From assembly GCA_023954855.1 (NCBI GenBank), contig JAGSGY010000008.1:1-64000 (forward strand): 64,000 bases of DNA, in the 5' to 3' direction. Below the pieces are notes generated by a model. That model searched no databases, was not told the origin of the DNA, and saw nothing but the letters and a program-made list of their open reading frames with translations. Below are positions 1 through 64,000 of the stretch, in pieces (the first letter of the stretch is position 1; each line of letters begins with the position of its first letter). The stretch comes from Pseudomonadota bacterium. GTDB taxonomy: Bacteria > Myxococcota_A > UBA796 > GCA-2862545. Position numbers and translations under genes: made by a program.

Positions 1-201
1 CCCGCACCCACGCTTGCCGCGCCGCCCCTGAGGCCTCACATCGCCGCTGAGTGGCGCGGGCGCGCCCGAGGTCACCAGCCGACGAAAACCGGCGGAATCT
101 AGCGGGCGGTATTCGCCGAATCCCGTCGCTTCGGTAGCCACGCCGCGCACCCAGGCCTGCAGTGTGGCTGGCACGACACGTGCACCCCATCGCGGCCGGA
201 G

Positions 202-498
202 GTGATGATGAGCAAGACGAGCCGCGAGATAGCACACGCCCCGTGTCCCGAGTGCGGAGGTCCCGCCGTCTTCGGACCTACTAGCGACCGATGGGTCGGA
301 GCATGCACGGTGTGGGGGTGCTGGTGGGCGGATGTGTGGCATCTCGACAGCCGAGGAAAGTGTGCGGATGGTGTGCGGGTAGCGACCGAGGCTCGAGTGC
401 GTCGAACCGGAGAGTCACTGGCTCCGCATAGCGGGACAGTTGCCCGCACATCCCACCACGATCCGCCATGCAGGCGCTTCACTGACTACCGCTACTAA
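202..498 (+). CDS. possible small zinc-ribbon protein, doubtful
   Basis: A 98-residue frame starts at GTG-ATG-ATG just after a GGAGG-like site at about 197-201. The N-terminal half has a CPEC pair at residues 17-20 and a second Cys pair (C36, C41) separated by aromatic and Gly-rich sequence, the spacing expected of a short zinc ribbon. The C-terminal half is Arg/Ser-rich and featureless. An open antisense frame covers the same bases, and codon usage is not clearly coding. It is followed by a strong hairpin with a T-rich tail. I do not recognise a family. It may be a real small gene or chance. Positions 1-201 upstream hold nothing I can identify. Confidence 0.35.
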   Translation: MMMSKTSREIAHAPCPECGGPAVFGPTSDRWVGACTVWGCWWADVWHLDSRGKCADGVRVATEARVRRTGESLAPHSGTVARTSHHDPPCRRFTDYRY

Positions 499-510
499 GT
501 CACTCTCGAC

Positions 511-822
511 TTAGGCAGACCCCGTCGGTTCTCCGGCGGGGTCTTCTTGCTCAGGGAACAGGTCGAGCAGCTCGTCGAGACTCACAAGGCCGTTCCGGTC
601 AATGGGCCCGGCTTCCCGAACGATGCGCGTCCGATAGCCGAACAGCCCACCCTTCCAGAACACCGTGACGCGGTCGAGACGCAGCCGAAAGCCGAGCCAG
701 CTCGGACTCAAGTCGCCCCCGAGGCGGGCGTGAACCGCGCGAATCTCGACACCGAACTCGGCCTCGATGGCGCGCCGCCAGAGCACTCCCGTCATCACTA
801 CGAGCCAAAACGCCACCAGCAC
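511..822 (-). CDS. small membrane-anchored protein of unknown function
   Basis: A 103-residue protein from a GTG start. Residues 1-15 are strongly hydrophobic (LVAFWLVVMTGVLW), giving one N-terminal membrane segment, followed by a basic and mixed soluble domain and an acidic tail. The hydrophobic segment continues in frame upstream of the GTG (codons for WLQALLTGLPLVL), so the true start may lie nearer 870, inside or just after the preceding hydrolase gene. I found no good start codon there. It is downstream of the MBL-fold gene on the same strand and probably co-transcribed. No family is recognised. Its role at the membrane is inference only. Confidence 0.6.
   Translation of the reverse strand: MLVAFWLVVMTGVLWRRAIEAEFGVEIRAVHARLGGDLSPSWLGFRLRLDRVTVFWKGGLFGYRTRIVREAGPIDRNGLVSLDELLDLFPEQEDPAGEPTGSA
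518..548 (+). terminator. Rho-independent terminator-like hairpin
   Basis: An 11-bp stem (one G-T wobble) runs from 518-528 to 533-543 with a TTCT loop, followed by TTCTT. It lies 20 bp after the plus-strand zinc-ribbon frame and inside the last codons of the minus-strand gene that ends at 511, so it may terminate both directions. Confidence 0.65.
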
Positions 823-875
823 GAGCGGCAGCCCGGTGAGCAGGGCCTGGAGCCACTCTGCGCTGACGGCTCGCC

Positions 876-1733
876 CTACCCCTCGAGAGACACGGTCTCT
901 CCCTCACGCGCGACGGTCACGTGCAGGTCCTTGAAGGCTGCCCAGTGACGCTCGATGCGGTCCATGTCGTCATCAGAGGCATTGGGCCGGTGATGGAAGA
1001 GGATCAGCTGCTTGACCTTGGCCGCAATGCACAGGCTTGCGGCGTACTCGGGGTAGCTGTGCCCCCACGTCATCTTCTCGAGGTACTCGCCGAGGTCGTA
1101 CATGGTGTCGTAGACCACCACATCGGCGCCGCGGAGGAAGTCGATGACCTTCTGCTCTGCGAGAAGCGGAACCTCGCCCGCATCGGCACCTTCGCCGGGG
1201 CGTGCAAACGGTGCGGTGTCGGTGATGTAGCAGAAGCTCTTGCCGTTGCTCTCGACCCGGTAGCCGATGGAGCCACCCGGGTGATTGAGTCCAATGCCTT
1301 GCACCTTGAATGCGCCGCATTGAAACTCGCGCCCGGGTCGCACGGGGCGAAAGCGCACTTCGGAGGGCAAGTCCTTGAGGCGCGTGGGGTGGTAGGTCCC
1401 GTTGAGGTAGCGGGCCAACTTCTCGCGCGCCTCTTCCTCGGAGTACGACGGAACGGTCACGCGAATCTTGTATCCGGGCGTGTAGATCGGCACGAAGAAC
1501 GGGAAGCCGAACACGTGGTCCATGTGCAGGTGTGTGAACACCAGGTCCAGCTCGCGATGCGCCTCGCCAAGCAGCTTGAAGCCGAGTCGGCGCGCACCCG
1601 TTCCACAGTCCAACACGAGCGGCGGATGGTCTCCGTCGCGCACCTCAAGACAGGCGGTGTTGCCGCCCCATCGTTGGGTTTCCGCTCCAGGTGTGGGAAT
1701 CGAACCCCGTACACCCCAGAAGGTCACGTTCAC
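876..1733 (-). CDS. MBL-fold metal-dependent hydrolase
   Basis: A 285-residue soluble protein of the metallo-beta-lactamase fold, close to the group that includes cyclic-nucleotide or phosphonate phosphodiesterases and RNase Z-like enzymes. It opens with the typical FWGVRGSIPTPG and WGGNT motifs of this subgroup. The metal-binding THLHMDH is at residues 67-73, a later conserved Asp/His region includes YITDTAP, and a C-terminal FHHRP supplies further ligands. The length is normal. The start is GTG with an AGGGAT site upstream. The substrate cannot be told from sequence. It probably heads a short transcript with the small membrane protein at 511..822. Confidence 0.9.
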   Translation of the reverse strand: MNVTFWGVRGSIPTPGAETQRWGGNTACLEVRDGDHPPLVLDCGTGARRLGFKLLGEAHRELDLVFTHLHMDHVFGFPFFVPIYTPGYKIRVTVPSYSEEEAREKLARYLNGTYHPTRLKDLPSEVRFRPVRPGREFQCGAFKVQGIGLNHPGGSIGYRVESNGKSFCYITDTAPFARPGEGADAGEVPLLAEQKVIDFLRGADVVVYDTMYDLGEYLEKMTWGHSYPEYAASLCIAAKVKQLILFHHRPNASDDDMDRIERHWAAFKDLHVTVAREGETVSLEG

Positions 1734-1833
1734 GTTGGCTATCCCTAGCTAGTTCCGGAAGATTGCTTGCGCTCCGGCATCGTACCCCAAGGGGCGTCCC
1801 GGTCAAGCCTTCGCATGCGCACCAATGCAAATA

Positions 1834-1866
1834 CTGAAAGAGCCCCACCGGCAATACCGATGGGGC
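1834..1866 (-). terminator. tRNA-Arg terminator
   Basis: On the minus strand, a GC-rich 10-bp stem (arms 1842-1851 and 1856-1865, one wobble) with a short loop is followed by TCTTTC. It begins about 8 bases past the tRNA CCA end, so it is the natural terminator for the tRNA. Confidence 0.8.
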
Positions 1867-1873
1867 CCTGAAG

Positions 1874-1950
<77 letters not shown>

Positions 1951-1953
1951 AGT

Positions 1954-1990
1954 TCCCCGTTCGGGGAGCCCCTCTCTAGTCGGGAGGGGC
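1954..1990 (-). other. tandem hairpins upstream of tRNA-Arg
   Basis: Two adjacent inverted repeats lie directly 5' of the tRNA: TCCCCG/CGGGGA (1954-1967) and GCCCCTC/GAGGGGC (1968-1990). Neither is followed by a clear T-tract. They could terminate the upstream rdgC transcript or help tRNA 5' processing. Confidence 0.4.
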
Positions 1991-2007
1991 AGTGGCCGCA
2001 AGCATCG

Positions 2008-2523
2008 CTACTCGTCGCTGGCGAGGACCCACTGGCGGATCTCGGGAAGAACACTGTTCTCCCACTCGGCAGAAGCACGGAGCGAAGCGAACTCACGGAA
2101 CAGGGCGGCGATGATCGACTCGGCCTCCTCGTAGAGGTGCATGCGGTCGTAGATCACACTGTCCTCCCCTTCCATCAGCACCTGCGGGAGCTTGAGGCGG
2201 GTGAAGTACATCGGCGCACCCTTGAGCGTGACGGCGTACTCGCGATCATCGCGACGAATACCGAGCCGGACCTCTTCGAGGACCTTTCCACCCGCCAGTG
2301 CGGCGCGGGCTTCGAGAGTAGCCGAAGGGTTGTCGCCGGTCAGGACCGCCGTGACCTTGGAGTCGTTGGGAATCCGAAACGCCAGGCGCTCGTCGACCCA
2401 GACGTCGACGCGACCCGTGGGCTCAGGCAGGTCAAACGCGCCCTGCCGCTCCTCGGTCATCCACCACAGCCAGACGTAGAACTCGGCTGCCTGGTGCGGC
2501 AAAATGGGGCTTCCGTCACTCAT
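2008..2523 (-). CDS. RdgC-linked protein of unknown function
   Basis: A 171-residue soluble protein with no signal peptide. The N-terminal part is rich in Trp and aromatic residues (FYVWLWWMTEE), the middle is beta-rich, and the C-terminal 50 residues are predicted helical. Its ATG overlaps the stop of the upstream rdgC-type gene as ATGA, so the two are translationally coupled and likely work together. I do not recognise a named family. A role in recombination or DNA metabolism is inferred from the coupling only. Confidence 0.8.
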   Translation of the reverse strand: MSDGSPILPHQAAEFYVWLWWMTEERQGAFDLPEPTGRVDVWVDERLAFRIPNDSKVTAVLTGDNPSATLEARAALAGGKVLEEVRLGIRRDDREYAVTLKGAPMYFTRLKLPQVLMEGEDSVIYDRMHLYEEAESIIAALFREFASLRASAEWENSVLPEIRQWVLASDE

Positions 2524-3128
2524 TCGGCCTCCTGAACGGCAGAGGGGGCGGAGCTAACGAGGCGATCTGCGACCGCGCCATCCGTCCAGTCTAGGGGCGA
2601 CCACGGAATCAGCTTGAGCCCGAAGGTCTGAAAAAAGCGCTTACGGAAACGCTCGGTAGTGCCCTCGGAGAGGGAGTGGAGCAGCAGGTACTCGTCCTGA
2701 ATGCTCCAGACACACTCGGTCACCGCCACCCTGGGAAGGGTGCGCTTGAGCCACTCAGCTTCGAGGGCATCCTTGATCTCGCTCTTCACGGACGCGGGGC
2801 AGCGCTCAACGCCGCGCTCAGCACACCAGGCCTCGCACTTCTTCTTCACCGTGGCGGTGAGCAGCTTGGCGGGGAGGGTCTTCTTGTCGACGCGCAACGC
2901 GAAGGTCGCGTAGGGCATGTGCAGCCAACGGTCGAAGTCATCGAACTCGACGTCGAGCAGACTCTGGGTCTGGCACCAGCCCTCAGTCGCCTCTTTACCT
3001 GTCTCGACTGCAGGCTCCTTGAAGCCATACTCGTTGAGACGATCGCGGTAGCTGTCGCGAAAGCCGTCTGGGACATCGCCCAAGACGCGAAAACGGCGCA
3101 CGGTAAGTGCACCGGAAAGGATGGCCAT
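2520..3128 (-). CDS. rdgC: recombination-associated protein RdgC, short form
   Basis: A 202-residue protein that resembles the short RdgC-like proteins annotated in myxobacteria rather than the roughly 300-residue enterobacterial form. Matching features are the N-terminal ILSGALTVRRFRV strand, a central FALRVDKKTLPAKLL segment, and a C-terminal VWSIQDEYLLL strand leading to FFQTFGLKLIP. RdgC of E. coli forms a ring that binds double-stranded DNA and restrains RecA; whether the short form does the same is not known from sequence. The start is ATG with GGAGG four bases upstream. It is coupled to the downstream small gene by ATGA. Confidence 0.8.
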   Translation of the reverse strand: MAILSGALTVRRFRVLGDVPDGFRDSYRDRLNEYGFKEPAVETGKEATEGWCQTQSLLDVEFDDFDRWLHMPYATFALRVDKKTLPAKLLTATVKKKCEAWCAERGVERCPASVKSEIKDALEAEWLKRTLPRVAVTECVWSIQDEYLLLHSLSEGTTERFRKRFFQTFGLKLIPWSPLDWTDGAVADRLVSSAPSAVQEAE

Positions 3129-3186
3129 CGTTCCTCCGGGTGGCCGAGCACCCTAACCTAGCGAGCGCCCGCGTCCTGTCCGGAGT

Positions 3187-3990
3187 TCACTCGCGGGGGC
3201 GAGGTGGCGCGTCGGTCCGGGTGAACGCAGCGAGAGCGTGTCGGAAGATTGCGATCTCGTGGTCGCCCTTCACCGCAATGGCGAACTCCCATCGACCAAA
3301 CCAGGCGATCTTGCCCTTGATCACTTCACCTTCGAGCAAGGTGACGGCGATGGCGTGTTCTTCGTCCATCGCGTGGAACAGCCGCTTGTCGGAGAGGTTG
3401 TAGCGGTCCTGGGGTCGCACTGCGGGCTCTCCAGGAGCCTTCTCACGCGCACGGTCGAAGGAGAGAGCCTTGCGAACGAGCTTCCACGCGTCCGGCGAGT
3501 AGGCGTACTTGACCTGCAGCTTGTGCAGCTCGATCGGCTCCTCGAAGCCCTCAGGCAGAAAATCGAAGACATACCGCTGAACGTTCGACACCACACCCAT
3601 CGCCCGCTGGCCACCATGCAGAGCGAGAGCAAGCGGCTGGCCACTCTCGGCGTGAGCGGTCAGCACCGAGCGATAGCGGTTGTCCTTGCGGTGGGCATCC
3701 ATTCGACGTCGGCCAAGCACCTGGTCCAGGGACGCGTGACCGATGGCGATCTGAGTCGCGAGCGCGCGGGAGAGCTCGTGCTGCTCCATCAGGCGCTCGA
3801 CCTTTTCTTGGGTCGCAAGGCGCTCGAGTGCGGTTGAGAGACCGATCCTGCCGTGTGCGACAGCCATGGCGAGCTGAAAGGGCATCCCCGAGGCGTGCAT
3901 CTCTTCGGCGCGCTGACGAGGCGTCACTTCGGGCTTCGCAGCCCCTCGCCCTCGATTCACTACCACCGGTCGCTCGACACGACGCGCCAT
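3187..3990 (-). CDS. protein with two Sm/Hfq-like domains
   Basis: A 267-residue basic protein. Residues 1-100 are charged and helical with a repeated short helical motif. Residues about 108-166 and 203-256 each resemble an Sm fold. The second is clearer: LLEGEVIKGKIAWFGRWEFAI then IAIFRHAL, comparable to the Hfq Sm1 pattern (inducer-type G, F-x-x-F/I) and the Sm2 YKHAI motif. The first has LALHGGQRAMGVVSNVQRYVFDF, also Sm-like. I infer RNA binding. The domain match is by eye and should be treated as provisional. It is in a minus-strand run with the IF-2-N-like gene upstream and rdgC downstream. Confidence 0.7.
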   Translation of the reverse strand: MARRVERPVVVNRGRGAAKPEVTPRQRAEEMHASGMPFQLAMAVAHGRIGLSTALERLATQEKVERLMEQHELSRALATQIAIGHASLDQVLGRRRMDAHRKDNRYRSVLTAHAESGQPLALALHGGQRAMGVVSNVQRYVFDFLPEGFEEPIELHKLQVKYAYSPDAWKLVRKALSFDRAREKAPGEPAVRPQDRYNLSDKRLFHAMDEEHAIAVTLLEGEVIKGKIAWFGRWEFAIAVKGDHEIAIFRHALAAFTRTDAPPRPRE

Positions 3991-4043
3991 AAGACCCCCG
4001 ACCTTTTCTAGCCTAACACCCCAGTGAAGGCAGACCGTTCTTG

Positions 4044-5099
4044 TCAGGCGGACTCGAGGCCGGACTCGAGAGCGCGAGCGAACTCACCCCAGCCCCGTTC
4101 AGCCCGCACGACGACCGCCCCCTCACCCTTCAACCGCTGCGAGGCCTCGGAGATGGGCTCATTCCAGTGGACGATCACGGCGCGCTCGCCCTCGAGGCCA
4201 TCGGTGCTGCCGCGAACCAGGTGGACACGGGAGTCCAGCGCGGCTGAGAGCAGGTGGAGATGCAACGGATCGCCCCCGAAAATGGCGATGCTGCGACGTC
4301 CGTGCAGCATGAGCATCTCGCCGATCTTCGCGCCCATCGCGTCGATTTGGCTGGGGCGTGGAAGCTCTGCGCGCTCGGGAGAGACGGCGACAGGCACAAA
4401 GCTCTCGGGGACGCCCTGGGGCGCCGCACCGTCCACGAGCAGCACCCGCCGACGCAGGAGCTCCGCCAGGCGTCCTCCATCAACCAGAGTCGCAGCACCG
4501 ATTGCGTCGAGGAGCAGGCGTCGCTGTGCGAGCCCACCAAGAACACGCTCCAGTTCGTCGCGACCGCGGAGTCCACGTTCTTCGAGGACCCGCGTCAGCG
4601 GCGGAGGCTGCGCGAGATCGGCAACCCGAGCTCGAAGGGTGTTCAGCTCGGACTCAAGGGATGCGATGCGCGCTTGAAGAGCGTTGACCTCATCGGCGTT
4701 GGCAACGGGTACGGCCGCCGCGGGAACGGGTGCCGGGGCAGGCGTAGCAGCGACAGCCGGAGCCGGAGCCGGAGCAGCCGTGCGACGCGGTTCTCCTCCC
4801 CTTGGCTTGGCCACGGGGACGGTCTCGCCCGTGCGAATGACGCCCGGCACAAGTGACGCCATGAAGTCTGAAGACGAGGCCACCGGCTGGCTGACGGCCT
4901 TGGGTTTGGGGGCGGCCACCTCGAGGTGAACGGGCTGAACCCCATCGCGGATCGCCTGCCGGACACGCCGAATCGCGGCGTCACCAATCATGTCGTTAGC
5001 GCTCTTGTAGCGAACGTAGCCGACCGCGTGTAGCAGTCCGAGGACCTCCGCCGGACTGAGTTCGACCTCCCGCGCAAGCTTGACGACACGCAGAGCCAT
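4044..5099 (-). CDS. IF-2-N-like, coiled-coil protein of unknown function
   Basis: A 351-residue soluble protein. Residues 1-50 (ALRVVKLAREVELSPAEVLGLLHAVGY with KSANDMI) match the small helical domain at the N-terminus of bacterial translation initiation factor IF-2. A low-complexity Ala/Pro linker (about 55-135) and a short coiled coil (136-165) follow. The C-terminal half of about 180 residues includes SIAIFGGDPLHLHLLSAAL, which looks like a Rossmann-type strand-loop-helix. There is no GTPase domain, so it is not IF-2. The start is ATG after GAGGTG. It lies immediately upstream of the Sm-like gene. A link to translation or RNA is inference. Confidence 0.75.
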   Translation of the reverse strand: MALRVVKLAREVELSPAEVLGLLHAVGYVRYKSANDMIGDAAIRRVRQAIRDGVQPVHLEVAAPKPKAVSQPVASSSDFMASLVPGVIRTGETVPVAKPRGGEPRRTAAPAPAPAVAATPAPAPVPAAAVPVANADEVNALQARIASLESELNTLRARVADLAQPPPLTRVLEERGLRGRDELERVLGGLAQRRLLLDAIGAATLVDGGRLAELLRRRVLLVDGAAPQGVPESFVPVAVSPERAELPRPSQIDAMGAKIGEMLMLHGRRSIAIFGGDPLHLHLLSAALDSRVHLVRGSTDGLEGERAVIVHWNEPISEASQRLKGEGAVVVRAERGWGEFARALESGLESA

Positions 5100-5135
5100 G
5101 GAACACCTCGTTGAGCCGGGCCTAGTAACACCCGC

Positions 5136-7286
5136 TCACAGCTGCGCCTTCGCGGCCTCGAGGACCTGGGCCACATCGGCCTGCAGGTCCCCGGCCTTGC
5201 CGTCCACGCTCTCGCAGAGCTCCACCGCGAGAGCATAGTGGTCGGCGTTGTAGGCATCTACGGCGACACTGTAGATCGCGTAGACCCCTCGTGCATCGTC
5301 ACCCAACAGCTCCAAGGCCCGCTTTGCAGCGCCGGCGCGTTCCTCTGCGCTACCGGGACGTTCAGCCACTTCGGCGTACAGACTGCCGGACAAGCGGTCC
5401 AGTCCGAGCTTCTCGGTCGCGCGGAGGGCATCGCGGAGGACCTCGTCCACATCGCCGTGGTCCAGCTCGGCCGCCGCGATGGCCTGCGCGGCCATAGCGC
5501 GGGCCGCGAGCTCCGAGTCTTCAACCTGGATGGCCTCCTGCACGAGCTCGGTGAGCAGGATCAGGCGCTCTTCCGCCTTGCCACCGCCGCTTGCATTTAG
5601 AGTGGCCCAAGCACGTCCCACCCGCGCCTGCCTAGCGTAGGCGCCCTCACCCATGCCGTCAAACGCGGTCCAGGCGTCGTGAAACTGCGTCCGCGCCCTC
5701 TCGTAGTCGTTGTGCTCGAAGGCAGCGAGGCCACTCGCATAGGCCTCTTTGGCCTCGTCGAAGGCACGCGCTTGCTGGAGGGTGTCCGAGAGGCCGTGGG
5801 CCTCAGCCTGGGCCACCACTTCAGGGCTCTGGCCCATAGAGACCAGGACCTGGGCGGCGTTCTCGCGAGCCAAGGCGCCAAGAACCTCAGCGCGAGGGCC
5901 ACCTGCAGCCGCGGCCGAATCGGCGGCAGCCATGAACGCCTCAAGAGCCTCAATCGACTTCTTCGCCCGCGCCAGACCCACGCCTTCGGCGATGCTGACG
6001 TGCACGGGGCCGAGGGGTTCGCTGGCGTCAGAAAAGGCCGTGAGCGCCGCCTTCTTCGACCTGTCGAGCTTGCGTCCCCCCTGCCCCGCGTGAAGCTCCA
6101 CCAGGAGGACTCCGACGCGAGCCGCATCGGCGTGCCACCCCTGAACCTCGAGACTTGAGCGGGCCCGGATGAGAGCGGTCTCGGCTCCAGCGCCGTCTCC
6201 CTTCCGCGCCAACACTGCGCCCTCGAGCTCATCGAGTCGGGGCGCTGCCATGGGGTCCTCGACGTTCGCTGCGGCCGTGCGCGCGCGCTTAAGCTGTGCC
6301 GCGGCGGACTCCACGTCATCGAGCGCCAGAGACACACGCCCAGCCTCGACGCGGTAGGAGACCTCGTTCAGGCGGAACGACCCCGATGCCACGAGGCCAA
6401 CCGCCTCTTGCAGCGGGTCCTTCGCGAGGGCAGGCCGCCCACCCACGCGAAACACGCTGCCAAGCTCGGCGAGTAACGCCGCCGTCTCACGAGTGAGGCC
6501 CCCTTCTCGTGCAGTGACGAGTGCCGCCTGCAACACCGCAGCGGCGTCATCGAAGCGCCCTTCTGCCCGAAGGATGGCGCCTTCCCCCAGCGCCCGGCGC
6601 ACTTCGGCCCGCCGGTCCTGGCCGGAGGCCGATGGGAGGGCCTGGCGGGCCTCTGCCGTCCTGCCCTTCCGCAGATGGTCATTCACGGAAGCAATGGCAT
6701 CCTTGCTCTGCCCCTTGCCGAGCGCTGCGGCGAGCACAGCCTGGTTCTGCCTGACGCGCTCGAGGACGTCTGACGCCCCGCTCTCGGTGGCCTGGCGTTC
6801 GGCGTCATCCAAGTAGGTCTGCGCTTTCGTGAGTTCACCGAGGTCAAGGTGGACAAGCGCGACGTTCAGGCCGATCCGTGCGCGCAGAACACCGTCGTCG
6901 CCAGCGTGGCTCTCGGCGTCCCGAAGTCGGGCGAGAGCCTCGTCTCCTCGTCCAAGGTCCGCGTAGACCAGCCCTCCAAGGGCGAGCAGAGGCGCGTGCG
7001 CTGAATCTCGAGAGAGTCCCTGTTCACAGGCCCGGTCGGCTGAGCGAAGATCCCCCGCTTCATAGGCAGCAACCGCGGAGAGATACGCATAGTCCGCCGA
7101 GTCGGAGGCTTCCGAGAGCGCGTGAAAGGCGGTCGCCGCATCGGAGAAACGGCGCTCCTTCATCGCGGCTAGAGCAGCTTCCACCGCCGGTTGTGCGTCT
7201 GCGGCCACCTCGATCTCGGATTGGGTGGCTGGGAGGACCAGCGGGGTACCGCCGTGAGCAAAGAGAGCGAGCAGCAAGACGAGCAA
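5136..7286 (-). CDS. exported TPR-repeat protein
   Basis: A 716-residue protein. The start chosen is TTG at 7286 because GGAGG (7291-7295) lies four bases upstream and the product then begins LLVLLLALFA, a signal peptide. An in-frame extension to 7727 would run antisense through the next gene. After the leader the protein is almost wholly helical, with repeated TPR-like pairs such as AAEAGDLRSADRACEQGL-type units from about residue 25 to the end, interrupted by Ala-rich stretches. It probably acts as a periplasmic protein-interaction scaffold. The partner is unknown. It is divergent from the CoA transferase across 84 bp. Confidence 0.8.
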   Translation of the reverse strand: MLVLLLALFAHGGTPLVLPATQSEIEVAADAQPAVEAALAAMKERRFSDAATAFHALSEASDSADYAYLSAVAAYEAGDLRSADRACEQGLSRDSAHAPLLALGGLVYADLGRGDEALARLRDAESHAGDDGVLRARIGLNVALVHLDLGELTKAQTYLDDAERQATESGASDVLERVRQNQAVLAAALGKGQSKDAIASVNDHLRKGRTAEARQALPSASGQDRRAEVRRALGEGAILRAEGRFDDAAAVLQAALVTAREGGLTRETAALLAELGSVFRVGGRPALAKDPLQEAVGLVASGSFRLNEVSYRVEAGRVSLALDDVESAAAQLKRARTAAANVEDPMAAPRLDELEGAVLARKGDGAGAETALIRARSSLEVQGWHADAARVGVLLVELHAGQGGRKLDRSKKAALTAFSDASEPLGPVHVSIAEGVGLARAKKSIEALEAFMAAADSAAAAGGPRAEVLGALARENAAQVLVSMGQSPEVVAQAEAHGLSDTLQQARAFDEAKEAYASGLAAFEHNDYERARTQFHDAWTAFDGMGEGAYARQARVGRAWATLNASGGGKAEERLILLTELVQEAIQVEDSELAARAMAAQAIAAAELDHGDVDEVLRDALRATEKLGLDRLSGSLYAEVAERPGSAEERAGAAKRALELLGDDARGVYAIYSVAVDAYNADHYALAVELCESVDGKAGDLQADVAQVLEAAKAQL

Positions 7287-7370
7287 GGAGCCTCCGAGTT
7301 CATGCCTTCTATCCGAGCCATCGGACCGCGGCTGGGTCGATCGGTTCGCGCTTCGGTGGTACGAGCCGGC

Positions 7371-8531
7371 ATGAACGGTCTTCGCATCCTCGATCTCTCC
7401 CGTGTTCTCGCTGGTCCTTGGGCCACCATGCAGCTCGCCGACCAGGGCGCCAAGGTCATCAAGGTCGAGCCCCCGAGCGGCGATGAGACCCGTGGCTACG
7501 GCCCCTTTGTGGGCGGTGAGTCCACCTACTTTCTTTGCGCGAACCGCAACAAGCAGTCGATTGTGCTCGACCTGAAGTCGGCCGCAGGCCAGGAAGTCCT
7601 GCGCGAGTTGCTCGCCTGGGCAGATGTCGTCGTCGAGAACTTCCGTCCCGGTGTGGCCGCTCGGCTTGGGTTGGGCTGGGCACAGCTCCACCGACAGCAC
7701 CCGGACCTGGTCTACGTGGCCATCCACGGATTTGGCGACGAAGCCGATTCGGAGTGGACCTCACGCCCCGGCTATGACCTCGTCCTGCAGGCATCGGGTG
7801 GCGCAGCCTCGCTCACCGGCTCGCCGGACGGGCCTCCGACCAAGAGCGGAACCAGCGTCGCGGACTTGCTGACCGGCCTGTACGCGGTGCAAGCGGTTCT
7901 GCTCGGACTGCTTCACCGCGAACGGGACGGTGGCGGCCAGAAGATCGTCGTCAACATGCTCCAGGTTCAGGCCACTGCCCTCGCCTACCACGCGACCCGC
8001 TGCTCAGTGGCAGGCCAAGTCGGCATGCGGCGCGGCAATACCCACGCCGGCCTCGTGCCCTACCGCTTCTACGAGTGTGCGGACGGTTGGCTCGCGGTCG
8101 GCTGTGGCAACGACGGCATGTGGCAGCGGCTACGCCGAACCCTGTCGATTGAGGACCGACCCGAGTGGAAGACCAACGCTCAGCGCTTGGTGCACCGAGA
8201 TGCGGTCGATACCGCAGTTCAAGAAGCGCTCCGCGGCGCTGAGGTGGTCGTGATGGACAAGATCCTGGCCGATGCCGGGGTTCCCGCAGGCCCCGTGCAC
8301 ACCGTCGACCAGGTCATCGCACACCCCGTCGTTGAGATGGTCTCACCGGTCCACCCGGTGCTCGGCCCCACCCCAATGCCCGGTCCGGGTGTGAAGACCG
8401 CGACGACCCTCGACACGCATACGGCTCCCCCGGGACTCGGCGCGCACCAAGCCGAAGTTCTCGCTTCGATTGGGCTCGCGGACCAAACCTCACGCCTCGC
8501 GTCCGAGGGAGCGTTCGGTCAGCCGAAGTGA
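7371..8531 (+). CDS. CaiB/BaiF-type (family III) CoA transferase
   Basis: A 386-residue enzyme that moves CoA between carboxylic acids in the cytoplasm. The ATG start gives the family N-terminus NGLRILDLSRVLAGPWATM, followed by DQGAKVIKVEPP and VVVENFRPG. The catalytic aspartate is D165 in TSVADLLTG, at the position of Asp169 of formyl-CoA transferase. The length is normal. Longer in-frame starts exist (7302) but would add an Arg-rich tail absent from relatives. The substrate cannot be told. It converges on the following hydrolase with a 13-bp overlap of coding ends. Confidence 0.92.
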   Translation: MNGLRILDLSRVLAGPWATMQLADQGAKVIKVEPPSGDETRGYGPFVGGESTYFLCANRNKQSIVLDLKSAAGQEVLRELLAWADVVVENFRPGVAARLGLGWAQLHRQHPDLVYVAIHGFGDEADSEWTSRPGYDLVLQASGGAASLTGSPDGPPTKSGTSVADLLTGLYAVQAVLLGLLHRERDGGGQKIVVNMLQVQATALAYHATRCSVAGQVGMRRGNTHAGLVPYRFYECADGWLAVGCGNDGMWQRLRRTLSIEDRPEWKTNAQRLVHRDAVDTAVQEALRGAEVVVMDKILADAGVPAGPVHTVDQVIAHPVVEMVSPVHPVLGPTPMPGPGVKTATTLDTHTAPPGLGAHQAEVLASIGLADQTSRLASEGAFGQPK

Positions 8532-9232
8532 CGCAGGAAGGTGGCCAACTCTGGCACGTTCAGCACTGGGTTCGAGGCGCGCACCTCTGAGAGCGGCGCA
8601 TGAGGCACCTGACCGTAGTCATGTCCCGGGTACATCATCAGGTTGCCGGGAAGGCTCTTCAGCCGCTGATTCAGCGTGCGCCACATCTCCTCGGGGTCGC
8701 CACCGGGAAAGTCGGTGCGTCCGCACCCCGACAAGAACACAGTGTCGCCAGTGACCAGGGCGCCTGCGCAGCGAAAGCACTGCGAACCCGGCGTGTGTCC
8801 AGGCGTGTGAAGGCACTCCACCTCGACCGCTCCCACCGCGATCACGTCGCCATGATCGTGGAGGACCATGTCGCCGGGCTCGATGCCGGTCACCGCTTGT
8901 ACCCAGGGGGCCTCAGTGCGGTTCACGTGGACGGGACAGGAGACCAACTCGAGCAGTCGAGCCAGGCCGGTGATGTCGTGGCCAAACAGCGGTCCGCCGA
9001 CATGATCGGGGTGGTGGTGCGTCACGAGAGCCCCGGTGACCTTCAGGCCATCGGCGCCCACCGTCTCGACGATGCCATCGACATCCCAGGCGGGATCGAC
9101 GATGACGCACTCCCCCTTCTCGCGATCGCCGATCACGTACACAAAGTTGGCCATCTGCCCAGCGATGGGGTCGTTGTGCGCAAAGTCCCGCCCAGCGCGG
9201 AGTTGGCGGATGATCAGTCGGTCGTCGGTCAC
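8519..9232 (-). CDS. MBL-fold hydrolase, ETHE1/glyoxalase II-like
   Basis: A 237-residue soluble enzyme. The start chosen is GTG at 9232 with GGAGG four bases upstream; a longer frame reaches 9313 but adds an unlikely Ser/Pro-rich tail. Metal ligands are clear: THHHPDH at 71-77, HTPGHTPGS in the middle, GDTVF, and PGHDYG near the C-terminus. The pattern fits hydroxyacylglutathione hydrolases and persulfide dioxygenases. Sequence alone does not separate these two activities. It is divergent from the HEAT-like gene at 9286. Confidence 0.88.
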   Translation of the reverse strand: MTDDRLIIRQLRAGRDFAHNDPIAGQMANFVYVIGDREKGECVIVDPAWDVDGIVETVGADGLKVTGALVTHHHPDHVGGPLFGHDITGLARLLELVSCPVHVNRTEAPWVQAVTGIEPGDMVLHDHGDVIAVGAVEVECLHTPGHTPGSQCFRCAGALVTGDTVFLSGCGRTDFPGGDPEEMWRTLNQRLKSLPGNLMMYPGHDYGQVPHAPLSEVRASNPVLNVPELATFLRHFG

Positions 9233-9285
9233 AGTGCCTCCGGTCGAGGGTTCTAACGCACTGCCAAGCGGGCTAGACGTCGGGG

Positions 9286-10623
9286 ATGACACTCCTTCAC
9301 GAAGCCGAAGCACTCGCCGCCCTCACCGAGGTCGAGGGCCCTGCTGGAGACTGGGCGCGGACACGCCTGGTCCTCGTCGACCCCGAGCGAGACGTTCCGT
9401 TGCCCAGTGAGTTCGAGGCCTACACATCCGTCCTCGTGAGCGCCCCCAATGCGCTCGAACGCATCCTTCCGACGCTGCAGAACGCCCCGGGCCTTGGCGC
9501 CATCGCGGTGCTCGAAGCGCTCGAGATGGGGCTGTGCCCAGAAGACCCCACGGAGCTCATCGCCACGGTCCAGGCCGCCATTCGCGGGGACGGGAGCACC
9601 GCAGACCTGATGTTCGCGACGTCGTTGGCCCGTCTGGGTGCGGCCACTGGACCGGCGCTGCAAGCCGCCGCGCTCTCCACAGCCCCTGACCGGGACTGGC
9701 TGTTGCCGTCGATCGCGCTCAGTGCCGCAACGGTCATGGGCTCGCTGGACGAGGTCACCGACGAGGTCGCTGTCGCACTCCTGAAGGCCGAAAAGACGCG
9801 CCCTGGAGCGATCGAGCTCTGCCTCGCCGAGCTCGGCGTACCGTTCCGTGGCTACTGGGATGAGCCGCAGCAATCGGTAGACGACGTGGCCGCAATGCTT
9901 GGCGTCGAGACGGTGAAGCTGGGACCGAAGAAAGGCTCTCGCAAGCGGCTCGCGCAACAAGCCGTGCGCCACTTGCTCGCAGGCCGCGAAGACCCAGCAT
10001 CCGCGCTTGTCGTGTCACTCGCGAACCTCGACTCCGAGCTCGCCACCTACCTGGTCTACAGCGCCGCATGGATTGTGCTCTTCGAGCCCTCTGACCCCGT
10101 GGTCGACGCGATCTACCGCCACGGCGCCCTCGATGTGGTTCGCTTGGCCGAGGCCCGCCGCGCCACCCAGCCGGATCACGAGCCCTTCCTGCGCAAGGCC
10201 CTCGAGGAGGGCTTCACCCGGGCCTCGATCCTGGCCCAAGCGTTGCCAGACCACCCCCTTGCCGATGCGGTTCTGGACGCGCTGATCGCCTCGGACATCG
10301 GCCACCGCGTCGACCTGTTCCTCGGCGTCCGGGCCGCTTGGACCGTCCCACACAGGGTTCCCGAGTTGCTCGGCAACCACGAGACCGTCGGCTTCGGCCT
10401 CGCACTCGCGAAGTGGATGCCCACCCTCGAGGTCCTGCAAGCCCTTCTCGCCGTGCAGCCGCCGGAGGGTTCGGACTGGACCGCCATGTTCGCCGACGCG
10501 CTCGCGGCCATGGGCGATCCTGCCACCCTCGACCTACTGCGCTCACTCATCCAAGAGGACCCCGACGCCACCGCCCGTGCCAAGCACCTGGCCGAGTCGA
10601 TCCTCCACCAGCCCCTTTCCTGA
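9286..10623 (+). CDS. HEAT-like repeat protein of unknown function
   Basis: A 445-residue soluble protein with no signal peptide. It is built from short helical pairs rich in Ala and Leu, with repeated patterns such as GLGAIAVLEALEMGL and ALAAMGDPATLDLLRSL, typical of HEAT/armadillo-type scaffolds. No catalytic motif is visible. It is followed after 12 bp by the S9 peptidase and a third gene, so it leads a three-gene plus-strand operon. The start is ATG with only a weak ribosome-binding site. Its role is unknown. Confidence 0.75.
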   Translation: MTLLHEAEALAALTEVEGPAGDWARTRLVLVDPERDVPLPSEFEAYTSVLVSAPNALERILPTLQNAPGLGAIAVLEALEMGLCPEDPTELIATVQAAIRGDGSTADLMFATSLARLGAATGPALQAAALSTAPDRDWLLPSIALSAATVMGSLDEVTDEVAVALLKAEKTRPGAIELCLAELGVPFRGYWDEPQQSVDDVAAMLGVETVKLGPKKGSRKRLAQQAVRHLLAGREDPASALVVSLANLDSELATYLVYSAAWIVLFEPSDPVVDAIYRHGALDVVRLAEARRATQPDHEPFLRKALEEGFTRASILAQALPDHPLADAVLDALIASDIGHRVDLFLGVRAAWTVPHRVPELLGNHETVGFGLALAKWMPTLEVLQALLAVQPPEGSDWTAMFADALAAMGDPATLDLLRSLIQEDPDATARAKHLAESILHQPLS

Positions 10624-10635
10624 CGGAGCTCCCTC

Positions 10636-12558
10636 ATGTCGCTGATTCCCCGTGAAGTCTTCTTCGGAAACCCCGAGCGCATTGCCCCTCGCCTGTCTCC
10701 GGATGGGGAGCGCATTGCCTGGCTCGCACCCGACGAGGGCGTGCTGAATGTGTGGGTCGCTCCGGCCAACGACCCGTCCGCCGGCCGCCCGGTCACCCAA
10801 GACCGACATCGCGGGATTCGACAGCATGGATGGGCCCACAACAGCCGCCACCTCATCTACATCCAAGACAAGGATGGCGATGAGAACTGGCACCTCTACG
10901 CGGTCGACCTATCCACAGGTGAAGAGCGCGACCTCACGCCGATCGACGGCGTCGCCGCGCAGATCTTCGGCTCAAGCCACAAGCGTCCCAACACGCTCCT
11001 GGTCGGCATCAACGACCGCGAAGCCGCACTGCACGACCCACACTTGGTCGACCTCATCACCGGCGAGCGTGAGCGCGTCCTCGAGAACCCGGGCTTGGTC
11101 GGCTTCGTGGCGGATGACCAGCTCGAGATCCGCTTCGGTGCCACCATGGCTCCCGACGGCTCCGTGAGCTTCCTCGTTCCCAAGGACGGTGAGTGGGCCC
11201 CATTCGTGAGCTTCCCTTCCGAGGATGCACTCGCAAGTGGCATCGCCGGCTTTGACGACCAGGGCCGCATTCTCGCACTCGACTCCCGGAACCGAGAGAC
11301 CTCGGCGCTTGTGGTGCTCGACGATGAGGGCAACGGCACCGTGGTTGCCGGCCATGACCGCGCCGACGTCGAGGGTATCGCCCAGCACCCGACGACCCGC
11401 GCCGTGCAATGGGTGGCCGCCACCGCCGAGCGACAGGAACGAGTGGTGCTCGACGAGTCGGTACTGCCCGATCTCGAGGCACTGAACGCGCTCTGTGACG
11501 GCGAGCTCGAGGTGGTCAGCCGCAGCCACGACGACCGAACGTGGATTGCCGCCCACCTCGTCGACGATGGCTCGACCCGGTACCACCTCTGGAACAGAGA
11601 CACTGCCCAGGCGACCTTCCTGTTCTCGGCACGGCCGTCACTGGATGAGCTCGAGCTCGCACACATGCACCCGGTGACCCTGAAGGCCAGGGACGGCATG
11701 GAGCTGGTCAGCTACCTCACCCTGCCCCCCGGCGAAGACACCGACGGACGGCCCTCGAAGCCACTGCCGATGGTGCTGTTGGTGCACGGCGGCCCCTGGG
11801 CACGCGATCGATGGGGCTACAACGCCGAACATCAGTGGTTGGCGAACCGCGGCTACGCGGTGTTGTCCGTGAACTTCAGGAGCTCGACGGGTCTCGGCAA
11901 GACCCTTCTGAACGCCGGCAACCTGGAGTGGGCAGGCTCGATGCACGACGACCTCATCGATGCGGTGGACTGGGCAGTTGCCGAGGGCATTGCCGATGCG
12001 AGCCGAGTCGCCATCATGGGCGGCTCGTACGGCGGCTACGCCACATTGGTCGGCCTGACCTTCACGCCCGAGCGCTTCGCCTGTGGCGTCGACATCGTCG
12101 GCCCATCCAACCTCGAGACCCTTATCGAGACCATTCCGCCCTACTGGGCGCCGTTGCGGGCCACGTTCGACATTCGGGTCGGCAACATCGACACCGAAGA
12201 TGGCCGCGCCCTGCTGCGCGATCGGTCGCCGCTGCACCGCGTCGACAGCATCGTGCGCCCCCTCCTCATCGGCCAGGGAGCGAACGACCCCCGCGTCAAG
12301 CAAGCCGAGTCCGACCAGATCGTCGCCGCTATGGAGCAACGCGGCATTCCGGTGACCTACGCGCTGTTTCCCGACGAGGGCCACGGCTTCGCCCGGCCCG
12401 TCAACCGCTTCGCCTTCTACGCCATCGCTGAGGCCTTCCTCGCAAAGCACATCGGTGGACGCACCCTGCCCCTCGGCGGGTTTGAGGGAGCGTCACTCGA
12501 GGTGCCGTCAGGCGCTGACGAATTCGATGGCCTCGCCGCCCTTCTGGAGAACTCATGA
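10636..12558 (+). CDS. S9-family serine peptidase (acylaminoacyl peptidase-like)
   Basis: A 640-residue cytoplasmic peptidase. The first 370 residues form a WD/beta-propeller-like domain with repeated strand motifs (PDGERIAWLAP, TRYHLWNRDTAQ). The C-terminal 260 residues form the alpha/beta-hydrolase domain. The catalytic triad is S464 in GGSYGGYA, D551 in GANDPRV and H583 in DEGHGF. There is no leader peptide. Family members cleave short peptides or N-acylated amino acids. The ATG has GGAG seven bases upstream. Its stop overlaps the next gene as ATGA. Confidence 0.92.
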   Translation: MSLIPREVFFGNPERIAPRLSPDGERIAWLAPDEGVLNVWVAPANDPSAGRPVTQDRHRGIRQHGWAHNSRHLIYIQDKDGDENWHLYAVDLSTGEERDLTPIDGVAAQIFGSSHKRPNTLLVGINDREAALHDPHLVDLITGERERVLENPGLVGFVADDQLEIRFGATMAPDGSVSFLVPKDGEWAPFVSFPSEDALASGIAGFDDQGRILALDSRNRETSALVVLDDEGNGTVVAGHDRADVEGIAQHPTTRAVQWVAATAERQERVVLDESVLPDLEALNALCDGELEVVSRSHDDRTWIAAHLVDDGSTRYHLWNRDTAQATFLFSARPSLDELELAHMHPVTLKARDGMELVSYLTLPPGEDTDGRPSKPLPMVLLVHGGPWARDRWGYNAEHQWLANRGYAVLSVNFRSSTGLGKTLLNAGNLEWAGSMHDDLIDAVDWAVAEGIADASRVAIMGGSYGGYATLVGLTFTPERFACGVDIVGPSNLETLIETIPPYWAPLRATFDIRVGNIDTEDGRALLRDRSPLHRVDSIVRPLLIGQGANDPRVKQAESDQIVAAMEQRGIPVTYALFPDEGHGFARPVNRFAFYAIAEAFLAKHIGGRTLPLGGFEGASLEVPSGADEFDGLAALLENS

Positions 12559-13487
12559 TCCTGCTTCTCGCCACGACCGCTTTTGGCGGCGGCTACTTCC
12601 ATCCCGACGACCTCGCCGGCGCCAGCACCTCCTTCGCTCGCGCCTCTGAAGCGGCACCGATCTACGAAGAGGCGGAGTCCACCAGCCGTGACATGGCGGC
12701 GTCGCTGACCTTGTACGAAGAGAACCTAGACCTCCTCGGCGACCGGGCCCCAGCCGCCGAGCGTGAGCGCCTGGCCACCCTGCTCAAGGCGTACAACCGC
12801 GAGCAGGCCCAGCTTCAGGCCTTCGCTGGTGCCTTGATGGAGGACTTCGACCAGGTATTCACCGGTGCGATGGAGCGCGCCGTGGCCGCCCATCCCGATG
12901 CCGTGCTGTGCGAGACCGTCGTACGGACTCGGGCCCTGCCAGGCATGCCCGCCAAGGAAGAGGCGAACCCCGACTGCAAGGGCGAGAACCTGAACGCCGC
13001 CATCTCGGCGGCCATGGACGCGGACCCGGTCCTGACGGGGGCCATCGACGAGCTCCTCGGTCGCGAGTGGCCCGCCATCACGCAGCCCACAGACGCCCAG
13101 GCGCCGATCGGCGGGGAGTCCTCTTGGGTCTCAGTAGACCGGTTCTTCGAGGAGGGTGCGAAGGCCTCTCTGACCACCATCCGGCGCGATGACGAGAACG
13201 ACCGCCTACCGATCGCAGCGGCACTCGAAGAAGGCGCCGACCCAGCATCGCAGCTCGAGCTCGCGCACCAGATCACGGAGAAGACTGCTGCACGCAGGGC
13301 GTCCTTCGCAGCACCTGTCTTCGCCGCGACCGACAAGGCGCTGGCCAAGCGTGCGAAGAAAGGCAAGACCACGGCGTCGTGGTGTGCGAACCCCAGCACC
13401 CTAGGCGGATGCACGGGCGAGAACGCGAATCGCGAGATGCTCGAAGCACTTCTCGGCGACAAGAAGGTGGCCAAGGCGCTCCCCTAG
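12555..13487 (+). CDS. small exported helical protein of unknown function
   Basis: A 310-residue protein with a very short hydrophobic leader (ILLLATTAFG), suggesting export. The rest is mostly helical and charged, with Cys residues in two pairs (VLCETV/PDCKG and WCANPS/GGCTGE) that could form disulfides in the periplasm. It overlaps the S9 peptidase as ATGA, so the two are co-translated. No family is recognised. The coupling suggests a supporting role to the peptidase, which I cannot confirm. Confidence 0.7.
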   Translation: MILLLATTAFGGGYFHPDDLAGASTSFARASEAAPIYEEAESTSRDMAASLTLYEENLDLLGDRAPAAERERLATLLKAYNREQAQLQAFAGALMEDFDQVFTGAMERAVAAHPDAVLCETVVRTRALPGMPAKEEANPDCKGENLNAAISAAMDADPVLTGAIDELLGREWPAITQPTDAQAPIGGESSWVSVDRFFEEGAKASLTTIRRDDENDRLPIAAALEEGADPASQLELAHQITEKTAARRASFAAPVFAATDKALAKRAKKGKTTASWCANPSTLGGCTGENANREMLEALLGDKKVAKALP

Positions 13488-13517
13488 CGGATTGCCTCGA
13501 AACAGAGGCGGGCGGGG

Positions 13518-13540
13518 GCTCCTCCACGCGATAGAGGAGC
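13518..13540 (+). other. hairpin in asnS leader
   Basis: An inverted repeat GCTCCTC/GAGGAGC with a 9-base loop lies 16 bases before the asnS start, just upstream of its TAGGAG ribosome-binding site. There is no T-tract, so it is not a standard terminator. It could shield or expose the ribosome-binding site. Confidence 0.4.
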
Positions 13541-13556
13541 TGCCGTAGGAGTACAC

Positions 13557-14915
<1,359 letters not shown>

Positions 14916-14941
14916 TCAGCCGAAGTCCGATCACGACAAGC

Positions 14942-14963
14942 GCCGCGCCCTGGCGCGGCCTTT
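14942..14963 (+). terminator. asnS terminator
   Basis: A GC-only stem GCCGCGCC/GGCGCGGC (14942-14949 and 14952-14959) is followed by CTTT, 27 bases after the asnS stop. It also lies between asnS and the convergent small membrane gene. Confidence 0.8.
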
Positions 14964-14975
14964 GCGGAGGTGCGC

Positions 14976-15179
14976 CTAGAGTCCGAGCGCCTCACGCAGG
15001 CGTCGGACCCACTGGATGCCACCGCCGACAAAGAAGCCGGCAAAGCCCCAGTAGCCGCCCGAGAGAAACGGATCGCCAGAGATCCAGCACGACCCCGTCG
15101 TACAGCCGATGATTCGCCAGTACGCGAGGCCAAACAGGATGCCGAGGGCGGTGCCCGCGATGGGTCGCAGCACGATCAT
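14976..15179 (-). CDS. small membrane protein, DUF6132-like
   Basis: A 67-residue protein with two hydrophobic segments separated by a Cys-containing turn (GCTTGSCWISGDP). This resembles the small DUF6132-type YeeE-like membrane proteins, though I am matching by eye. The ATG at 15179 overlaps the stop of the large OmpA gene as ATGA, so it is the last gene of the four-gene envelope operon. A longer frame to 15233 would run inside the OmpA gene and add only Arg-rich residues. Its function is unknown. Confidence 0.7.
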   Translation of the reverse strand: MIVLRPIAGTALGILFGLAYWRIIGCTTGSCWISGDPFLSGGYWGFAGFFVGGGIQWVRRLREALGL

Positions 15180-17332
15180 TCGTCCTCGGCCCACTCTTCG
15201 ATGACGAACTCGACGCGTCGGTTCTGCGACCACGCGGCTTCGTTCTCGGCCGTGTCGATGGGCTGGCTTTCGCCGAGACCGACACTGGTCAAGCGGCCCT
15301 CGGCCACGCCATGTTCGATGAGGTACTTGCGCACCGACGCTGCGCGACGCTCGGAGAGGCGCTGGTTCGAGCCCTCGGAGCCGCGGCTGTCCGTGTGGCC
15401 CTCAATGCGGATCTTGAGGATGTCCTGACGGTCGACGAGGATCTGGGAGACCTCGTCGAGCAGCGCGAAGGACTGCGACTTGATCGTGTCGCGGCCGGTA
15501 TCGAAGAACACCTTGTCGAGGATCTCGATCTTCTCGAGGCTGACCTTCACCTTGGTCGGCGAGAGCGTCAGCGTCACGGCCGACTCGGCGCCGGCGTTCA
15601 CCTTGACCTCGGCCTTGGCAGGCGCGTAGCCCTCGGCACGGGCGATGACGACGTAGTCACCCGGGTCGACTTCGGCCTCGGTGGACTTGCCGCTGACGGC
15701 CTGCTCCTCGGCTTCCTCGCCGAAGGCATAGGTCGCGCCCTCGATGGCTGCGCCTTCTGCATCCACCACGGTGACGGTCACGGTGCCCACAGCCCTATCG
15801 AGCGTGAAGACGATCTCGGAGGTCTCACCGGGGACGACCTCCACGTTCTGCACGGCCTCGAAGTAGCCCTCAGCCGATGCGGTCAGCGCGTAGCGACCCT
15901 CCATCATCGAGAGCTCTGCGGCGCCATCCGTCGTCGCGAAGCTGTCCTTTTCAGAGCTTGCGACGCGACCCTCGACCGGGTTGCCATCCTTGTCCTGAAT
16001 GCGCGCGACGATCTCGCCAAAGACGACGGTCGGCTGCATGACCTGCTCGACGTCGATCGGCGGGCCCTCGGGAACGGTGAAGGTCGCCTTCATGGCGTCG
16101 TAGCCCTCAGCGGTCGCCTGAATTCCGTACTCACCGGGCTCGAGCTCGACCTCGAACGAGGCGTTGCCCATCTTCGCATCGGCCTCACCGAGCGCGACCA
16201 TCGCCTGCACACCCTGGATGCTGCGACCGTTGGGGTCGACGATAGCGACACGCACCAAGGTACGCGGATCCGGACAGCCGTCTTCGTCCTGCCAGTCATC
16301 TGGGTCTTCCGGCTCCATCGGGCAGGAATCCGCCACGTCGAGTAGGCCGTCGCCGTCATTGTCGAGATCGGGACAGCCGTCCAGATCCTCGAACTTGTCC
16401 TTGTCCTCCGGGTCCTCGGGACAGGCGTCGATGCTGTCGGCAAGACCGTCGAGGTCGCGGTCGCGGTCACGAACGGGTTCGTAGCCGACCGAGAAAATCG
16501 CGCGGAAAGCCGGCGAGCCGATGCCTTCGGTAAAGCCGGTGCCGACACCGCCGCGCAGCACCACGTTGTCGGAAACACGCCCCCAGCCGCCGAGGATGCC
16601 CTCGACGGGCATGCCGACGAGAGACGGGTCGCCGTTCTCATCCTTGGCCGGCTGCGAGAAGTCCTTGAGCAGCTGGAAGTCGAGGCTCGCGCCGGCGCTT
16701 TCGGTAATGGCGTAGCCCAGGCCAAGACGGGACATGAAGCTGTCGTTGAGCTCGATGTTGTCTTGGACGACGTTCGGTCCGATGCGTGCGCCGAGGTTGA
16801 GCGCAATCAGGAGGTCGCCGACTTCCTTGTCGAAGATGCCCTGAATCTCGACCATCGGGTTGGACGCACCGAGAGGCACATTGACTGTGGCCGTCGGCAA
16901 GTCGAAGCGTCCGCCCAGCGCGATACCGAGAGGAGCCTTGGCCGGATCGAGCAGCGTCGCCTTGAGATCAATGGCCGCGTCGCCGAGACCGGCCCCTCCG
17001 AGCCCTTCCCAGTCACTGGTCGCGAGCAAGTAGACGGGAACGTCCGCGCCGACGCGAACGGGGCCAAGCTGAACTCCACCGGTCAGGTTCAGGCCGACGA
17101 CATCGCCGAGCACCTGCTGCTTCGTGCCGTCGAAGAACACGGCTCCCATCGGCCCGTGGACATAGCCCGCGTAAAGCCGGCCAGTCGCCCAGCCGTGTGG
17201 CCCGCGCGAGGCATCGTCGGCCCACATCGTGCGCTGCGCATCGATCGATGGGCGCCAGAGCTGCGCGTTCATGTCCGGCACATCGCCCACAGTTTGGGCG
17301 TTGGCCATCATGGCGAGAACAAGGGTCAGCAT
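15176..17332 (-). CDS. OmpA-family protein with TSP3 and PEGA-like domains
   Basis: A 718-residue outer-membrane protein. It has a signal peptide (LTLVLAMMANAQ), then a beta-barrel-like region to about 285. A thrombospondin type-3 calcium-binding segment follows (287-355; DLDGLADSIDACPEDPEDKDKFEDLDGCPD-type units, three Cys-Pro motifs). Three beta-sandwich PEGA/carboxypeptidase-regulatory-like repeats occupy 360-590. A C-terminal OmpA domain (about 598-716) has VFFDTGRDTI, IEGHTDSRGS and RVEFVIEEW, which binds peptidoglycan. The ATG has GGGAG five bases upstream. It is 33 bp downstream of its paralogue, third in the operon, and its stop overlaps the next start. Confidence 0.9.
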   Translation of the reverse strand: MLTLVLAMMANAQTVGDVPDMNAQLWRPSIDAQRTMWADDASRGPHGWATGRLYAGYVHGPMGAVFFDGTKQQVLGDVVGLNLTGGVQLGPVRVGADVPVYLLATSDWEGLGGAGLGDAAIDLKATLLDPAKAPLGIALGGRFDLPTATVNVPLGASNPMVEIQGIFDKEVGDLLIALNLGARIGPNVVQDNIELNDSFMSRLGLGYAITESAGASLDFQLLKDFSQPAKDENGDPSLVGMPVEGILGGWGRVSDNVVLRGGVGTGFTEGIGSPAFRAIFSVGYEPVRDRDRDLDGLADSIDACPEDPEDKDKFEDLDGCPDLDNDGDGLLDVADSCPMEPEDPDDWQDEDGCPDPRTLVRVAIVDPNGRSIQGVQAMVALGEADAKMGNASFEVELEPGEYGIQATAEGYDAMKATFTVPEGPPIDVEQVMQPTVVFGEIVARIQDKDGNPVEGRVASSEKDSFATTDGAAELSMMEGRYALTASAEGYFEAVQNVEVVPGETSEIVFTLDRAVGTVTVTVVDAEGAAIEGATYAFGEEAEEQAVSGKSTEAEVDPGDYVVIARAEGYAPAKAEVKVNAGAESAVTLTLSPTKVKVSLEKIEILDKVFFDTGRDTIKSQSFALLDEVSQILVDRQDILKIRIEGHTDSRGSEGSNQRLSERRAASVRKYLIEHGVAEGRLTSVGLGESQPIDTAENEAAWSQNRRVEFVIEEWAEDE

Positions 17333-17365
17333 GAATACTCCCTACGCAGCTGGGCCCACCCGACG

Positions 17366-18880
17366 TCACTCGACATCAGATGCCTCCTCGGCCCACTGCT
17401 CGATGTGGAACTCTACACGACGGTTCAGCTGCCAAGCCGCCTCGCCATCCGCGGGATCAATCGGCTGTGATTCGCCAAAGCCCTCGGATCCGAGGCGGGT
17501 CTCGCTGACACCGCCCTCAATCAGATAGTCGCGCACTGCGGCCGCACGGTGCCTGGAGAGGTCGAGATTGAAGCCCTCTTCCCCTCTGGAGTCCGTGTGC
17601 CCCTCAATGCGGACGCGAACGATGTCGGAGCGTTCGGTGAGAATCGCCGCGACCTCGTCCAGCAAGCCGAAAGACTCGGCCTTGATGGTCGACTCGTTCG
17701 TATCGAAGAACACCTTCTCGGTAATCTCGATACGCTCCTGCGTGACCTTTACCCGGACCGCCTCGAGAGTGACCTCGACGACGGTGGCCTGTCCGGCCTC
17801 GACGACAAAGCCCTGGCCCGTTGTGCGGTAACCATCGGCGTCGACCACAAGCAGATGTTCGCCGGGCTCGAAGTCCTCGTTGGCGCGCCCAGAGCGCACC
17901 GTTCCTGAGCGTTCACCGACGCGCCAGTCGGCGTCGACAGGCTGTCCGTCGGTGTTGCGTACTTTCAGCTTCAGGCTTCCGAGACGCGCGACCGGCTCCT
18001 CGACGATGGGCTCAGGCATTAGGTCTTCGTCGCGCCTTGGCTCGTAGCCAATGCCGATGAGGGTGCGCATCGTGGACGCGCCAGCCCCGCTTGTCAGTCC
18101 GGTGCCGACGCCGCCACGGAGCACCAGGTTGTCACCGAGGCGGTACCAGCCGCCCACCATGCCCTCGAAGGGCGCACCGACGGGGTCCGCGAGCGGCGTG
18201 CGGTACGAGGACTTGCCGTTGACCTCGACCGAGAAGCCGGCGTCGGGTGAGACCCGGTAGCCAACGCCCGCCGAAAAGTGGAGCGCGTCCTTCAGCGTGA
18301 GGTTGCTCGCCTCGATGGAGGCGCCGCCGCCCGTACCAATGTTGGCTGCGAGCAGCACGTCGCGGAAGCGGTGATCGAGAATGGCCTCGACCTCCCAAGA
18401 CAAGTTGCGGCTACCGAGCGGAACGGAGACGGTGTTTGTGGGCAGCCCAACACGCGTCGCGAAGGCGATGCCGAGCGGGAACTTCCGCGGGTCGAGCACG
18501 ACGCCCTTCAGGTCGATGGCGATATCGCCGAGCCCACCACCGCCAATATCGAGGTCGCTCGTCGCGAGCCCATACACGGGCAGGTGGAGCCCCGCGCGGA
18601 TGGGGCCAAAGGTCGCGCCCCCCATCAACTCGAGGGCGACCACATCCCGCACGATACGAGTATGCGTTCCATCGTCGCCGACCGCACCGAGCGGATTGTG
18701 GAATACGTCGATCAACGCACGGCCGGTGAACGTCTTCGACGCCCCGAGGCCGGCGTCGCGTGTCCATAAGGTGCGCTCAGAGTCCACCGGCGGCCGGTAC
18801 AGCTGCGCATCCAGCTCCGGCAAGTCATCGGCAGTCGGGGCCTGCCCGAAGGCAGCCCCTAGGGCGAGCACGAAGAGCAT
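17366..18880 (-). CDS. OmpA-family protein lacking TSP3, paralogue of the downstream gene
   Basis: A 504-residue outer-membrane protein. The signal peptide is LFVLALGAAFGQA. The N-terminal barrel-like region shares many phrases with its neighbour at 15176..17332 (PVYGLATSD, GLGDIAIDLKGVVLDP, GLPTNTVSVPLG, NLVLRGGVGTG). It keeps one PEGA-like repeat (about 295-375) and the C-terminal OmpA peptidoglycan-binding domain (385-500; VFFDTNESTI, IEGHTDSRGEEG, RVEFHIEQW), but has no TSP3 block. It arose by duplication of its neighbour or of a common ancestor. Its start overlaps the stop of the giant repeat protein as TGATG, so translation is coupled. Confidence 0.9.
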   Translation of the reverse strand: MLFVLALGAAFGQAPTADDLPELDAQLYRPPVDSERTLWTRDAGLGASKTFTGRALIDVFHNPLGAVGDDGTHTRIVRDVVALELMGGATFGPIRAGLHLPVYGLATSDLDIGGGGLGDIAIDLKGVVLDPRKFPLGIAFATRVGLPTNTVSVPLGSRNLSWEVEAILDHRFRDVLLAANIGTGGGASIEASNLTLKDALHFSAGVGYRVSPDAGFSVEVNGKSSYRTPLADPVGAPFEGMVGGWYRLGDNLVLRGGVGTGLTSGAGASTMRTLIGIGYEPRRDEDLMPEPIVEEPVARLGSLKLKVRNTDGQPVDADWRVGERSGTVRSGRANEDFEPGEHLLVVDADGYRTTGQGFVVEAGQATVVEVTLEAVRVKVTQERIEITEKVFFDTNESTIKAESFGLLDEVAAILTERSDIVRVRIEGHTDSRGEEGFNLDLSRHRAAAVRDYLIEGGVSETRLGSEGFGESQPIDPADGEAAWQLNRRVEFHIEQWAEEASDVE

Positions 18881-21800
18881 CAGGCGCTCCGGCGACGACG
18901 GAGCGCGAGTAGTCCAACCAGACCGAGCCAGCCAAAGCTACCGACCGGTGCGGTGGAGTCACAGCCACAAGAGTGCCCCACGAAGAGCGGCGGGTGGTAG
19001 ACGTCGTCGATCGGGTCGAGCGGGTCTGCACCGTTGTCGACTTCTTCGCCGTCGGGAATTCCGCCGCCGTCGGTGTCTTCGTCAAGCGGGTCAGTGCCGT
19101 GCTCGAGAACTTCCTCGCCGTCGGTCAGGCCGTCGTCGTCGGTGTCGTCGTCGAGCGGGTCCGTGCCCTCATCGACGACTTCCTCGCCATCGGTGAGACC
19201 GTCGTCGTCCGTGTCGTCATCGAGCGGGTCAGTGCCCTCTTCAAGGACCTCTTCGCCGTCGGTCAGACCGTCGTCGTCGGTGTCGGGGTCGTTCGGATCG
19301 GTGCCTCGCTTGCCCTCTTCCCAGTCGGTCAGGCCATCGTTATCGGTGTCGAGAAGGTCATCGGACGGCGTGTTGATGGGCTCGGTGCCGTCATCGAGCA
19401 CCTCTTCGCCATCGCTGCGCCCACCATCGTCGGTGTCCTCGTCGAGCGGGTCGGTGCCGTAGGTGAGCACTTCCTCGCCGTCGGTGAGGCGGTCGTCATC
19501 GCTGTCGGCATCTGCGGGATCCGTGCCCAGGTCGAGCTCGGAGTTCACGCAGTCGTCGGCAGGCTCAATGACCGTGTCGCCGTCGTTGTCGACGCGGAAG
19601 TCGTCACAGAGGCCGTCGTCGTCGGTATCGGGATCCGTCGGGTCCGACTCGTCGGTATCGAGGACACCATCGCCGTTGAAGTCCTCTTCGGCATCCGTGA
19701 GCCCGTCGTCGTCGGTGTCGACGTCGTTCGGGTCGGTGCCAATCGTGACTTCTCCGCCGACACATGCGTCGGCAGGTTCGATGCCGTCAGCCTCGCTGTC
19801 AGCGCGAACGTCGTCGCACAGTCCGTCGCCGTCACTGTCGGGATCGTTGGGATCCGTCTCGTCACCGGAAGCGTCGGTGTCGTCGAGGCCAAAGTACTCC
19901 TCGCGGTCGCTGAGACCGTCGTCATCGCTGTCGCCGTCGTCGGGATCCGTGTTGGAGGTGTTGGTCTCGAAGAAGTCGGTGAGGCCGTCACCATCGGTGT
20001 CGAGCAGGTCGTCGAGCGGCGTGTTGACGGGCTCGGTGCCGTCGATGAGCACCTCTTCGCCATCACTCCGTCCACCGCCATCGGTGTCGGGGTCGAGTGG
20101 GTTGGTGCCCGCCACCACTTCGGAGCCACCACAGGCGTCCGCCGGGTCGATACCGTCGGACTCGCTGTCGACACGGGTGTCGTCGCAAAGGCCATCGCCA
20201 TCGGTGTCGGGGTCGAGCGGGTTGGTGCCGTTCGCGACCTCCTCACCGTCGGTGAGACCATCGTCGTCGGAGTCGTCGTCACTTCCGTTCGGGTCCGTGC
20301 CGTTGCAAGGGTCCGTCGGGTCAATCACGCCATCGCCGTCGTTGTCGACACGCGGGCCGTCGCAGAGTCCATCGTCGTCGGTATCGGGATCCGCAGGGTC
20401 GGTACCGTCGGCCACTTCCTGTCCGTCGGGCAGGGAGTCATCGTCGGAGTCGGTGTCGAGCGGGTCGGTGCCGAGGTCGACCTCGGACTCCGTGCAGGCG
20501 TCTGCCGGCAGGATGCCATCGGACTCGTTGTCTGCGCGGGTGCCGTCGCAGACGCCGTCATCGTCGGAGTCGGGGTCGGTCGGGTCAGTGCCGTTCGCGA
20601 TCTCGGTACCGTCGTCCACGCCGTCGTCGTCGCTGTCGGTGTCGGTCGGGTCGGGGTCGACGCCATCACACGGGTCGGTCGGGTCGATGCCGTCGGCCGG
20701 AACCTCGTTATCGGTCCGCGGACCGTCACACACACCATCGTCGTCGGTGTCCGGGTCGTTCGGCTCCGTACCATCAGCGACTTCCTGCCCATCGAGGAGC
20801 GAGTCGTCGTCGGTGTCCGCGTCGGTCGGGTCGGTGCCCAGGTCGATCTCGGAGTTGGTACACGTGTCGGCGGGCAAGATGCCATCGGACTCGTTGTCGG
20901 CACGGGTGCCATCGCAGATCCCGTCGTCGTCGGTGTCTGGGTCCGTCGGGTCGGTTCCGTTCGCAATCTCGGTACCGTCGTCCACGCCGTCATCGTCGGT
21001 GTCGGTGTCGGTCGGGTCGGGGTCGACGCCGTCACAAGGGTCGGTCGGGTCGATGCCGTCCGCCGGAATCTCGTTGTCGGTACGCGGTCCGTCACAGACG
21101 CCGTCGCCGTCGGTGTCGGGGTCGATCGGGCTGGTGCCACCCGTCGTCTCCGTGCCATCGGGCAGCGAGTCGTCGTCCGAGTCAGGGTCGAGCGGGTCGG
21201 TACCCTCGTCAATCTCGGAGCCGGTGCACGCATCGACGGGGTCGACGCCATCGGTCTCGTTGTCGGTGCGGGTGCCGTCACAGAGCCCATCGCCGTCGCT
21301 ATCGGGGTCGAGCGGGTCGGTGCCGTTCGCGATCTCGGTGGCGTCATCGATACCGTCGTCGTCGCCGTCTGCATCGGACGGGTCAGGGTCGGTGATCGTG
21401 CCGTCACAGGGGTCGGCGGGGTCGACGCCATTCGGCGGGGTCTCGTTGTCGACGCGGGGCCCGTCGCACAGACCATCATCGTCGGTGTCGGGGTCGAGCG
21501 GGTCGGTGGTGCCGTTCCACTCATCGCCGTCGTTCAGGCTGTCGTCATCGCTGTCGGGGTCGTTGGGATCCGTGAACGACGACGACGTCTCGAAGAAGTC
21601 CGAGAGGCCATCGCCGTCGGTGTCGAGGAGGTCATCGAGCGGCGTGTTGATCGGCTCGGTGCCGTCCTGCAGCACTTCTTGGCCGTCGGTGCGGCCGCCA
21701 CCATCGGTGTCGGGGTTCTGGGGGTCGGTGCCCTCATCGACCTCGGAGCCGTCACAGGCATCCGCGGGAGTGATGCCATCACCATCGTTGTCAAAGCGCG

Positions 21801-24800
21801 TGTCGTCGCAGAGCAGGTCGCCATCAGTGTCTGGATTCGAAGGGCTCGTCTCGCCCGCATCGAGGACGCCGTCGGCGTTGATGTCTTCGGCGAGGTCGCT
21901 CAGGCCGTCGTCATCGCTGTCGCTATCGTTCGGGTCGGTGCCGGTGGTGCCCTCGTCAGAGATGCAGCTGTCCACGGGCAGAATGCCGTCGGACTCGCTG
22001 TCGGCACGGGGGCCGTCACAGATTCCGTCGTCATCGGAGTCCGGGTCCTCGGGGTCCGTACCGCCGGTGACTTCCTCACCATCGGTCAGGCCGTCATCAT
22101 CGGTGTCGGTATCCGTCGAGTCGGGGTCGGTACCGTCGCACGGGTCGTCGGGGTTGATGACGCCGTCACCGTCATTGTCGAAGCGGGGTCCGTCACAGGC
22201 GCCGTCGCCATCGGTGTCGGGGTCGGTCGGGTCGGTGACGCCGTTGGCTTCATCCAGGTCCGAGAGCGAGTCGTCATCGGTGTCGGAGTCGAGGGGGTCG
22301 GTGCCCTCGACCACTTCAGAGCCCGTGCAGGTGTCGGTCGGGTCAATGCCGTCGGTCTCACTGTCGGCCCGGGTTCCATCGCAGAGGCCATCGTCATCGG
22401 AGTCAGGATCGAGCGGATCGGTGCCCAGGGCGAGCTCCTCGGCATCGGTGAGGCCGTCATCGTCCGCGTCATCGTCGGTGGGGTCCGGGTCGACGACGGT
22501 ATCGTCGCAGGGGTCCGTCGGGTCGATGCCGTTGCTCTCGCTGTCGACGCGAGGTCCGTCACAGATCAGGTCGTCGTCCGTGTCGGGATCGTTCGGATCC
22601 GTGGTGCCGGTGACCTCGTCGAGGTCGGTGAGCGAGTCGTCGTCGGTGTCGGTATCGAGGGGGTTGGTACCCTCGAGAACCTCGGAGCCGATGCAGGTAT
22701 CGGTCGGGTCGATGACGCCATCGCCCTCACCGTCCACGCGCGTGCCGTCGCAGAGGCCGTCGCCGTCGGTGTCGGGATTGAGGGGGTTGGTGCCCGCCGC
22801 ACGCTCTTCAGCATCGGTGAGGCCGTCGTCGTCGGCGTCCGCATCGGTCGGGTCGGGGTCGACGACGGTTCCGTCACAGGGGTCGGTCGGGTTGACGCCA
22901 TCGGTCGGAACTTCGTTGTCGACGCGGGGACCGTCACACAAGAGGTCGTTGTCGGTGTCGGGGTCAGTCGGGTCGGTACCGCCAGCAAGCTCGGCAGAGT
23001 CAGAGAGCGAGTCGTCGTCGGTGTCGGCGTCGAGCGGGTCGGTGCCCTCGACGATCTCGGAGCCCGTGCATGCATCAAACGGCTCGAGAATGCCGTCGCC
23101 CTCATTGTCGGCGCGCGTTCCGTCACAGAGGCCATCGCCGTCGGTGTCGGGATCGCCCGGGTCGGTTCCGTCGATGAACTCCTGGCCGTCAGAGATGCCG
23201 TCGTCGTCGGAGTCGGTGTCAGTCGGGTCGGGGTCGACGATCGTGTCGCCACATGGGTCGGTGGGGTCGATGCCGTCGCCGTCGTTGTCGAAGCGGACGC
23301 CATCACAGATCAGGTCATCATCGGTGTCGGGGTCGGTCGGACTCGTCGGGCCGTTGGCCTCGGCGAAGTCGTCGAGCGAGTCGTCATCGGTGTCGCTGTC
23401 GGTCGGATCGGTGCCGAGTGCAAACTCCGAGCCGCTGCAGTCGTCGACGACATCGTCACCGTCGCCTTCGTTGTCGAGGCGAGTGCCGTCACAGAGGTTG
23501 TCGTCGTCGGTGTCGGGGTCGGTCGGGTCGGTCTCGCCGGGGTCGAGGAAGCCGTCTCCGTTGAGCTCTTCTTCGCCATCCTCGAGACCATCGTCGTCAG
23601 AGTCGATGTCATTGGGATCGGTGCCGGAGGCCACCTCGGATCCGACGCAGCTATCCGCGACGTCGAGGCCGTCGGTGGGCAGCTCGTTGTCGGTGCGGAA
23701 ACCGTCGCACAGGCCGTCGTCGTCCGTATCGGGGTCATTCGGATCGCTTTCACCGGCGTCTACGTTGACGTCCCCGTCGACGTTCTCAGCGCCATCCGAC
23801 AGACCGTCGTCGTCGCTGTCCGCATCGGCCGGGTCGGTCCCATTGGTGAGTTCACCACCGATACAGCTATCGGTCGGGTCGAGGTCATCACCGTCCGGTG
23901 GGACGTCCTTGTCACCTTCTTGGGTTGGAGTGAAGCCACCGGTCTGGCTGTCGACGCGAATGTCGTCGCACAGGCCGTCGTCGTCACTGTCGGGATCGTT
24001 GGGGTCCGTGCCAAGCTCGTCCCCCGTCCCCGGCAGAAGGTCGGCGCCGTAGACCTCGAGACCATCGTTGATGCCGTCGTCATCACTGTCGGGATCCTGC
24101 CAGTCGGTCCCCGTCACGTTGATCTCGTCCCGGTCGAGGATGCCGTCCCCGTCCCAGTCGCGCTCGCCACCGGCGACATCGTCCCAGAGGTCGCCGCAAG
24201 CGGCCCCGAGCACGTCCTTGGCCAAGGTGCTGCTGTTCGAGCTCGTGCCCATGACCATCGGGGTCAGGTTGAGGTCGGTCGAGTTGGTGACCGCGAGGAA
24301 GTCAGCGACCGGAACCTGCACTTCGAGGAAGCGGTCGGTGCAGCTGGCGTCACCATCCCAGAGGCCATCGCCGTCGCCATCGAGCTTGCAAGCCGCCTCG
24401 TTGCAGACGCTGGCCGGCGTGCCGTAGGAGGAGCAGGCGGGGACTACGCGGGCGTAGTCCGGAAAGCGCTCTGGACCGCCATTGTCGACATTGGCTGGGT
24501 AGCAGTACGGAATCGACTCTTCACCGTCGCTGCACCAGTCATTGGGCTCGGGGACATCGTTGCCGCGAAGCTCGACCTGCTTGCCGGTACCGTCGAGAAC
24601 GACCTGAAAGTCCCAGCTGCCGTCCGTGGTGTCGCCGTCGGTCTCGAGCAAGGTGTGGAAGCCGAACGAGGCCCACTTGTCCGGCCCGGTATCCGCGGGG
24701 TCCTCGGCCAGGCGGATCCGGAAGAACACGGTGGTCGCGTCGATACCCCAAAATCCGGCGGCCTCGCTCGGGTCTGCCGTGCCGCCAATACCCTCCCATT

Positions 24801-24978
24801 GCGGAGACGAGTCGATGGGGTCGGTGAGCCAGCTTCCACCCGGAGCGGGCAACGAGGCCCACTCGATGCCATCGCTGTCCGGCCAGGTGGCGGGGGCATC
24901 CGTCGAGGGGCCATCCACAGAGCAACTCTGCGCATGGGCGGGGCCAGACGTGAGAAGCATGGCGAGCAAAAAGGTCAT
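18880..24978 (-). CDS. giant MYXO-CTERM-anchored TSP3 repeat protein
   Basis: A 2032-residue surface protein. The ATG start gives signal peptide [15 protein letters not shown] with GGGAG five bases upstream. Residues about 20-260 form a Cys-containing beta-sandwich-like domain ([11 protein letters not shown]). The next 1700 residues are thrombospondin type-3-like repeats of Asp-rich calcium loops (DPDTDDDGL and variants). By hand I count 22 copies of a CD-x-x-R-x-D module, each followed within about 20 residues by a second Cys. The C-terminus has [11 protein letters not shown], a hydrophobic stretch and RRRR, the MYXO-CTERM sorting form expected to be cut and anchored at the surface. It is the first gene of the envelope operon. 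Acidic, repeat-driven codon bias differs from its neighbours. Confidence 0.92.
19030..24160 (-). repeat. TSP3-coding tandem repeat array
   Basis: About 5 kb of degenerate tandem DNA repeats that encode the Asp-rich loops of the giant surface protein. Unit edges follow protein modules, not identical DNA blocks. Units alternate between a CDGTR/CxGSE type and a CDGPR/DPCDGT type. The strongest local identity lies around 20350-21130, where consecutive units are nearly the same at the DNA level, pointing to recent duplication. Confidence 0.85.
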
Positions 24979-25035
24979 CGAAACTCCCGGGCCCACGTCA
25001 CGCAAGAATGGCGAGACGCAGGTGCAGCGCCCGTA

Positions 25036-25063
25036 GGTTTACCGGCCGTGAAGGAATTGCCAA
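25036..25063 (-). promoter_or_regulatory. weak promoter candidate for the envelope operon
   Basis: On the minus strand TTGGCA (25063-25058), a 16-base spacer and TAAACC (25041-25036) lie about 58 bases before the giant-gene ATG. The -10 match is poor (3 of 6), so this is only a candidate. Confidence 0.25.
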
Positions 25064-25153
25064 GCGCTACGCAAGGAAAAGGGCCTGAGCATGCCCAGCA
25101 CGGTGCCGTTGGCCGCCCGAGCACGTTACGCGGGCAACCCCGGGAGGATCGCA

Positions 25154-26830
25154 ATGGCGCAACAGTACATCTACCAAATGCAGGGCTTGAAGAAGCACGC
25201 TCCGAACGGCAAGACCATCCTCGATGGGATCTGGCTGTCGTTCTACCCGGGCGCGAAGATCGGCGTCATCGGCCACAACGGTGCGGGTAAGTCGACGCTA
25301 CTCAAGATCATGGCCGGCCTCGACGAGGACATTCAGGGTGACGTCTGGCTCGACCCGTCAGCCACGGTTGGCTACCTGCCGCAGGAACCGCAGCTCGACG
25401 AGAGCCTCGACGTGCGCGGAAACATCGAGCTCGGTCTGAAAGACCAACGGGATCTCCTCCAACGCTTTGAGGACGTCTCCGCCCGGTTCGCGGACGAGCT
25501 CACCGACGAGGAAATGGATCAGGTCATCGCCGAGCAAGGCGAGCTCCAGGACAAGATCGACGCCATGAATGCCTGGGAGATCGATCGCACCGTCGATATC
25601 GCCATGGACGCGCTTCGCGTGCCCCCTGGTGATGCTGCCGTCGCAAACCTGTCGGGTGGTGAGAAGCGCCGCGTGGCCCTCTGTCAGCTGCTACTCTCCA
25701 AGCCCGACCTGCTGCTTCTCGACGAACCGACAAACCACCTCGACGCCGAGACGGTCTCGTGGCTCGAGCGTGCGCTTCGCGAGTACGCGGGCTGCGTAAT
25801 CATCGTCACGCACGACCGCTACTTCCTCGACAATGTCACGAAGTGGATTCTCGAGCTTGAAGGCGGAAAGGGCATCCCGTGGGAGGCCAACTACTCAGAC
25901 TGGCTCAAGCAGAAGACCGAGAAGATGCGCCAGAAGGAGAAGGCCGCATCGAAGCGCCAGAAGGCCCTCACCGAGGAACTCGCCTGGATTCAGATGTCCC
26001 AGAAGGCTCGCCACGCGAAGGGCAAGGCCCGCCTGAACCGATATGACGAGTTGATGGTCACCGGCGCCGAAGATTCGCGGAAGCGGACCGACATCGTGCT
26101 GCCACCTGGACCGCGGCTCGGCGATGTGGTCGTCCGCGCCAGCGGTGTCTCGAAGGGCTACGGCGACCGCCTACTCTACGGCGACCTGACCTTCGACCTT
26201 CCACGAGGCGGCATCGTCGGCATTGTCGGCCCGAACGGCGCCGGCAAGACCACGCTGTTCCGGATGATCACCGGTCAGGAAGGCCCCGATGGCGGCACCC
26301 TCGAAGTCGGCGAGACCGTGAAGCTCGCGTATGTCGATCAGACTCGCGAAGACCTCGACGACAAGGCCTCAGTCTGGGAGAACATCAGTGGAGGCCACGA
26401 CCTCATCGATGTCGGCGGCCGCGAGATGAACAGCCGAGCCTACGTGAGCGCGTTTGGCTTCCGTGGCGCGCGTCAGTCGCAGGCCGTCGGAACCCTCTCC
26501 GGTGGCGAGCGCAACCGCGTGCACCTGGCCAAGCTGCTCCAGTCCGGCGGCAACGTACTGTTACTCGACGAGCCTTCCAACGACCTCGACGTCGACACAC
26601 TGCGCGCCTTGGAAGATGCCCTCGAGGGCTTTGCCGGCTGTGCCGTGGTCATCAGCCATGACCGCTGGTTCCTCGACCGCCTTGCCACGCACATCCTCGC
26701 GTTCGAGGGCGACTCCGAGGTCGTCTGGTTCGAGGGCAACTATGCCGAGTACGAAGCAGACCGCAGGCGCCGCCTCGGAGCCGTGGCCGACCAGCCCCAG
26801 CGCATCCGCTACAAGCCGATTTCGCGCTAA
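25154..26830 (+). CDS. ettA: ABC-F protein EttA, energy-dependent translational throttle
   Basis: A 558-residue cytoplasmic ABC-F ATPase. The ATG at 25154 has GGGAGG seven bases upstream and gives the family start AQQYIYQMQGLKK. Two nucleotide-binding domains are present. The first has Walker A GHNGAGKST and signature LSGGEKRRVALC with LLLLDEPTNHLDAE. The second has GPNGAGKTT, LSGGERNRVHLA and LLLDEPSNDLD. An arm/linker region with charged KTEKMRQKEKAASKR lies between them. The E. coli homologue binds the ribosomal E site and gates early elongation according to ATP level. Its length matches EttA (about 555). It is divergent from the envelope operon and converges with the kinase, with 3 bp between. 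Confidence 0.95.
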   Translation: MAQQYIYQMQGLKKHAPNGKTILDGIWLSFYPGAKIGVIGHNGAGKSTLLKIMAGLDEDIQGDVWLDPSATVGYLPQEPQLDESLDVRGNIELGLKDQRDLLQRFEDVSARFADELTDEEMDQVIAEQGELQDKIDAMNAWEIDRTVDIAMDALRVPPGDAAVANLSGGEKRRVALCQLLLSKPDLLLLDEPTNHLDAETVSWLERALREYAGCVIIVTHDRYFLDNVTKWILELEGGKGIPWEANYSDWLKQKTEKMRQKEKAASKRQKALTEELAWIQMSQKARHAKGKARLNRYDELMVTGAEDSRKRTDIVLPPGPRLGDVVVRASGVSKGYGDRLLYGDLTFDLPRGGIVGIVGPNGAGKTTLFRMITGQEGPDGGTLEVGETVKLAYVDQTREDLDDKASVWENISGGHDLIDVGGREMNSRAYVSAFGFRGARQSQAVGTLSGGERNRVHLAKLLQSGGNVLLLDEPSNDLDVDTLRALEDALEGFAGCAVVISHDRWFLDRLATHILAFEGDSEVVWFEGNYAEYEADRRRRLGAVADQPQRIRYKPISR

Positions 26831-26833
26831 AGC

Positions 26834-28132
26834 CTAGGTCCAGAGCACGGCGGCGACGATCGCGAGCGCGATGACCAGCACCACCAAGGCGCCAACGCCA
26901 AGTACGACGGCTTTCTTGGTGGGGTCTGCCTCCGTGAAGCTCTGGCCCTCGGGGAGCGGTGCAGGCTCCGCGGCTTTTGCCGTTGCCTCGACGGGCTCGG
27001 GAGCCGACTCGGCATTTTCATCGCCGGCAACGGCCGGTTCAGGCTCTTCAGCCTCTTCAGGCTCACTTGGAGTCGCTGGAGTCGCTTCAGGCTCTTCCTC
27101 CTCAGCTTCGTCCGGGCCAAGGGTCAGGTCGTCCTCGAGGTCTTCGTCCTGATCGAATGGATCGATCGAAGCGAGCATGCGCTGGCGCGCGGCTTCGTCC
27201 TTCATCTCCTGGCGGTCTTCGATGACTTCGGTGGCGAGATCGGCCTGCAGGTCTTCGAGATCAAGGCCGAGGCCAAGCCCATCGAGCACGTCGCGAATCG
27301 CGAGGGCGACCTCGCGACAGTCCTGATACCGGTCCTCGGGGTCGAGCATCGTGCAGCGCTGAAACAAGGCGATCACAGCGTCGGGCAAGTCGACGAGGGT
27401 GACCACCGGTAGCGGCCGGGTGACCACACCAAAGGCATCCTTGACGGTCGCCGCTGTGGACGCATGCCGCCCTGTGACCAGGTAGTGCAGCAGCAGCCCT
27501 AAACAGTAGATGTCGGAGCATGTCTCAATCGCATCGAGACCGCGCACGTGCTCGGGGCTCGCGTACCTTGGTGAGACGACCACGGCGGACTGCCCATCGA
27601 TGACAACGGGGTGTGCCATGAGCGCGACGGTGCCGAAGTCCGTGACGCGAGGAACCCAGGCGGAGGGGTCGAGCGCCTCGCCCTCGATGAGGACGTTCTC
27701 TGGCTTGAGATCACCGTGCACAACACCCTTCGCGTGGGCGTACTCGACGCCTTGCACGATTCCAAGCAGCACGGCGAGTGCCTGGTCGAGAGGCAAGCCC
27801 TGCTGATGGCCGCGACTGACCAAGCGGTGAAGCGTCATTCCCCCACTGACCAGGTCGAGGACGAGGGCCAGGCGCCCATCTTGTTCGACCAGTTCGCGCG
27901 CGGAGGCAATGTGCGGATGCTTCAGCTGCAGGCCAATGAGCCCCTCTTCGGAAAAGCGCTTGCGCCACGCCTCCTCGTTGCCCAGATCCGCGTGAAGCAC
28001 TTTTAAGGCCACAGGAGTGCCGTAGACCGCATGCCGCGCGGCATACACCCGCCCCATGCCGCCACCCGCGACGAGTCCCTCAATACGGTAGCCACCGAAC
28101 TCATGTCCGGCTTCGAGAATGGTCTCTTCCAT
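26834..28132 (-). CDS. membrane Ser/Thr protein kinase, non-RD type
   Basis: A 432-residue protein. The kinase domain (about 13-280) has Gly-rich loop VAGGGMGRVY, ATP-binding K44 in VALKVL, catalytic loop HGDLKPENVL (139-148) and DFG at 165-167. Arg of the usual HRD is Gly, so this is a non-RD kinase that may not need activation-loop phosphorylation. Acidic, Pro/Glu-rich sequence follows, then a single C-terminal membrane helix (about 408-431), placing the kinase in the cytoplasm. The ATG at 28132 has AGGA eight bases upstream and is preferred to 28141. There is no sensor domain beyond the helix. Confidence 0.9.
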   Translation of the reverse strand: MEETILEAGHEFGGYRIEGLVAGGGMGRVYAARHAVYGTPVALKVLHADLGNEEAWRKRFSEEGLIGLQLKHPHIASARELVEQDGRLALVLDLVSGGMTLHRLVSRGHQQGLPLDQALAVLLGIVQGVEYAHAKGVVHGDLKPENVLIEGEALDPSAWVPRVTDFGTVALMAHPVVIDGQSAVVVSPRYASPEHVRGLDAIETCSDIYCLGLLLHYLVTGRHASTAATVKDAFGVVTRPLPVVTLVDLPDAVIALFQRCTMLDPEDRYQDCREVALAIRDVLDGLGLGLDLEDLQADLATEVIEDRQEMKDEAARQRMLASIDPFDQDEDLEDDLTLGPDEAEEEEPEATPATPSEPEEAEEPEPAVAGDENAESAPEPVEATAKAAEPAPLPEGQSFTEADPTKKAVVLGVGALVVLVIALAIVAAVLWT

Positions 28133-28212
28133 GCCGCGCATCCTACAGCAATTGCCCAGCGGAAACGCTCCGAAACCGGCGCCCCATCAAGCCTTGACGC
28201 GGCACCGAGGAC

Positions 28213-28644
28213 TCACTTCGCGAGAATGAAGCCCGCCTCGCGCCAAGCAGCCGTTCCACCGTCGACATTCACGGTCAAAAATCCGGCTTGAGAGGTCATC
28301 TCTGCGGCCTTCGTGGACCGCGCGCCCGACTCGCAGATGAAGTAGATCGGCACCTTTGGATCGGTGGTGCTGATCGGGGGCATCGACGGCGTGTACTCGT
28401 GCAGAGGGATGCTGAGCGCCCCAGGCACCATGCCCGTGAGTTGCTCCTCGATGTTGCGGACATCCACCAGCTGAATCGACTCTCCGGCGTCGATCTTCGC
28501 CTTGAGGCCCTTCACGTCGATGTGCGCAATGGTGCGGTCGACGGTGGGTTTGGTGCGGACAGCCTCGCTGACCTCGACGGCCACGCCTTGGTCAGAGGAT
28601 GAGCCGCTACAAGCGATGAGGACGAGCAGGAGGGTAATGCGCAT
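28213..28644 (-). CDS. rhodanese-domain lipoprotein
   Basis: A 143-residue protein. The signal peptide ends in a lipobox LIAC with lipidated C12, so it is anchored in the envelope. Residues 45-140 are a single rhodanese domain with the active-site loop CESGARS (C104), LVDVRNIEEQ and GGTAAWREAGF. Such domains carry sulfur as persulfide or act as redox or binding modules. It is third in a minus run with the UbiA-like and unknown genes upstream and 81 bp from the kinase start. Confidence 0.9.
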   Translation of the reverse strand: MRITLLLVLIACSGSSSDQGVAVEVSEAVRTKPTVDRTIAHIDVKGLKAKIDAGESIQLVDVRNIEEQLTGMVPGALSIPLHEYTPSMPPISTTDPKVPIYFICESGARSTKAAEMTSQAGFLTVNVDGGTAAWREAGFILAK

Positions 28645-28652
28645 GTGGCTGG

Positions 28653-29648
28653 TTACCTCGCGCCTCGAGCAGCTTCAAGGGCTTGCACCGCCTCCCACTG
28701 CCGCATCTGCATTGGAGCGAGGAGGGGTCGGTCACTGGGGTGCCCTGACGCGGTACCAAGCCCAGCGACGGGTTCGTGGCGGGCAGACTGCCAGCCGTAC
28801 TGCGCCAATGCGGTGAACGTCAGCAGCAGGGCCAGCGACAGAAGACGTCCCGCGAGCGCGCGGGCGTAGGCCTCACCGCCCGCCTCCGCATCGTCGATCC
28901 AGGTCAGGAACACGCGATCAGCACGCCACCACAGTGGAAGCGCAAGCAAACATACCCGAGGCATCCAGCCGATCACGCACAGCGCCATCGCGCCCGCGAA
29001 GGCTGTGCCCACGCCGAGGCGGCCAGCCCAGACGCATGCACGAGGGCCGTGGGTGACTACGAGCGTGCGGTAGCCGCGCGAGGCGTCCTCCTCGCCCTGA
29101 AACGCCTGCGCGAAGAAGAACGCCCCTGCAATTCCCGCCGCACCGAGGAACCAGAGCACGAGCGTGCGGGCATTGAGCTGCACGCCGACGAGAAGCCAGC
29201 CTGCCAGCGGACTGAGGAGCGCGTACCCAACCACATTGACGAAGGGTCCGCCGAGTGGATGGCCCTTCCAGAGAGCCTTCGGGTGGCTGTACAGGACCGA
29301 GAGTACGGCACAGGCGAAAGCCACCCCTGCGACGCTGGGGCTTGCTGCGTATGCAGCGGCCACGCAGAGCACCAAGGCGGCGTACCCAGCCGGAACGGCC
29401 ACACTAGGAACGGGGACGGCGACCCCCATCAAGACCTCGCCTTCATCCTTGTCGACCGCGGCATTGAGCCACATCGTCCCCGCGTGCAGCAACCACCACG
29501 CCAGCAATAGAAACGGCAGGGCATCGGCGTTTCGGGCGAGCAGAGCGCGGTCCCAGTGGCCCCAACCGTACCCCGCCATCGGCAGCAGGAGAATGTAGGG
29601 CAGGAGGCGTGGGCGTTGAAGCGTCCACAGTGCGCTCAGGCTGCTCAA
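28653..29648 (-). CDS. UbiA-like prenyltransferase-family membrane protein
   Basis: A 331-residue protein with about eight membrane helices and a soluble C-terminal tail of about 45 residues. The first Asp-rich motif reads NAAVDKDEGE in place of NDxxDxxxD, and the second region EEDASRGYRTLVVTHG resembles the conserved D-x-x-x-D loop with RTL. The fold therefore fits UbiA prenyltransferases, but the first motif is degenerate and activity is uncertain. The start is TTG overlapping the previous stop as TTGA; an internal start is possible. It is within a minus run of envelope genes. Confidence 0.75.
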   Translation of the reverse strand: MSSLSALWTLQRPRLLPYILLLPMAGYGWGHWDRALLARNADALPFLLLAWWLLHAGTMWLNAAVDKDEGEVLMGVAVPVPSVAVPAGYAALVLCVAAAYAASPSVAGVAFACAVLSVLYSHPKALWKGHPLGGPFVNVVGYALLSPLAGWLLVGVQLNARTLVLWFLGAAGIAGAFFFAQAFQGEEDASRGYRTLVVTHGPRACVWAGRLGVGTAFAGAMALCVIGWMPRVCLLALPLWWRADRVFLTWIDDAEAGGEAYARALAGRLLSLALLLTFTALAQYGWQSARHEPVAGLGTASGHPSDRPLLAPMQMRQWEAVQALEAARGAR

Positions 29649-30430
29649 TCCCTCGTCTCACGAACCAGGGTCAGCTCGCGTGAAGCCTGACGGGCATCGT
29701 TGAAGCGCGCGATCTCCTCTGCGCTGAACGGATGCATCGAGCTCTGGACCTCAGCGCGAATGAAGGCCTCGACGCCATTGCGCACGACATCCCCCCACAC
29801 GGTGTCCGTCCTGGAGTCCCAGTACTCGAGCAGCGCAGCGCGACGGTCCGCAGGGGTCTCGAGAATCGCCTCGCCCATGATTGGCTCGCCCCGCAACCAG
29901 AGCGCCTCGAGCTGGTCGGGCAGGTCGTTGACCGTCCGTTCGGTCTCGCGGTCTGCAACGCGGTCGCCATACCCATCGATGGAGGGCTCTGCGACGGTGA
30001 GCGTCCTCCCCTTCTGCGCCTGCAGCTTGCGCTTCGACACCAGCTGACCACCGGTCTTGACGCACGCAAACGGGTAGAGAATGCAGCTTGCCCACGCACC
30101 CGGGCTCCCGGCGGGCGCCCACGGGGTCTTCGGTGCTGCAAAGCGCACAGGCTGGCGCCTCATGTCGACCCAGCCATCATCGTAGACCCGAATCTCGCCC
30201 TTCCACGCAGCTGGCGAGCGCAACAGCACGTAGTTGTCGCGCTGAATGATGTCGGTGTAGCCCTCGGAGGCGAAGTCAGCGATGACCTCTTGTCGAGCCC
30301 GTTCCACAGCCAAGTCGCCCCACACGACGATCTCGTTCGGAGCGCCCTGTTCGGCAGGGGTCGGCTCGACCGGCTCGGGCGCCTCTTGGGCCCACGCCAG
30401 TCCAAGCCAGATCAGCCCTGTCAGCCCCAC
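29645..30430 (-). CDS. exported protein of unknown function
   Basis: A 261-residue protein with signal peptide LTGLIWLGLAWAQ. After a Pro/Glu linker it has a mixed domain with a YVLLRSPAAWKGEIRVYDDGWVDMRR strand-rich region, a short hydrophobic Cys-containing patch (CILYPFAC, possible second membrane contact), and a helical C-terminal half. I recognise no family. The GTG start lies 7 bases inside the end of the upstream unknown gene, and its stop overlaps the UbiA-like start. Confidence 0.75.
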   Translation of the reverse strand: MGLTGLIWLGLAWAQEAPEPVEPTPAEQGAPNEIVVWGDLAVERARQEVIADFASEGYTDIIQRDNYVLLRSPAAWKGEIRVYDDGWVDMRRQPVRFAAPKTPWAPAGSPGAWASCILYPFACVKTGGQLVSKRKLQAQKGRTLTVAEPSIDGYGDRVADRETERTVNDLPDQLEALWLRGEPIMGEAILETPADRRAALLEYWDSRTDTVWGDVVRNGVEAFIRAEVQSSMHPFSAEEIARFNDARQASRELTLVRETRD

Positions 30431-30750
30431 GCGTCAGCCTGGGCCAGCGGTGGATCGCCAAACGAAGCCGCGACACGAACGGCCTCTTCGCGAGAAGTGA
30501 CCTGACGCACGTCGAGACGGGGGTGTTCGGTCAGTAGGGTCGGCGAGGTCACGAGCACAACGAAGACGAAGCCTGACCCCTGGTCCCGCAGGACCGTCCA
30601 GGTCCAACCGGGCTCATGGGGGCCCTCGGCGCGGCCCCAAGTGTCGCGGGTCCAGCTCGGATCGAAGCGGAGCATACCCTCATGATCCGCCAAGAAGACG
30701 GCCGCGGGGCCAGCGTGCGCAAGGGCTTCATCGAACGGGCTGCAGAACAG
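30421..30750 (-). CDS. small protein of unknown function, probable CTG start
   Basis: A 109-residue soluble protein if translation begins at CTG (30750). The frame is open back to a stop at about 30801, and the only standard starts are TTG at 30693 or later. A perfect GGAGG (30756-30760) sits five bases before CTG, and no such site precedes the TTG. The region from 30750 to 30693 encodes a well-formed protein segment (FCSPFDEALAHAGPAAVF). The rest is mixed with a beta-rich core (TWTVLRDQGSGFVFVVLV). No family is recognised. It overlaps the next gene by 10 bp. Confidence 0.6.
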   Translation of the reverse strand: MFCSPFDEALAHAGPAAVFLADHEGMLRFDPSWTRDTWGRAEGPHEPGWTWTVLRDQGSGFVFVVLVTSPTLLTEHPRLDVRQVTSREEAVRVAASFGDPPLAQADAWG

Positions 30751-30760
30751 AGAGACCTCC
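30751..30760 (-). promoter_or_regulatory. ribosome-binding site supporting a CTG start
   Basis: GGAGG on the minus strand (complement of 30756-30760) with a five-base spacer TCTCT to CTG at 30750. It is the sole good site for the gene 30421..30750. Confidence 0.6.
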
Positions 30761-30787
30761 GGACGCCCTGTATCCTCGAATGAGGGT

Positions 30788-33490
<2,703 letters not shown>

Positions 33491-33604
33491 GGGCCCTATG
33501 ACCTCGCTTGGAGCAAGAGGTGCCCACATAACGTCACGGTCTTGCCCGAGGGGTGGTCAGCGCGGCCTCCATGATTAAGCTCCGTGGAATCCAGGAGCCC
33601 GCTT

Positions 33605-35041
33605 TTGTCTGCTGCCCCCTCCCTCGACCACTTCCTCGACTTCGGAATCACCGAGAACGAGTGGCGAACCGTCCTCGCCGAAGCGACCGCCTTCGGCGCC
33701 GATGACGCTGACCTCTACTTCGAGCACAGCACCGCCACGAGCGTTGGCCTGTCGGATGGCATCGTGAACCGCGCCCACACCTCGGTGGATCTCGGCGTCG
33801 GCATTCGCGTCGTCGTTGGGGACCAGGTCGGGTACGCCTACACCGAAGAGCTCACCCTGAAGGCCATGCTCGAAGCCGCTCGCATCGCCCGGGAGATTGC
33901 CCGAGGCCAAGGCGGAGCCGCCCCCGTCCCGTTCGGCGTTCGCGCTACGCACGGCTCGGACTTCTACCCCGTCGCGCGCCACTGGAGCGATGTCGACGTC
34001 GGAGAGCGCGTGCCCCTCGTTCGCGCCTGGGAGGAAGCCGCCTTCACCAAGGACGCGCGCATCGACAAGGTGCAAGTCCAGCTCGCAGACGCGGACAAGT
34101 ACATCCTCATCGTCCGTGCGGATGGACAGGTCATCGCCGACTACCGCCCCATGACTCGCGCCGGTGTTTCCTGCGTGTTGGTCGACGGTGATCGTCGCGA
34201 AGCCGGCGGATACAACGTCGCGGGCCGCAGTGGACTGGACTGGTACACGCCCGAGCGCCAAGCCCGCCTGGTCAGCGAGTCTGTACGACGCGCCAGCGAC
34301 CTGCTTCGCAGTGGCCCGGCCCCCGCAGGCGAGATGCCCGTTGTGCTTGCAGCGGGATCGAGCGGCATCCTGCTCCACGAGGCCATCGGCCACGGCATGG
34401 AAGCCGACTTCAACCGCAAGGGCATCAGCATCTTCGCCGACCGCATCGACAGCAAGATTGCTCCCAGCGAAGTCACCATCGTGGACGACGGCACCCTCCC
34501 CGGCGCGCGCGGCGCGATCAACATGGACGACGAGGGCAACGCGACCGAGAAGACCACCCTGGTCGAGAATGGGGTCCTTCGCACCTTCCTTCACGACCGC
34601 ATCTCCGCACGCCACTACGGCGTCGACCCCACGGGAAGCGGCCGGCGCGAGAGCTTTCGGCACCCGGTCCTTCCCCGCATGCGCTGCACCTACATGGAGA
34701 ACGGCCCGCATGATCCGGGTGCCATCATCTCGAGCGTCGAGCGCGGCATCTACTGCGAGACCTTCTCGAACGGCCAAGTGGCCATCGGCGCCGGCGACTT
34801 CGCCTTCTTCGTGCGTCAGGGCTACCTCATCGAGAACGGCAAGCTCACCGAGCCCATCAAGGACGTGAACCTAATCGGCAACGGACCCGAGGTGCTCGCG
34901 GCCATCGAGATGGTCGGCAACGACCTCGAGATTGACGAAGGCGGATGGACCTGCGGCAAGGATGGCCAGTCCGTGCCCGTCAGCCAGGGAATGCCCACCG
35001 TCAAGGTCGGCAAGCTCTCGGTCGGTGGAGGTGCACGATGA
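33605..35041 (+). CDS. tldD: metalloprotease subunit TldD
   Basis: A 478-residue cytoplasmic subunit. TTG at 33605 is chosen over the GTG at 33584 because AGGAG (33593-33597) is seven bases upstream. The zinc-binding HEAIGHGME is at 258-266 (HExxxH, H258, E259, H263), followed by DFNRKGIS and a C-terminal GNGPEVLAAIEMVGND. With PmbA (TldE), TldD forms a heterodimeric protease that trims peptides, including modified peptide antibiotics in E. coli. Its stop overlaps pmbA as ATGA. Confidence 0.95.
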   Translation: MSAAPSLDHFLDFGITENEWRTVLAEATAFGADDADLYFEHSTATSVGLSDGIVNRAHTSVDLGVGIRVVVGDQVGYAYTEELTLKAMLEAARIAREIARGQGGAAPVPFGVRATHGSDFYPVARHWSDVDVGERVPLVRAWEEAAFTKDARIDKVQVQLADADKYILIVRADGQVIADYRPMTRAGVSCVLVDGDRREAGGYNVAGRSGLDWYTPERQARLVSESVRRASDLLRSGPAPAGEMPVVLAAGSSGILLHEAIGHGMEADFNRKGISIFADRIDSKIAPSEVTIVDDGTLPGARGAINMDDEGNATEKTTLVENGVLRTFLHDRISARHYGVDPTGSGRRESFRHPVLPRMRCTYMENGPHDPGAIISSVERGIYCETFSNGQVAIGAGDFAFFVRQGYLIENGKLTEPIKDVNLIGNGPEVLAAIEMVGNDLEIDEGGWTCGKDGQSVPVSQGMPTVKVGKLSVGGGAR

Positions 35042-36375
35042 GCCACACCACACCCGAAGACCTGCTCGCACTCGCGCACTCCGTCGAGAAGCGGGCACGT
35101 GAGCTCGGCGCAAGCGAGGCCGCCGTCTCTGTCTCCGTCGGAAGCCACACCACCGTTCAGCGGCGTGAGGGGAAGGTCGAGCGGGCGACAGCCGCCACGA
35201 CTCGCGGCCTGGGCGTGAGCGTCTTGGTGGATGGCCGCTACTCGAGCCACAGCACCTCTGACCTACGCCCCGAGGCCCTCGACCGCTTTCTCGACCAGGC
35301 CGTGGCAGCCACTCGCTACCTCGAGCCGGACCCCTACCGCGGGCAGGCCGACGGCGATCTGTGTGGTCGAGGAACCACCGACGAGACCTTGGATCTGCTC
35401 GATCCAAACCTCGCTGCTCACTCTGCCGAAGACCGCGGGAGCGCCGCCGAGGCGATCGAGAACAAGCTCGCGGAGCTTGGCGATGACAACGTGATCTCCG
35501 CGGGTGTCTACGTCGCCGATGGCTCCGGCACGACCGCCCGCGTCATGAGCAACGGCTTCGCGGATGTCAGCCGAGGAGGCTGGTTTGCCCGTGGCGGCGA
35601 GATGACGCTCTCCGAGCCGGGCGGGAAGCGCCCGGAGGCTTCGGCCTACTACTCGGCACGCCACCTGGCCGACCTGCCCGACAGCGACTTCATCGCCGAG
35701 GAAGTGGTGCGCCGCGCAGCAGAGCGTGTTGGCTCGCGTAGCGTCGACTCCGGCACCTACCCCATGATTCTCGCCAATCGGGCCACTGGACGCATTCTCG
35801 GCGTGCTTGGAGCCCCGCTCTCGGGCGGTGCCCTGCACCAAGGACGCTCTTGCCTCAAGGACAAGCTCGGCGAGAAGATCGGTTCTTCAAAGCTGACGCT
35901 GCACGACGACCCATGGCGCGCTCGCGGCCTTGCCTCCCGCCCATTCGATGGCGACGGCCTCGTCTCCAAGCCCCGCACCATCATCGATGCAGGTGTCCTG
36001 AAGCAGTACTACATCGGCGTCTACCACGGCCGAAAGCTGGATGTGGCGCCCACCACTGGCGGTCGCTCCAACTGGATCATTCCTCCAGGCGAGCGCTCAG
36101 CATTCGAGATGGCCAAGGACCTTCCAAAGGCCATCTGGGTCGACGGCTTCATGGGCGGCAACTCGAACTCGGTCACCGGCGACTTCAGCTTCGGCATCCG
36201 CGGAAAGCTGCTCGAGTACGGTGAGCCCGTCCAGAACCTGTCCGAGATGAATGTCGGGGGCAACTTGCTCGGCCTGCTCGAGCGCCTCGCCGAGGTCGGC
36301 AACGACCCGTGGACGTACTCGTCGATGGTGACCCCGACGCTCGTCTTCGACGATGTGCAGTTCTCGGGCCTCTAG
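35038..36375 (+). CDS. pmbA: TldD partner PmbA/TldE
   Basis: A 445-residue protein, the non-catalytic partner of TldD. It has the family pattern (GASEAAVSVSVGSHTTVQRREGKVERATAATTRGLGVSVL-like N-terminal fold; C-terminal VDGFMGGNSNSVTGDFSFGIRGKLLE) and lacks HExxxH. The ATG overlaps the tldD stop by four bases, so the subunits are made together. No peptide precursor gene is visible nearby. Its stop shares CTAG with the convergent reductase-like gene. Confidence 0.93.
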   Translation: MSHTTPEDLLALAHSVEKRARELGASEAAVSVSVGSHTTVQRREGKVERATAATTRGLGVSVLVDGRYSSHSTSDLRPEALDRFLDQAVAATRYLEPDPYRGQADGDLCGRGTTDETLDLLDPNLAAHSAEDRGSAAEAIENKLAELGDDNVISAGVYVADGSGTTARVMSNGFADVSRGGWFARGGEMTLSEPGGKRPEASAYYSARHLADLPDSDFIAEEVVRRAAERVGSRSVDSGTYPMILANRATGRILGVLGAPLSGGALHQGRSCLKDKLGEKIGSSKLTLHDDPWRARGLASRPFDGDGLVSKPRTIIDAGVLKQYYIGVYHGRKLDVAPTTGGRSNWIIPPGERSAFEMAKDLPKAIWVDGFMGGNSNSVTGDFSFGIRGKLLEYGEPVQNLSEMNVGGNLLGLLERLAEVGNDPWTYSSMVTPTLVFDDVQFSGL

Positions 36376-37142
36376 CCGAGCTTGTCGCCGTGTCCGATCT
36401 GCTCGAGCAGATGGTCGTGCACCGGTGTCGACACCCGTCGCCGGCGCGCAGTCTCGACCATCCAGCCATTGCGCCAAGGCCATTCCTTGACCGACGCGCG
36501 ATAGGTCGGAATCGAGCGCGAGTAGTCCTCGAGTCGACGGACAAACCACCCGACGTCGATGTCAACGCCCTTCGCGGCCCGCCACACCTTGCAGATCTCC
36601 TGCGACAGCGAGGTCAGCTCGCCGTGCCGTTCCTCGGCGATGGTGCCCACGTCCATGTCGTACAGCTCGCAGAGCACTCCGTGAGCGAGCAGCCAACCAA
36701 GCTTCACGCCCTCTTCCACCAGGAAGCTCGGCCAGTTCACCTCGACGGCGGGAAGCTTCATGGCATCAAACCAGACCTTCATCGTCCCCGCGTGCCGTCC
36801 TGAGAATGGCGACGGCGTCGAACCTGGCTGAATCGGATCACCGCGCTTGGCCACAGCCAAGTAGAGCAATCCCCGCGTGAGCTCACCCAGCCCCTGGTTC
36901 TGGATCCAGTCGGACACCGCGCCATTCTGAATGACGACAAGGTCACGGTAGCGGCTCGCGGGAATGCGTGGAATCACGTCAGCGAGGTCGTCATTTCGCA
37001 CGCAGAGCACGATCGGCATCGCCCCGGTTTCGTCGAGCGCCTCCCAGCCGGACTCTCTGCTGATCAACGTGCAGTCGATGCCTGCGGCCCGCGAGGCCTC
37101 GGCAAGTGCGGTGCCGACTCGTCCTGCTCCAATCACGATCAC
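36372..37142 (-). CDS. Rossmann-fold reductase-like protein (ApbA/PanE-like)
   Basis: A 256-residue protein. The N-terminal GAGRVGTAL (4-12) is an NAD(P)-binding Rossmann loop, followed by VLCVRNDD in place of the usual V-K strand. The C-terminal half is all-helical as in ketopantoate reductases and related 6-phosphogluconate-dehydrogenase-like enzymes. I cannot assign a substrate. The GTG start has GGGAG five bases upstream. It is divergent from murB with 37 bp between, and converges with pmbA. Confidence 0.75.
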   Translation of the reverse strand: MIVIGAGRVGTALAEASRAAGIDCTLISRESGWEALDETGAMPIVLCVRNDDLADVIPRIPASRYRDLVVIQNGAVSDWIQNQGLGELTRGLLYLAVAKRGDPIQPGSTPSPFSGRHAGTMKVWFDAMKLPAVEVNWPSFLVEEGVKLGWLLAHGVLCELYDMDVGTIAEERHGELTSLSQEICKVWRAAKGVDIDVGWFVRRLEDYSRSIPTYRASVKEWPWRNGWMVETARRRRVSTPVHDHLLEQIGHGDKLG

Positions 37143-37179
37143 GTGCGCTCCCTTCTTCGGTGCCGGTTACCGTAGCTTC

Positions 37180-38109
37180 GTGCCCCTTACCGACGCCACT
37201 CGAAGCGCGCTTGCCGCCGCGGATGTCCCCTTCGACGAAGACGTTCCCCTCGCCTCCCGAGCTTGGTGGCGCGTTGGCGGCCCGGCCGACGCCCTGGTCA
37301 CCGCGTCGACGCTCGAGCACCTCATAGCCGTCCAGCGCATCGCCGCCGAGACGGAGACCCCTGTGTTCGTGCTCGGCAACGGCTCGAACCTCTTGGTGAG
37401 CGACGCCGGCGTTCGCGGAATGGTCGTATTGCTTCGCGGGGAGCTCGCGAAGTGCACTCCCCTCGACGACGCCGCCTCGCGTATCGAAGTCGGTGGAGGC
37501 TTCAAGCTCACCGTCCTCGTGAGCCGAAGCCATCGCAACGGTTGGACGGGACTCGAGGTCTTCGCGGGCATTCCCGGCACCATCGGCGGCGCGATTCGCA
37601 TGAACGCGGGCGCCGGACTCGGAGAGACGGTCGACGCCCTTGTCAGCGCGGAGGCGGTGTTGCCAGGCGGAACCGTGCGCACGTTCACCGTCGACGAACT
37701 CAAGATGAGCTACCGCACCTGCGAGCTTCCAGCGGGCGCCATCGTCGCACGCGCCATCCTCGCGACCCGTGGAGGCGATCCCGACGTCTTCAGAGAGCGA
37801 GTGCGCTCCTTTCTCGAGCGACGCAAGGCCTCGCAGCCACTGAAGCACCCGAGCTGCGGCTCAACCTTCCGCAACCCGCCCGGCGACTATGCCGGCCGCC
37901 TGATCGAGGCGGCTGGACTGAAGGGCTTTCAGATTGGCGCTGCCCAAGTCGCCCACAAGCACGCCAACTTCGTCCTCAACCTCGGCGGCGCCACGGCAAG
38001 CGACCTTCGGCGCGTCGTCGAGCACGTGCAGAACACGGTGCAAGAGCAGTTCGGCGTGAAGCTCGAACGTGAGGTTCACTACGCGGGCGACTGGTCGGAC
38101 TGGAGCTAG
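37180..38109 (+). CDS. murB: UDP-N-acetylenolpyruvoylglucosamine reductase MurB
   Basis: A 309-residue flavoenzyme that reduces the enolpyruvyl group in peptidoglycan precursor synthesis. The GTG start at 37180 gives PLTDATRSALAAADVPFDEDVPLASRAWWRVGGPADA. The FAD-binding GNGSNLLVSD, AGIPGTIGGAIRMNAGA (here FAGIPGTIGGAIRMNAG) and SYR in KMSYRTCELP are present. The proton-donating Ser lies in GSTFRNPPGDYAGRLIEAAGLKG. The C-terminal REVHYAGDW corresponds to the usual Glu region. The type is the shorter IIb form. It converges with tdk, sharing CTAG. Confidence 0.94.
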   Translation: MPLTDATRSALAAADVPFDEDVPLASRAWWRVGGPADALVTASTLEHLIAVQRIAAETETPVFVLGNGSNLLVSDAGVRGMVVLLRGELAKCTPLDDAASRIEVGGGFKLTVLVSRSHRNGWTGLEVFAGIPGTIGGAIRMNAGAGLGETVDALVSAEAVLPGGTVRTFTVDELKMSYRTCELPAGAIVARAILATRGGDPDVFRERVRSFLERRKASQPLKHPSCGSTFRNPPGDYAGRLIEAAGLKGFQIGAAQVAHKHANFVLNLGGATASDLRRVVEHVQNTVQEQFGVKLEREVHYAGDWSDWS

Positions 38110-38717
38110 AGCAGTTCTGCGAGGTTCGGGCCAAACGGCAGACGCTGTTGCTTGCCCTCGGCTGCGTTTGGATCCCAGTGCAGGCGGCATCGCGCCTCAT
38201 AGCTGTCGGACTCGCCGACCAACACAGTGTCGTCATTGGACACAAGTCGCTGCGAGCGATCCGCCGGGTTGCCGCAGATAACGCAGACCGCAAGGGCCTT
38301 CTGGATGTACTCGGCGTGGCAGAGCAACGCGGGCATCGGGCCGAACGGTTTGCCGAGGTAGTCGAGATCGAGTCCGGCGACGATGACCCGCTTGCCCGCG
38401 TTGGCCAGGGTTTCGCAGATTTCCACGAGTTCGTCGCCGAGGAACTGGGCTTCGTCGATTCCGACGACCTGGGCCGTTCCCGCCTTCTCGAGGATCTCGC
38501 GGGTGTGGTCGATCTGAACGCTGCGCAGCCGTCCGCCGCTGTGTGAGCCCACGCTGTCGTCGCTGTATCGATCATCGATGCGGGGCTTGAACACGACGAC
38601 GGACTGCCGGCCGTACTGGGCCCGTCGCACGCGTCGGATCAACTCCTCCGTCTTGCCCGAGAACATGCACCCAGCAATCACCTCGATCCAGCCGGTATCA
38701 GTGGGGGTGCGAATCAC
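38106..38717 (-). CDS. tdk: thymidine kinase
   Basis: A 203-residue type II enzyme of thymidine salvage. Walker A GCMFSGKTE is at 16-24, and DEAQF with catalytic E89 at 88-92. Paired Cys in VCVICGNPA and the C-terminal RCRLHW region belong to the zinc-binding lasso. The GTG start has GGAGG five bases upstream. It is directly downstream of the unknown gene 38742..39824 on the same strand. Confidence 0.95.
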   Translation of the reverse strand: MIRTPTDTGWIEVIAGCMFSGKTEELIRRVRRAQYGRQSVVVFKPRIDDRYSDDSVGSHSGGRLRSVQIDHTREILEKAGTAQVVGIDEAQFLGDELVEICETLANAGKRVIVAGLDLDYLGKPFGPMPALLCHAEYIQKALAVCVICGNPADRSQRLVSNDDTVLVGESDSYEARCRLHWDPNAAEGKQQRLPFGPNLAELL

Positions 38718-38741
38718 GGAGACCTCCGGTCGGGACGAAGC

Positions 38742-39824
38742 TTATGCGGTCCAGCGAAGCCTGAAACGGTCCAGCTCGAGGGCTTCGGCCACCTCGTAAC
38801 GTCGGCCAGGGTACTTCGGAGCGCGTTCCCGATCCATGCACCAAGGATTCTCGTGGGACCAGCCCATGACCCCATCCGTGCACGACTCGAGCCACCACAC
38901 GGCGGCAAGGTGCTTGCAGGCTGGGTCGCCGAGGAGGCCCTCTGGCTTTTCATGAACCGCCGAGTACGACGGGGCGCCCCCTCCCACTGCCGATACGCTG
39001 CGTGCGGTTCCGTACAGCACTTGTTCCGCGTGCCCCCGCGTCAGGCGCCAAGCAGGCTCCGCAGTGAGCACCGGAATGAGCGGTCCGAGATGGTGGATCC
39101 GTTCGTGCAGCGCCGACAGCCGAAGCAGGATGGATCCGACAACGCTCATGCGCTCGAGCCCGGGAATCGGGTTGGCCTGTACGAGTAGAGCGGCCTCGGC
39201 CTCACCCCGCGGCACGTCGGTAAGCGCGAGCTCGATATGCACACCATCATCTTCGTAGATGGCATCGCGACCCTGGTATTCGCCGCGTCGGCGCGCGTGC
39301 TGCCAGAGGGCGACAGCCTGGATGACGGGCTCGGGGTCGAAGTTCGCGGGGAGCGGACGGCGAATGTGGAGCACGTAGCGCTCATCGCCCACCACACCCT
39401 CGAGCGCCCTCCGCAATCGACGCTGATCGTTGAGTAGCCCCGCCTCGTGCGCAAGGGTCTCAAACGCCAGCGGCGCGAGAACAGCCGCACCTTCGGGACC
39501 TTCGACGTGGATCAGTCCTCGCGCCGCAAATCCCACGGCTTCGTAGCCACGAGCGCGAGCGATCTCGCAGCCATGAAGCGCACTGCGACCGCGTGCCGCC
39601 TGACGCGGGTGCTCGAGCCAAGCGCGCACCACTCCGGAGACATCGGACGGCAGCCGTGCGAGCGCGGTCTCAAGCTGTTCGGCTGTCGAGGAACAACCGG
39701 CAATGTGCCCTGCGGCCAAGGCCTCAGGCTGGTGCTTTCCAGGCATGACGGCCGCATATAGCCCGATCCGGCAAATGCGCTCACCCGAGGCCATGAAAGC
39801 GACTGAGATGGCCGGCACAAGCAT
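38742..39824 (-). CDS. protein of unknown function, 5' end uncertain
   Basis: A soluble protein of about 360 residues with no signal or membrane segment. Its C-terminal half contains conserved-looking HLAAVWWLESCTDGVMGWSHENPWC. The frame is open to 39908 and has ATG codons at 39908, 39896, 39824, 39794 and 39746; none has a strong ribosome-binding site. I chose 39824 because the segment from there (VPAISVAFMASGERICRIGLYAAV) reads as beta strands of a real fold. It is upstream of tdk on the same strand. No family is recognised. Confidence 0.65.
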   Translation of the reverse strand: MLVPAISVAFMASGERICRIGLYAAVMPGKHQPEALAAGHIAGCSSTAEQLETALARLPSDVSGVVRAWLEHPRQAARGRSALHGCEIARARGYEAVGFAARGLIHVEGPEGAAVLAPLAFETLAHEAGLLNDQRRLRRALEGVVGDERYVLHIRRPLPANFDPEPVIQAVALWQHARRRGEYQGRDAIYEDDGVHIELALTDVPRGEAEAALLVQANPIPGLERMSVVGSILLRLSALHERIHHLGPLIPVLTAEPAWRLTRGHAEQVLYGTARSVSAVGGGAPSYSAVHEKPEGLLGDPACKHLAAVWWLESCTDGVMGWSHENPWCMDRERAPKYPGRRYEVAEALELDRFRLRWTA

Positions 39825-40015
39825 GGGATCGACACACTGCAGCCGTGAAGACTCTCCCGCCTCGAATGCTTCAGGTCGAGCTGCCCCGCCGGCCATCCGG
39901 ACCCTCATCCTTCAGGGCGGAACGGACGTTGCGTGCGTTCGTCACGACTCGCCCACCTTCGGATGTCGGCGTCCAAGGGTGGATGCCGTTCGGATGCCCG
40001 ATTACCAGAGGTTCG

Positions 40016-40774
40016 ATGCGTCTTCTCTTTCCACTGCTACTGCTCTGCCCGACCGCGGCCTGGGCGACGCCGTGGTGGATCAGTGAAGAACGGGCGCCGA
40101 GCCTGAGCGACTCGCTCGACGCGCTCTGGCCTGGCCACGACATCGACGTGGTCGAGGGCGCTCCCGGCGAAGCCAACGGCATTTGGTGGCAAGACGGGGA
40201 ACTCTTCCTGCGAGCCGACGGCCAGTTGATGCACGACGAGGTCGCAGCGGACGATGTGCCTACGCAGGTCGTGCTGGCGCGCTCATGGGCCTCGGCAGTA
40301 GAGGTATTCGACAGCGGCTGGGTTCCGCCCGAACTGGAGTCGCACGCCCAGCTACACCAACGGCCTGTGTCGAGCTTCGTGCGCATCGATGCCGGCAGCA
40401 CAGCGGGCTTCGAGCCCTCGGTGTCCATTGCTAGCGGCATCACCTTCAGGCGCTCACGGGCTGGCGTTCGTCTGTCCGGCGGAGTGCTCGGCGATGCCGC
40501 CCAATTCTCTGCATCGACGCTAGTCTCGACGCAGCTCGTGGTGGGCCGCTCGGCACTCGAGCTTGGCCTCGGCCCCGGACTGGTCCTACGCCCCCTCTCT
40601 GGCGACACCCGACTCTCCCCGATGGCGAGCCTACAGGTCACTGCATGGACCCCGAGCCTCACTCGAAGCCGCATCGGCATTGGCCTGTCCGCCGACATCG
40701 CACCGACGCCCCAGCTCAAAGATGCCTTCGCCATTCGCGCGGAAGTGTCGTGGAGCTTTGGCCCTGCCCGCTGA
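40016..40774 (+). CDS. exported protein, beta-barrel-like
   Basis: A 252-residue protein with signal peptide RLLFPLLLLCPTAAWA. Residues 130-252 show alternating hydrophobic strands and Gly turns (SIASGITFRRSRAGVRLSGGVLG, LELGLGPGLVLRPLSG) ending in AEVSWSFGPAR, close to the terminal-strand signature of outer-membrane barrels. ATG at 40016 has AGAGG six bases upstream. The 191-base stretch before it (39825-40015) contains no other gene I can support and may hold the divergent promoters. It is followed by the ABC1 kinase after 40 bp. Confidence 0.75.
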   Translation: MRLLFPLLLLCPTAAWATPWWISEERAPSLSDSLDALWPGHDIDVVEGAPGEANGIWWQDGELFLRADGQLMHDEVAADDVPTQVVLARSWASAVEVFDSGWVPPELESHAQLHQRPVSSFVRIDAGSTAGFEPSVSIASGITFRRSRAGVRLSGGVLGDAAQFSASTLVSTQLVVGRSALELGLGPGLVLRPLSGDTRLSPMASLQVTAWTPSLTRSRIGIGLSADIAPTPQLKDAFAIRAEVSWSFGPAR

Positions 40775-40814
40775 CGGCCTCGCCGGCCCGACGTCGCAAG
40801 GATAAGCCCGACGC

Positions 40815-42533
40815 ATGAAGAGCCTTCAGGTCCAGGACCTCGGTCGGGTGCAGGAGATTGCCCGCGTACTCGCGAAGAACGGGTTCGGTCACGCATTCAA
40901 CGTGATCGGCATCGCGAACTTGCCTGCTGGCGATCCCGAGATCGTTACGAAGCCCTATGCACGCCGGCTCCGACAGGCTCTGATCGACCTCGGCCCCACC
41001 TATGTGAAGCTCGGTCAGGTCCTCTCGGTGCGGCCTGACATCTTGCCCCCGGACGTGCTCACTGAGTTCCAGACGCTGCAGGATCAGGTGCCGCCGCTGT
41101 CGGGCAAGGAAGTCCGCAAGACCCTCGCACTCGAGCTCGGACGCCCCATCGACGAGGTGTTCTCGAGTGTCGATGACACACCCCTCGGCAGCGCGTCCAT
41201 CGCACAGGTTCACCGCGGCGTCCTTCTCGACGGAACCCAGGTCGCCGTCAAGCTCCAGCGACCCGGTATTCAGAAGAAGATTCAGTCCGACTTGGCCATT
41301 CTCTACAGCCTCGCTCGACTGGGTGAGGGCCGCGTCGAGATTCCGGGTTTCTACACGCCGGCGGCCATCGTCCAAGAATTCGACCACGCCATTATGCGCG
41401 AGCTCGACTTCCTCGAAGAGGCCAAGGCCACACAGCGCATGCGGCGCAACTTCGCCTCGAACCCCGACATCGTCATCCCAGAGGTCCTGGAGCGCTTCAC
41501 CACCCGCCGGTTGATGGTGATGGAGCTCATCGAGGGCGAGCCGCTCTCCGCGGCCATGAAGACGGCGCAGCCTTCTCTACAGCGGAGACTCGCCCACAAG
41601 CTCATGGAGGCTACGTACCAGCAGGTCTTCGAGTATGGCTACTTCCACGGAGACCCCCACCCCGGCAACATCCTCGTCACCCCAGACGAGCAGCTTGCAT
41701 TCCTCGACTTCGGTGTCGTGGGGCTGCTCACCGGCCATATGCAAGACACCATCATCTCGGCGTTCACAAGCCTGGTGTTTCGAGACGCAGAGACGCTGGC
41801 CATGACAGTCTACCGAGCCGGCGCGACGGCGGAACGCGTCGATCTTCGCGCCTTTCGAGACGACATGGAGTTCCTGATGGTCAAGTACCATGGGGTCTCT
41901 TTGGACCAGCTCTCGTCACGGGCGACCCTCGTCGACGTCTTTCAGCTCGCAAGCACCTACCGCATCAACCTTCCGAGCGAGTACGCCGTGCTGTCGCGAG
42001 CGGTGACCCTGGTCGAGGGTATCTGCCGCTCACTGCTCCCCGGCATCGACATCGTCGAAGAGGTCACGCCCTACGCGCAGCGCTTGGTCCGAAAGCGCTT
42101 CTCACCCGAGCGAGTCGCAAGCGATGCCGCGAAGCTCATCATCCAGGCCCAGGGCCACATGAAGGAGCTGCCCACGCAGCTCTCTCAGGTGCTGATGGAC
42201 CTCGAGGCCGGGAACGTCACCTTCGTGATGAAAGACCCCGAGTCCGCGCTCCTTCGCGAAGAGATTCGCATGGGGGCGATGCGCATTTCGCTGGGCATGC
42301 TTGCGGCCACCACGACGCTCGGCGCCATCCTGTTTCTCGCCGCGTGGTCCCCGGCTCCCTTCGGCATCCCACTGTTCGGGGTTTCAGGCTTCCTGATCCT
42401 CGGAATCGGCATCGGCCTCTTTGGCGCTCTCGGAGTGCACGTCCTCTTCGCTGGGCTTCTTTCTCCCGCCGCCTGGAAACGACGGATCTTCGGGTTTTTC
42501 CGGTTCTTCCGATGGCGGTCCAGAGAGGACTGA
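40815..42533 (+). CDS. ABC1/AarF/UbiB-family atypical kinase
   Basis: A 572-residue membrane protein of the UbiB family, whose members support ubiquinone synthesis or lipid handling and bind ATP. It carries the family's KxGQ motif (TYVKLGQVLSVRPDILP), the Ala-rich nucleotide loop region GSASIAQVHRG, ATP-binding Lys in VAVKLQRPG, ExD in ELDFLEEA, the HGDPHPGNILV catalytic loop and LDFGVVG. Two C-terminal helices (about 493-545) span the membrane. The length is typical. It is followed by the pseudokinase gene after 75 bp. Confidence 0.94.
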   Translation: MKSLQVQDLGRVQEIARVLAKNGFGHAFNVIGIANLPAGDPEIVTKPYARRLRQALIDLGPTYVKLGQVLSVRPDILPPDVLTEFQTLQDQVPPLSGKEVRKTLALELGRPIDEVFSSVDDTPLGSASIAQVHRGVLLDGTQVAVKLQRPGIQKKIQSDLAILYSLARLGEGRVEIPGFYTPAAIVQEFDHAIMRELDFLEEAKATQRMRRNFASNPDIVIPEVLERFTTRRLMVMELIEGEPLSAAMKTAQPSLQRRLAHKLMEATYQQVFEYGYFHGDPHPGNILVTPDEQLAFLDFGVVGLLTGHMQDTIISAFTSLVFRDAETLAMTVYRAGATAERVDLRAFRDDMEFLMVKYHGVSLDQLSSRATLVDVFQLASTYRINLPSEYAVLSRAVTLVEGICRSLLPGIDIVEEVTPYAQRLVRKRFSPERVASDAAKLIIQAQGHMKELPTQLSQVLMDLEAGNVTFVMKDPESALLREEIRMGAMRISLGMLAATTTLGAILFLAAWSPAPFGIPLFGVSGFLILGIGIGLFGALGVHVLFAGLLSPAAWKRRIFGFFRFFRWRSRED

Positions 42534-42608
42534 TCTGCCCCAGTTCTGGCGGATCCCTTGTGGTAGTCTGCCCGCATTGCGCCGAAGACGGCGGCTGGGA
42601 GTAAGCAC

Positions 42609-44210
42609 GTGACCAAGCAGTACGGACGCGGCGATGTGATCGCCTCTCGTTTCGAGGTGAGGGATCTGCTCGGGGAGAGCCCGCTGGGCGCGAGCTACCG
42701 GGTCACCGCCAATGGCACCGCTCAGCATCTGCTCGTGCTTCGCGCAGAGGTCGCTACCAAGGCTGGTGAAAAGGGCCTCGCCCGTGCGCTCAAGCGTGCC
42801 AAGGGTCTCTCTGACGGGAACATTCTCGCAGTCCAAGAGCTTGTCTCCCAAGACGGCATCGTCGCATTCGTCTGCGAGGACTTCGAAGGTCAGACCCTGC
42901 GTCAGTTCCTGCAGGAGAGCAAAGTCGAGGGCAAGCAGCTCGAGGCCAAGGCCGCCGCCCAGATCGTCGGCAAGGTCCTCGGCGGTCTCGAGGCCGCGCA
43001 CACGAAGAGCGCCTTCGCGCGTGCCCTGCGTCCCGAGTACGTCCTCGTGCATGCGCGTCGCACCGGCCCAGGCGGAAAGAACCTTGTCGCCACCATCAAG
43101 CTTCTCTACTTGGGCCTCTGGGATCTGGTCGACGCCAACGCCCTCAGCGAAGACGAGTTCGCTCGCGGCGAAGCCCAATACATGGCGCCCGAGCTGAAGG
43201 GATTCGAACCCCGCGCGACGCCACGCTGCGACGTCTATTCGGCGGGCGTGCTCTTCTACGAGCTGCTGACCGGCTCGCCTCCAGTCGGTACTTTCCAGAT
43301 GCCGACCACGATTCGGCCGGAGCTTCCGAAGCACGTCAACAACGTGGTCGAGCTCGCCATCGCCAATGCGCCCGAAGACCGCTACCAGAGCGCCCGGGAC
43401 ATGCGCGTTGACGTAGAGCGCACCTTCAAAGATGCCGCAATGCTCGAGGAGCGCGAGAAGAAGCCGCTGATCACCTGGATCGGCTGGGTCGCTGTCGCGA
43501 TGCTCGTAATCGTGGCGGGAGTGCTCGCCTACCTCGTGCGTCCCGACGCCGAGATGACCGCCCAGGCCCGAGACGCTGCCGTGAAGCAAGTGGTCCTCGA
43601 CGGCCGCCCCGAGGTCGACGCGGCCACCGCCGCCAAGCTCATCGCAGCCAACCCCAGCATGGTATACGTCCCGGGTGGCACCTACCTGCACGGCCGCCTC
43701 CACGCCGAAGAAGACGCGAGCATGAGTGAGCCTCTCGCCGATGTACGCGAGCTTCCCGCGTTCCTCATGGACGCGTACGAGTGGCCGAACAAGGCCGGCG
43801 AGCGCCCTGAGTACGGCATGACCTACGACGACGCCCGGGCGTCTTGCGAAGGCGCCGGAAAGCGCCTTTGCTCGGCAGAAGAGTGGGAAAAGGCCTGCAA
43901 AGGCCCACTGTCGAGCGTCTACAGCTACGGCGACTTCTTCGATGTCGACTTCTGCGGCGATGGCGTCGACAACCGCGGCTACCCATCGGGTGCGCGCAAG
44001 GACTGTCGTTCTGACTACGGCGCCTTCGATCTGTCCGGCAACTTCGCCGAGTGGACCGGTAGCGCGCCCAAGGGGAAGGACACGCGTCGCCTCGTAAAGG
44101 GTGGACAGCGTGGCAACGCCCGGCGCGGCACGCGCTGCGCCTTCAGCAACGACGAGAGCATCGCGCTCAAGGACAACGCGGTCAGCTTCCGCTGCTGCAA
44201 GTCTCCCTGA
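42609..44210 (+). CDS. pseudokinase fused to a formylglycine-generating-enzyme-type domain
   Basis: A 533-residue fusion. Residues 10-275 have a protein-kinase fold, but the VAIK Lys is replaced (LVLRA), the HRDLKPEN loop reads FARALRPEYV, and DFG reads LGL (168-170), so it should not transfer phosphate. The APE (YMAPEL) and the structural D208 are kept. A membrane helix lies at about 288-310. Residues 350-533 are an FGE/SUMF1-type domain (MVYVPGGTYLHG, CEGAGKRLCSAEEWEKACKG, NFAEWTGS). The last 90 residues are Cys-rich. The GTG has GGGAG seven bases upstream. The FGE domain may be exposed outside. Confidence 0.9.
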   Translation: MTKQYGRGDVIASRFEVRDLLGESPLGASYRVTANGTAQHLLVLRAEVATKAGEKGLARALKRAKGLSDGNILAVQELVSQDGIVAFVCEDFEGQTLRQFLQESKVEGKQLEAKAAAQIVGKVLGGLEAAHTKSAFARALRPEYVLVHARRTGPGGKNLVATIKLLYLGLWDLVDANALSEDEFARGEAQYMAPELKGFEPRATPRCDVYSAGVLFYELLTGSPPVGTFQMPTTIRPELPKHVNNVVELAIANAPEDRYQSARDMRVDVERTFKDAAMLEEREKKPLITWIGWVAVAMLVIVAGVLAYLVRPDAEMTAQARDAAVKQVVLDGRPEVDAATAAKLIAANPSMVYVPGGTYLHGRLHAEEDASMSEPLADVRELPAFLMDAYEWPNKAGERPEYGMTYDDARASCEGAGKRLCSAEEWEKACKGPLSSVYSYGDFFDVDFCGDGVDNRGYPSGARKDCRSDYGAFDLSGNFAEWTGSAPKGKDTRRLVKGGQRGNARRGTRCAFSNDESIALKDNAVSFRCCKSP

Positions 44211-44245
44211 CCGACGAGGCCTTTGCCCCGCCTACGTCTGACCCG

Positions 44246-44539
44246 GTGGGAGAGGCTGCGGCAGGCTCACTGTACAAGGCCGCCGCCGGAGCGCTCGGCA
44301 TCGCGGTCTTGTCGTGGTGCTGCAACCCCTGCTTCGTGTTCAGCTTCGCTGCCATCGGCGCGAGCTCCAACGTCTTCAGGCTCGCCAACCAACTCGAGAT
44401 CAGCCTAGACCAGGACTACCCGCGCCAAGCAGGCAACCTGTCCAAGGCCGTGGCCCTGATCGCAGGCCTCATCGCCGTGCTCGGCATTCTGATGAACGTA
44501 CTCGGGAGCGTGCTGCGCATTGGACAGGCGCTGAACTAG
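44246..44539 (+). CDS. small membrane protein of unknown function
   Basis: A 97-residue protein with two hydrophobic helices (ALGIAVLSWCCNPCFVFSFAAIG and VALIAGLIAVLGILMNVLG) separated by a short charged loop. A CCNPC Cys cluster is at the first helix. The start is GTG with no clear ribosome-binding site. It sits 35 bp after the pseudokinase-FGE gene and may be in its operon. Its stop shares CTAG with the convergent lipoprotein gene. Confidence 0.7.
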   Translation: MGEAAAGSLYKAAAGALGIAVLSWCCNPCFVFSFAAIGASSNVFRLANQLEISLDQDYPRQAGNLSKAVALIAGLIAVLGILMNVLGSVLRIGQALN

Positions 44540-45015
44540 CGGGCCGGGTCCGGAGGCGTCGCGAACAGCTGCGTCTCGGGATCGCTCGGGGTGTCTTGGT
44601 CGTCGTAGACCATGACAGTCCAGTACAGGTCGGTGTCTTCCGGCGGGTTGCCCGTCACGCCGACCTGCATGCGGAGGACGGCGGCCTGGGTCTCGCACTC
44701 AGCAGTACCCGCTTCGCCGGTGATCTCGAGGTACTCCCCCTCCATCGAGGCGGACACGTCCTCGTCTTCGTCGTACCAGACGCGCATCGTGTACCAGTGC
44801 AGATCGAAGTCGGCGTCGCTCACATTGGCGGTGAGACGAACGGAGTTGTAGGTCGCGTCTCCGCTGCCCTGCAATTCGTCTCCGAGCTCGATCGTGAGCA
44901 AGTCGATGACCGGAGGCGTATCGCCACAGCCATCGTTGGCCGGACCAGGTGCTTCGAGGTCATCGCCATTGCAAGCGACGAGGAGCAGGGAGAGAGTCAC
45001 TAGGGCACGCGTCAT
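44536..45015 (-). CDS. lipoprotein of unknown function
   Basis: A 159-residue lipoprotein. The ATG at 45015 has GGAGG seven bases upstream, and the lipobox LLVAC (C15) is followed by NGDD. The mature part is acidic with beta strands (SVRLTANVSDADFDLHWYTMRVW) and conserved-looking paired Cys (DGCGDTPP, AECETQ). It may be a small beta-sandwich. No family is recognised. It is divergent from the lipase gene. Confidence 0.8.
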   Translation of the reverse strand: MTRALVTLSLLLVACNGDDLEAPGPANDGCGDTPPVIDLLTIELGDELQGSGDATYNSVRLTANVSDADFDLHWYTMRVWYDEDEDVSASMEGEYLEITGEAGTAECETQAAVLRMQVGVTGNPPEDTDLYWTVMVYDDQDTPSDPETQLFATPPDPAR

Positions 45016-45113
45016 GCTGGGGCCTCCGCGGGAGCATGCTAACCCGGTTCCGACAGGTTGGAGTTGCCCGAGGCCACAAGCTAGGCCACAGTGCCCCCAG
45101 CCCTGGAGACTCC

Positions 45114-45902
45114 ATGCGCACACCCACTCCCTGGGGCATGTACCGAATCGCTCGCGACCAACTCGGCAGCATTCGCACCGTGTATCTCGGCTCCGATCGC
45201 GTGGAGCGCCGTGGCGATTTTCACGCCGAGGGCGAGATCGTGCTTCTGCTGCATGGCTTCTTTCAGACGCGCAACATCTGGGAAGTCATGGAGGACCGGC
45301 TTCGGCACGATGGCTATGCGGTCATGTCGTTCAACCTCGGCGGACTGCTCTACCGCTTCAACACGCATCCTGTCGATCACCTCGCGAAGCTCATCGCGGA
45401 CAAGGTGGATGGGCTCGCACGCCGCCACGGATTCGAGCGCATCCACATCATCGGGCACAGCAAGGGTGGCCTCGTCGCACGCCGCTACATTCAAGCGTAT
45501 GGCGGCGACCAGCGAGTCAAGAGCCTCACCACACTCGGCACGCCCCACCATGGCACCTGGACCGCGGCGCTCGGGGCGATCGGACTCGGCGCAGTCGGCT
45601 GGGGAACCAGCGTCCGCGAGCTGTTGCCACGGAGCAAGACCATCAAGCGCCTGACGAGCGAGCGCTTCCCCGACCACATCCCGCTGACGAGCATCTACTC
45701 GCGCGCCGATCTGGTCTGCCCGTGGTGGCACGCCGCCCTGCACCCCTCGCCCGAGCAGAAGGGTATGCACACGATCGAGGTACCCGGCGTGGGCCACTCG
45801 GAGCTGACCTGGAATCCCGCGGTCTACCGTCAGGTCAAGATCGCACTCGATGATGCGAGCGCGCACTGGAACGCCCGCGCCAAGCTCGCAAAGGCCGTCT
45901 AG
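45114..45902 (+). CDS. lipase/esterase-like alpha/beta hydrolase
   Basis: A 262-residue protein. The nucleophile elbow GHSKGG (S116), oxyanion-side LLLHGF at 46-51 and a late GVGHSELTWNP with a catalytic-type His fit bacterial lipases of the LipA/triacylglycerol-lipase type. There is no N-terminal signal, so it is probably cytoplasmic or peripherally attached. The ATG at 45114 has GGAG six bases upstream. Earlier in-frame codons would add an Arg/Cys-rich tail. It converges with the AHSA1 gene, sharing CTAG. Confidence 0.88.
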   Translation: MRTPTPWGMYRIARDQLGSIRTVYLGSDRVERRGDFHAEGEIVLLLHGFFQTRNIWEVMEDRLRHDGYAVMSFNLGGLLYRFNTHPVDHLAKLIADKVDGLARRHGFERIHIIGHSKGGLVARRYIQAYGGDQRVKSLTTLGTPHHGTWTAALGAIGLGAVGWGTSVRELLPRSKTIKRLTSERFPDHIPLTSIYSRADLVCPWWHAALHPSPEQKGMHTIEVPGVGHSELTWNPAVYRQVKIALDDASAHWNARAKLAKAV

Positions 45903-46321
45903 TCTTCGAGCGAGCCACGGAGCGCACGGAGCGCCTGACGCCAGCCCTTCTCGAGAGCGGCGCGCTCTTCTTCATCGTCAAGCACGCCTGGCCCGCTGTG
46001 CACGATCGCAACCCGTGTCTCGTCGCCATCGCGAGCGACGGTGAACTGGACGCGGGTGCCCTTGGTCGGCGCAGGACTCGTGCTGTCCCACTTGATCTCG
46101 ATCTTACGAGTCGGACGAAGCTCATGGAACATGCCCACTTCTTCGATCATCTCGCCGTCGTCGCCCTCGCTCTTGAGGACCACGCGTCCGCCCTTCTCTG
46201 CGACCAGACGCGCCTCGTCCACCCACCAGGAGGTCAAGCCCTCTTCGGTGGTGAGGGCACGCCAAACAGCGCGAGCCGGGGCCGCGATGTTGATCTGATG
46301 GCGAATCGCCGGCATCCGCAC
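45899..46321 (-). CDS. AHSA1/START-fold (SRPBCC) protein
   Basis: A 140-residue soluble protein of the SRPBCC superfamily. The N-terminal IRHQINIAAPARAVWRALTTEEGLTSWW is the classic AHSA1 opening, with a middle RKIEIKWDSTS and C-terminal helix WRQALRALRGSL. Such proteins have a hydrophobic pocket; the ligand is unknown. The start may be either of the two early ATGs (46321 or 46315). Confidence 0.9.
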   Translation of the reverse strand: MRMPAIRHQINIAAPARAVWRALTTEEGLTSWWVDEARLVAEKGGRVVLKSEGDDGEMIEEVGMFHELRPTRKIEIKWDSTSPAPTKGTRVQFTVARDGDETRVAIVHSGPGVLDDEEERAALEKGWRQALRALRGSLED

Positions 46322-46375
46322 TCCTGAGGGCCGTTGGCAGCATGCCGGGCCCGTTGCTGCAACGCGGCTAACCCC

Positions 46376-47368
46376 TCAACGGGGCGACAGCACGTAGACG
46401 CCGCCTTCTCCTGGAGCACCAGCCGCCACCAAGCCCGCAGGCGAGACCGCCAGAGAGAAGCCAAGCGACTCTCGGCGCTGGCCTTTCTGGCTCGCAACAG
46501 CCAGGTCCAATGACAACGGCGCGGCGTACCATCCGACCCAGCCGGCACCGTCGTACGCCTGTGGAGCGCCAACCACGAGCGCTGCGCCCGCACACGCGAG
46601 TGCCTGGCCCGCTCGGCCTTGCGGCGGCGTGAGCACCGCAGTGGGTTGGCTTAAGTCGACGTCCGCCAGATTGTCGACCAGGAACAAGAGCACGCGACTC
46701 TGTCCCGGGGCCCCGACGGCCAGGTCCAGGTCCCCGTCCTCGTCCATGTCGCAGAGAGCGAGTGCGCGGCCCACCTCGAGCTCTCCTGGGATCGTCCCTG
46801 CCTCAGTCCAGAGCCCGCCGCCACGGAGGCCTCCCACCAGCTGTTCCCCGGAGCCGAAGTCTCCTGCCGCAAGGGAGACGAGGCGCTCCGGCGTCTCGAG
46901 AAGAGTCTCGTCCAACATCACGCCGTCGACGCGCACCGAAGCGATCCCCCGGGCCGTGGCGACCGGATGGCTTCCGGCAGACTCATCGCCTGTCCCTGCC
47001 CAGAGGACCTCACCGGTCTGTCCGAGCACCTTTCCGCCACCATCGCGCGGCGAAGCAACGAGCTCGGGTCCAAGCGCACTTCCGGTGAAGCTGTCAGCGG
47101 GCCCTGAGATTCGCTGCTCGCCATCAACCCAAACCCCGGGCGAGGGCCCAAGAGGCGCTCCGACGGCGAGGTCGTCACCCCACCAAGCCAGTGCGTGTGC
47201 GAAGCCACGATCGGGCGGGCCAGACTCGGTGCGAATCAGGCGGAAGGCGCCGCTGGGGTCGCCTCCATCGCAGTCTTGGTCAATGCCATCACCGGGAATC
47301 TCAGGCGAGGGCTCACAGGGCTTCCCGCAACCGGCGCCGAGAACGAGACCCAGCGCGAGCCACCTCAC
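46376..47368 (-). CDS. FG-GAP-like repeat lipoprotein
   Basis: A 330-residue lipoprotein. GTG at 47368 overlaps the protease stop as GTGA and gives leader RWLALGLVLGAGC with lipidated Cys. Next comes CEPSPEIPGDGIDQDCDGGDPS, an Asp/Cys metal-site motif common in myxobacterial surface proteins. The remainder has repeated FG-GAP-like units such as CDMDEDGDLDLAVGAPGQSRVLLF and FSLAVSPAGLVAAGAPGEGGVYVL, suggesting a beta-propeller that binds calcium at the cell surface. It is the last of three coupled genes. Confidence 0.85.
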   Translation of the reverse strand: MRWLALGLVLGAGCGKPCEPSPEIPGDGIDQDCDGGDPSGAFRLIRTESGPPDRGFAHALAWWGDDLAVGAPLGPSPGVWVDGEQRISGPADSFTGSALGPELVASPRDGGGKVLGQTGEVLWAGTGDESAGSHPVATARGIASVRVDGVMLDETLLETPERLVSLAAGDFGSGEQLVGGLRGGGLWTEAGTIPGELEVGRALALCDMDEDGDLDLAVGAPGQSRVLLFLVDNLADVDLSQPTAVLTPPQGRAGQALACAGAALVVGAPQAYDGAGWVGWYAAPLSLDLAVASQKGQRRESLGFSLAVSPAGLVAAGAPGEGGVYVLSPR

Positions 47369-47982
47369 TGGAGGCGCTGCCAGTTCTGATAGGCGAAGAG
47401 CGCGCCGAACAGTGGAATGAACCAGGAGCCGATCATCAGGCCGAGCACCACCAGTGCGCCGCCTCCAACCATGCCGACCTGGTGGGTCCAACCCCATGCC
47501 TTGGACGGCCACCGCAGCGAGAGCAGATGGCCGAGGGCCGTGCCGCCGTCCATCGGGAAGATCGGGAGCAGGTTGAACACGCCCCAGAAGAAGTTGAGGA
47601 ACACCAGGTAGGCCATCAGCTTCGGCATCGAGCCAGGCGCACCGACCGGCGTGAACGACAGTCCGAGGGCGAGCACGCCGAAGGCAAACCCGGCAAACGG
47701 CCCAGCCAGTGACATCACGATGGCCTGTTTGTGGGTGGGCCTACCCGCCGAATGGGTCAGTCCGCCAAAGCCGTGAATGGTGATGGATACCTGACTTCTG
47801 CCCTGCCGCATCGCGACCAGAGCATGCCCACCCTCGTGAACGAGAATCGATACGAAGAAGGCGAGCACTACAATGACCATGCCCACCGGCGTGCTCTCTG
47901 CGTAGTACGCGTAAAACCCGACGAGAAATAGGAAGCTCGGGTCAATGCGGACGGGAATTCCGAACAAGGAAATATGGAGCAT
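47365..47982 (-). CDS. M50-family (site-2-like) membrane protease
   Basis: A 205-residue integral membrane protein with about six helices. Zinc ligands HEGGH (49-53) and the C-terminal NLLPIFPMDGG (D145) give the HExxH...DG signature of intramembrane metalloproteases. There are no PDZ or CBS domains, so it is a minimal form. Substrates may be membrane-anchored regulators. It begins with ATG overlapping the upstream stop (TGATG) and ends overlapping the lipoprotein's GTG. Confidence 0.92.
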   Translation of the reverse strand: MLHISLFGIPVRIDPSFLFLVGFYAYYAESTPVGMVIVVLAFFVSILVHEGGHALVAMRQGRSQVSITIHGFGGLTHSAGRPTHKQAIVMSLAGPFAGFAFGVLALGLSFTPVGAPGSMPKLMAYLVFLNFFWGVFNLLPIFPMDGGTALGHLLSLRWPSKAWGWTHQVGMVGGGALVVLGLMIGSWFIPLFGALFAYQNWQRLQ

Positions 47983-48461
47983 CAGCTCACTCTTCGGGGG
48001 ATCAGACGGAAGGGGCCCAGGATTCGGGCGAGGTGACCGCGGGCGGGATTGTCGAGCACGTATGCATCCACGTCGGCGAAGACCAGTGCGTTCATGCCCG
48101 CCGCAGCTGGAGGGCGGTACCGAAGCGCCTCTAGCGCATGTTGTTCACCACAAACACAAGCGAGCGTAGGCGCGCCACCCTCCCGCCAAGCCGCGAGCGC
48201 GCCTCCGAGACGAGAGACCACGGGTTCGTCGGTAACGGGACACCGGACCGAGAAGCCGCCTTGCTGATTTCCGTAGATGGTGGGTCCGGCCCGATCTAGC
48301 CGAGCGCGCGCAAAGGACGGCAAGCCCTCAGCGTCTGCGGGGGTGCCGTCGTCGGCAAACAGCCCTACATCGACCATCGCCTGCCAGGCAGTCGCGGGAA
48401 TCTCATGGGTCGGTGACTCCGGCACAAGCAGGAGGTCGAGTCGGCGGCTCACGTGCGGCAC
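47982..48461 (-). CDS. protein of unknown function with possible zinc site
   Basis: A 159-residue soluble protein. It contains FSVRCPVTDEPVV and ACVCGEQHAL, a C...C-x-C arrangement that might bind zinc, and a C-terminal half with LVFADVDAYVLDN. No family is recognised. It is the first gene of a three-gene coupled run with the M50 protease and FG-GAP lipoprotein and is divergent from the first TonB-like gene, with 104 bp between in which I see no clear promoter. Confidence 0.75.
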   Translation of the reverse strand: MPHVSRRLDLLLVPESPTHEIPATAWQAMVDVGLFADDGTPADAEGLPSFARARLDRAGPTIYGNQQGGFSVRCPVTDEPVVSRLGGALAAWREGGAPTLACVCGEQHALEALRYRPPAAAGMNALVFADVDAYVLDNPARGHLARILGPFRLIPRRVS

Positions 48462-48565
48462 ACCCCTGCTCTATCCCGTCACCAGGTCCGGCTCACGTTC
48501 CGCAAGGTTGCCCACGTCGATGCCGTGGGCCAAATTGAACATAGGCGTCTCCCGAGGCTGCAATC

Positions 48566-50248
48566 TTGCCTGTCGACGAACACCCCAACGACACGAACTG
48601 GACGCCGCGTCCTCAAGGGCGGTCCAACCCATGGACGTGGATCGGATCGGTGGTGCTACACGCGGCCCTTCTCGGCCTGGGGCCCTGCTCGCCGGACGAG
48701 TGGAGCCAAGGACCGACTCTAGAGCGGGTAGAGCTCGTTCTCCTCAGTGCCGATGACGCTCCGACACGCGCGCCGTTGGCCGCGGACAGCACCGGGACCG
48801 ACCAAAAGGGAACGGGCCCAAGCGCACCGACAGGTGCCAGCGCCGCGCGCGGCACCGCAAGCACAGCAGCCATGTCGGGCCCAGCGGCCTCAACGACAAA
48901 GACAGCCCCGTCTCCATCCCCTAGGCCTGCTCCACCGACGGACCTTCAGGCTAGGCAAGCCCCCGCTCAACCGGGGGCATTCACGGCCGATGACACACGG
49001 CCAGCGCCTGATCCTTCCCCTTCCAAGGCGGCGGACCCAGCGACCGAGACGACCGCCGAGCCCCTAATGCCAGAGCCTGAGGAGCACGGTGACATGGAGC
49101 GATACGTCCATGCTGGGGCCAATCAGGAGGAGGCAGCCCCCGCCGAGAATGCTGCGCTCAGCAGTGCGGACCGACGGGCCGACGTCGACCAGCGCTCCAC
49201 CGTGATTGCCAGCGCTGAGGGCGCACTCGCTCCCCCGTCGGCAACCGCGGGCACTCCGGGGAGTCACGCGGGACAACGCCCCATGGAGGATGGGCGTGAA
49301 CACGACCCCGAGCCCGTCCACGCCGAGAGTGCCGCAGCAGCCGATGCGGCCAAACCATCGGCCCCGGACACATCGAACCCGACGGACGCAGCGCACGGCC
49401 GTGTCGCTCAAGGGGCGCACGAATTCGCGCCTGCGTTGGACAGCGAGCCCGTCCCTGCCGCCCGGCAGCGACATTCCGCCGCGGCAGCCGCACCATCCAT
49501 TTATTCCCCCCCCGAGAGCGGCCGGGACCTTCCGACAGTCGACGTTCCGGATTGGTGGGAGGCCGGGGCAAGCCGGCCCGCAGCGGTGAGCGCACCCTCC
49601 CCGGTAACTCCGGCAGCACCCGAACAGCCCGCGGTCGTCGCCCCCGAAGAGCCAGCAACGCCGCCCTCGATCGATACGCAAGCCATCGAAGACATCGACG
49701 ACGACGCTGTGGCAGAAGCCTCGCCCAGCGAGACCGAGTCCACTGGCGATGCGGATGAAGCCTCCGAGGCCGACGAGCAGACCGAGGGCCAACGCGACAC
49801 TCCCCTCAAGGCGCCGACCGACCTGTTTCGTGAGTCGATGGGCTGGCGCGCAGGTGGAAGCCCGGGGCAAGACGCCTCTGGAGCGTCTACGGCCTCCAAT
49901 CAGGTCGTGACCGAGAAAGAGGCCACCGCCGCCGTTGCAAAGGTCAACACCCGCCAGACACCGCGCGGCGTTTATGCCGCTCACATCGAGCGCACGTTGA
50001 TCGATGGCTGGTATGCAACCGACATCTCCATTGAACAGCGCACCCTCGGCGCCCATGGCCAAGTCACTGTGCTGTTTCGGATTCGCCGAAGTGGACGGGT
50101 CGCCGACTTGGTGCTGACCAAGAGCTCCGGCGACGCGCACATGGATCACCTCGCCCTGACCTCTGTGCCCAAGCGGTTTGCCCGCTTCCCGAGCGATCTG
50201 CGCGAACGGTTTCTGATCTTCGAGTGGACCTTCCACTATCGCGACTGA
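48566..50248 (+). CDS. TonB-like envelope protein
   Basis: A 560-residue protein. A TTG start follows GAGG eight bases upstream. After a polar N-terminus, residues 25-40 (WIGSVVLHAALLGLG) form one membrane helix. About 400 residues of Pro/Ala/Glu-rich low-complexity linker follow. The last 95 residues are a TonB C-terminal-type domain (YAAHIERTLIDGWY, GQVTVLFRIRRSGRVADLVLTKSSG, LALTSVPKRF). TonB proteins transmit inner-membrane energy to outer-membrane transporters; no ExbB/ExbD is in this window. It is first of two tandem TonB-like genes. Confidence 0.85.
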   Translation: MPVDEHPNDTNWTPRPQGRSNPWTWIGSVVLHAALLGLGPCSPDEWSQGPTLERVELVLLSADDAPTRAPLAADSTGTDQKGTGPSAPTGASAARGTASTAAMSGPAASTTKTAPSPSPRPAPPTDLQARQAPAQPGAFTADDTRPAPDPSPSKAADPATETTAEPLMPEPEEHGDMERYVHAGANQEEAAPAENAALSSADRRADVDQRSTVIASAEGALAPPSATAGTPGSHAGQRPMEDGREHDPEPVHAESAAAADAAKPSAPDTSNPTDAAHGRVAQGAHEFAPALDSEPVPAARQRHSAAAAAPSIYSPPESGRDLPTVDVPDWWEAGASRPAAVSAPSPVTPAAPEQPAVVAPEEPATPPSIDTQAIEDIDDDAVAEASPSETESTGDADEASEADEQTEGQRDTPLKAPTDLFRESMGWRAGGSPGQDASGASTASNQVVTEKEATAAVAKVNTRQTPRGVYAAHIERTLIDGWYATDISIEQRTLGAHGQVTVLFRIRRSGRVADLVLTKSSGDAHMDHLALTSVPKRFARFPSDLRERFLIFEWTFHYRD

Positions 50249-50342
50249 GGGGAAGCCCGGCGCTCGGTCCATCGAGCCCGTAGTTCTGTCCCAACCCATC
50301 ACGACGGTGGAGCCTGGGCCCAACGTCGGGTAGATCGAAGGT

Positions 50343-50349
50343 AGAGGAG
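50343..50349 (+). promoter_or_regulatory. ribosome-binding site supporting an ATC start
   Basis: AGAGGAG (50343-50349) with a six-base spacer to ATC at 50356. There is no comparable site before the first standard start codon, GTG at 50431. Confidence 0.55.
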
Positions 50350-50355
50350 TCTCGT

Positions 50356-51390
50356 ATCCGTTCCCCGTCCCGCCTCACCAAGCGCCCCCGCAACCGCCTC
50401 GCGGGTCTGCTGCCGTTTGCGCTGTACGCGGTGGCGCTGCACGGACTGGGGACGCTCGCAGCGATTCGCTATGGCGACGCTTTGTTTCCCGCACCGCCTC
50501 CGGGTGAGCCGATTCAGCTCGTGATGATCAAGGTCCCAGAACCTGAGAAACCACTTGAAGAACAACCCGAGGAGCCAGACTGGGAGGGGCAGATCGTCGA
50601 GACACCCGACCCCAAGGAAGAGGTCCCGCCCCCCGAGGATGCCGAGTACCTGGCCGAGCAAAACGAACGCGTGGAAGAAGAGACCCGCGCTCGCGACACC
50701 CGAATCAACCCAGAGGTCCTCACCAAGGAATTCAGCCCCGAAGACGAGATGCAGCAGGAAGATCTGGTGGACGTCGACGTGACGCAGCCAAGCACAGGGG
50801 CACAGGTAGGCAATGACCGCTTCGACCCCGCGGAGGATGGCAGCCTAGCCGCTCTCCCCTCACCTTGGCGCTTCACAAACCGGGAGGGCTTCGAGGCACC
50901 GGTCCCAGCAGCCTCCACCCAGTCCGTGATCGCGGGTGCTCCGCAAGCCGATCTGCTCAACGAGAAGCCCGATGTGCAGACCAACCTGAACACCAAAGAG
51001 TTTCTCTACGCGAGCTACCTGCTCCAGATTCGGCGACTGGTGGCGTTCTACTGGGAGCAAAACCTGGACAATCTCTCGAGCTCGGTGCGGCTCATCAAGC
51101 CTCGCTACACGACCAACGTCGAGATTGTCCTCGATCGGAATGGAGCGCTGAGCGGGCTGAAGATCACCGAAGAGTCCGGCTCCAGCGAGCTCGACGAGGC
51201 CGTGGTTCGCGCCTACCGCATCGCGGGTCCGTTCCCTCCTCCGCCAGATGGGCTGGTCTCAGCGGATGGCCGGGCCTACCTGCCGCCCATGGGCTGGGTG
51301 GTGAGCGTTGGACAGGCTCAGAACCGCTACCAGGGCATTGACCCCCGCGCGGGCGTTCGCTTCCCAGGACTGCTCAAGAGTCCCCGCTAG
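50356..51390 (+). CDS. second TonB-like envelope protein, probable ATC start
   Basis: A 344-residue protein if started at ATC (50356). GTG at 50431 is the first standard start, but it would remove a basic N-terminus (RSPSRLTKRPRNRLAG) and half of the single membrane helix (LLPFALYAVALHGLGTLA). Acidic, Pro-rich sequence follows to about residue 185. The C-terminal domain (from FLYASYLLQIRRLVAFYW) has YTTNVEIVLDRNGALSGLKITEESGS and a long C-terminal tail, TonB-type. Its stop shares CTAG with tatC. Confidence 0.75.
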   Translation: MRSPSRLTKRPRNRLAGLLPFALYAVALHGLGTLAAIRYGDALFPAPPPGEPIQLVMIKVPEPEKPLEEQPEEPDWEGQIVETPDPKEEVPPPEDAEYLAEQNERVEEETRARDTRINPEVLTKEFSPEDEMQQEDLVDVDVTQPSTGAQVGNDRFDPAEDGSLAALPSPWRFTNREGFEAPVPAASTQSVIAGAPQADLLNEKPDVQTNLNTKEFLYASYLLQIRRLVAFYWEQNLDNLSSSVRLIKPRYTTNVEIVLDRNGALSGLKITEESGSSELDEAVVRAYRIAGPFPPPPDGLVSADGRAYLPPMGWVVSVGQAQNRYQGIDPRAGVRFPGLLKSPR

Positions 51391-52265
51391 GTCGACAGCT
51401 CGGTCGACTCCTCGGGGAGCGCCGCGTCGCGGTCCTTAGTGCTCCAGATGAAAGCCACCACCACGCCGACCCCGTAGAGAATCACCATCGGAATGCCGAG
51501 CAGGATCTGCGTGAGGATGTCTGGGGGCGTGATGATTGCAGCCACAGCAAAGACGCCAACAATGGCGTAGCGGAAGCCGAAGATCATGTCGCGATGATCG
51601 ATGAGGCCCATCCGCGCGAGAAACCAGGTCGCCACGGGCAGCTGAAAGCAGAGGCCGAAGGCCAGCATGATGCGCACGACCGTGGACAGGTAGCCATCGA
51701 TCGACAGCATCGGCTGGGCATCGAGCATCGAGAAGAAGAACGGGAACGCCACCGGGAAGATGACGGTGTAGGCGAACATCGCTCCGGCTAGGAACAGGAA
51801 GGTCGATGCAAAGGTGAGCGGCATCACCACCCGGCGCTCGGAGTCGTAGAGTCCTGGCGCAACGAAGCCCCAGATCTGGTGCGCAATCACTGGCGAGGCC
51901 AGGAGTGCACCTCCGACAAGGCCGACGCGAAGGTAGGTGTACATGCCTTCGAGCGGCGAGCTGGTGATGGCGAGCGTGCCCTTGATTTTCTCGGTGGTGC
52001 CCATGCCGGCGCCAGCCAGGGCGGCGCGGATCGGAGCGGAGAGCTGGTCGTAGAGGGCATCGGGCTCCGGGTAGACGATGCCGCTGTCGAGCACCTGCCG
52101 AACCGGTGCAGTGAGCATTGCGTACAGCCACTCGGTGAAGATGAGCGACACCAGCATGCCCACCGCCAGAGCCACCATCATGATCACCAGCCGATTGCGA
52201 AGCTCTCGAAGGTGGTCCATCAGCGGCATGCGGTGCTGCTCGACTTGTTCAGCTGGCGCACTCAT
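51387..52265 (-). CDS. tatC: Sec-independent protein translocase TatC
   Basis: A 292-residue integral membrane protein with six helices that binds twin-arginine signal peptides. It opens with MPLMDHLRELRNRL, the usual N-terminal Glu-containing motif, and has FVAPGLYDSERRVVMPL and FQLPVATWFL. The first periplasmic loop carries an insert of about 45 residues (APVRQVLDSGIVYPEPDALY and following) compared with E. coli TatC (258 residues). The start overlaps tatB as ATGA. Confidence 0.95.
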   Translation of the reverse strand: MSAPAEQVEQHRMPLMDHLRELRNRLVIMMVALAVGMLVSLIFTEWLYAMLTAPVRQVLDSGIVYPEPDALYDQLSAPIRAALAGAGMGTTEKIKGTLAITSSPLEGMYTYLRVGLVGGALLASPVIAHQIWGFVAPGLYDSERRVVMPLTFASTFLFLAGAMFAYTVIFPVAFPFFFSMLDAQPMLSIDGYLSTVVRIMLAFGLCFQLPVATWFLARMGLIDHRDMIFGFRYAIVGVFAVAAIITPPDILTQILLGIPMVILYGVGVVVAFIWSTKDRDAALPEESTELST

Positions 52266-52597
52266 GCGGTCACCTCGGCATCCTCTTCGGCTGTAGCGGC
52301 CGGTGGTGGCTCAGACAGGATCGACGGCTGCGCGACCGCTCCAGGATTGTCCTCTGCAGCCCGGCGCCGCGCTTCAAGAGCCTGATTCCGGCGCTTCTCG
52401 AGTTCCTGGAACCTCTCGTCGGCATCGACCCGATCGGCCTCGAGAACAAAGGCTCGACGGAGTTCGTCACTGGCTCGGCGCACCTGCCCGTACATCCGCC
52501 CAGCCCCCCGAATGAGGTGCGGCAGTCGCTCAGGACCCACCACTACGATGAGCAGCACCCCGAGAAGGAAGATCTCGCCAAAGCCCAGACCGAGCAT
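52262..52597 (-). CDS. tatB: Tat translocase subunit TatB
   Basis: A 111-residue protein. One N-terminal helix (GFGEIFLLGVLLIVVVGPERLP), with the conserved GPERLP hinge, is followed by an amphipathic helix and an acidic tail. The length and hinge fit TatB better than TatA. It is coupled to tatC by an ATGA overlap. GGAGG is three bases upstream of the ATG. The upstream gene's end overlaps its first 22 codons. Confidence 0.9.
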   Translation of the reverse strand: MLGLGFGEIFLLGVLLIVVVGPERLPHLIRGAGRMYGQVRRASDELRRAFVLEADRVDADERFQELEKRRNQALEARRRAAEDNPGAVAQPSILSEPPPAATAEEDAEVTA

Positions 52598-53351
52598 GTG
52601 CCTCCGTAAACCGCCCTGTATCCGGCCAGGGCCCCCGCGACTTGCCCATCGGACTGAGATCGACGCGATTGCCGGCGCTCACTTCCGGCCAAATGCGCAG
52701 GCGCTCGTCATGCAGGGCACACTGTGCCGCGCGAACGTCGACCCGCCGAAGGCCGGTGAGCTGGCGCACGCGCCTAGGCGAGAGCCCTGTTTCCTCGGCG
52801 ATGTCTCTTGCCTGCAACCCGGCCACCAGTGCGAGACGGGCCCTCAGGGCTCGCGTTTTCGGATGTCCGGGGGGAAGCCCTAGGACGGAAGCCGACGCGA
52901 GCCTTCGGCGCTCAGGCGAAGCGTGGACACGAGGCGTCGGCATCGGGCCGCCCCCTAGCGCGAAGTGGAGCTTGCGTGCCTGTGTGGGACGGGCCCGAAC
53001 CCACCCCGCCCGTCGAAAGCCCAAGACATCCCGATGCGAGGTCCACGCTCGGGCCAATGGGGCCCCGTGCAGCGCGTTGTGGGCCCAGACCAAACCGTCC
53101 AACAGACCCACCACACGCTTCACCCGGTGACCCTGCTGGCCCCCTGCCCGCTTGCCCAGGCCCACCGCCACCGCGGCCGCGAAGCGCTCGGGGTCGACGC
53201 CGCTCACCACGATCCGAAGGCTCGTACCCAGGCCAAAGCCCTCAAGCCGTCCATCCCCACGCGCCGCCGTTCGTGCCAGCGCGCCCACAAAGGCCGCGCG
53301 CCACACCAGCTGCGTATGTCCACTCCAACCCCTGAACTCGATGCTCCACAT
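52530..53351 (-). CDS. basic HTH-like protein of unknown function
   Basis: A 273-residue basic protein. ATG at 53351 has GGAGG four bases upstream. The C-terminal half has ALVAGLQARDIAEETGLSPRRVRQLTG, a clear helix-turn-helix as in sigma-factor or resolvase DNA-binding domains. The N-terminal half (HTQLVWRAAFVGALARTA, SLRIVVSGVDPERF) is not recognised; an uncertain, distant resemblance to REP-associated Y1 transposases cannot be excluded. It ends 68 bp inside tatB. It is Arg-rich and unlike its neighbours in composition. Confidence 0.6.
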   Translation of the reverse strand: MWSIEFRGWSGHTQLVWRAAFVGALARTAARGDGRLEGFGLGTSLRIVVSGVDPERFAAAVAVGLGKRAGGQQGHRVKRVVGLLDGLVWAHNALHGAPLARAWTSHRDVLGFRRAGWVRARPTQARKLHFALGGGPMPTPRVHASPERRRLASASVLGLPPGHPKTRALRARLALVAGLQARDIAEETGLSPRRVRQLTGLRRVDVRAAQCALHDERLRIWPEVSAGNRVDLSPMGKSRGPWPDTGRFTEAHARSGLWRDLPSRGAAHRSGGS

Positions 53352-53487
53352 GCGGCCTCCGCCGAGGAGCACACGCAGAGTCCGTGCCAGGCCTACATCC
53401 GCATGAACACTTGGATGTGCCCGCCAACGCCGGCGGCGTGGCGACTTTCGACGCAACGGAGTTCGCCGATTTCGGTCAGGTTCGCCG

Positions 53488-54276
53488 CTACCGGGTCCAC
53501 CACCGCCCCTGGTCGAAGCCAATCGCCGAAGGCAAGCCTGGAATCGACGGGTCGGGGTGCTGCGCATGCCCAGGCAAGACCAGCTCCACGCCGCCCTTGC
53601 CAAGGTGAAGGATGGGCTGAATCGCCCGCCGCGTACGCTGTGGAACCGCAGAGAACACCGCGTCGACGGAGCTGAATGCGGCAAGCTCGCGGAGCGTCCA
53701 CCAAGTCGGCGGAGCGAGGGGGAAACTCCCTCCCTGCTCGAGCGCCCACTCTGGTCGAACCCAGCCGGAGTCGACGGTCTCGCGGTCGTCGTGGGAGGCT
53801 GTGCCCGTGGGAGCCCGCGCGAGCAGGAACCGGGTGTCGTAGCGTCGCGGCTCTTGTTCGGGAGTGACCCACCAACTCCACGGCGCCAGTTGATCGAGAT
53901 CAACGGTTGCTTGGTGACTCTCGAGCAGGTCGCCCAAGTCGAGCGCGCCGCGCGCCAGGGGCTCCCGGACCGCCTCCGGCAATTCGCCGTCGCCGATCAG
54001 CACGCCCGCCTCTTCAAAGGTCTCGCGCACGGCTGCGACGAGGAAGGCGCGAGCAGCCACCGGATCGGCCTCCATCTGCTCCACCGAGCTCCGCCCACCC
54101 AGAACCCGTGCGTGTTCGCGGCGGTCCCGGTCGTCAACTCGCCCGCCTGGGAACACCCACGCGCTGGGCATGAAGCCGGACTTGCGGTGTCTCTGCACCA
54201 TGAAGACCTCGAGCCCAAGCTCGGTGTCGTCACGCAGGAGTAGAACGGTGGCGGCAGGACGTGCTTCAGCGGGCAC
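53488..54276 (-). CDS. NUDIX hydrolase
   Basis: A 262-residue enzyme. The N-terminal beta region contains FPGGRVDD, followed after a long insert by AVRETFEEAGVLIG, the REx2EExG core of the Nudix box. The wide spacing between G and the RE helix resembles NUDT19-like CoA- or nucleotide-diphosphate hydrolases. The GTG start has GAGGAG five bases upstream and overlaps the end of the TSP3 protein gene. The substrate is unknown. Confidence 0.88.
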   Translation of the reverse strand: MPAEARPAATVLLLRDDTELGLEVFMVQRHRKSGFMPSAWVFPGGRVDDRDRREHARVLGGRSSVEQMEADPVAARAFLVAAVRETFEEAGVLIGDGELPEAVREPLARGALDLGDLLESHQATVDLDQLAPWSWWVTPEQEPRRYDTRFLLARAPTGTASHDDRETVDSGWVRPEWALEQGGSFPLAPPTWWTLRELAAFSSVDAVFSAVPQRTRRAIQPILHLGKGGVELVLPGHAQHPDPSIPGLPSAIGFDQGRWWTR

Positions 54277-55732
54277 GGCGTCTCCTCATGAATGTGGGCA
54301 CCACGAGTGCGAGCCAGAACCCAGCACTGCCGTGGGCACAGCGCTTGCCGAGGTCGCCAGCGGGTCTGCTGACATCCTCATCTTCGAAGCCGTCGGCTAC
54401 ATCGGCCGTATCGCAGAAGCCATCGAAGTCATTCGCATCGAGGCGGTTCTCAACCCCGTCGCAGTCGAGGTCACTGCGTCCCTCTTCGGCGTCTGGGCGG
54501 GCGTCGCCGTCGCTATTTGTATCGATGGCGTCCACGCGGCCGTCCCCGTCCGTGTCGACCTCGCCCTCTTCGATATCGGTGAAGCCATCGCCATCGGCAT
54601 CGTCATCCTGGAACGCCGGAACACCGTCGTCGTCAATGTCCCAGAGCCACTCGGCCGCGTCAGAGACACCGTCTCCGTCGGAGTCGACATCGTCGATGTT
54701 GCCATCGGCACCGAGCAGCTCGAGCGTGTCGGAGATGCCGTCTCCATCGGTATCCACGTCGTCTCCGGGACTCGTAGGGTCCGTCTCCCAGGCGTCGACG
54801 GCTCCGTCGCGATTGACGTCTTCGATCGCATCGGCGAGGCCGCCCCCATCAGTGTCGTGGGAACGCGGATCGGTCACGCTGCTCGAGTCGGCGTCGGCGA
54901 CGAAGCAGTTGTTGTCGAGGTCCGTGTCCTCGTGCGCGTCGGTCACTCCGAGCTCGAGCCCGTCGCGTAGGCTGTCGTTGTCGCTGTCGCAATCCAGTGC
55001 GTCGACGAGTCCGTCCCCGTCCGGACCATCGCCCCTCAGCTCATCGCCGTCGAGCACACCGTCGTCATCGGCATCGGCATCGTTCCACGGGAGCCCCAGA
55101 GCGCGCTCGATGGGGTTGGTGAGCCCGTCGAGGTCCTGGTCGATGTAGACCGGGGAGGTCAGGATGTCTTGCGGTGCGCACGCGAGATCTGCACACCCGT
55201 GAAGGTCCGTCCACGTGCCCATCGCAGAGCCACCCGCGAACCAGAAGCTCGCTCCGGCGTCTGCGGCCCAGCCCGCGCCCTCGAGGGCCCCGCGCGGGAC
55301 CTCAATGGCAACAAGGCCAGATGCCATCTCAGTCATCGTGGAAAGGGCGCCGACCGTGGCGTCTAGAGTCCACTGCGGCGAGGAGCCTGCCACCCCATTC
55401 GCCGTATACACGGCCACCGCATCGCCCGGGCCATCGGCGACGACGGCCAACTCGAGCGTCTCCGCATCTCCGTCTACCGAGACGAGTACGCCGAGCACGT
55501 CGGTGGCAGGCGCGCTGCTGGTGACGCGTAGGCGAAAGAACACCGAAGAGGCATCCGCGTACCAGTACCCACCAGGCTGATCCGACGCTCCAATCAGGTC
55601 GGGCGAAGCGTCTCCCGCACCATCCGCCACCACGTCTGCACCCAGCGAGAGGGTTCGCCACTCGCCCTCGGCCGGAAATGCGAACGCGGCAGTGGCCCAA
55701 GGAATCAGCAATAGGGGCGTGAGCTGTCGAAT
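54266..55732 (-). CDS. exported TSP3-repeat surface protein, probable ATT start
   Basis: A 488-residue protein if started at ATT (55732), which follows GAGG by six bases and gives a textbook signal peptide RQLTPLLLIPWATAAFA. A longer start at ATG 55795 (with AGGAG upstream) is possible but would precede the leader with 21 polar residues. The N-terminal beta-sandwich (SSVFFRLRVTSSA) resembles that of the giant protein. The middle is TSP3-like Asp repeats ([15 protein letters not shown]). The C-terminus has C, a hydrophobic stretch and MRRRRAR, a weak MYXO-CTERM form. Confidence 0.8.
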   Translation of the reverse strand: MRQLTPLLLIPWATAAFAFPAEGEWRTLSLGADVVADGAGDASPDLIGASDQPGGYWYADASSVFFRLRVTSSAPATDVLGVLVSVDGDAETLELAVVADGPGDAVAVYTANGVAGSSPQWTLDATVGALSTMTEMASGLVAIEVPRGALEGAGWAADAGASFWFAGGSAMGTWTDLHGCADLACAPQDILTSPVYIDQDLDGLTNPIERALGLPWNDADADDDGVLDGDELRGDGPDGDGLVDALDCDSDNDSLRDGLELGVTDAHEDTDLDNNCFVADADSSSVTDPRSHDTDGGGLADAIEDVNRDGAVDAWETDPTSPGDDVDTDGDGISDTLELLGADGNIDDVDSDGDGVSDAAEWLWDIDDDGVPAFQDDDADGDGFTDIEEGEVDTDGDGRVDAIDTNSDGDARPDAEEGRSDLDCDGVENRLDANDFDGFCDTADVADGFEDEDVSRPAGDLGKRCAHGSAGFWLALVVPTFMRRRRAR

Positions 55733-55742
55733 GGCGCGCCTC
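55733..55742 (-). promoter_or_regulatory. ribosome-binding site supporting an ATT start
   Basis: GAGG (complement of 55739-55742) lies six bases before ATT at 55732. A competing AGGAG precedes ATG at 55795. Confidence 0.4.
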
Positions 55743-55793
55743 GAGGTGTGGTCGGAGCTTATCCCGGACCGCCCAGCCGTGTACATTTGCGCC

Positions 55794-58700
55794 ATGCGTC
55801 CACTCCTCTTGCTCGCCCTTCTCGCCATCGCGCCCGCTGCGGTAGCCACCCCAGCCTCACCAGAGCCAACAGCTGCCATGCAGCCGCAGGCTTCGGCGCC
55901 GCTCACCGTGGTCGAGCATCGCCTCACCGTCGAGGCAGACAAGCGTCGAACGACCTACATCACCGAGCGGTGGAAAGTCCGGCTGGACGACCCTTCTGCA
56001 GCGGTTGGCGGCTTTGAGGCGCCGACATCCTTGGACGGTGCCAAGAGCGGAGAGGCCCAAATCTTTGGCAATCTGGCGACCTTCCCCGAGGACGCCGAGC
56101 CCGGCGCCGTGTTCACCTTCGAGCGACGCCGGACCGTCAAGGGCGCCACCTCTGCGGCGTTTCGCCCCGTGCCCGACGTTCCCACCGAGGCCATCAAGGT
56201 CAGCCTGACCGGAGTGGGTGGCACCCCGGTGACCCTCTGGGCTGACCCGAGCGCAGCCGTTCGCTTCACGGGCACCTCTACCCAGCGCGCCACCGTGTCA
56301 TGGGAAGGCGAGGACGACGGTGAGAGGCAGCTCGTCTGGACGACGTACTCGGACTGGGATGAGGTCGGCAAGACCATCGGCACATCTGTAGACGAGAAGA
56401 TGGTCCATGCCTCTGTTCTCGGGCGCGACGTCGCCTCGACGCTGACTGGGCTTCGGCCGCGCGCGCTTGCCGAGAGGATCTACCGGGCCATAGAGCTCGA
56501 TCCCGAACCCGGCGACTGGGCCTCAGCTCGCGGCCCCGAGGCGACCCTCCGCTCCGGTCACGGAAATGCCGCCGAGCGCGGGGTGGCCCTCATCAATCTG
56601 CTTCGCCTTGCAGGCTTTGAAGCCCGCCCCGCCCTGTATGTGCCGAAGAGCGCCGTCTCCTCGGCCCCAGCTCCCCTACCAGCGCCGTCTCTGTATACGC
56701 AGCCAGCAATCGTCATCGACACAAAGGACGGGCCCGTCGTGCTCGACCCCGCGAACGAGTTGGTCGTTCCGCCGACCCTACCCATCGCCGTTCAGGGCAG
56801 CCTGTTGTGGTCCCAGGGCGACGCGCCTCGGGTGGTCGGCAGTGATGGCATCTTCGACGGCCGCATTGCCCTCTCCGGCCAGCTGGTGATCTCAGAAGAC
56901 GGCTCGGCCGCATGGTCCGTACTCATGACCGCAAGCGGAAGTGCGCAGGAGGTCTTGCGCAGTCGACTTGGCGGCATCGACGACGAGATGAAAACCGAGG
57001 CGCTACTGGGCCTGGCGCAGGTCGCCTTTCCGGAGCTGACGCGCTTTCAGATGACCAGCAACGGGCTGACGGCAACCGACCGCGCCATCCGCGTGCAGCT
57101 CAATGGCTACCTTCCGACCACCCTCGGGCCGCTCGGTCCTGGACTCGTGGGCAACCTGCACCCGCTCATGGCTCCAGCCCTCACCGCTTGGCTGCCCGGC
57201 AGGATTGAAGTGGTTGAAGAAGTGGCCGTGCGCCGTCCGAAGCATGTGCTCCCGCTCTCGATACAGATCGACTCCGGGCGCCACGAACCGGACGTCTCGC
57301 TCACCACGTCCTTCGAGAAGAACGGCGACCGTCTAATCCTTCGAACCAACGCTTCACGGCCCGTTTCGGATGGACGCATTGCGCTGGACCGCCGCGCCGA
57401 AGAGATCCTGCACGCCCGTGCGACCGAAGGCGCAAAGGTGATCTACATGCCGTGGCCTGGCCCCGAGGTCACGGCTCCTCTGCGGGCTGGCGTCGATGGC
57501 CTCTCGCCCACCGAGGCGCACATGCTCGAGGCGCTGGCCTGGTGGCGAGAGCCCGAGGAGCGCAAAGCTCGAAAGGCACTGAAGCGGGCCATGGCGACCG
57601 GAACGACCAAGGACATCGCTGCGGCAATCGTCCGCTTCGGTGACCCCACCAATGCTCTGGCCTGGGAGGCGCTTCTCGACGAGGCTACCCCCGCAGATCG
57701 CATCATCTGCGTGCTCGGCATGGAGGCCCAAGGACGCGCAGACCTCGCCTGGCGCAAGGCGATGCCCCTCGCAACCCACCCCGACGAAGCCGTGCAGCTC
57801 GCGGCGAAGCTCGTCATGGCTCGAAACCAACCCGAGACCCAGCCGACGCCTGAGGCCGACCGAGAAGGCCACACCGCATGGAGAGACCAAGGCGAGCTTC
57901 TGAGTGAGGCCATGGCGCTCTCAGAGAAGGTGGGCGACGAGGCTGCGGCCGGCGAGGTCCTCGAGACCCTTGCAGAGCTCGCGCTCGAAGCCGGAGAACT
58001 CGAGGCGAGCCAAGCACACATGACCAAGCGTCTGGAGATGGGGGAAACGCCCGACCTGCTGGCTATGCAGGCCGAGATTCGCGCCCAGGCGGGCGCAAGT
58101 CCGGGAGAGGTGCGTCAGCTTCTCGCGAGCGCTGGCGCCCTGCATCAACAAGGCACCCTCCACGCCGCGCATGCCCTCTCATTCACTGGAGACCACATCG
58201 GTGCACTCGCGTGGGCGCAGATTTCCGCACGACTTGCCCCCGACGACCCGACCCGCTGGGACACAGTGGCCGACGCCGCGATTGCGAGCGCCAACCTACC
58301 GTCCGCGCTTCAGGCGGCTCGACGCGCAAGCGATGCCGCGCCCAACGACCGCGACCGCGCCAGAAAGGTCCGCCAGTTGGCCACTCTCATCGGCGACCGC
58401 ACAGTGGCCCAAGAAGCCGCCAAGCGCGCCGGAGAGAAGGCATCGGACATTCCGTGGCCCGCAGACTTCGGTGGACTGACTGGCATGGCGGGCCCCGACG
58501 AGCTCCGCGCAGTGCTGGTGCACCACGACGACGCCACGACAGCATCCGCGCAGCTTCTCGCCATCCGCGCCCAGCTCTCTCTAGAAGCCGGCGACATCGA
58601 TACTGCCGGCCGCGATGGGGCCCTTCTGCACAGCCGCTTCGACGATGCACGAGGCGTGGCCTTCTCGTTTGCCGCAGCGGCGGGCCGCACGTATGGGTCC

Positions 58701-59213
58701 GGTCCGATGGCCAAGCTGACCCAAGCTGCGGCCGAGTCCACCGACGCGCGCCGCGCCCGGCTCGAGTACGGCTTGATCACCGGCTCGCATGACCCCCTCC
58801 TCGACGCCAAGAAGCTGCCGAACGACGCCGCAGCAGTGTCACTCGTCGAGTTCTCGAAGTCGCGAACCGTAGACGGCTGGGAAGGAGGTACGGCGCCGGC
58901 GCTTAGCGCCCCCGGACTGGCCACGGCGTCGCTCCTCGGTGCTGCGGCTGGTGTGACGGCAAAGACCGACCGGTCCAGGGGATACGCGGTGGTTCGGCAC
59001 GTTGGCCCTGACCTTCTGCCGCCACCCCTCTCGATGCTGTACACCCCGCGTGACCGCGCCATGCTCGTTCGCGACGATGGCGTGAGCGTGTACCGTCACG
59101 ATGGCGGCCTGATTCCGCTGTACTCAGCCTCGACAAGCGTCGAGGGCGTGACGACACTCGGCCTCGGTTTCACGCCACAAGCCGCCCAACGCGCCTTGGA
59201 TGTCGTACCGTAG
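55794..59213 (+). CDS. DUF3857/transglutaminase-like/TPR exported protein
   Basis: An 1139-residue protein with signal peptide RPLLLLALLAIAPAAVA. Residues 30-230 match DUF3857 (TYITERWKVRL, VFTFERRRTVK). Residues 240-330 are a transglutaminase-like core, but the segment that normally reads GDCKDKA with the catalytic Cys is GHGNAAERG here, so enzymatic activity is probably lost. A beta-rich second half of the family follows, then from about residue 610 to 960 helical TPR-like repeats. It starts a plus operon with the membrane protein and M23 peptidase. The start ATG overlaps the minus-strand ATG at 55795. Confidence 0.85.
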   Translation: MRPLLLLALLAIAPAAVATPASPEPTAAMQPQASAPLTVVEHRLTVEADKRRTTYITERWKVRLDDPSAAVGGFEAPTSLDGAKSGEAQIFGNLATFPEDAEPGAVFTFERRRTVKGATSAAFRPVPDVPTEAIKVSLTGVGGTPVTLWADPSAAVRFTGTSTQRATVSWEGEDDGERQLVWTTYSDWDEVGKTIGTSVDEKMVHASVLGRDVASTLTGLRPRALAERIYRAIELDPEPGDWASARGPEATLRSGHGNAAERGVALINLLRLAGFEARPALYVPKSAVSSAPAPLPAPSLYTQPAIVIDTKDGPVVLDPANELVVPPTLPIAVQGSLLWSQGDAPRVVGSDGIFDGRIALSGQLVISEDGSAAWSVLMTASGSAQEVLRSRLGGIDDEMKTEALLGLAQVAFPELTRFQMTSNGLTATDRAIRVQLNGYLPTTLGPLGPGLVGNLHPLMAPALTAWLPGRIEVVEEVAVRRPKHVLPLSIQIDSGRHEPDVSLTTSFEKNGDRLILRTNASRPVSDGRIALDRRAEEILHARATEGAKVIYMPWPGPEVTAPLRAGVDGLSPTEAHMLEALAWWREPEERKARKALKRAMATGTTKDIAAAIVRFGDPTNALAWEALLDEATPADRIICVLGMEAQGRADLAWRKAMPLATHPDEAVQLAAKLVMARNQPETQPTPEADREGHTAWRDQGELLSEAMALSEKVGDEAAAGEVLETLAELALEAGELEASQAHMTKRLEMGETPDLLAMQAEIRAQAGASPGEVRQLLASAGALHQQGTLHAAHALSFTGDHIGALAWAQISARLAPDDPTRWDTVADAAIASANLPSALQAARRASDAAPNDRDRARKVRQLATLIGDRTVAQEAAKRAGEKASDIPWPADFGGLTGMAGPDELRAVLVHHDDATTASAQLLAIRAQLSLEAGDIDTAGRDGALLHSRFDDARGVAFSFAAAAGRTYGSGPMAKLTQAAAESTDARRARLEYGLITGSHDPLLDAKKLPNDAAAVSLVEFSKSRTVDGWEGGTAPALSAPGLATASLLGAAAGVTAKTDRSRGYAVVRHVGPDLLPPPLSMLYTPRDRAMLVRDDGVSVYRHDGGLIPLYSASTSVEGVTTLGLGFTPQAAQRALDVVP

Positions 59214-59287
59214 ATCCGCTGTAAGTTTCTTGGCCGACTCGCGTTTCGCCTTGGAACCCCACGCGTGCACCTGAGGTCCGCTCCGTA

Positions 59288-59881
59288 ATGATTCGCCTGC
59301 TCTCCACCCTCGATCAAGCTGTTGGCGCGACTCGGCCCGGCTGGCGATGGCTTGGAGAGATGTCGCTGGTGCTGCTGGGGGTTCACCTCGCGGCCGACCG
59401 CGTCGACGATGCGGTGCTGCGCGGACTGTCTGCGGCGGGGTGGCTCGGTCCAGATGGGTCCCCTGCAGGGGCGTGGATTGCCCTGGGTCTCGAGCTCCTC
59501 GTTGCGACGCGCGTTGCTTGGGTACTGCTTCTCTCCGCCGGTGCCGACGCGCCCACGTGGCAGTCCTACAAACAGCATTTCTCCGTCGAGTCGGTCGTGC
59601 GCCCGCTGTTCTGGGTCCCCACTTCGGCCGCGGGCGCCTGGGTGCTCGGAATGGCGATCGAAGATGCCACCGCTCCCTACATCGGCGCCGGCGCGTTTTG
59701 GCTGGGCCTCCTTGGCGCGGGACTCGCCGTCTGGCGCCTCGGATGGACCCCACTCCGCCGACTCATCGGCGGTCTGCTTCCACCCAAGCATCGAACCGAC
59801 GGCATCGCGTGGGCCCCACTCCTGCTGGGTATCGCTGGGTTCGCCGCCTGGTACGGCCTTCCCATCTGGGGGCTGTGGTGA
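59288..59881 (+). CDS. multi-pass membrane protein of unknown function
   Basis: A 197-residue protein with four to five hydrophobic helices (GEMSLVLLGVHLAA, WIALGLELLVATRVAWVLLL, GAGAFWLGLLGAGLAVW, GIAGFAAWYGL). No catalytic motif is seen. ATG follows a weak AGG site. Its stop overlaps the M23 peptidase GTG as GTGA, so the two are coupled. I recognise no family. Confidence 0.75.
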   Translation: MIRLLSTLDQAVGATRPGWRWLGEMSLVLLGVHLAADRVDDAVLRGLSAAGWLGPDGSPAGAWIALGLELLVATRVAWVLLLSAGADAPTWQSYKQHFSVESVVRPLFWVPTSAAGAWVLGMAIEDATAPYIGAGAFWLGLLGAGLAVWRLGWTPLRRLIGGLLPPKHRTDGIAWAPLLLGIAGFAAWYGLPIWGLW

Positions 59882-60810
59882 GCCAGCTCGACACCGTTCG
59901 CCGGGCCCGCCGCTTTGGGTTGCTCGACCTCATGCTGGTGGTGCTCGCCTCCGGTTCGGTGTGGCTTCGAACCCCCGTCGGCGCGAGCATGGACTTCGCG
60001 GTGCGATGGGGACTCGGCGCGGAGGCGAGCCGGCCTGTGCTCACCGCCTACTTTGAAGTCCCCGAGCGGAAGCAGGCTCTCGCGAAGGCCCTCGAGACGC
60101 TCTCAGAGACCACCCACGTCCCCAGCGAAGTCCCGGAGGGGGGCTTCCCGCAGCCCTGGCGAACCGCCGCAGCCCTAGTGCTGCCCGACATCCCGGCAGC
60201 CGACCTGGATGCTGCCTACGGCGGGGATCCGGGATCCGCTCTCGAGGCGGTCTCTATCGGTCCGGAGCTGACCGCTCGCGCCGTCACGCGCGCACGGGCT
60301 GCGGGCATTCCCAACCCCGAGCACTACAGTGCACATCGAGCGTTTCTACCGGCCGCTGCGGCCCGCAAGGCAGACGCAGAAGTCGAGGCGACCCTCGCTC
60401 TCGCCAAGCTGCTCGAGATGCAGTGGCCCGTCACCACAGAGCACCGCATCAGCTCGGGCTACGGCATGCGCACCCACCCCGTGACCGGCGTCCACAAGCT
60501 CCACAACGGCGTGGATCTCGCTGTCCCCGTGGGTACGGACATCGTCGCAGTCCAGTCTGGGCGGGTAGCCGCCATCGGCGAGGACAACGCGAACGGTCGC
60601 TTCGTCGTCATCGACCACGGCTCCAAAGTTCGAACATCGTACTGCCACCTGGATGAGCAGCTGGTCAAGCGCGGCGACACGGTCAGTCGCGGGGCCAAGA
60701 TCGCGCTCTCCGGCAACACCGGTCGCTCGACGGGGCCCCACCTTCACTTCACGCTGCGGGTTGGGAAGCGAACCGTCGACCCCCTACCCCTGCGCCGGCC
60801 GACGGAGTGA
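59878..60810 (+). CDS. M23-family (LytM-like) peptidase
   Basis: A 310-residue protein. One N-terminal membrane helix (LLDLMLVVLASGSVWL) and a helical spacer precede the C-terminal LytM domain (about 175-305). Active-site residues are intact: HNGVDLAVP (first zinc His and Asp) and HLHFTLRV near the end, with GYGMRTHPVTGVHKLH upstream. It should cut peptidoglycan cross-links or activate amidases in the periplasm. It is translated from GTG overlapping the membrane protein. Confidence 0.92.
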   Translation: MSQLDTVRRARRFGLLDLMLVVLASGSVWLRTPVGASMDFAVRWGLGAEASRPVLTAYFEVPERKQALAKALETLSETTHVPSEVPEGGFPQPWRTAAALVLPDIPAADLDAAYGGDPGSALEAVSIGPELTARAVTRARAAGIPNPEHYSAHRAFLPAAAARKADAEVEATLALAKLLEMQWPVTTEHRISSGYGMRTHPVTGVHKLHNGVDLAVPVGTDIVAVQSGRVAAIGEDNANGRFVVIDHGSKVRTSYCHLDEQLVKRGDTVSRGAKIALSGNTGRSTGPHLHFTLRVGKRTVDPLPLRRPTE

Positions 60811-60812
60811 GA

Positions 60813-61724
60813 TCAGTCGATCTTGATGTCGACGAAGTCAAGGAGCAGCGGGTCTATCGAGAGACCGGCCTCATCGACCGCTCCGATGTTCAACACCACC
60901 AGCGTGGATTCCGGGTCCTGAATCTCGAGGAGACTCGGCGCCTTTCCGCCGAGTAGCTCCATGGCTGTCGACGCCGCCTGGGATCCCACCGTGTCCGGAT
61001 CGGGAACAACCGCGAACAGCCCCCCTGCCCGAACCATGTTGTCGGTGTCGACCAGCAACGGAAGACCGCGGCGCCGGGTCTCTTCGACGGTGGTGCGGAA
61101 GACCTCCGCCGTCAGTACCTCTCGATCGGGCACGAGCCACACCGCGTCGACCTCTTGGGTGAGGTCAGGCAATGACTTTCGCAGCGCCCGAGGCGAGTCC
61201 GCCGAGTGAAACACCAGCTGAAGTCCGACCTCGGCTGCAGCGGCCTTGATCGCGCCGACCCGCTCCTTGGAGGTGCCCGTCCCGTGAAGCACGCCGACCG
61301 TGCCGACCTCTGGAAACAGGCCCACGAGCTGGCTTAGGTACATGCTCGGAGCTGCCGCGATGCGAATACCGGTGACTTGCGGGCCCTCGATCCCGTAGCG
61401 GGCTGGGTCGGAGATCGAAGCGTAGATGAGCGGTGTGCTCGGAAGGCTCCCCTTCACGGCGAACGCCGCCTTCGCGCCCAGGGCGAACACCACATCAGGG
61501 TCTTCACGCCGCAGAAGGGATGCCGCGGCCTCGGCCTCTGAGGCACGGCCGCGCAGGTGAATCACGCGGACATGCTCGCCATTCTTCTCCATCTGCTGGA
61601 GGAAGCTGCGCACCGGGGCTGTGTACACCTCGAGGTCGTCTGATGTCACGACTGCCACGCGGGTGGGTACGGCCCATGCGGGGGTTGCAAGCAGCAAGGA
61701 GAGCCCGATGAGAATTCGTTTCAC
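60813..61724 (-). CDS. ABC-type substrate-binding protein (PF04392-type)
   Basis: A 303-residue periplasmic protein with signal peptide ILIGLSLLLATPAWA. The periplasmic-binding-protein fold of the ABC_sub_bind family is recognisable: DVVFALGAKAAFAVKG, TPLIYASISDPA, VTGIRIAAAPSMYLSQLVGLFP and GGLFAVVPDPDTVGSQAA. No permease or ATPase gene is nearby, so it may act as a sensor rather than a transporter. The GTG start lies next to the kinase stop with GGGAG five bases upstream. Confidence 0.88.
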   Translation of the reverse strand: MKRILIGLSLLLATPAWAVPTRVAVVTSDDLEVYTAPVRSFLQQMEKNGEHVRVIHLRGRASEAEAAASLLRREDPDVVFALGAKAAFAVKGSLPSTPLIYASISDPARYGIEGPQVTGIRIAAAPSMYLSQLVGLFPEVGTVGVLHGTGTSKERVGAIKAAAAEVGLQLVFHSADSPRALRKSLPDLTQEVDAVWLVPDREVLTAEVFRTTVEETRRRGLPLLVDTDNMVRAGGLFAVVPDPDTVGSQAASTAMELLGGKAPSLLEIQDPESTLVVLNIGAVDEAGLSIDPLLLDFVDIKID

Positions 61725-61726
61725 GC

Positions 61727-63439
61727 CTACTCCCTGAACAGCACGGTGGCGGACTGTCCCTCACGCACGACGACGGTTTTTTCAGGGTACCCCTCGACCT
61801 GCACCCGGTGCGAGCCGACTGGCCACTTGAACTTCGCCGGAGTCACGTGGCCCGACGGCTCCCCATCAATCAGAATGACGCTACCGGTCACGCCCGCTGC
61901 CACCTGGAGTTGGCCGAGAACGACGGGCTCCGGGGCGGGAGCAGGCTCGACGACGACTGGAGCCGGCGCCAGCACGGGCTCCGGCACGGGCTGTGGAGTG
62001 GGCTCCGCAACGGGTTCTGCCACGGGCGCAGGGGCCGCCACTGTCGGGACGGGGTCCGGCGTGATGCGTGGAGCGGGCGCCGGAGCCACTGGGGCCACTG
62101 GGGCAGGGGCAGGGGCAGCGGGCGCGACCACCACGGGGTCGGGCACGGGAACCGGCTCGGGGATGACTTCCACGGGCGTGGGTTCCGCGGGTTCCGGGGC
62201 GCTGGGTTGCACGGCGGGCTGTGGCGCCCCAATCTCGACCGGGGTGTTCAGGCCTTCTTCCCGGGTACCGCTGTTCCGAGCCGCAAACAGCAGTGCGACC
62301 GCAAGCACCACCACCAGCACACCCACCGCGCCCACTGCGGCGACTCCACCTGCCAACACCCCCTTGGGCCCAATCGTGATGGTGCCCTGGGTCAGGTTGG
62401 TGATGCCACTCATCGACCCTTCGACGTCGGCCTCAGTCACCTCGCCGCGAATCGAAGCGAGATCGACGGGACCTGAGTAGCTGTGAAGCTTGTCGCGCAC
62501 GCGCTTCTGAAGGGTCGGGTTCACCCTGGCGAGGAAGGCCACCATCTCTTGCGGCGTGGCGGGTCCGCCCACCAGCTCCGCCGCCGCCCGGAGGTCATCC
62601 GCGAAGGCACGCGCCGATGGGTAGCGCTTTGACGGATCAAAGGCGATGGCCCGAGCGTGCACAGACAGCAGGGCGTCGGGGTCCGGGTAGTCACCGGGCA
62701 CATCGAGAACGGGGACCTTCCCCGACATGAGCCGATGCATAATCTGCATCTGCGAGAGACCGTAGAACGGCCCGTACCCAGTCAGCATCTCGTGCAGCGT
62801 GAGCCCAACAGCGAACAAGTCGACGCGGTGGTCGATGCCCTCATTGCCCTGGATTTGCTCGGGCGCCATGTAGGCGAACTTGCCCTTCACATGGTCGGTC
62901 TTGGTCTGCTCGAGGCGGTTCGTGGCCCTAGCCACGCCAAAGTCGATGAGCTTCACGTCACCGCGTACGGAGACCATGATGTTCCGGGGGTTCACGTCGC
63001 GATGCACGATGTGCATGGGGCTGCCGAGCGTGTCCACCTTCGTGTGGGCGTAGTGGAGGCCCTCCAGCACGTCGAGGATGATCCGAAAGGTCACCTTGAG
63101 CGGGACGATTTGCCGCTTCTCACGCAGCGAGTTCACGATATGGCGCACGTCGAGGCCGGGCACATACTCCAGCGCCAGGTAGTACTCGTCGAGCACGCGC
63201 CCGAAGTCATAAACCTGAGCGATGTTGGCGTGGTGCAGCTCGCTCGTGATGCGCGCTTCATCCTTGAACATGCGGACGAAGGCTTCGTCGCTGACCCGGT
63301 CAGCCTTGATGCGCTTGATCACCAAGAAACGAACGAAGTCCACTCCGGTCGTTCCCTTCCGGGCGAGGTCGACCTCAGACATCCCGCCGGTGCCGAGTCG
63401 CTCAAGTAGGACGTATTCCCCGTAGGGTCGCGGGTACAT
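61727..63439 (-). CDS. membrane Ser/Thr protein kinase with PEGA tail
   Basis: A 570-residue protein. ATG at 63439 has GGGAGG seven bases upstream. The kinase domain covers 8-270: GTGGMSEV, K42 in LVIKRI, active HRDVNPRN (D148) and DFG 166-168. A membrane helix lies near 375-400 (VAAVGAVGVLVVVLAVALLF). A Pro/Ala/Val-rich stalk then leads to a C-terminal PEGA domain (about 500-570; VILIDGEPSGHVTPAKFKWPVGSHRVQVEG). The extracytoplasmic PEGA may sense wall or protein partners. It is 31 bp downstream of the barrel protein and just upstream of the binding protein. Confidence 0.93.
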   Translation of the reverse strand: MYPRPYGEYVLLERLGTGGMSEVDLARKGTTGVDFVRFLVIKRIKADRVSDEAFVRMFKDEARITSELHHANIAQVYDFGRVLDEYYLALEYVPGLDVRHIVNSLREKRQIVPLKVTFRIILDVLEGLHYAHTKVDTLGSPMHIVHRDVNPRNIMVSVRGDVKLIDFGVARATNRLEQTKTDHVKGKFAYMAPEQIQGNEGIDHRVDLFAVGLTLHEMLTGYGPFYGLSQMQIMHRLMSGKVPVLDVPGDYPDPDALLSVHARAIAFDPSKRYPSARAFADDLRAAAELVGGPATPQEMVAFLARVNPTLQKRVRDKLHSYSGPVDLASIRGEVTEADVEGSMSGITNLTQGTITIGPKGVLAGGVAAVGAVGVLVVVLAVALLFAARNSGTREEGLNTPVEIGAPQPAVQPSAPEPAEPTPVEVIPEPVPVPDPVVVAPAAPAPAPVAPVAPAPAPRITPDPVPTVAAPAPVAEPVAEPTPQPVPEPVLAPAPVVVEPAPAPEPVVLGQLQVAAGVTGSVILIDGEPSGHVTPAKFKWPVGSHRVQVEGYPEKTVVVREGQSATVLFRE

Positions 63440-63470
63440 CCGCCGGCCTCCCCCGCAAGAATAGCGCGAG

Positions 63471-63998
63471 TCAGCTGAAGTTGTAGCCGACGCCGAGCCC
63501 GACAATCAGGCCAGGACGGGTCGATGTCCGAACCTGGTCCCTCGTGATGCCGCCCCCGACCTGAAAGTCGATCGCGAAATCGCCAACGAGCACTTCGGCG
63601 CCAACACTCACCGCGGGGCCATACAGCGCCTTTCCGACCTCTTTCCAGCGCAGAGGGGCAAGCGCGAGTTCGGCAAACGGCCCAACCTTGGCCGCCCCGG
63701 CATCTGCGAAGCCCACCGGGTAGGCGCGTAGGCCCGCTTGTACCGACGGAATACTGAACACCGGATCAAAGCCAACGGCGACGCGTGCGCCGACCGGTCC
63801 AAAGTGCGCCACACCACCGGCACCCACCCAGCCGAAGCTCGTGCCGCCACCGACCAAGAGAGACAGCATGCCGGGCCCTGACGAGGAAACCGCTGGCGCG
63901 ACCGCAGTCTCATCAGATCCCGAAGCCTGGCCCTCGCTGGCCGGTTCTTCCGGCAAGGGTTTGCTGACCGCCGGCGCGGCACCGAGGTCAATGGTCAC
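63471..63998 (-). CDS. beta-barrel outer-membrane-like protein, cut by window edge
   Basis: At least 175 residues, probably truncated at its 5' end by the window limit; the GTG at 63998 is not a likely true start because no signal peptide is seen. After a Pro/Ser-rich stretch it has repeated Gly-flanked strands (SLLVGGGTSFGWVGAGGVAHFG, VGARVAVGFDPVFSIPS) and ends in LIVGLGVGYNFS, the terminal strand ending in Phe-Ser typical of porins. It is first of the run with the PEGA kinase and binding protein. Confidence 0.7.
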   Translation of the reverse strand: MTIDLGAAPAVSKPLPEEPASEGQASGSDETAVAPAVSSSGPGMLSLLVGGGTSFGWVGAGGVAHFGPVGARVAVGFDPVFSIPSVQAGLRAYPVGFADAGAAKVGPFAELALAPLRWKEVGKALYGPAVSVGAEVLVGDFAIDFQVGGGITRDQVRTSTRPGLIVGLGVGYNFS

Positions 63999-64000
63999 CG

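Follow-up and report, generated by a model that had tools for sequence, protein, structure and literature searches.

A class-wide predicted transmembrane pseudokinase with an FGE/SUMF1-type outer domain and a frequently adjacent ubiB gene

The locus described here raises the question of what a protein kinase fold stripped of its catalytic residues might do when it is joined, through a single membrane helix, to a domain of the formylglycine-generating enzyme (FGE)/SUMF1 type, and whether such a protein is a decaying relic or a maintained component of the cell.

The gene and its kinase fold

The gene lies in the window, i.e. the whole 64,000-nucleotide stretch of DNA that was analysed (Table 1). 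Its ORF starts with GTG, with a GGAG box 5' of the start, and promoter and terminator scans at the locus gave no signal above shuffled sequences. The N-terminal part of the product matches Pfam Pkinase (PF00069; residues 17–231, E 5e-16, bit score 59.3 for a cut-off of 31.7), and the C-terminal part matches FGE-sulfatase (PF03781; residues 396–530, E 1e-17, bit score 65 for a cut-off of 23.3). Together with hydropathy, these matches bear out the first-pass annotation, made from the DNA letters, which had placed a kinase-type domain, a membrane helix and an FGE/SUMF1-type domain in one protein. Exactly one membrane helix is found in 69 of the 70 aligned pseudokinase–FGE sequences. Lysines flank the helix of the window protein on the kinase side, and the kinase part is probably cytoplasmic, with the FGE-type part outside.

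Table 1. Features of the pseudokinase–FGE locus and its neighbours in the window
Feature	Coordinates	Strand	Basis
UbiB/ABC1-family gene, immediate upstream neighbour at a distance of 75 bp	40815..42533	+	Pfam, locus comparison
Pseudokinase–FGE gene (kinase fold, single membrane helix, FGE/SUMF1-type domain), 533 aa	42609..44210	+	ORF and Pfam
Pseudokinase domain, aa 10–278, cytoplasmic (predicted)	42636..43442	+	Pfam Pkinase; AlphaFold2 model versus PknA/PknB
β3 Lys site, Leu42	42732..42734	+	Alignment with ten canonical kinases
HRD Asp site, Ala139	43023..43025	+	Alignment with canonical kinases
DFG Asp site, Tyr167	43107..43109	+	Alignment with canonical kinases
Former activation segment, aa 176–200, EDEFxRGEAQYxAPEL	43134..43208	+	Conservation in family f1
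Membrane helix, aa 291–309	43479..43535	+	Hydropathy
FGE/SUMF1-type domain, aa 345–533, outside (predicted)	43641..44207	+	Pfam, SUMF1 alignment, Cys pattern
Small hydrophobic ORF, 97 aa, between the pseudokinase–FGE gene and the hydrolase in the window's genome	44246..44539	+	
α/β-hydrolase, GHSKGG nucleophile elbow, downstream	44949..45902	+	Locus comparison

The kinase part was aligned with ten canonical kinases, of which six come from genomes of f1, the family to which the window belongs; all ten controls carry K, D, D and N at the catalytic positions. By this alignment five nucleotide-binding or catalytic residues are all missing from the window protein: the β3 Lys is replaced by Leu42, the αC Glu by Ala60, the HRD Asp by Ala139, the catalytic-loop Asn by Tyr144 and the DFG Asp by Tyr167, so that A-R-A stands at the HRD site and Y-L-G at the DFG site. 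The glycine-rich loop reads G-E-S-P-L-G, and there is no Asp in the catalytic-loop stretch (residues 134–150). Inspection by eye of the f1 alignment blocks revealed neither a WNK-style shifted Lys nor a nearby Asp that could compensate. The APE Glu195 and the helix-F Asp208 are retained. The fold itself is also kept: in an AlphaFold2 model computed from five sequences (the window protein and four relatives), the N-lobe reaches a pLDDT of about 90 and much of the C-lobe is modelled at usable confidence, and the nearest solved structures found by Foldseek are the bacterial kinases Stk1, PknA and PknB (E about 1e-12). The VIA comparison with PknA gave a Z-score of 24.7 and an rmsd of 2.9 over 252 aligned residues, supporting the protein kinase-like fold, although the VIA list held active kinases only and is uninformative on pseudokinase membership. 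The β3 Lys, HRD Asp and DFG Asp that mark an active Ser/Thr kinase are thus absent while the fold, the APE motif and the helix-F Asp persist, as had been read from the DNA at the outset, and judged by its residues the window protein is a pseudokinase, defined as a kinase fold without one or more of these three catalytic residues.

Distribution, catalytic loss and selection across the class

A counterpart of the pseudokinase–FGE gene is present in 70 of the 71 genomes of the class, including all 32 with at least 90% completeness and at most 5% contamination; the sole genome without a match is 80% complete. A search of 284 genomes of the phylum, those of the class among them, yielded outside the class nothing but matches to the kinase part alone or the FGE part alone at E ≤ 1e-25; it scored five candidates per genome and could have missed weak ones. 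An origin outside the class was accordingly rejected at that threshold and depth, no full-length relative having been recovered. The closest full kinase–FGE relative found outside the class is a fusion in an 857-aa frame (L116, genome G157), which keeps K, HGD and DFG, carries Thr in place of the αC Glu and has no ubiB beside it.

Catalytic residues were compared in 70 sequences from 69 genomes, distributed over nine families (f1–f9). The complete triad of Lys, HRD Asp and DFG Asp is found in only six sequences, three from f5 and three from f9, and a single one of these also has the αC Glu; since the triad is intact, these six at least may be active kinases. It is incomplete in the remaining 64, and all three residues are missing in 22, namely the window protein and 21 relatives. 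The 20 aligned f1 sequences, which represent 14 genera and form one clade with 100% SH-aLRT support, lack all three residues without exception, as well as the αC Glu and, in 19 of 20, the catalytic-loop Asn, the HRD Asp position being occupied by A or G. In f2, H stands at the HRD Asp position in 21 of 22 sequences and the DFG Asp is lost, with the Lys kept, whereas f4 has N at the HRD Asp position and keeps the DFG Asp and, in 9 of 10 sequences, the Lys. Retention of the HRD Asp in 7 of 70 sequences implies at least five presence changes on the tree. Considered with the six full triads, this indicates that catalysis was lost in steps, by routes specific to each family. By contrast, the APE Glu is kept in 69 and the helix-F Asp in 68 of the 70 sequences. 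Within f9, the three most degraded copies (L080, L081 and L082) lie away from ubiB; in genome G069, a copy with an intact triad (L083) adjoins ubiB and the strongly degraded L080 lies away from it. L081 and L082 resemble L080, and the three are probably a paralogous branch within the family.

It could be argued that catalysis has been retained or repurposed, with an unusual use of ATP as in WNK, SelO or SidJ. Families f2, f4, f5 and f9 mostly retain the Lys and the catalytic-loop Asn, and some members the HRD and DFG Asp, making weak activity plausible there; nevertheless, the near-complete loss in f1, together with the glycine-rich loop and the Asp-free catalytic loop of the window protein, renders this explanation very unlikely for the protein under study.

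The window's genome offers a comparison of its own. It encodes about 19 FGE-type domains, at least nine of which are fused to a kinase with a preserved H(R/G)D-(L/V)-K-P-x-N motif, and the six fusions aligned over both stretches also have the Lys and DWG. These intact-motif fusions, like those in the literature (PMC1262709), agree with the earlier statement that active kinase–FGE fusions are known. The pseudokinase–FGE gene thus appears to be an exception within its own genome, shared with two other degraded-looking loci. One FGE-containing protein (L131) has a kinase-like part with HGDVHPAN and no DFG, and another (L130) a kinase-like part without any HRD; both are possible further pseudokinase–FGE proteins.

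Substitution rates were estimated by the Nei–Gojobori method for pairs within families. For the kinase domain, dN/dS is 0.012–0.24 in four f1 pairs, in every one of them below the value for the looser linker and helix (0.14–0.50), and 0.02–0.15 in f2 and f5 pairs; for the FGE domain it is 0.025–0.27. The pseudokinase–FGE gene is therefore under strong purifying selection, and partial losses of catalytic residues have become fixed under such selection in families other than f1. Within f1, conservation of the kinase part peaks in the former activation segment (residues 176–200), at a mean pairwise identity of 0.72; in the window protein this segment has no large deletion. Residues invariant in f1 include E181, E183, R186, G187, Y191 and E195 in this segment, R138, R141 and P142 in the former catalytic loop, and also G153 and P154. 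Such constraint on vacated loops is what would be expected of a maintained binding surface and not of a relic. The triads kept in six sequences might be taken to indicate a relic kinase decaying by neutral drift, its loss isolated in the window's genome, but the loss is common to the whole of f1, neither the reading frame nor the architecture is disrupted, and dN/dS lies far below 1 in both domains, so that neutral decay is extremely improbable. Family-wide loss and dN/dS also exclude an isolated decay or a sequencing artefact. Orthologues with intact motifs, which the first-pass annotation had regarded as a sign of isolated decay, do exist in f5 and f9, but the decay is not isolated, being fixed throughout f1.

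The outer domain

The FGE part of the AlphaFold2 model is unreliable, and the assignment of the outer domain therefore rests on sequence profiles. A profile built from 43 outer-domain sequences has SUMF2/pFGE as its best PDB match, followed by SUMF1/FGE (E about 1e-20), and this match, along with the Pfam score and the structural cysteines, upholds the original assignment to a putative FGE/SUMF1-type fold. Eight cysteines are near-invariant. Four of them, Cys413, Cys430, Cys510 and Cys529, occupy structural disulphide positions and are present in 69–70 of the 70 sequences, as are the four further cysteines, 421, 449, 466 and 530. The first four align on residues 218, 235, 346 and 365 of human FGE (numbering checked back from the C-terminus), in which the structural disulphides are 218–365 and 235–346. 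The eight conserved cysteines would fit an oxidising extracytoplasmic compartment.

Equivalents of human FGE Cys336 and Cys341, the copper-binding catalytic pair of aerobic FGE, are absent in all 70 sequences, the interval that separates the KGG and TRC motifs being free of cysteine. Because the pair falls in a cysteine-free stretch throughout, the outer domain is, on the evidence of the alignment, not a formylglycine-generating enzyme. The genome of the window does encode sulfatase-family proteins. In the other FGE-type domains sampled the catalytic Cys pair is mostly missing too, so its absence seems to be usual for the superfamily in these bacteria and not a second decay. The outer domain is also under purifying selection, which argues against its being the target of a diversity-generating retroelement (a hypervariable C-type-lectin-fold repeat beside a reverse transcriptase).

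These results bear directly on the model of the first-pass annotation, in which the pseudokinase served as an internal switch for an external enzyme of the FGE type and the surviving copper-binding cysteines were to be checked: both are missing from every one of the 70 sequences, which retain, like human SUMF2/pFGE, structural cysteines only. SUMF1-type folds include non-FGE enzymes, namely EgtB, CalU17 and OvsA, which also match the profile. However, the domain, at about 190 aa, is shorter than true FGE and lacks a segment between its two conserved halves; moreover, EgtB and OvsA possess a second iron-binding domain, which the pseudokinase–FGE protein does not have. With the FGE catalytic cysteines absent as well, an outside enzyme is improbable.

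Gene neighbourhood, possible role and known systems

Of the 67 loci with enough flanking sequence, 50 have a co-directional ubiB gene immediately upstream, mostly at a distance of 80–310 bp, and this adjacency occurs in families f1, f2, f4, f5, f6, f8 and f9. On the downstream side, an α/β-hydrolase gene follows directly in 30 of the 43 loci that could be tested, co-directional in f1 and in the opposite orientation elsewhere; the true start of the hydrolase in the window is probably later than 44949. The further-upstream neighbours tested in the window (thymidine kinase and two others) recur in the same genus only. The UbiB of the window has two C-terminal membrane helices and intact kinase-like motifs, and the linked copies examined carry ASIAQVH, VA(V/I/L)K, H(G/A)DPHPGN and DFG; motif loss is thus limited to the neighbouring kinase fold. 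Linked UbiB proteins share 44–85% identity in f1 to f6 and f8 and 38–41% in f9, many genomes of the class carry a second, more distant ubiB, and the linked one looks like a class-specific copy. None of 17 ubiB regions outside the class has an adjacent kinase–FGE gene. Adjacent ubiB is missing in f3, f7, part of f2 and f4, and several f1 genomes. Since the pseudokinase–FGE gene is kept without adjacent ubiB in two f1 genomes (G004 and G016) and in f3, and no close ubiB copy at all was found in G004 and G023, UbiB is not an obligate partner everywhere, and gene order by itself is no proof of a pseudokinase–UbiB interaction.

Between the pseudokinase–FGE gene and the hydrolase, the minus strand also holds a small lipoprotein-like ORF (44536–45123) with no Pfam match, which is found near the locus in several f1 and f2 genomes at 30–39% identity. 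Elsewhere in the window, a 2041-aa ORF (18880–25005, minus strand) with DPDTDDDGL-type repeats and a MYXO-CTERM-like tail, which may point to the Myxococcota, partially matches the gliding motility lipoprotein CglD (294.8 bits, under the cut-off of 400). This repeat ORF accounts for the AT skew of -0.27 at 20–24 kb, and the long antisense frames there were rejected as its mirror artefacts.

Catalytic residues are gone both inside and outside, yet the protein is retained throughout the class, and it is therefore probably a sensor or scaffold and not an enzyme. With moderate confidence we propose a transmembrane receptor or scaffold that acts in a lipid- or quinone-related process. The outer SUMF1/C-type-lectin-like domain, probably braced by disulphides, would bind a ligand or partner beyond the inner membrane, and the single helix would convey its state inward, where the ATP-incompetent kinase fold may recruit or allosterically control a partner on the cytoplasmic side, docking it through the region around the former catalytic loop and activation segment. 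The best candidates for this partner would be the UbiB/ABC1 protein encoded directly upstream or an active Ser/Thr kinase of the genome. From the UbiB and hydrolase neighbourhood we infer membrane lipid or quinone homeostasis as the process, in which the hydrolase may also take part; the protein is perhaps tied to a UbiB/hydrolase module. Of the earlier suggestion of a cytoplasmic scaffold or switch acting on an outside enzyme or binding domain, the scaffold or switch is retained as the likeliest role, whereas the FGE enzyme is not, for want of the catalytic cysteines.

A sensor of the same design might instead signal through the active Ser/Thr kinases of the genome, as an MviN-like platform or an EssB-like hub, with the ubiB adjacency merely inherited. 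The abundance of canonical kinases in the genome, including the six or more kinase–FGE fusions with intact Lys, H(R/G)D and DWG, would favour this, as would the persistence of the gene without adjacent ubiB and the precedents of MviN, a PknB substrate that recruits FhaA, and of the EssB/YukC scaffold (PMC12599244). The order ubiB, pseudokinase–FGE gene, hydrolase is, however, kept across families f1 to f9 more than the other tested neighbours, and signalling through Ser/Thr kinases is possible but rather doubtful. Returning to the receptor or scaffold that docks UbiB, a stronger version can be put forward only tentatively, namely a module peculiar to the class, with a transmembrane double pseudoenzyme that senses the envelope and exerts allosteric control over the UbiB/ABC1 atypical kinase, with the hydrolase as third member. 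The locus would then preserve the steps from a plausible active kinase (K/HRD/DFx) to an ATP-incompetent pseudokinase, with the architecture fixed and the neighbourhood kept in most genomes.

Bacterial pseudokinases are mostly uncharacterised, and transmembrane ones are already known (PMC12599244). The interest of this family lies chiefly in its graded series of catalytic loss and its conserved ubiB linkage. At one mostly conserved locus, the natural series runs from an intact triad (f5, f9) through HRN (f4) and HRH without the DFG Asp (f2) to complete loss (f1), which allows a direct test of the point at which catalysis becomes dispensable to a kinase. The UbiB link, if true, would also suggest a way in which bacteria can regulate ABC1/UbiB proteins. 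No report of this pseudokinase–FGE family was found in the literature searched (subscription papers being outside its scope).

Seven bacterial pseudokinase families have been published, and going by their descriptions, six of them have defining features that the window protein, as far as its sequence tells, does not share. GLW pseudokinases have GLW in place of HRD (PMC12599244), where the window protein has A-R-A; CP1 has no membrane helix and a fused COG3899 domain, whereas here the helix is present and the Pfam scan found no COG3899. Unlike DLHK, which retains the HRD Asp and has no membrane helix, the window protein has Ala139 and a helix; unlike ActPs2, with its β3 Arg, HRN and activation-loop extension of about 250 aa, it has Leu42, A-R-A and no extension; and unlike DYD, in which the β3 Lys is changed to Arg and DFG to DYD, it has Leu42 and Y-L-G. 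As for ActPs1, an actinobacterial family of which about 60% lack helix G and which is often fused to PQQ, no PQQ domain of this type was found by Pfam in the window protein. ActPs3, to which M. tuberculosis MviN with its carbohydrate-binding domain belongs, resembles the window protein in being a membrane pseudokinase, with partner recruitment proposed here as well (PMC12599244). The MviN pseudokinase does not bind ATP (PMC12599244). ActPs3 is, however, actinobacterial and marked by an activation-loop deletion, which the window protein does not have, and its transmembrane layout is different. EssB/YukC, the membrane pseudokinase scaffold of type VII secretion, likewise combines a cytoplasmic pseudokinase degraded in all three motifs with one membrane helix and a scaffold role of the kind proposed here (PMC12599244), but it belongs to the firmicute system and has a different outer part and a degraded activation loop, whereas the activation segment of the window protein is full length and its gene has ubiB and hydrolase neighbours.

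Outside these families, SUMF2/pFGE, to which the outer-domain profile gave its best PDB match, is a soluble animal ER protein with neither kinase nor anchor; compared with it, the outer domain of the window protein is shorter and carries four additional conserved cysteines. SUMF2/pFGE is also an FGE-type domain without active-site Cys and is described as having no catalytic function (PMC7279497). Finally, fusions of kinases with FGE/DUF323 (NirV) domains, such as chlamydial kinases, share the combination of a Ser/Thr kinase fold and an FGE/SUMF1-type domain (PMC1262709). Compared with the fusions of its own genome, which keep Lys, HRD and DxG and place the FGE domain about 500–720 residues in, the pseudokinase–FGE protein is shorter, mostly without catalytic residues and present class-wide.
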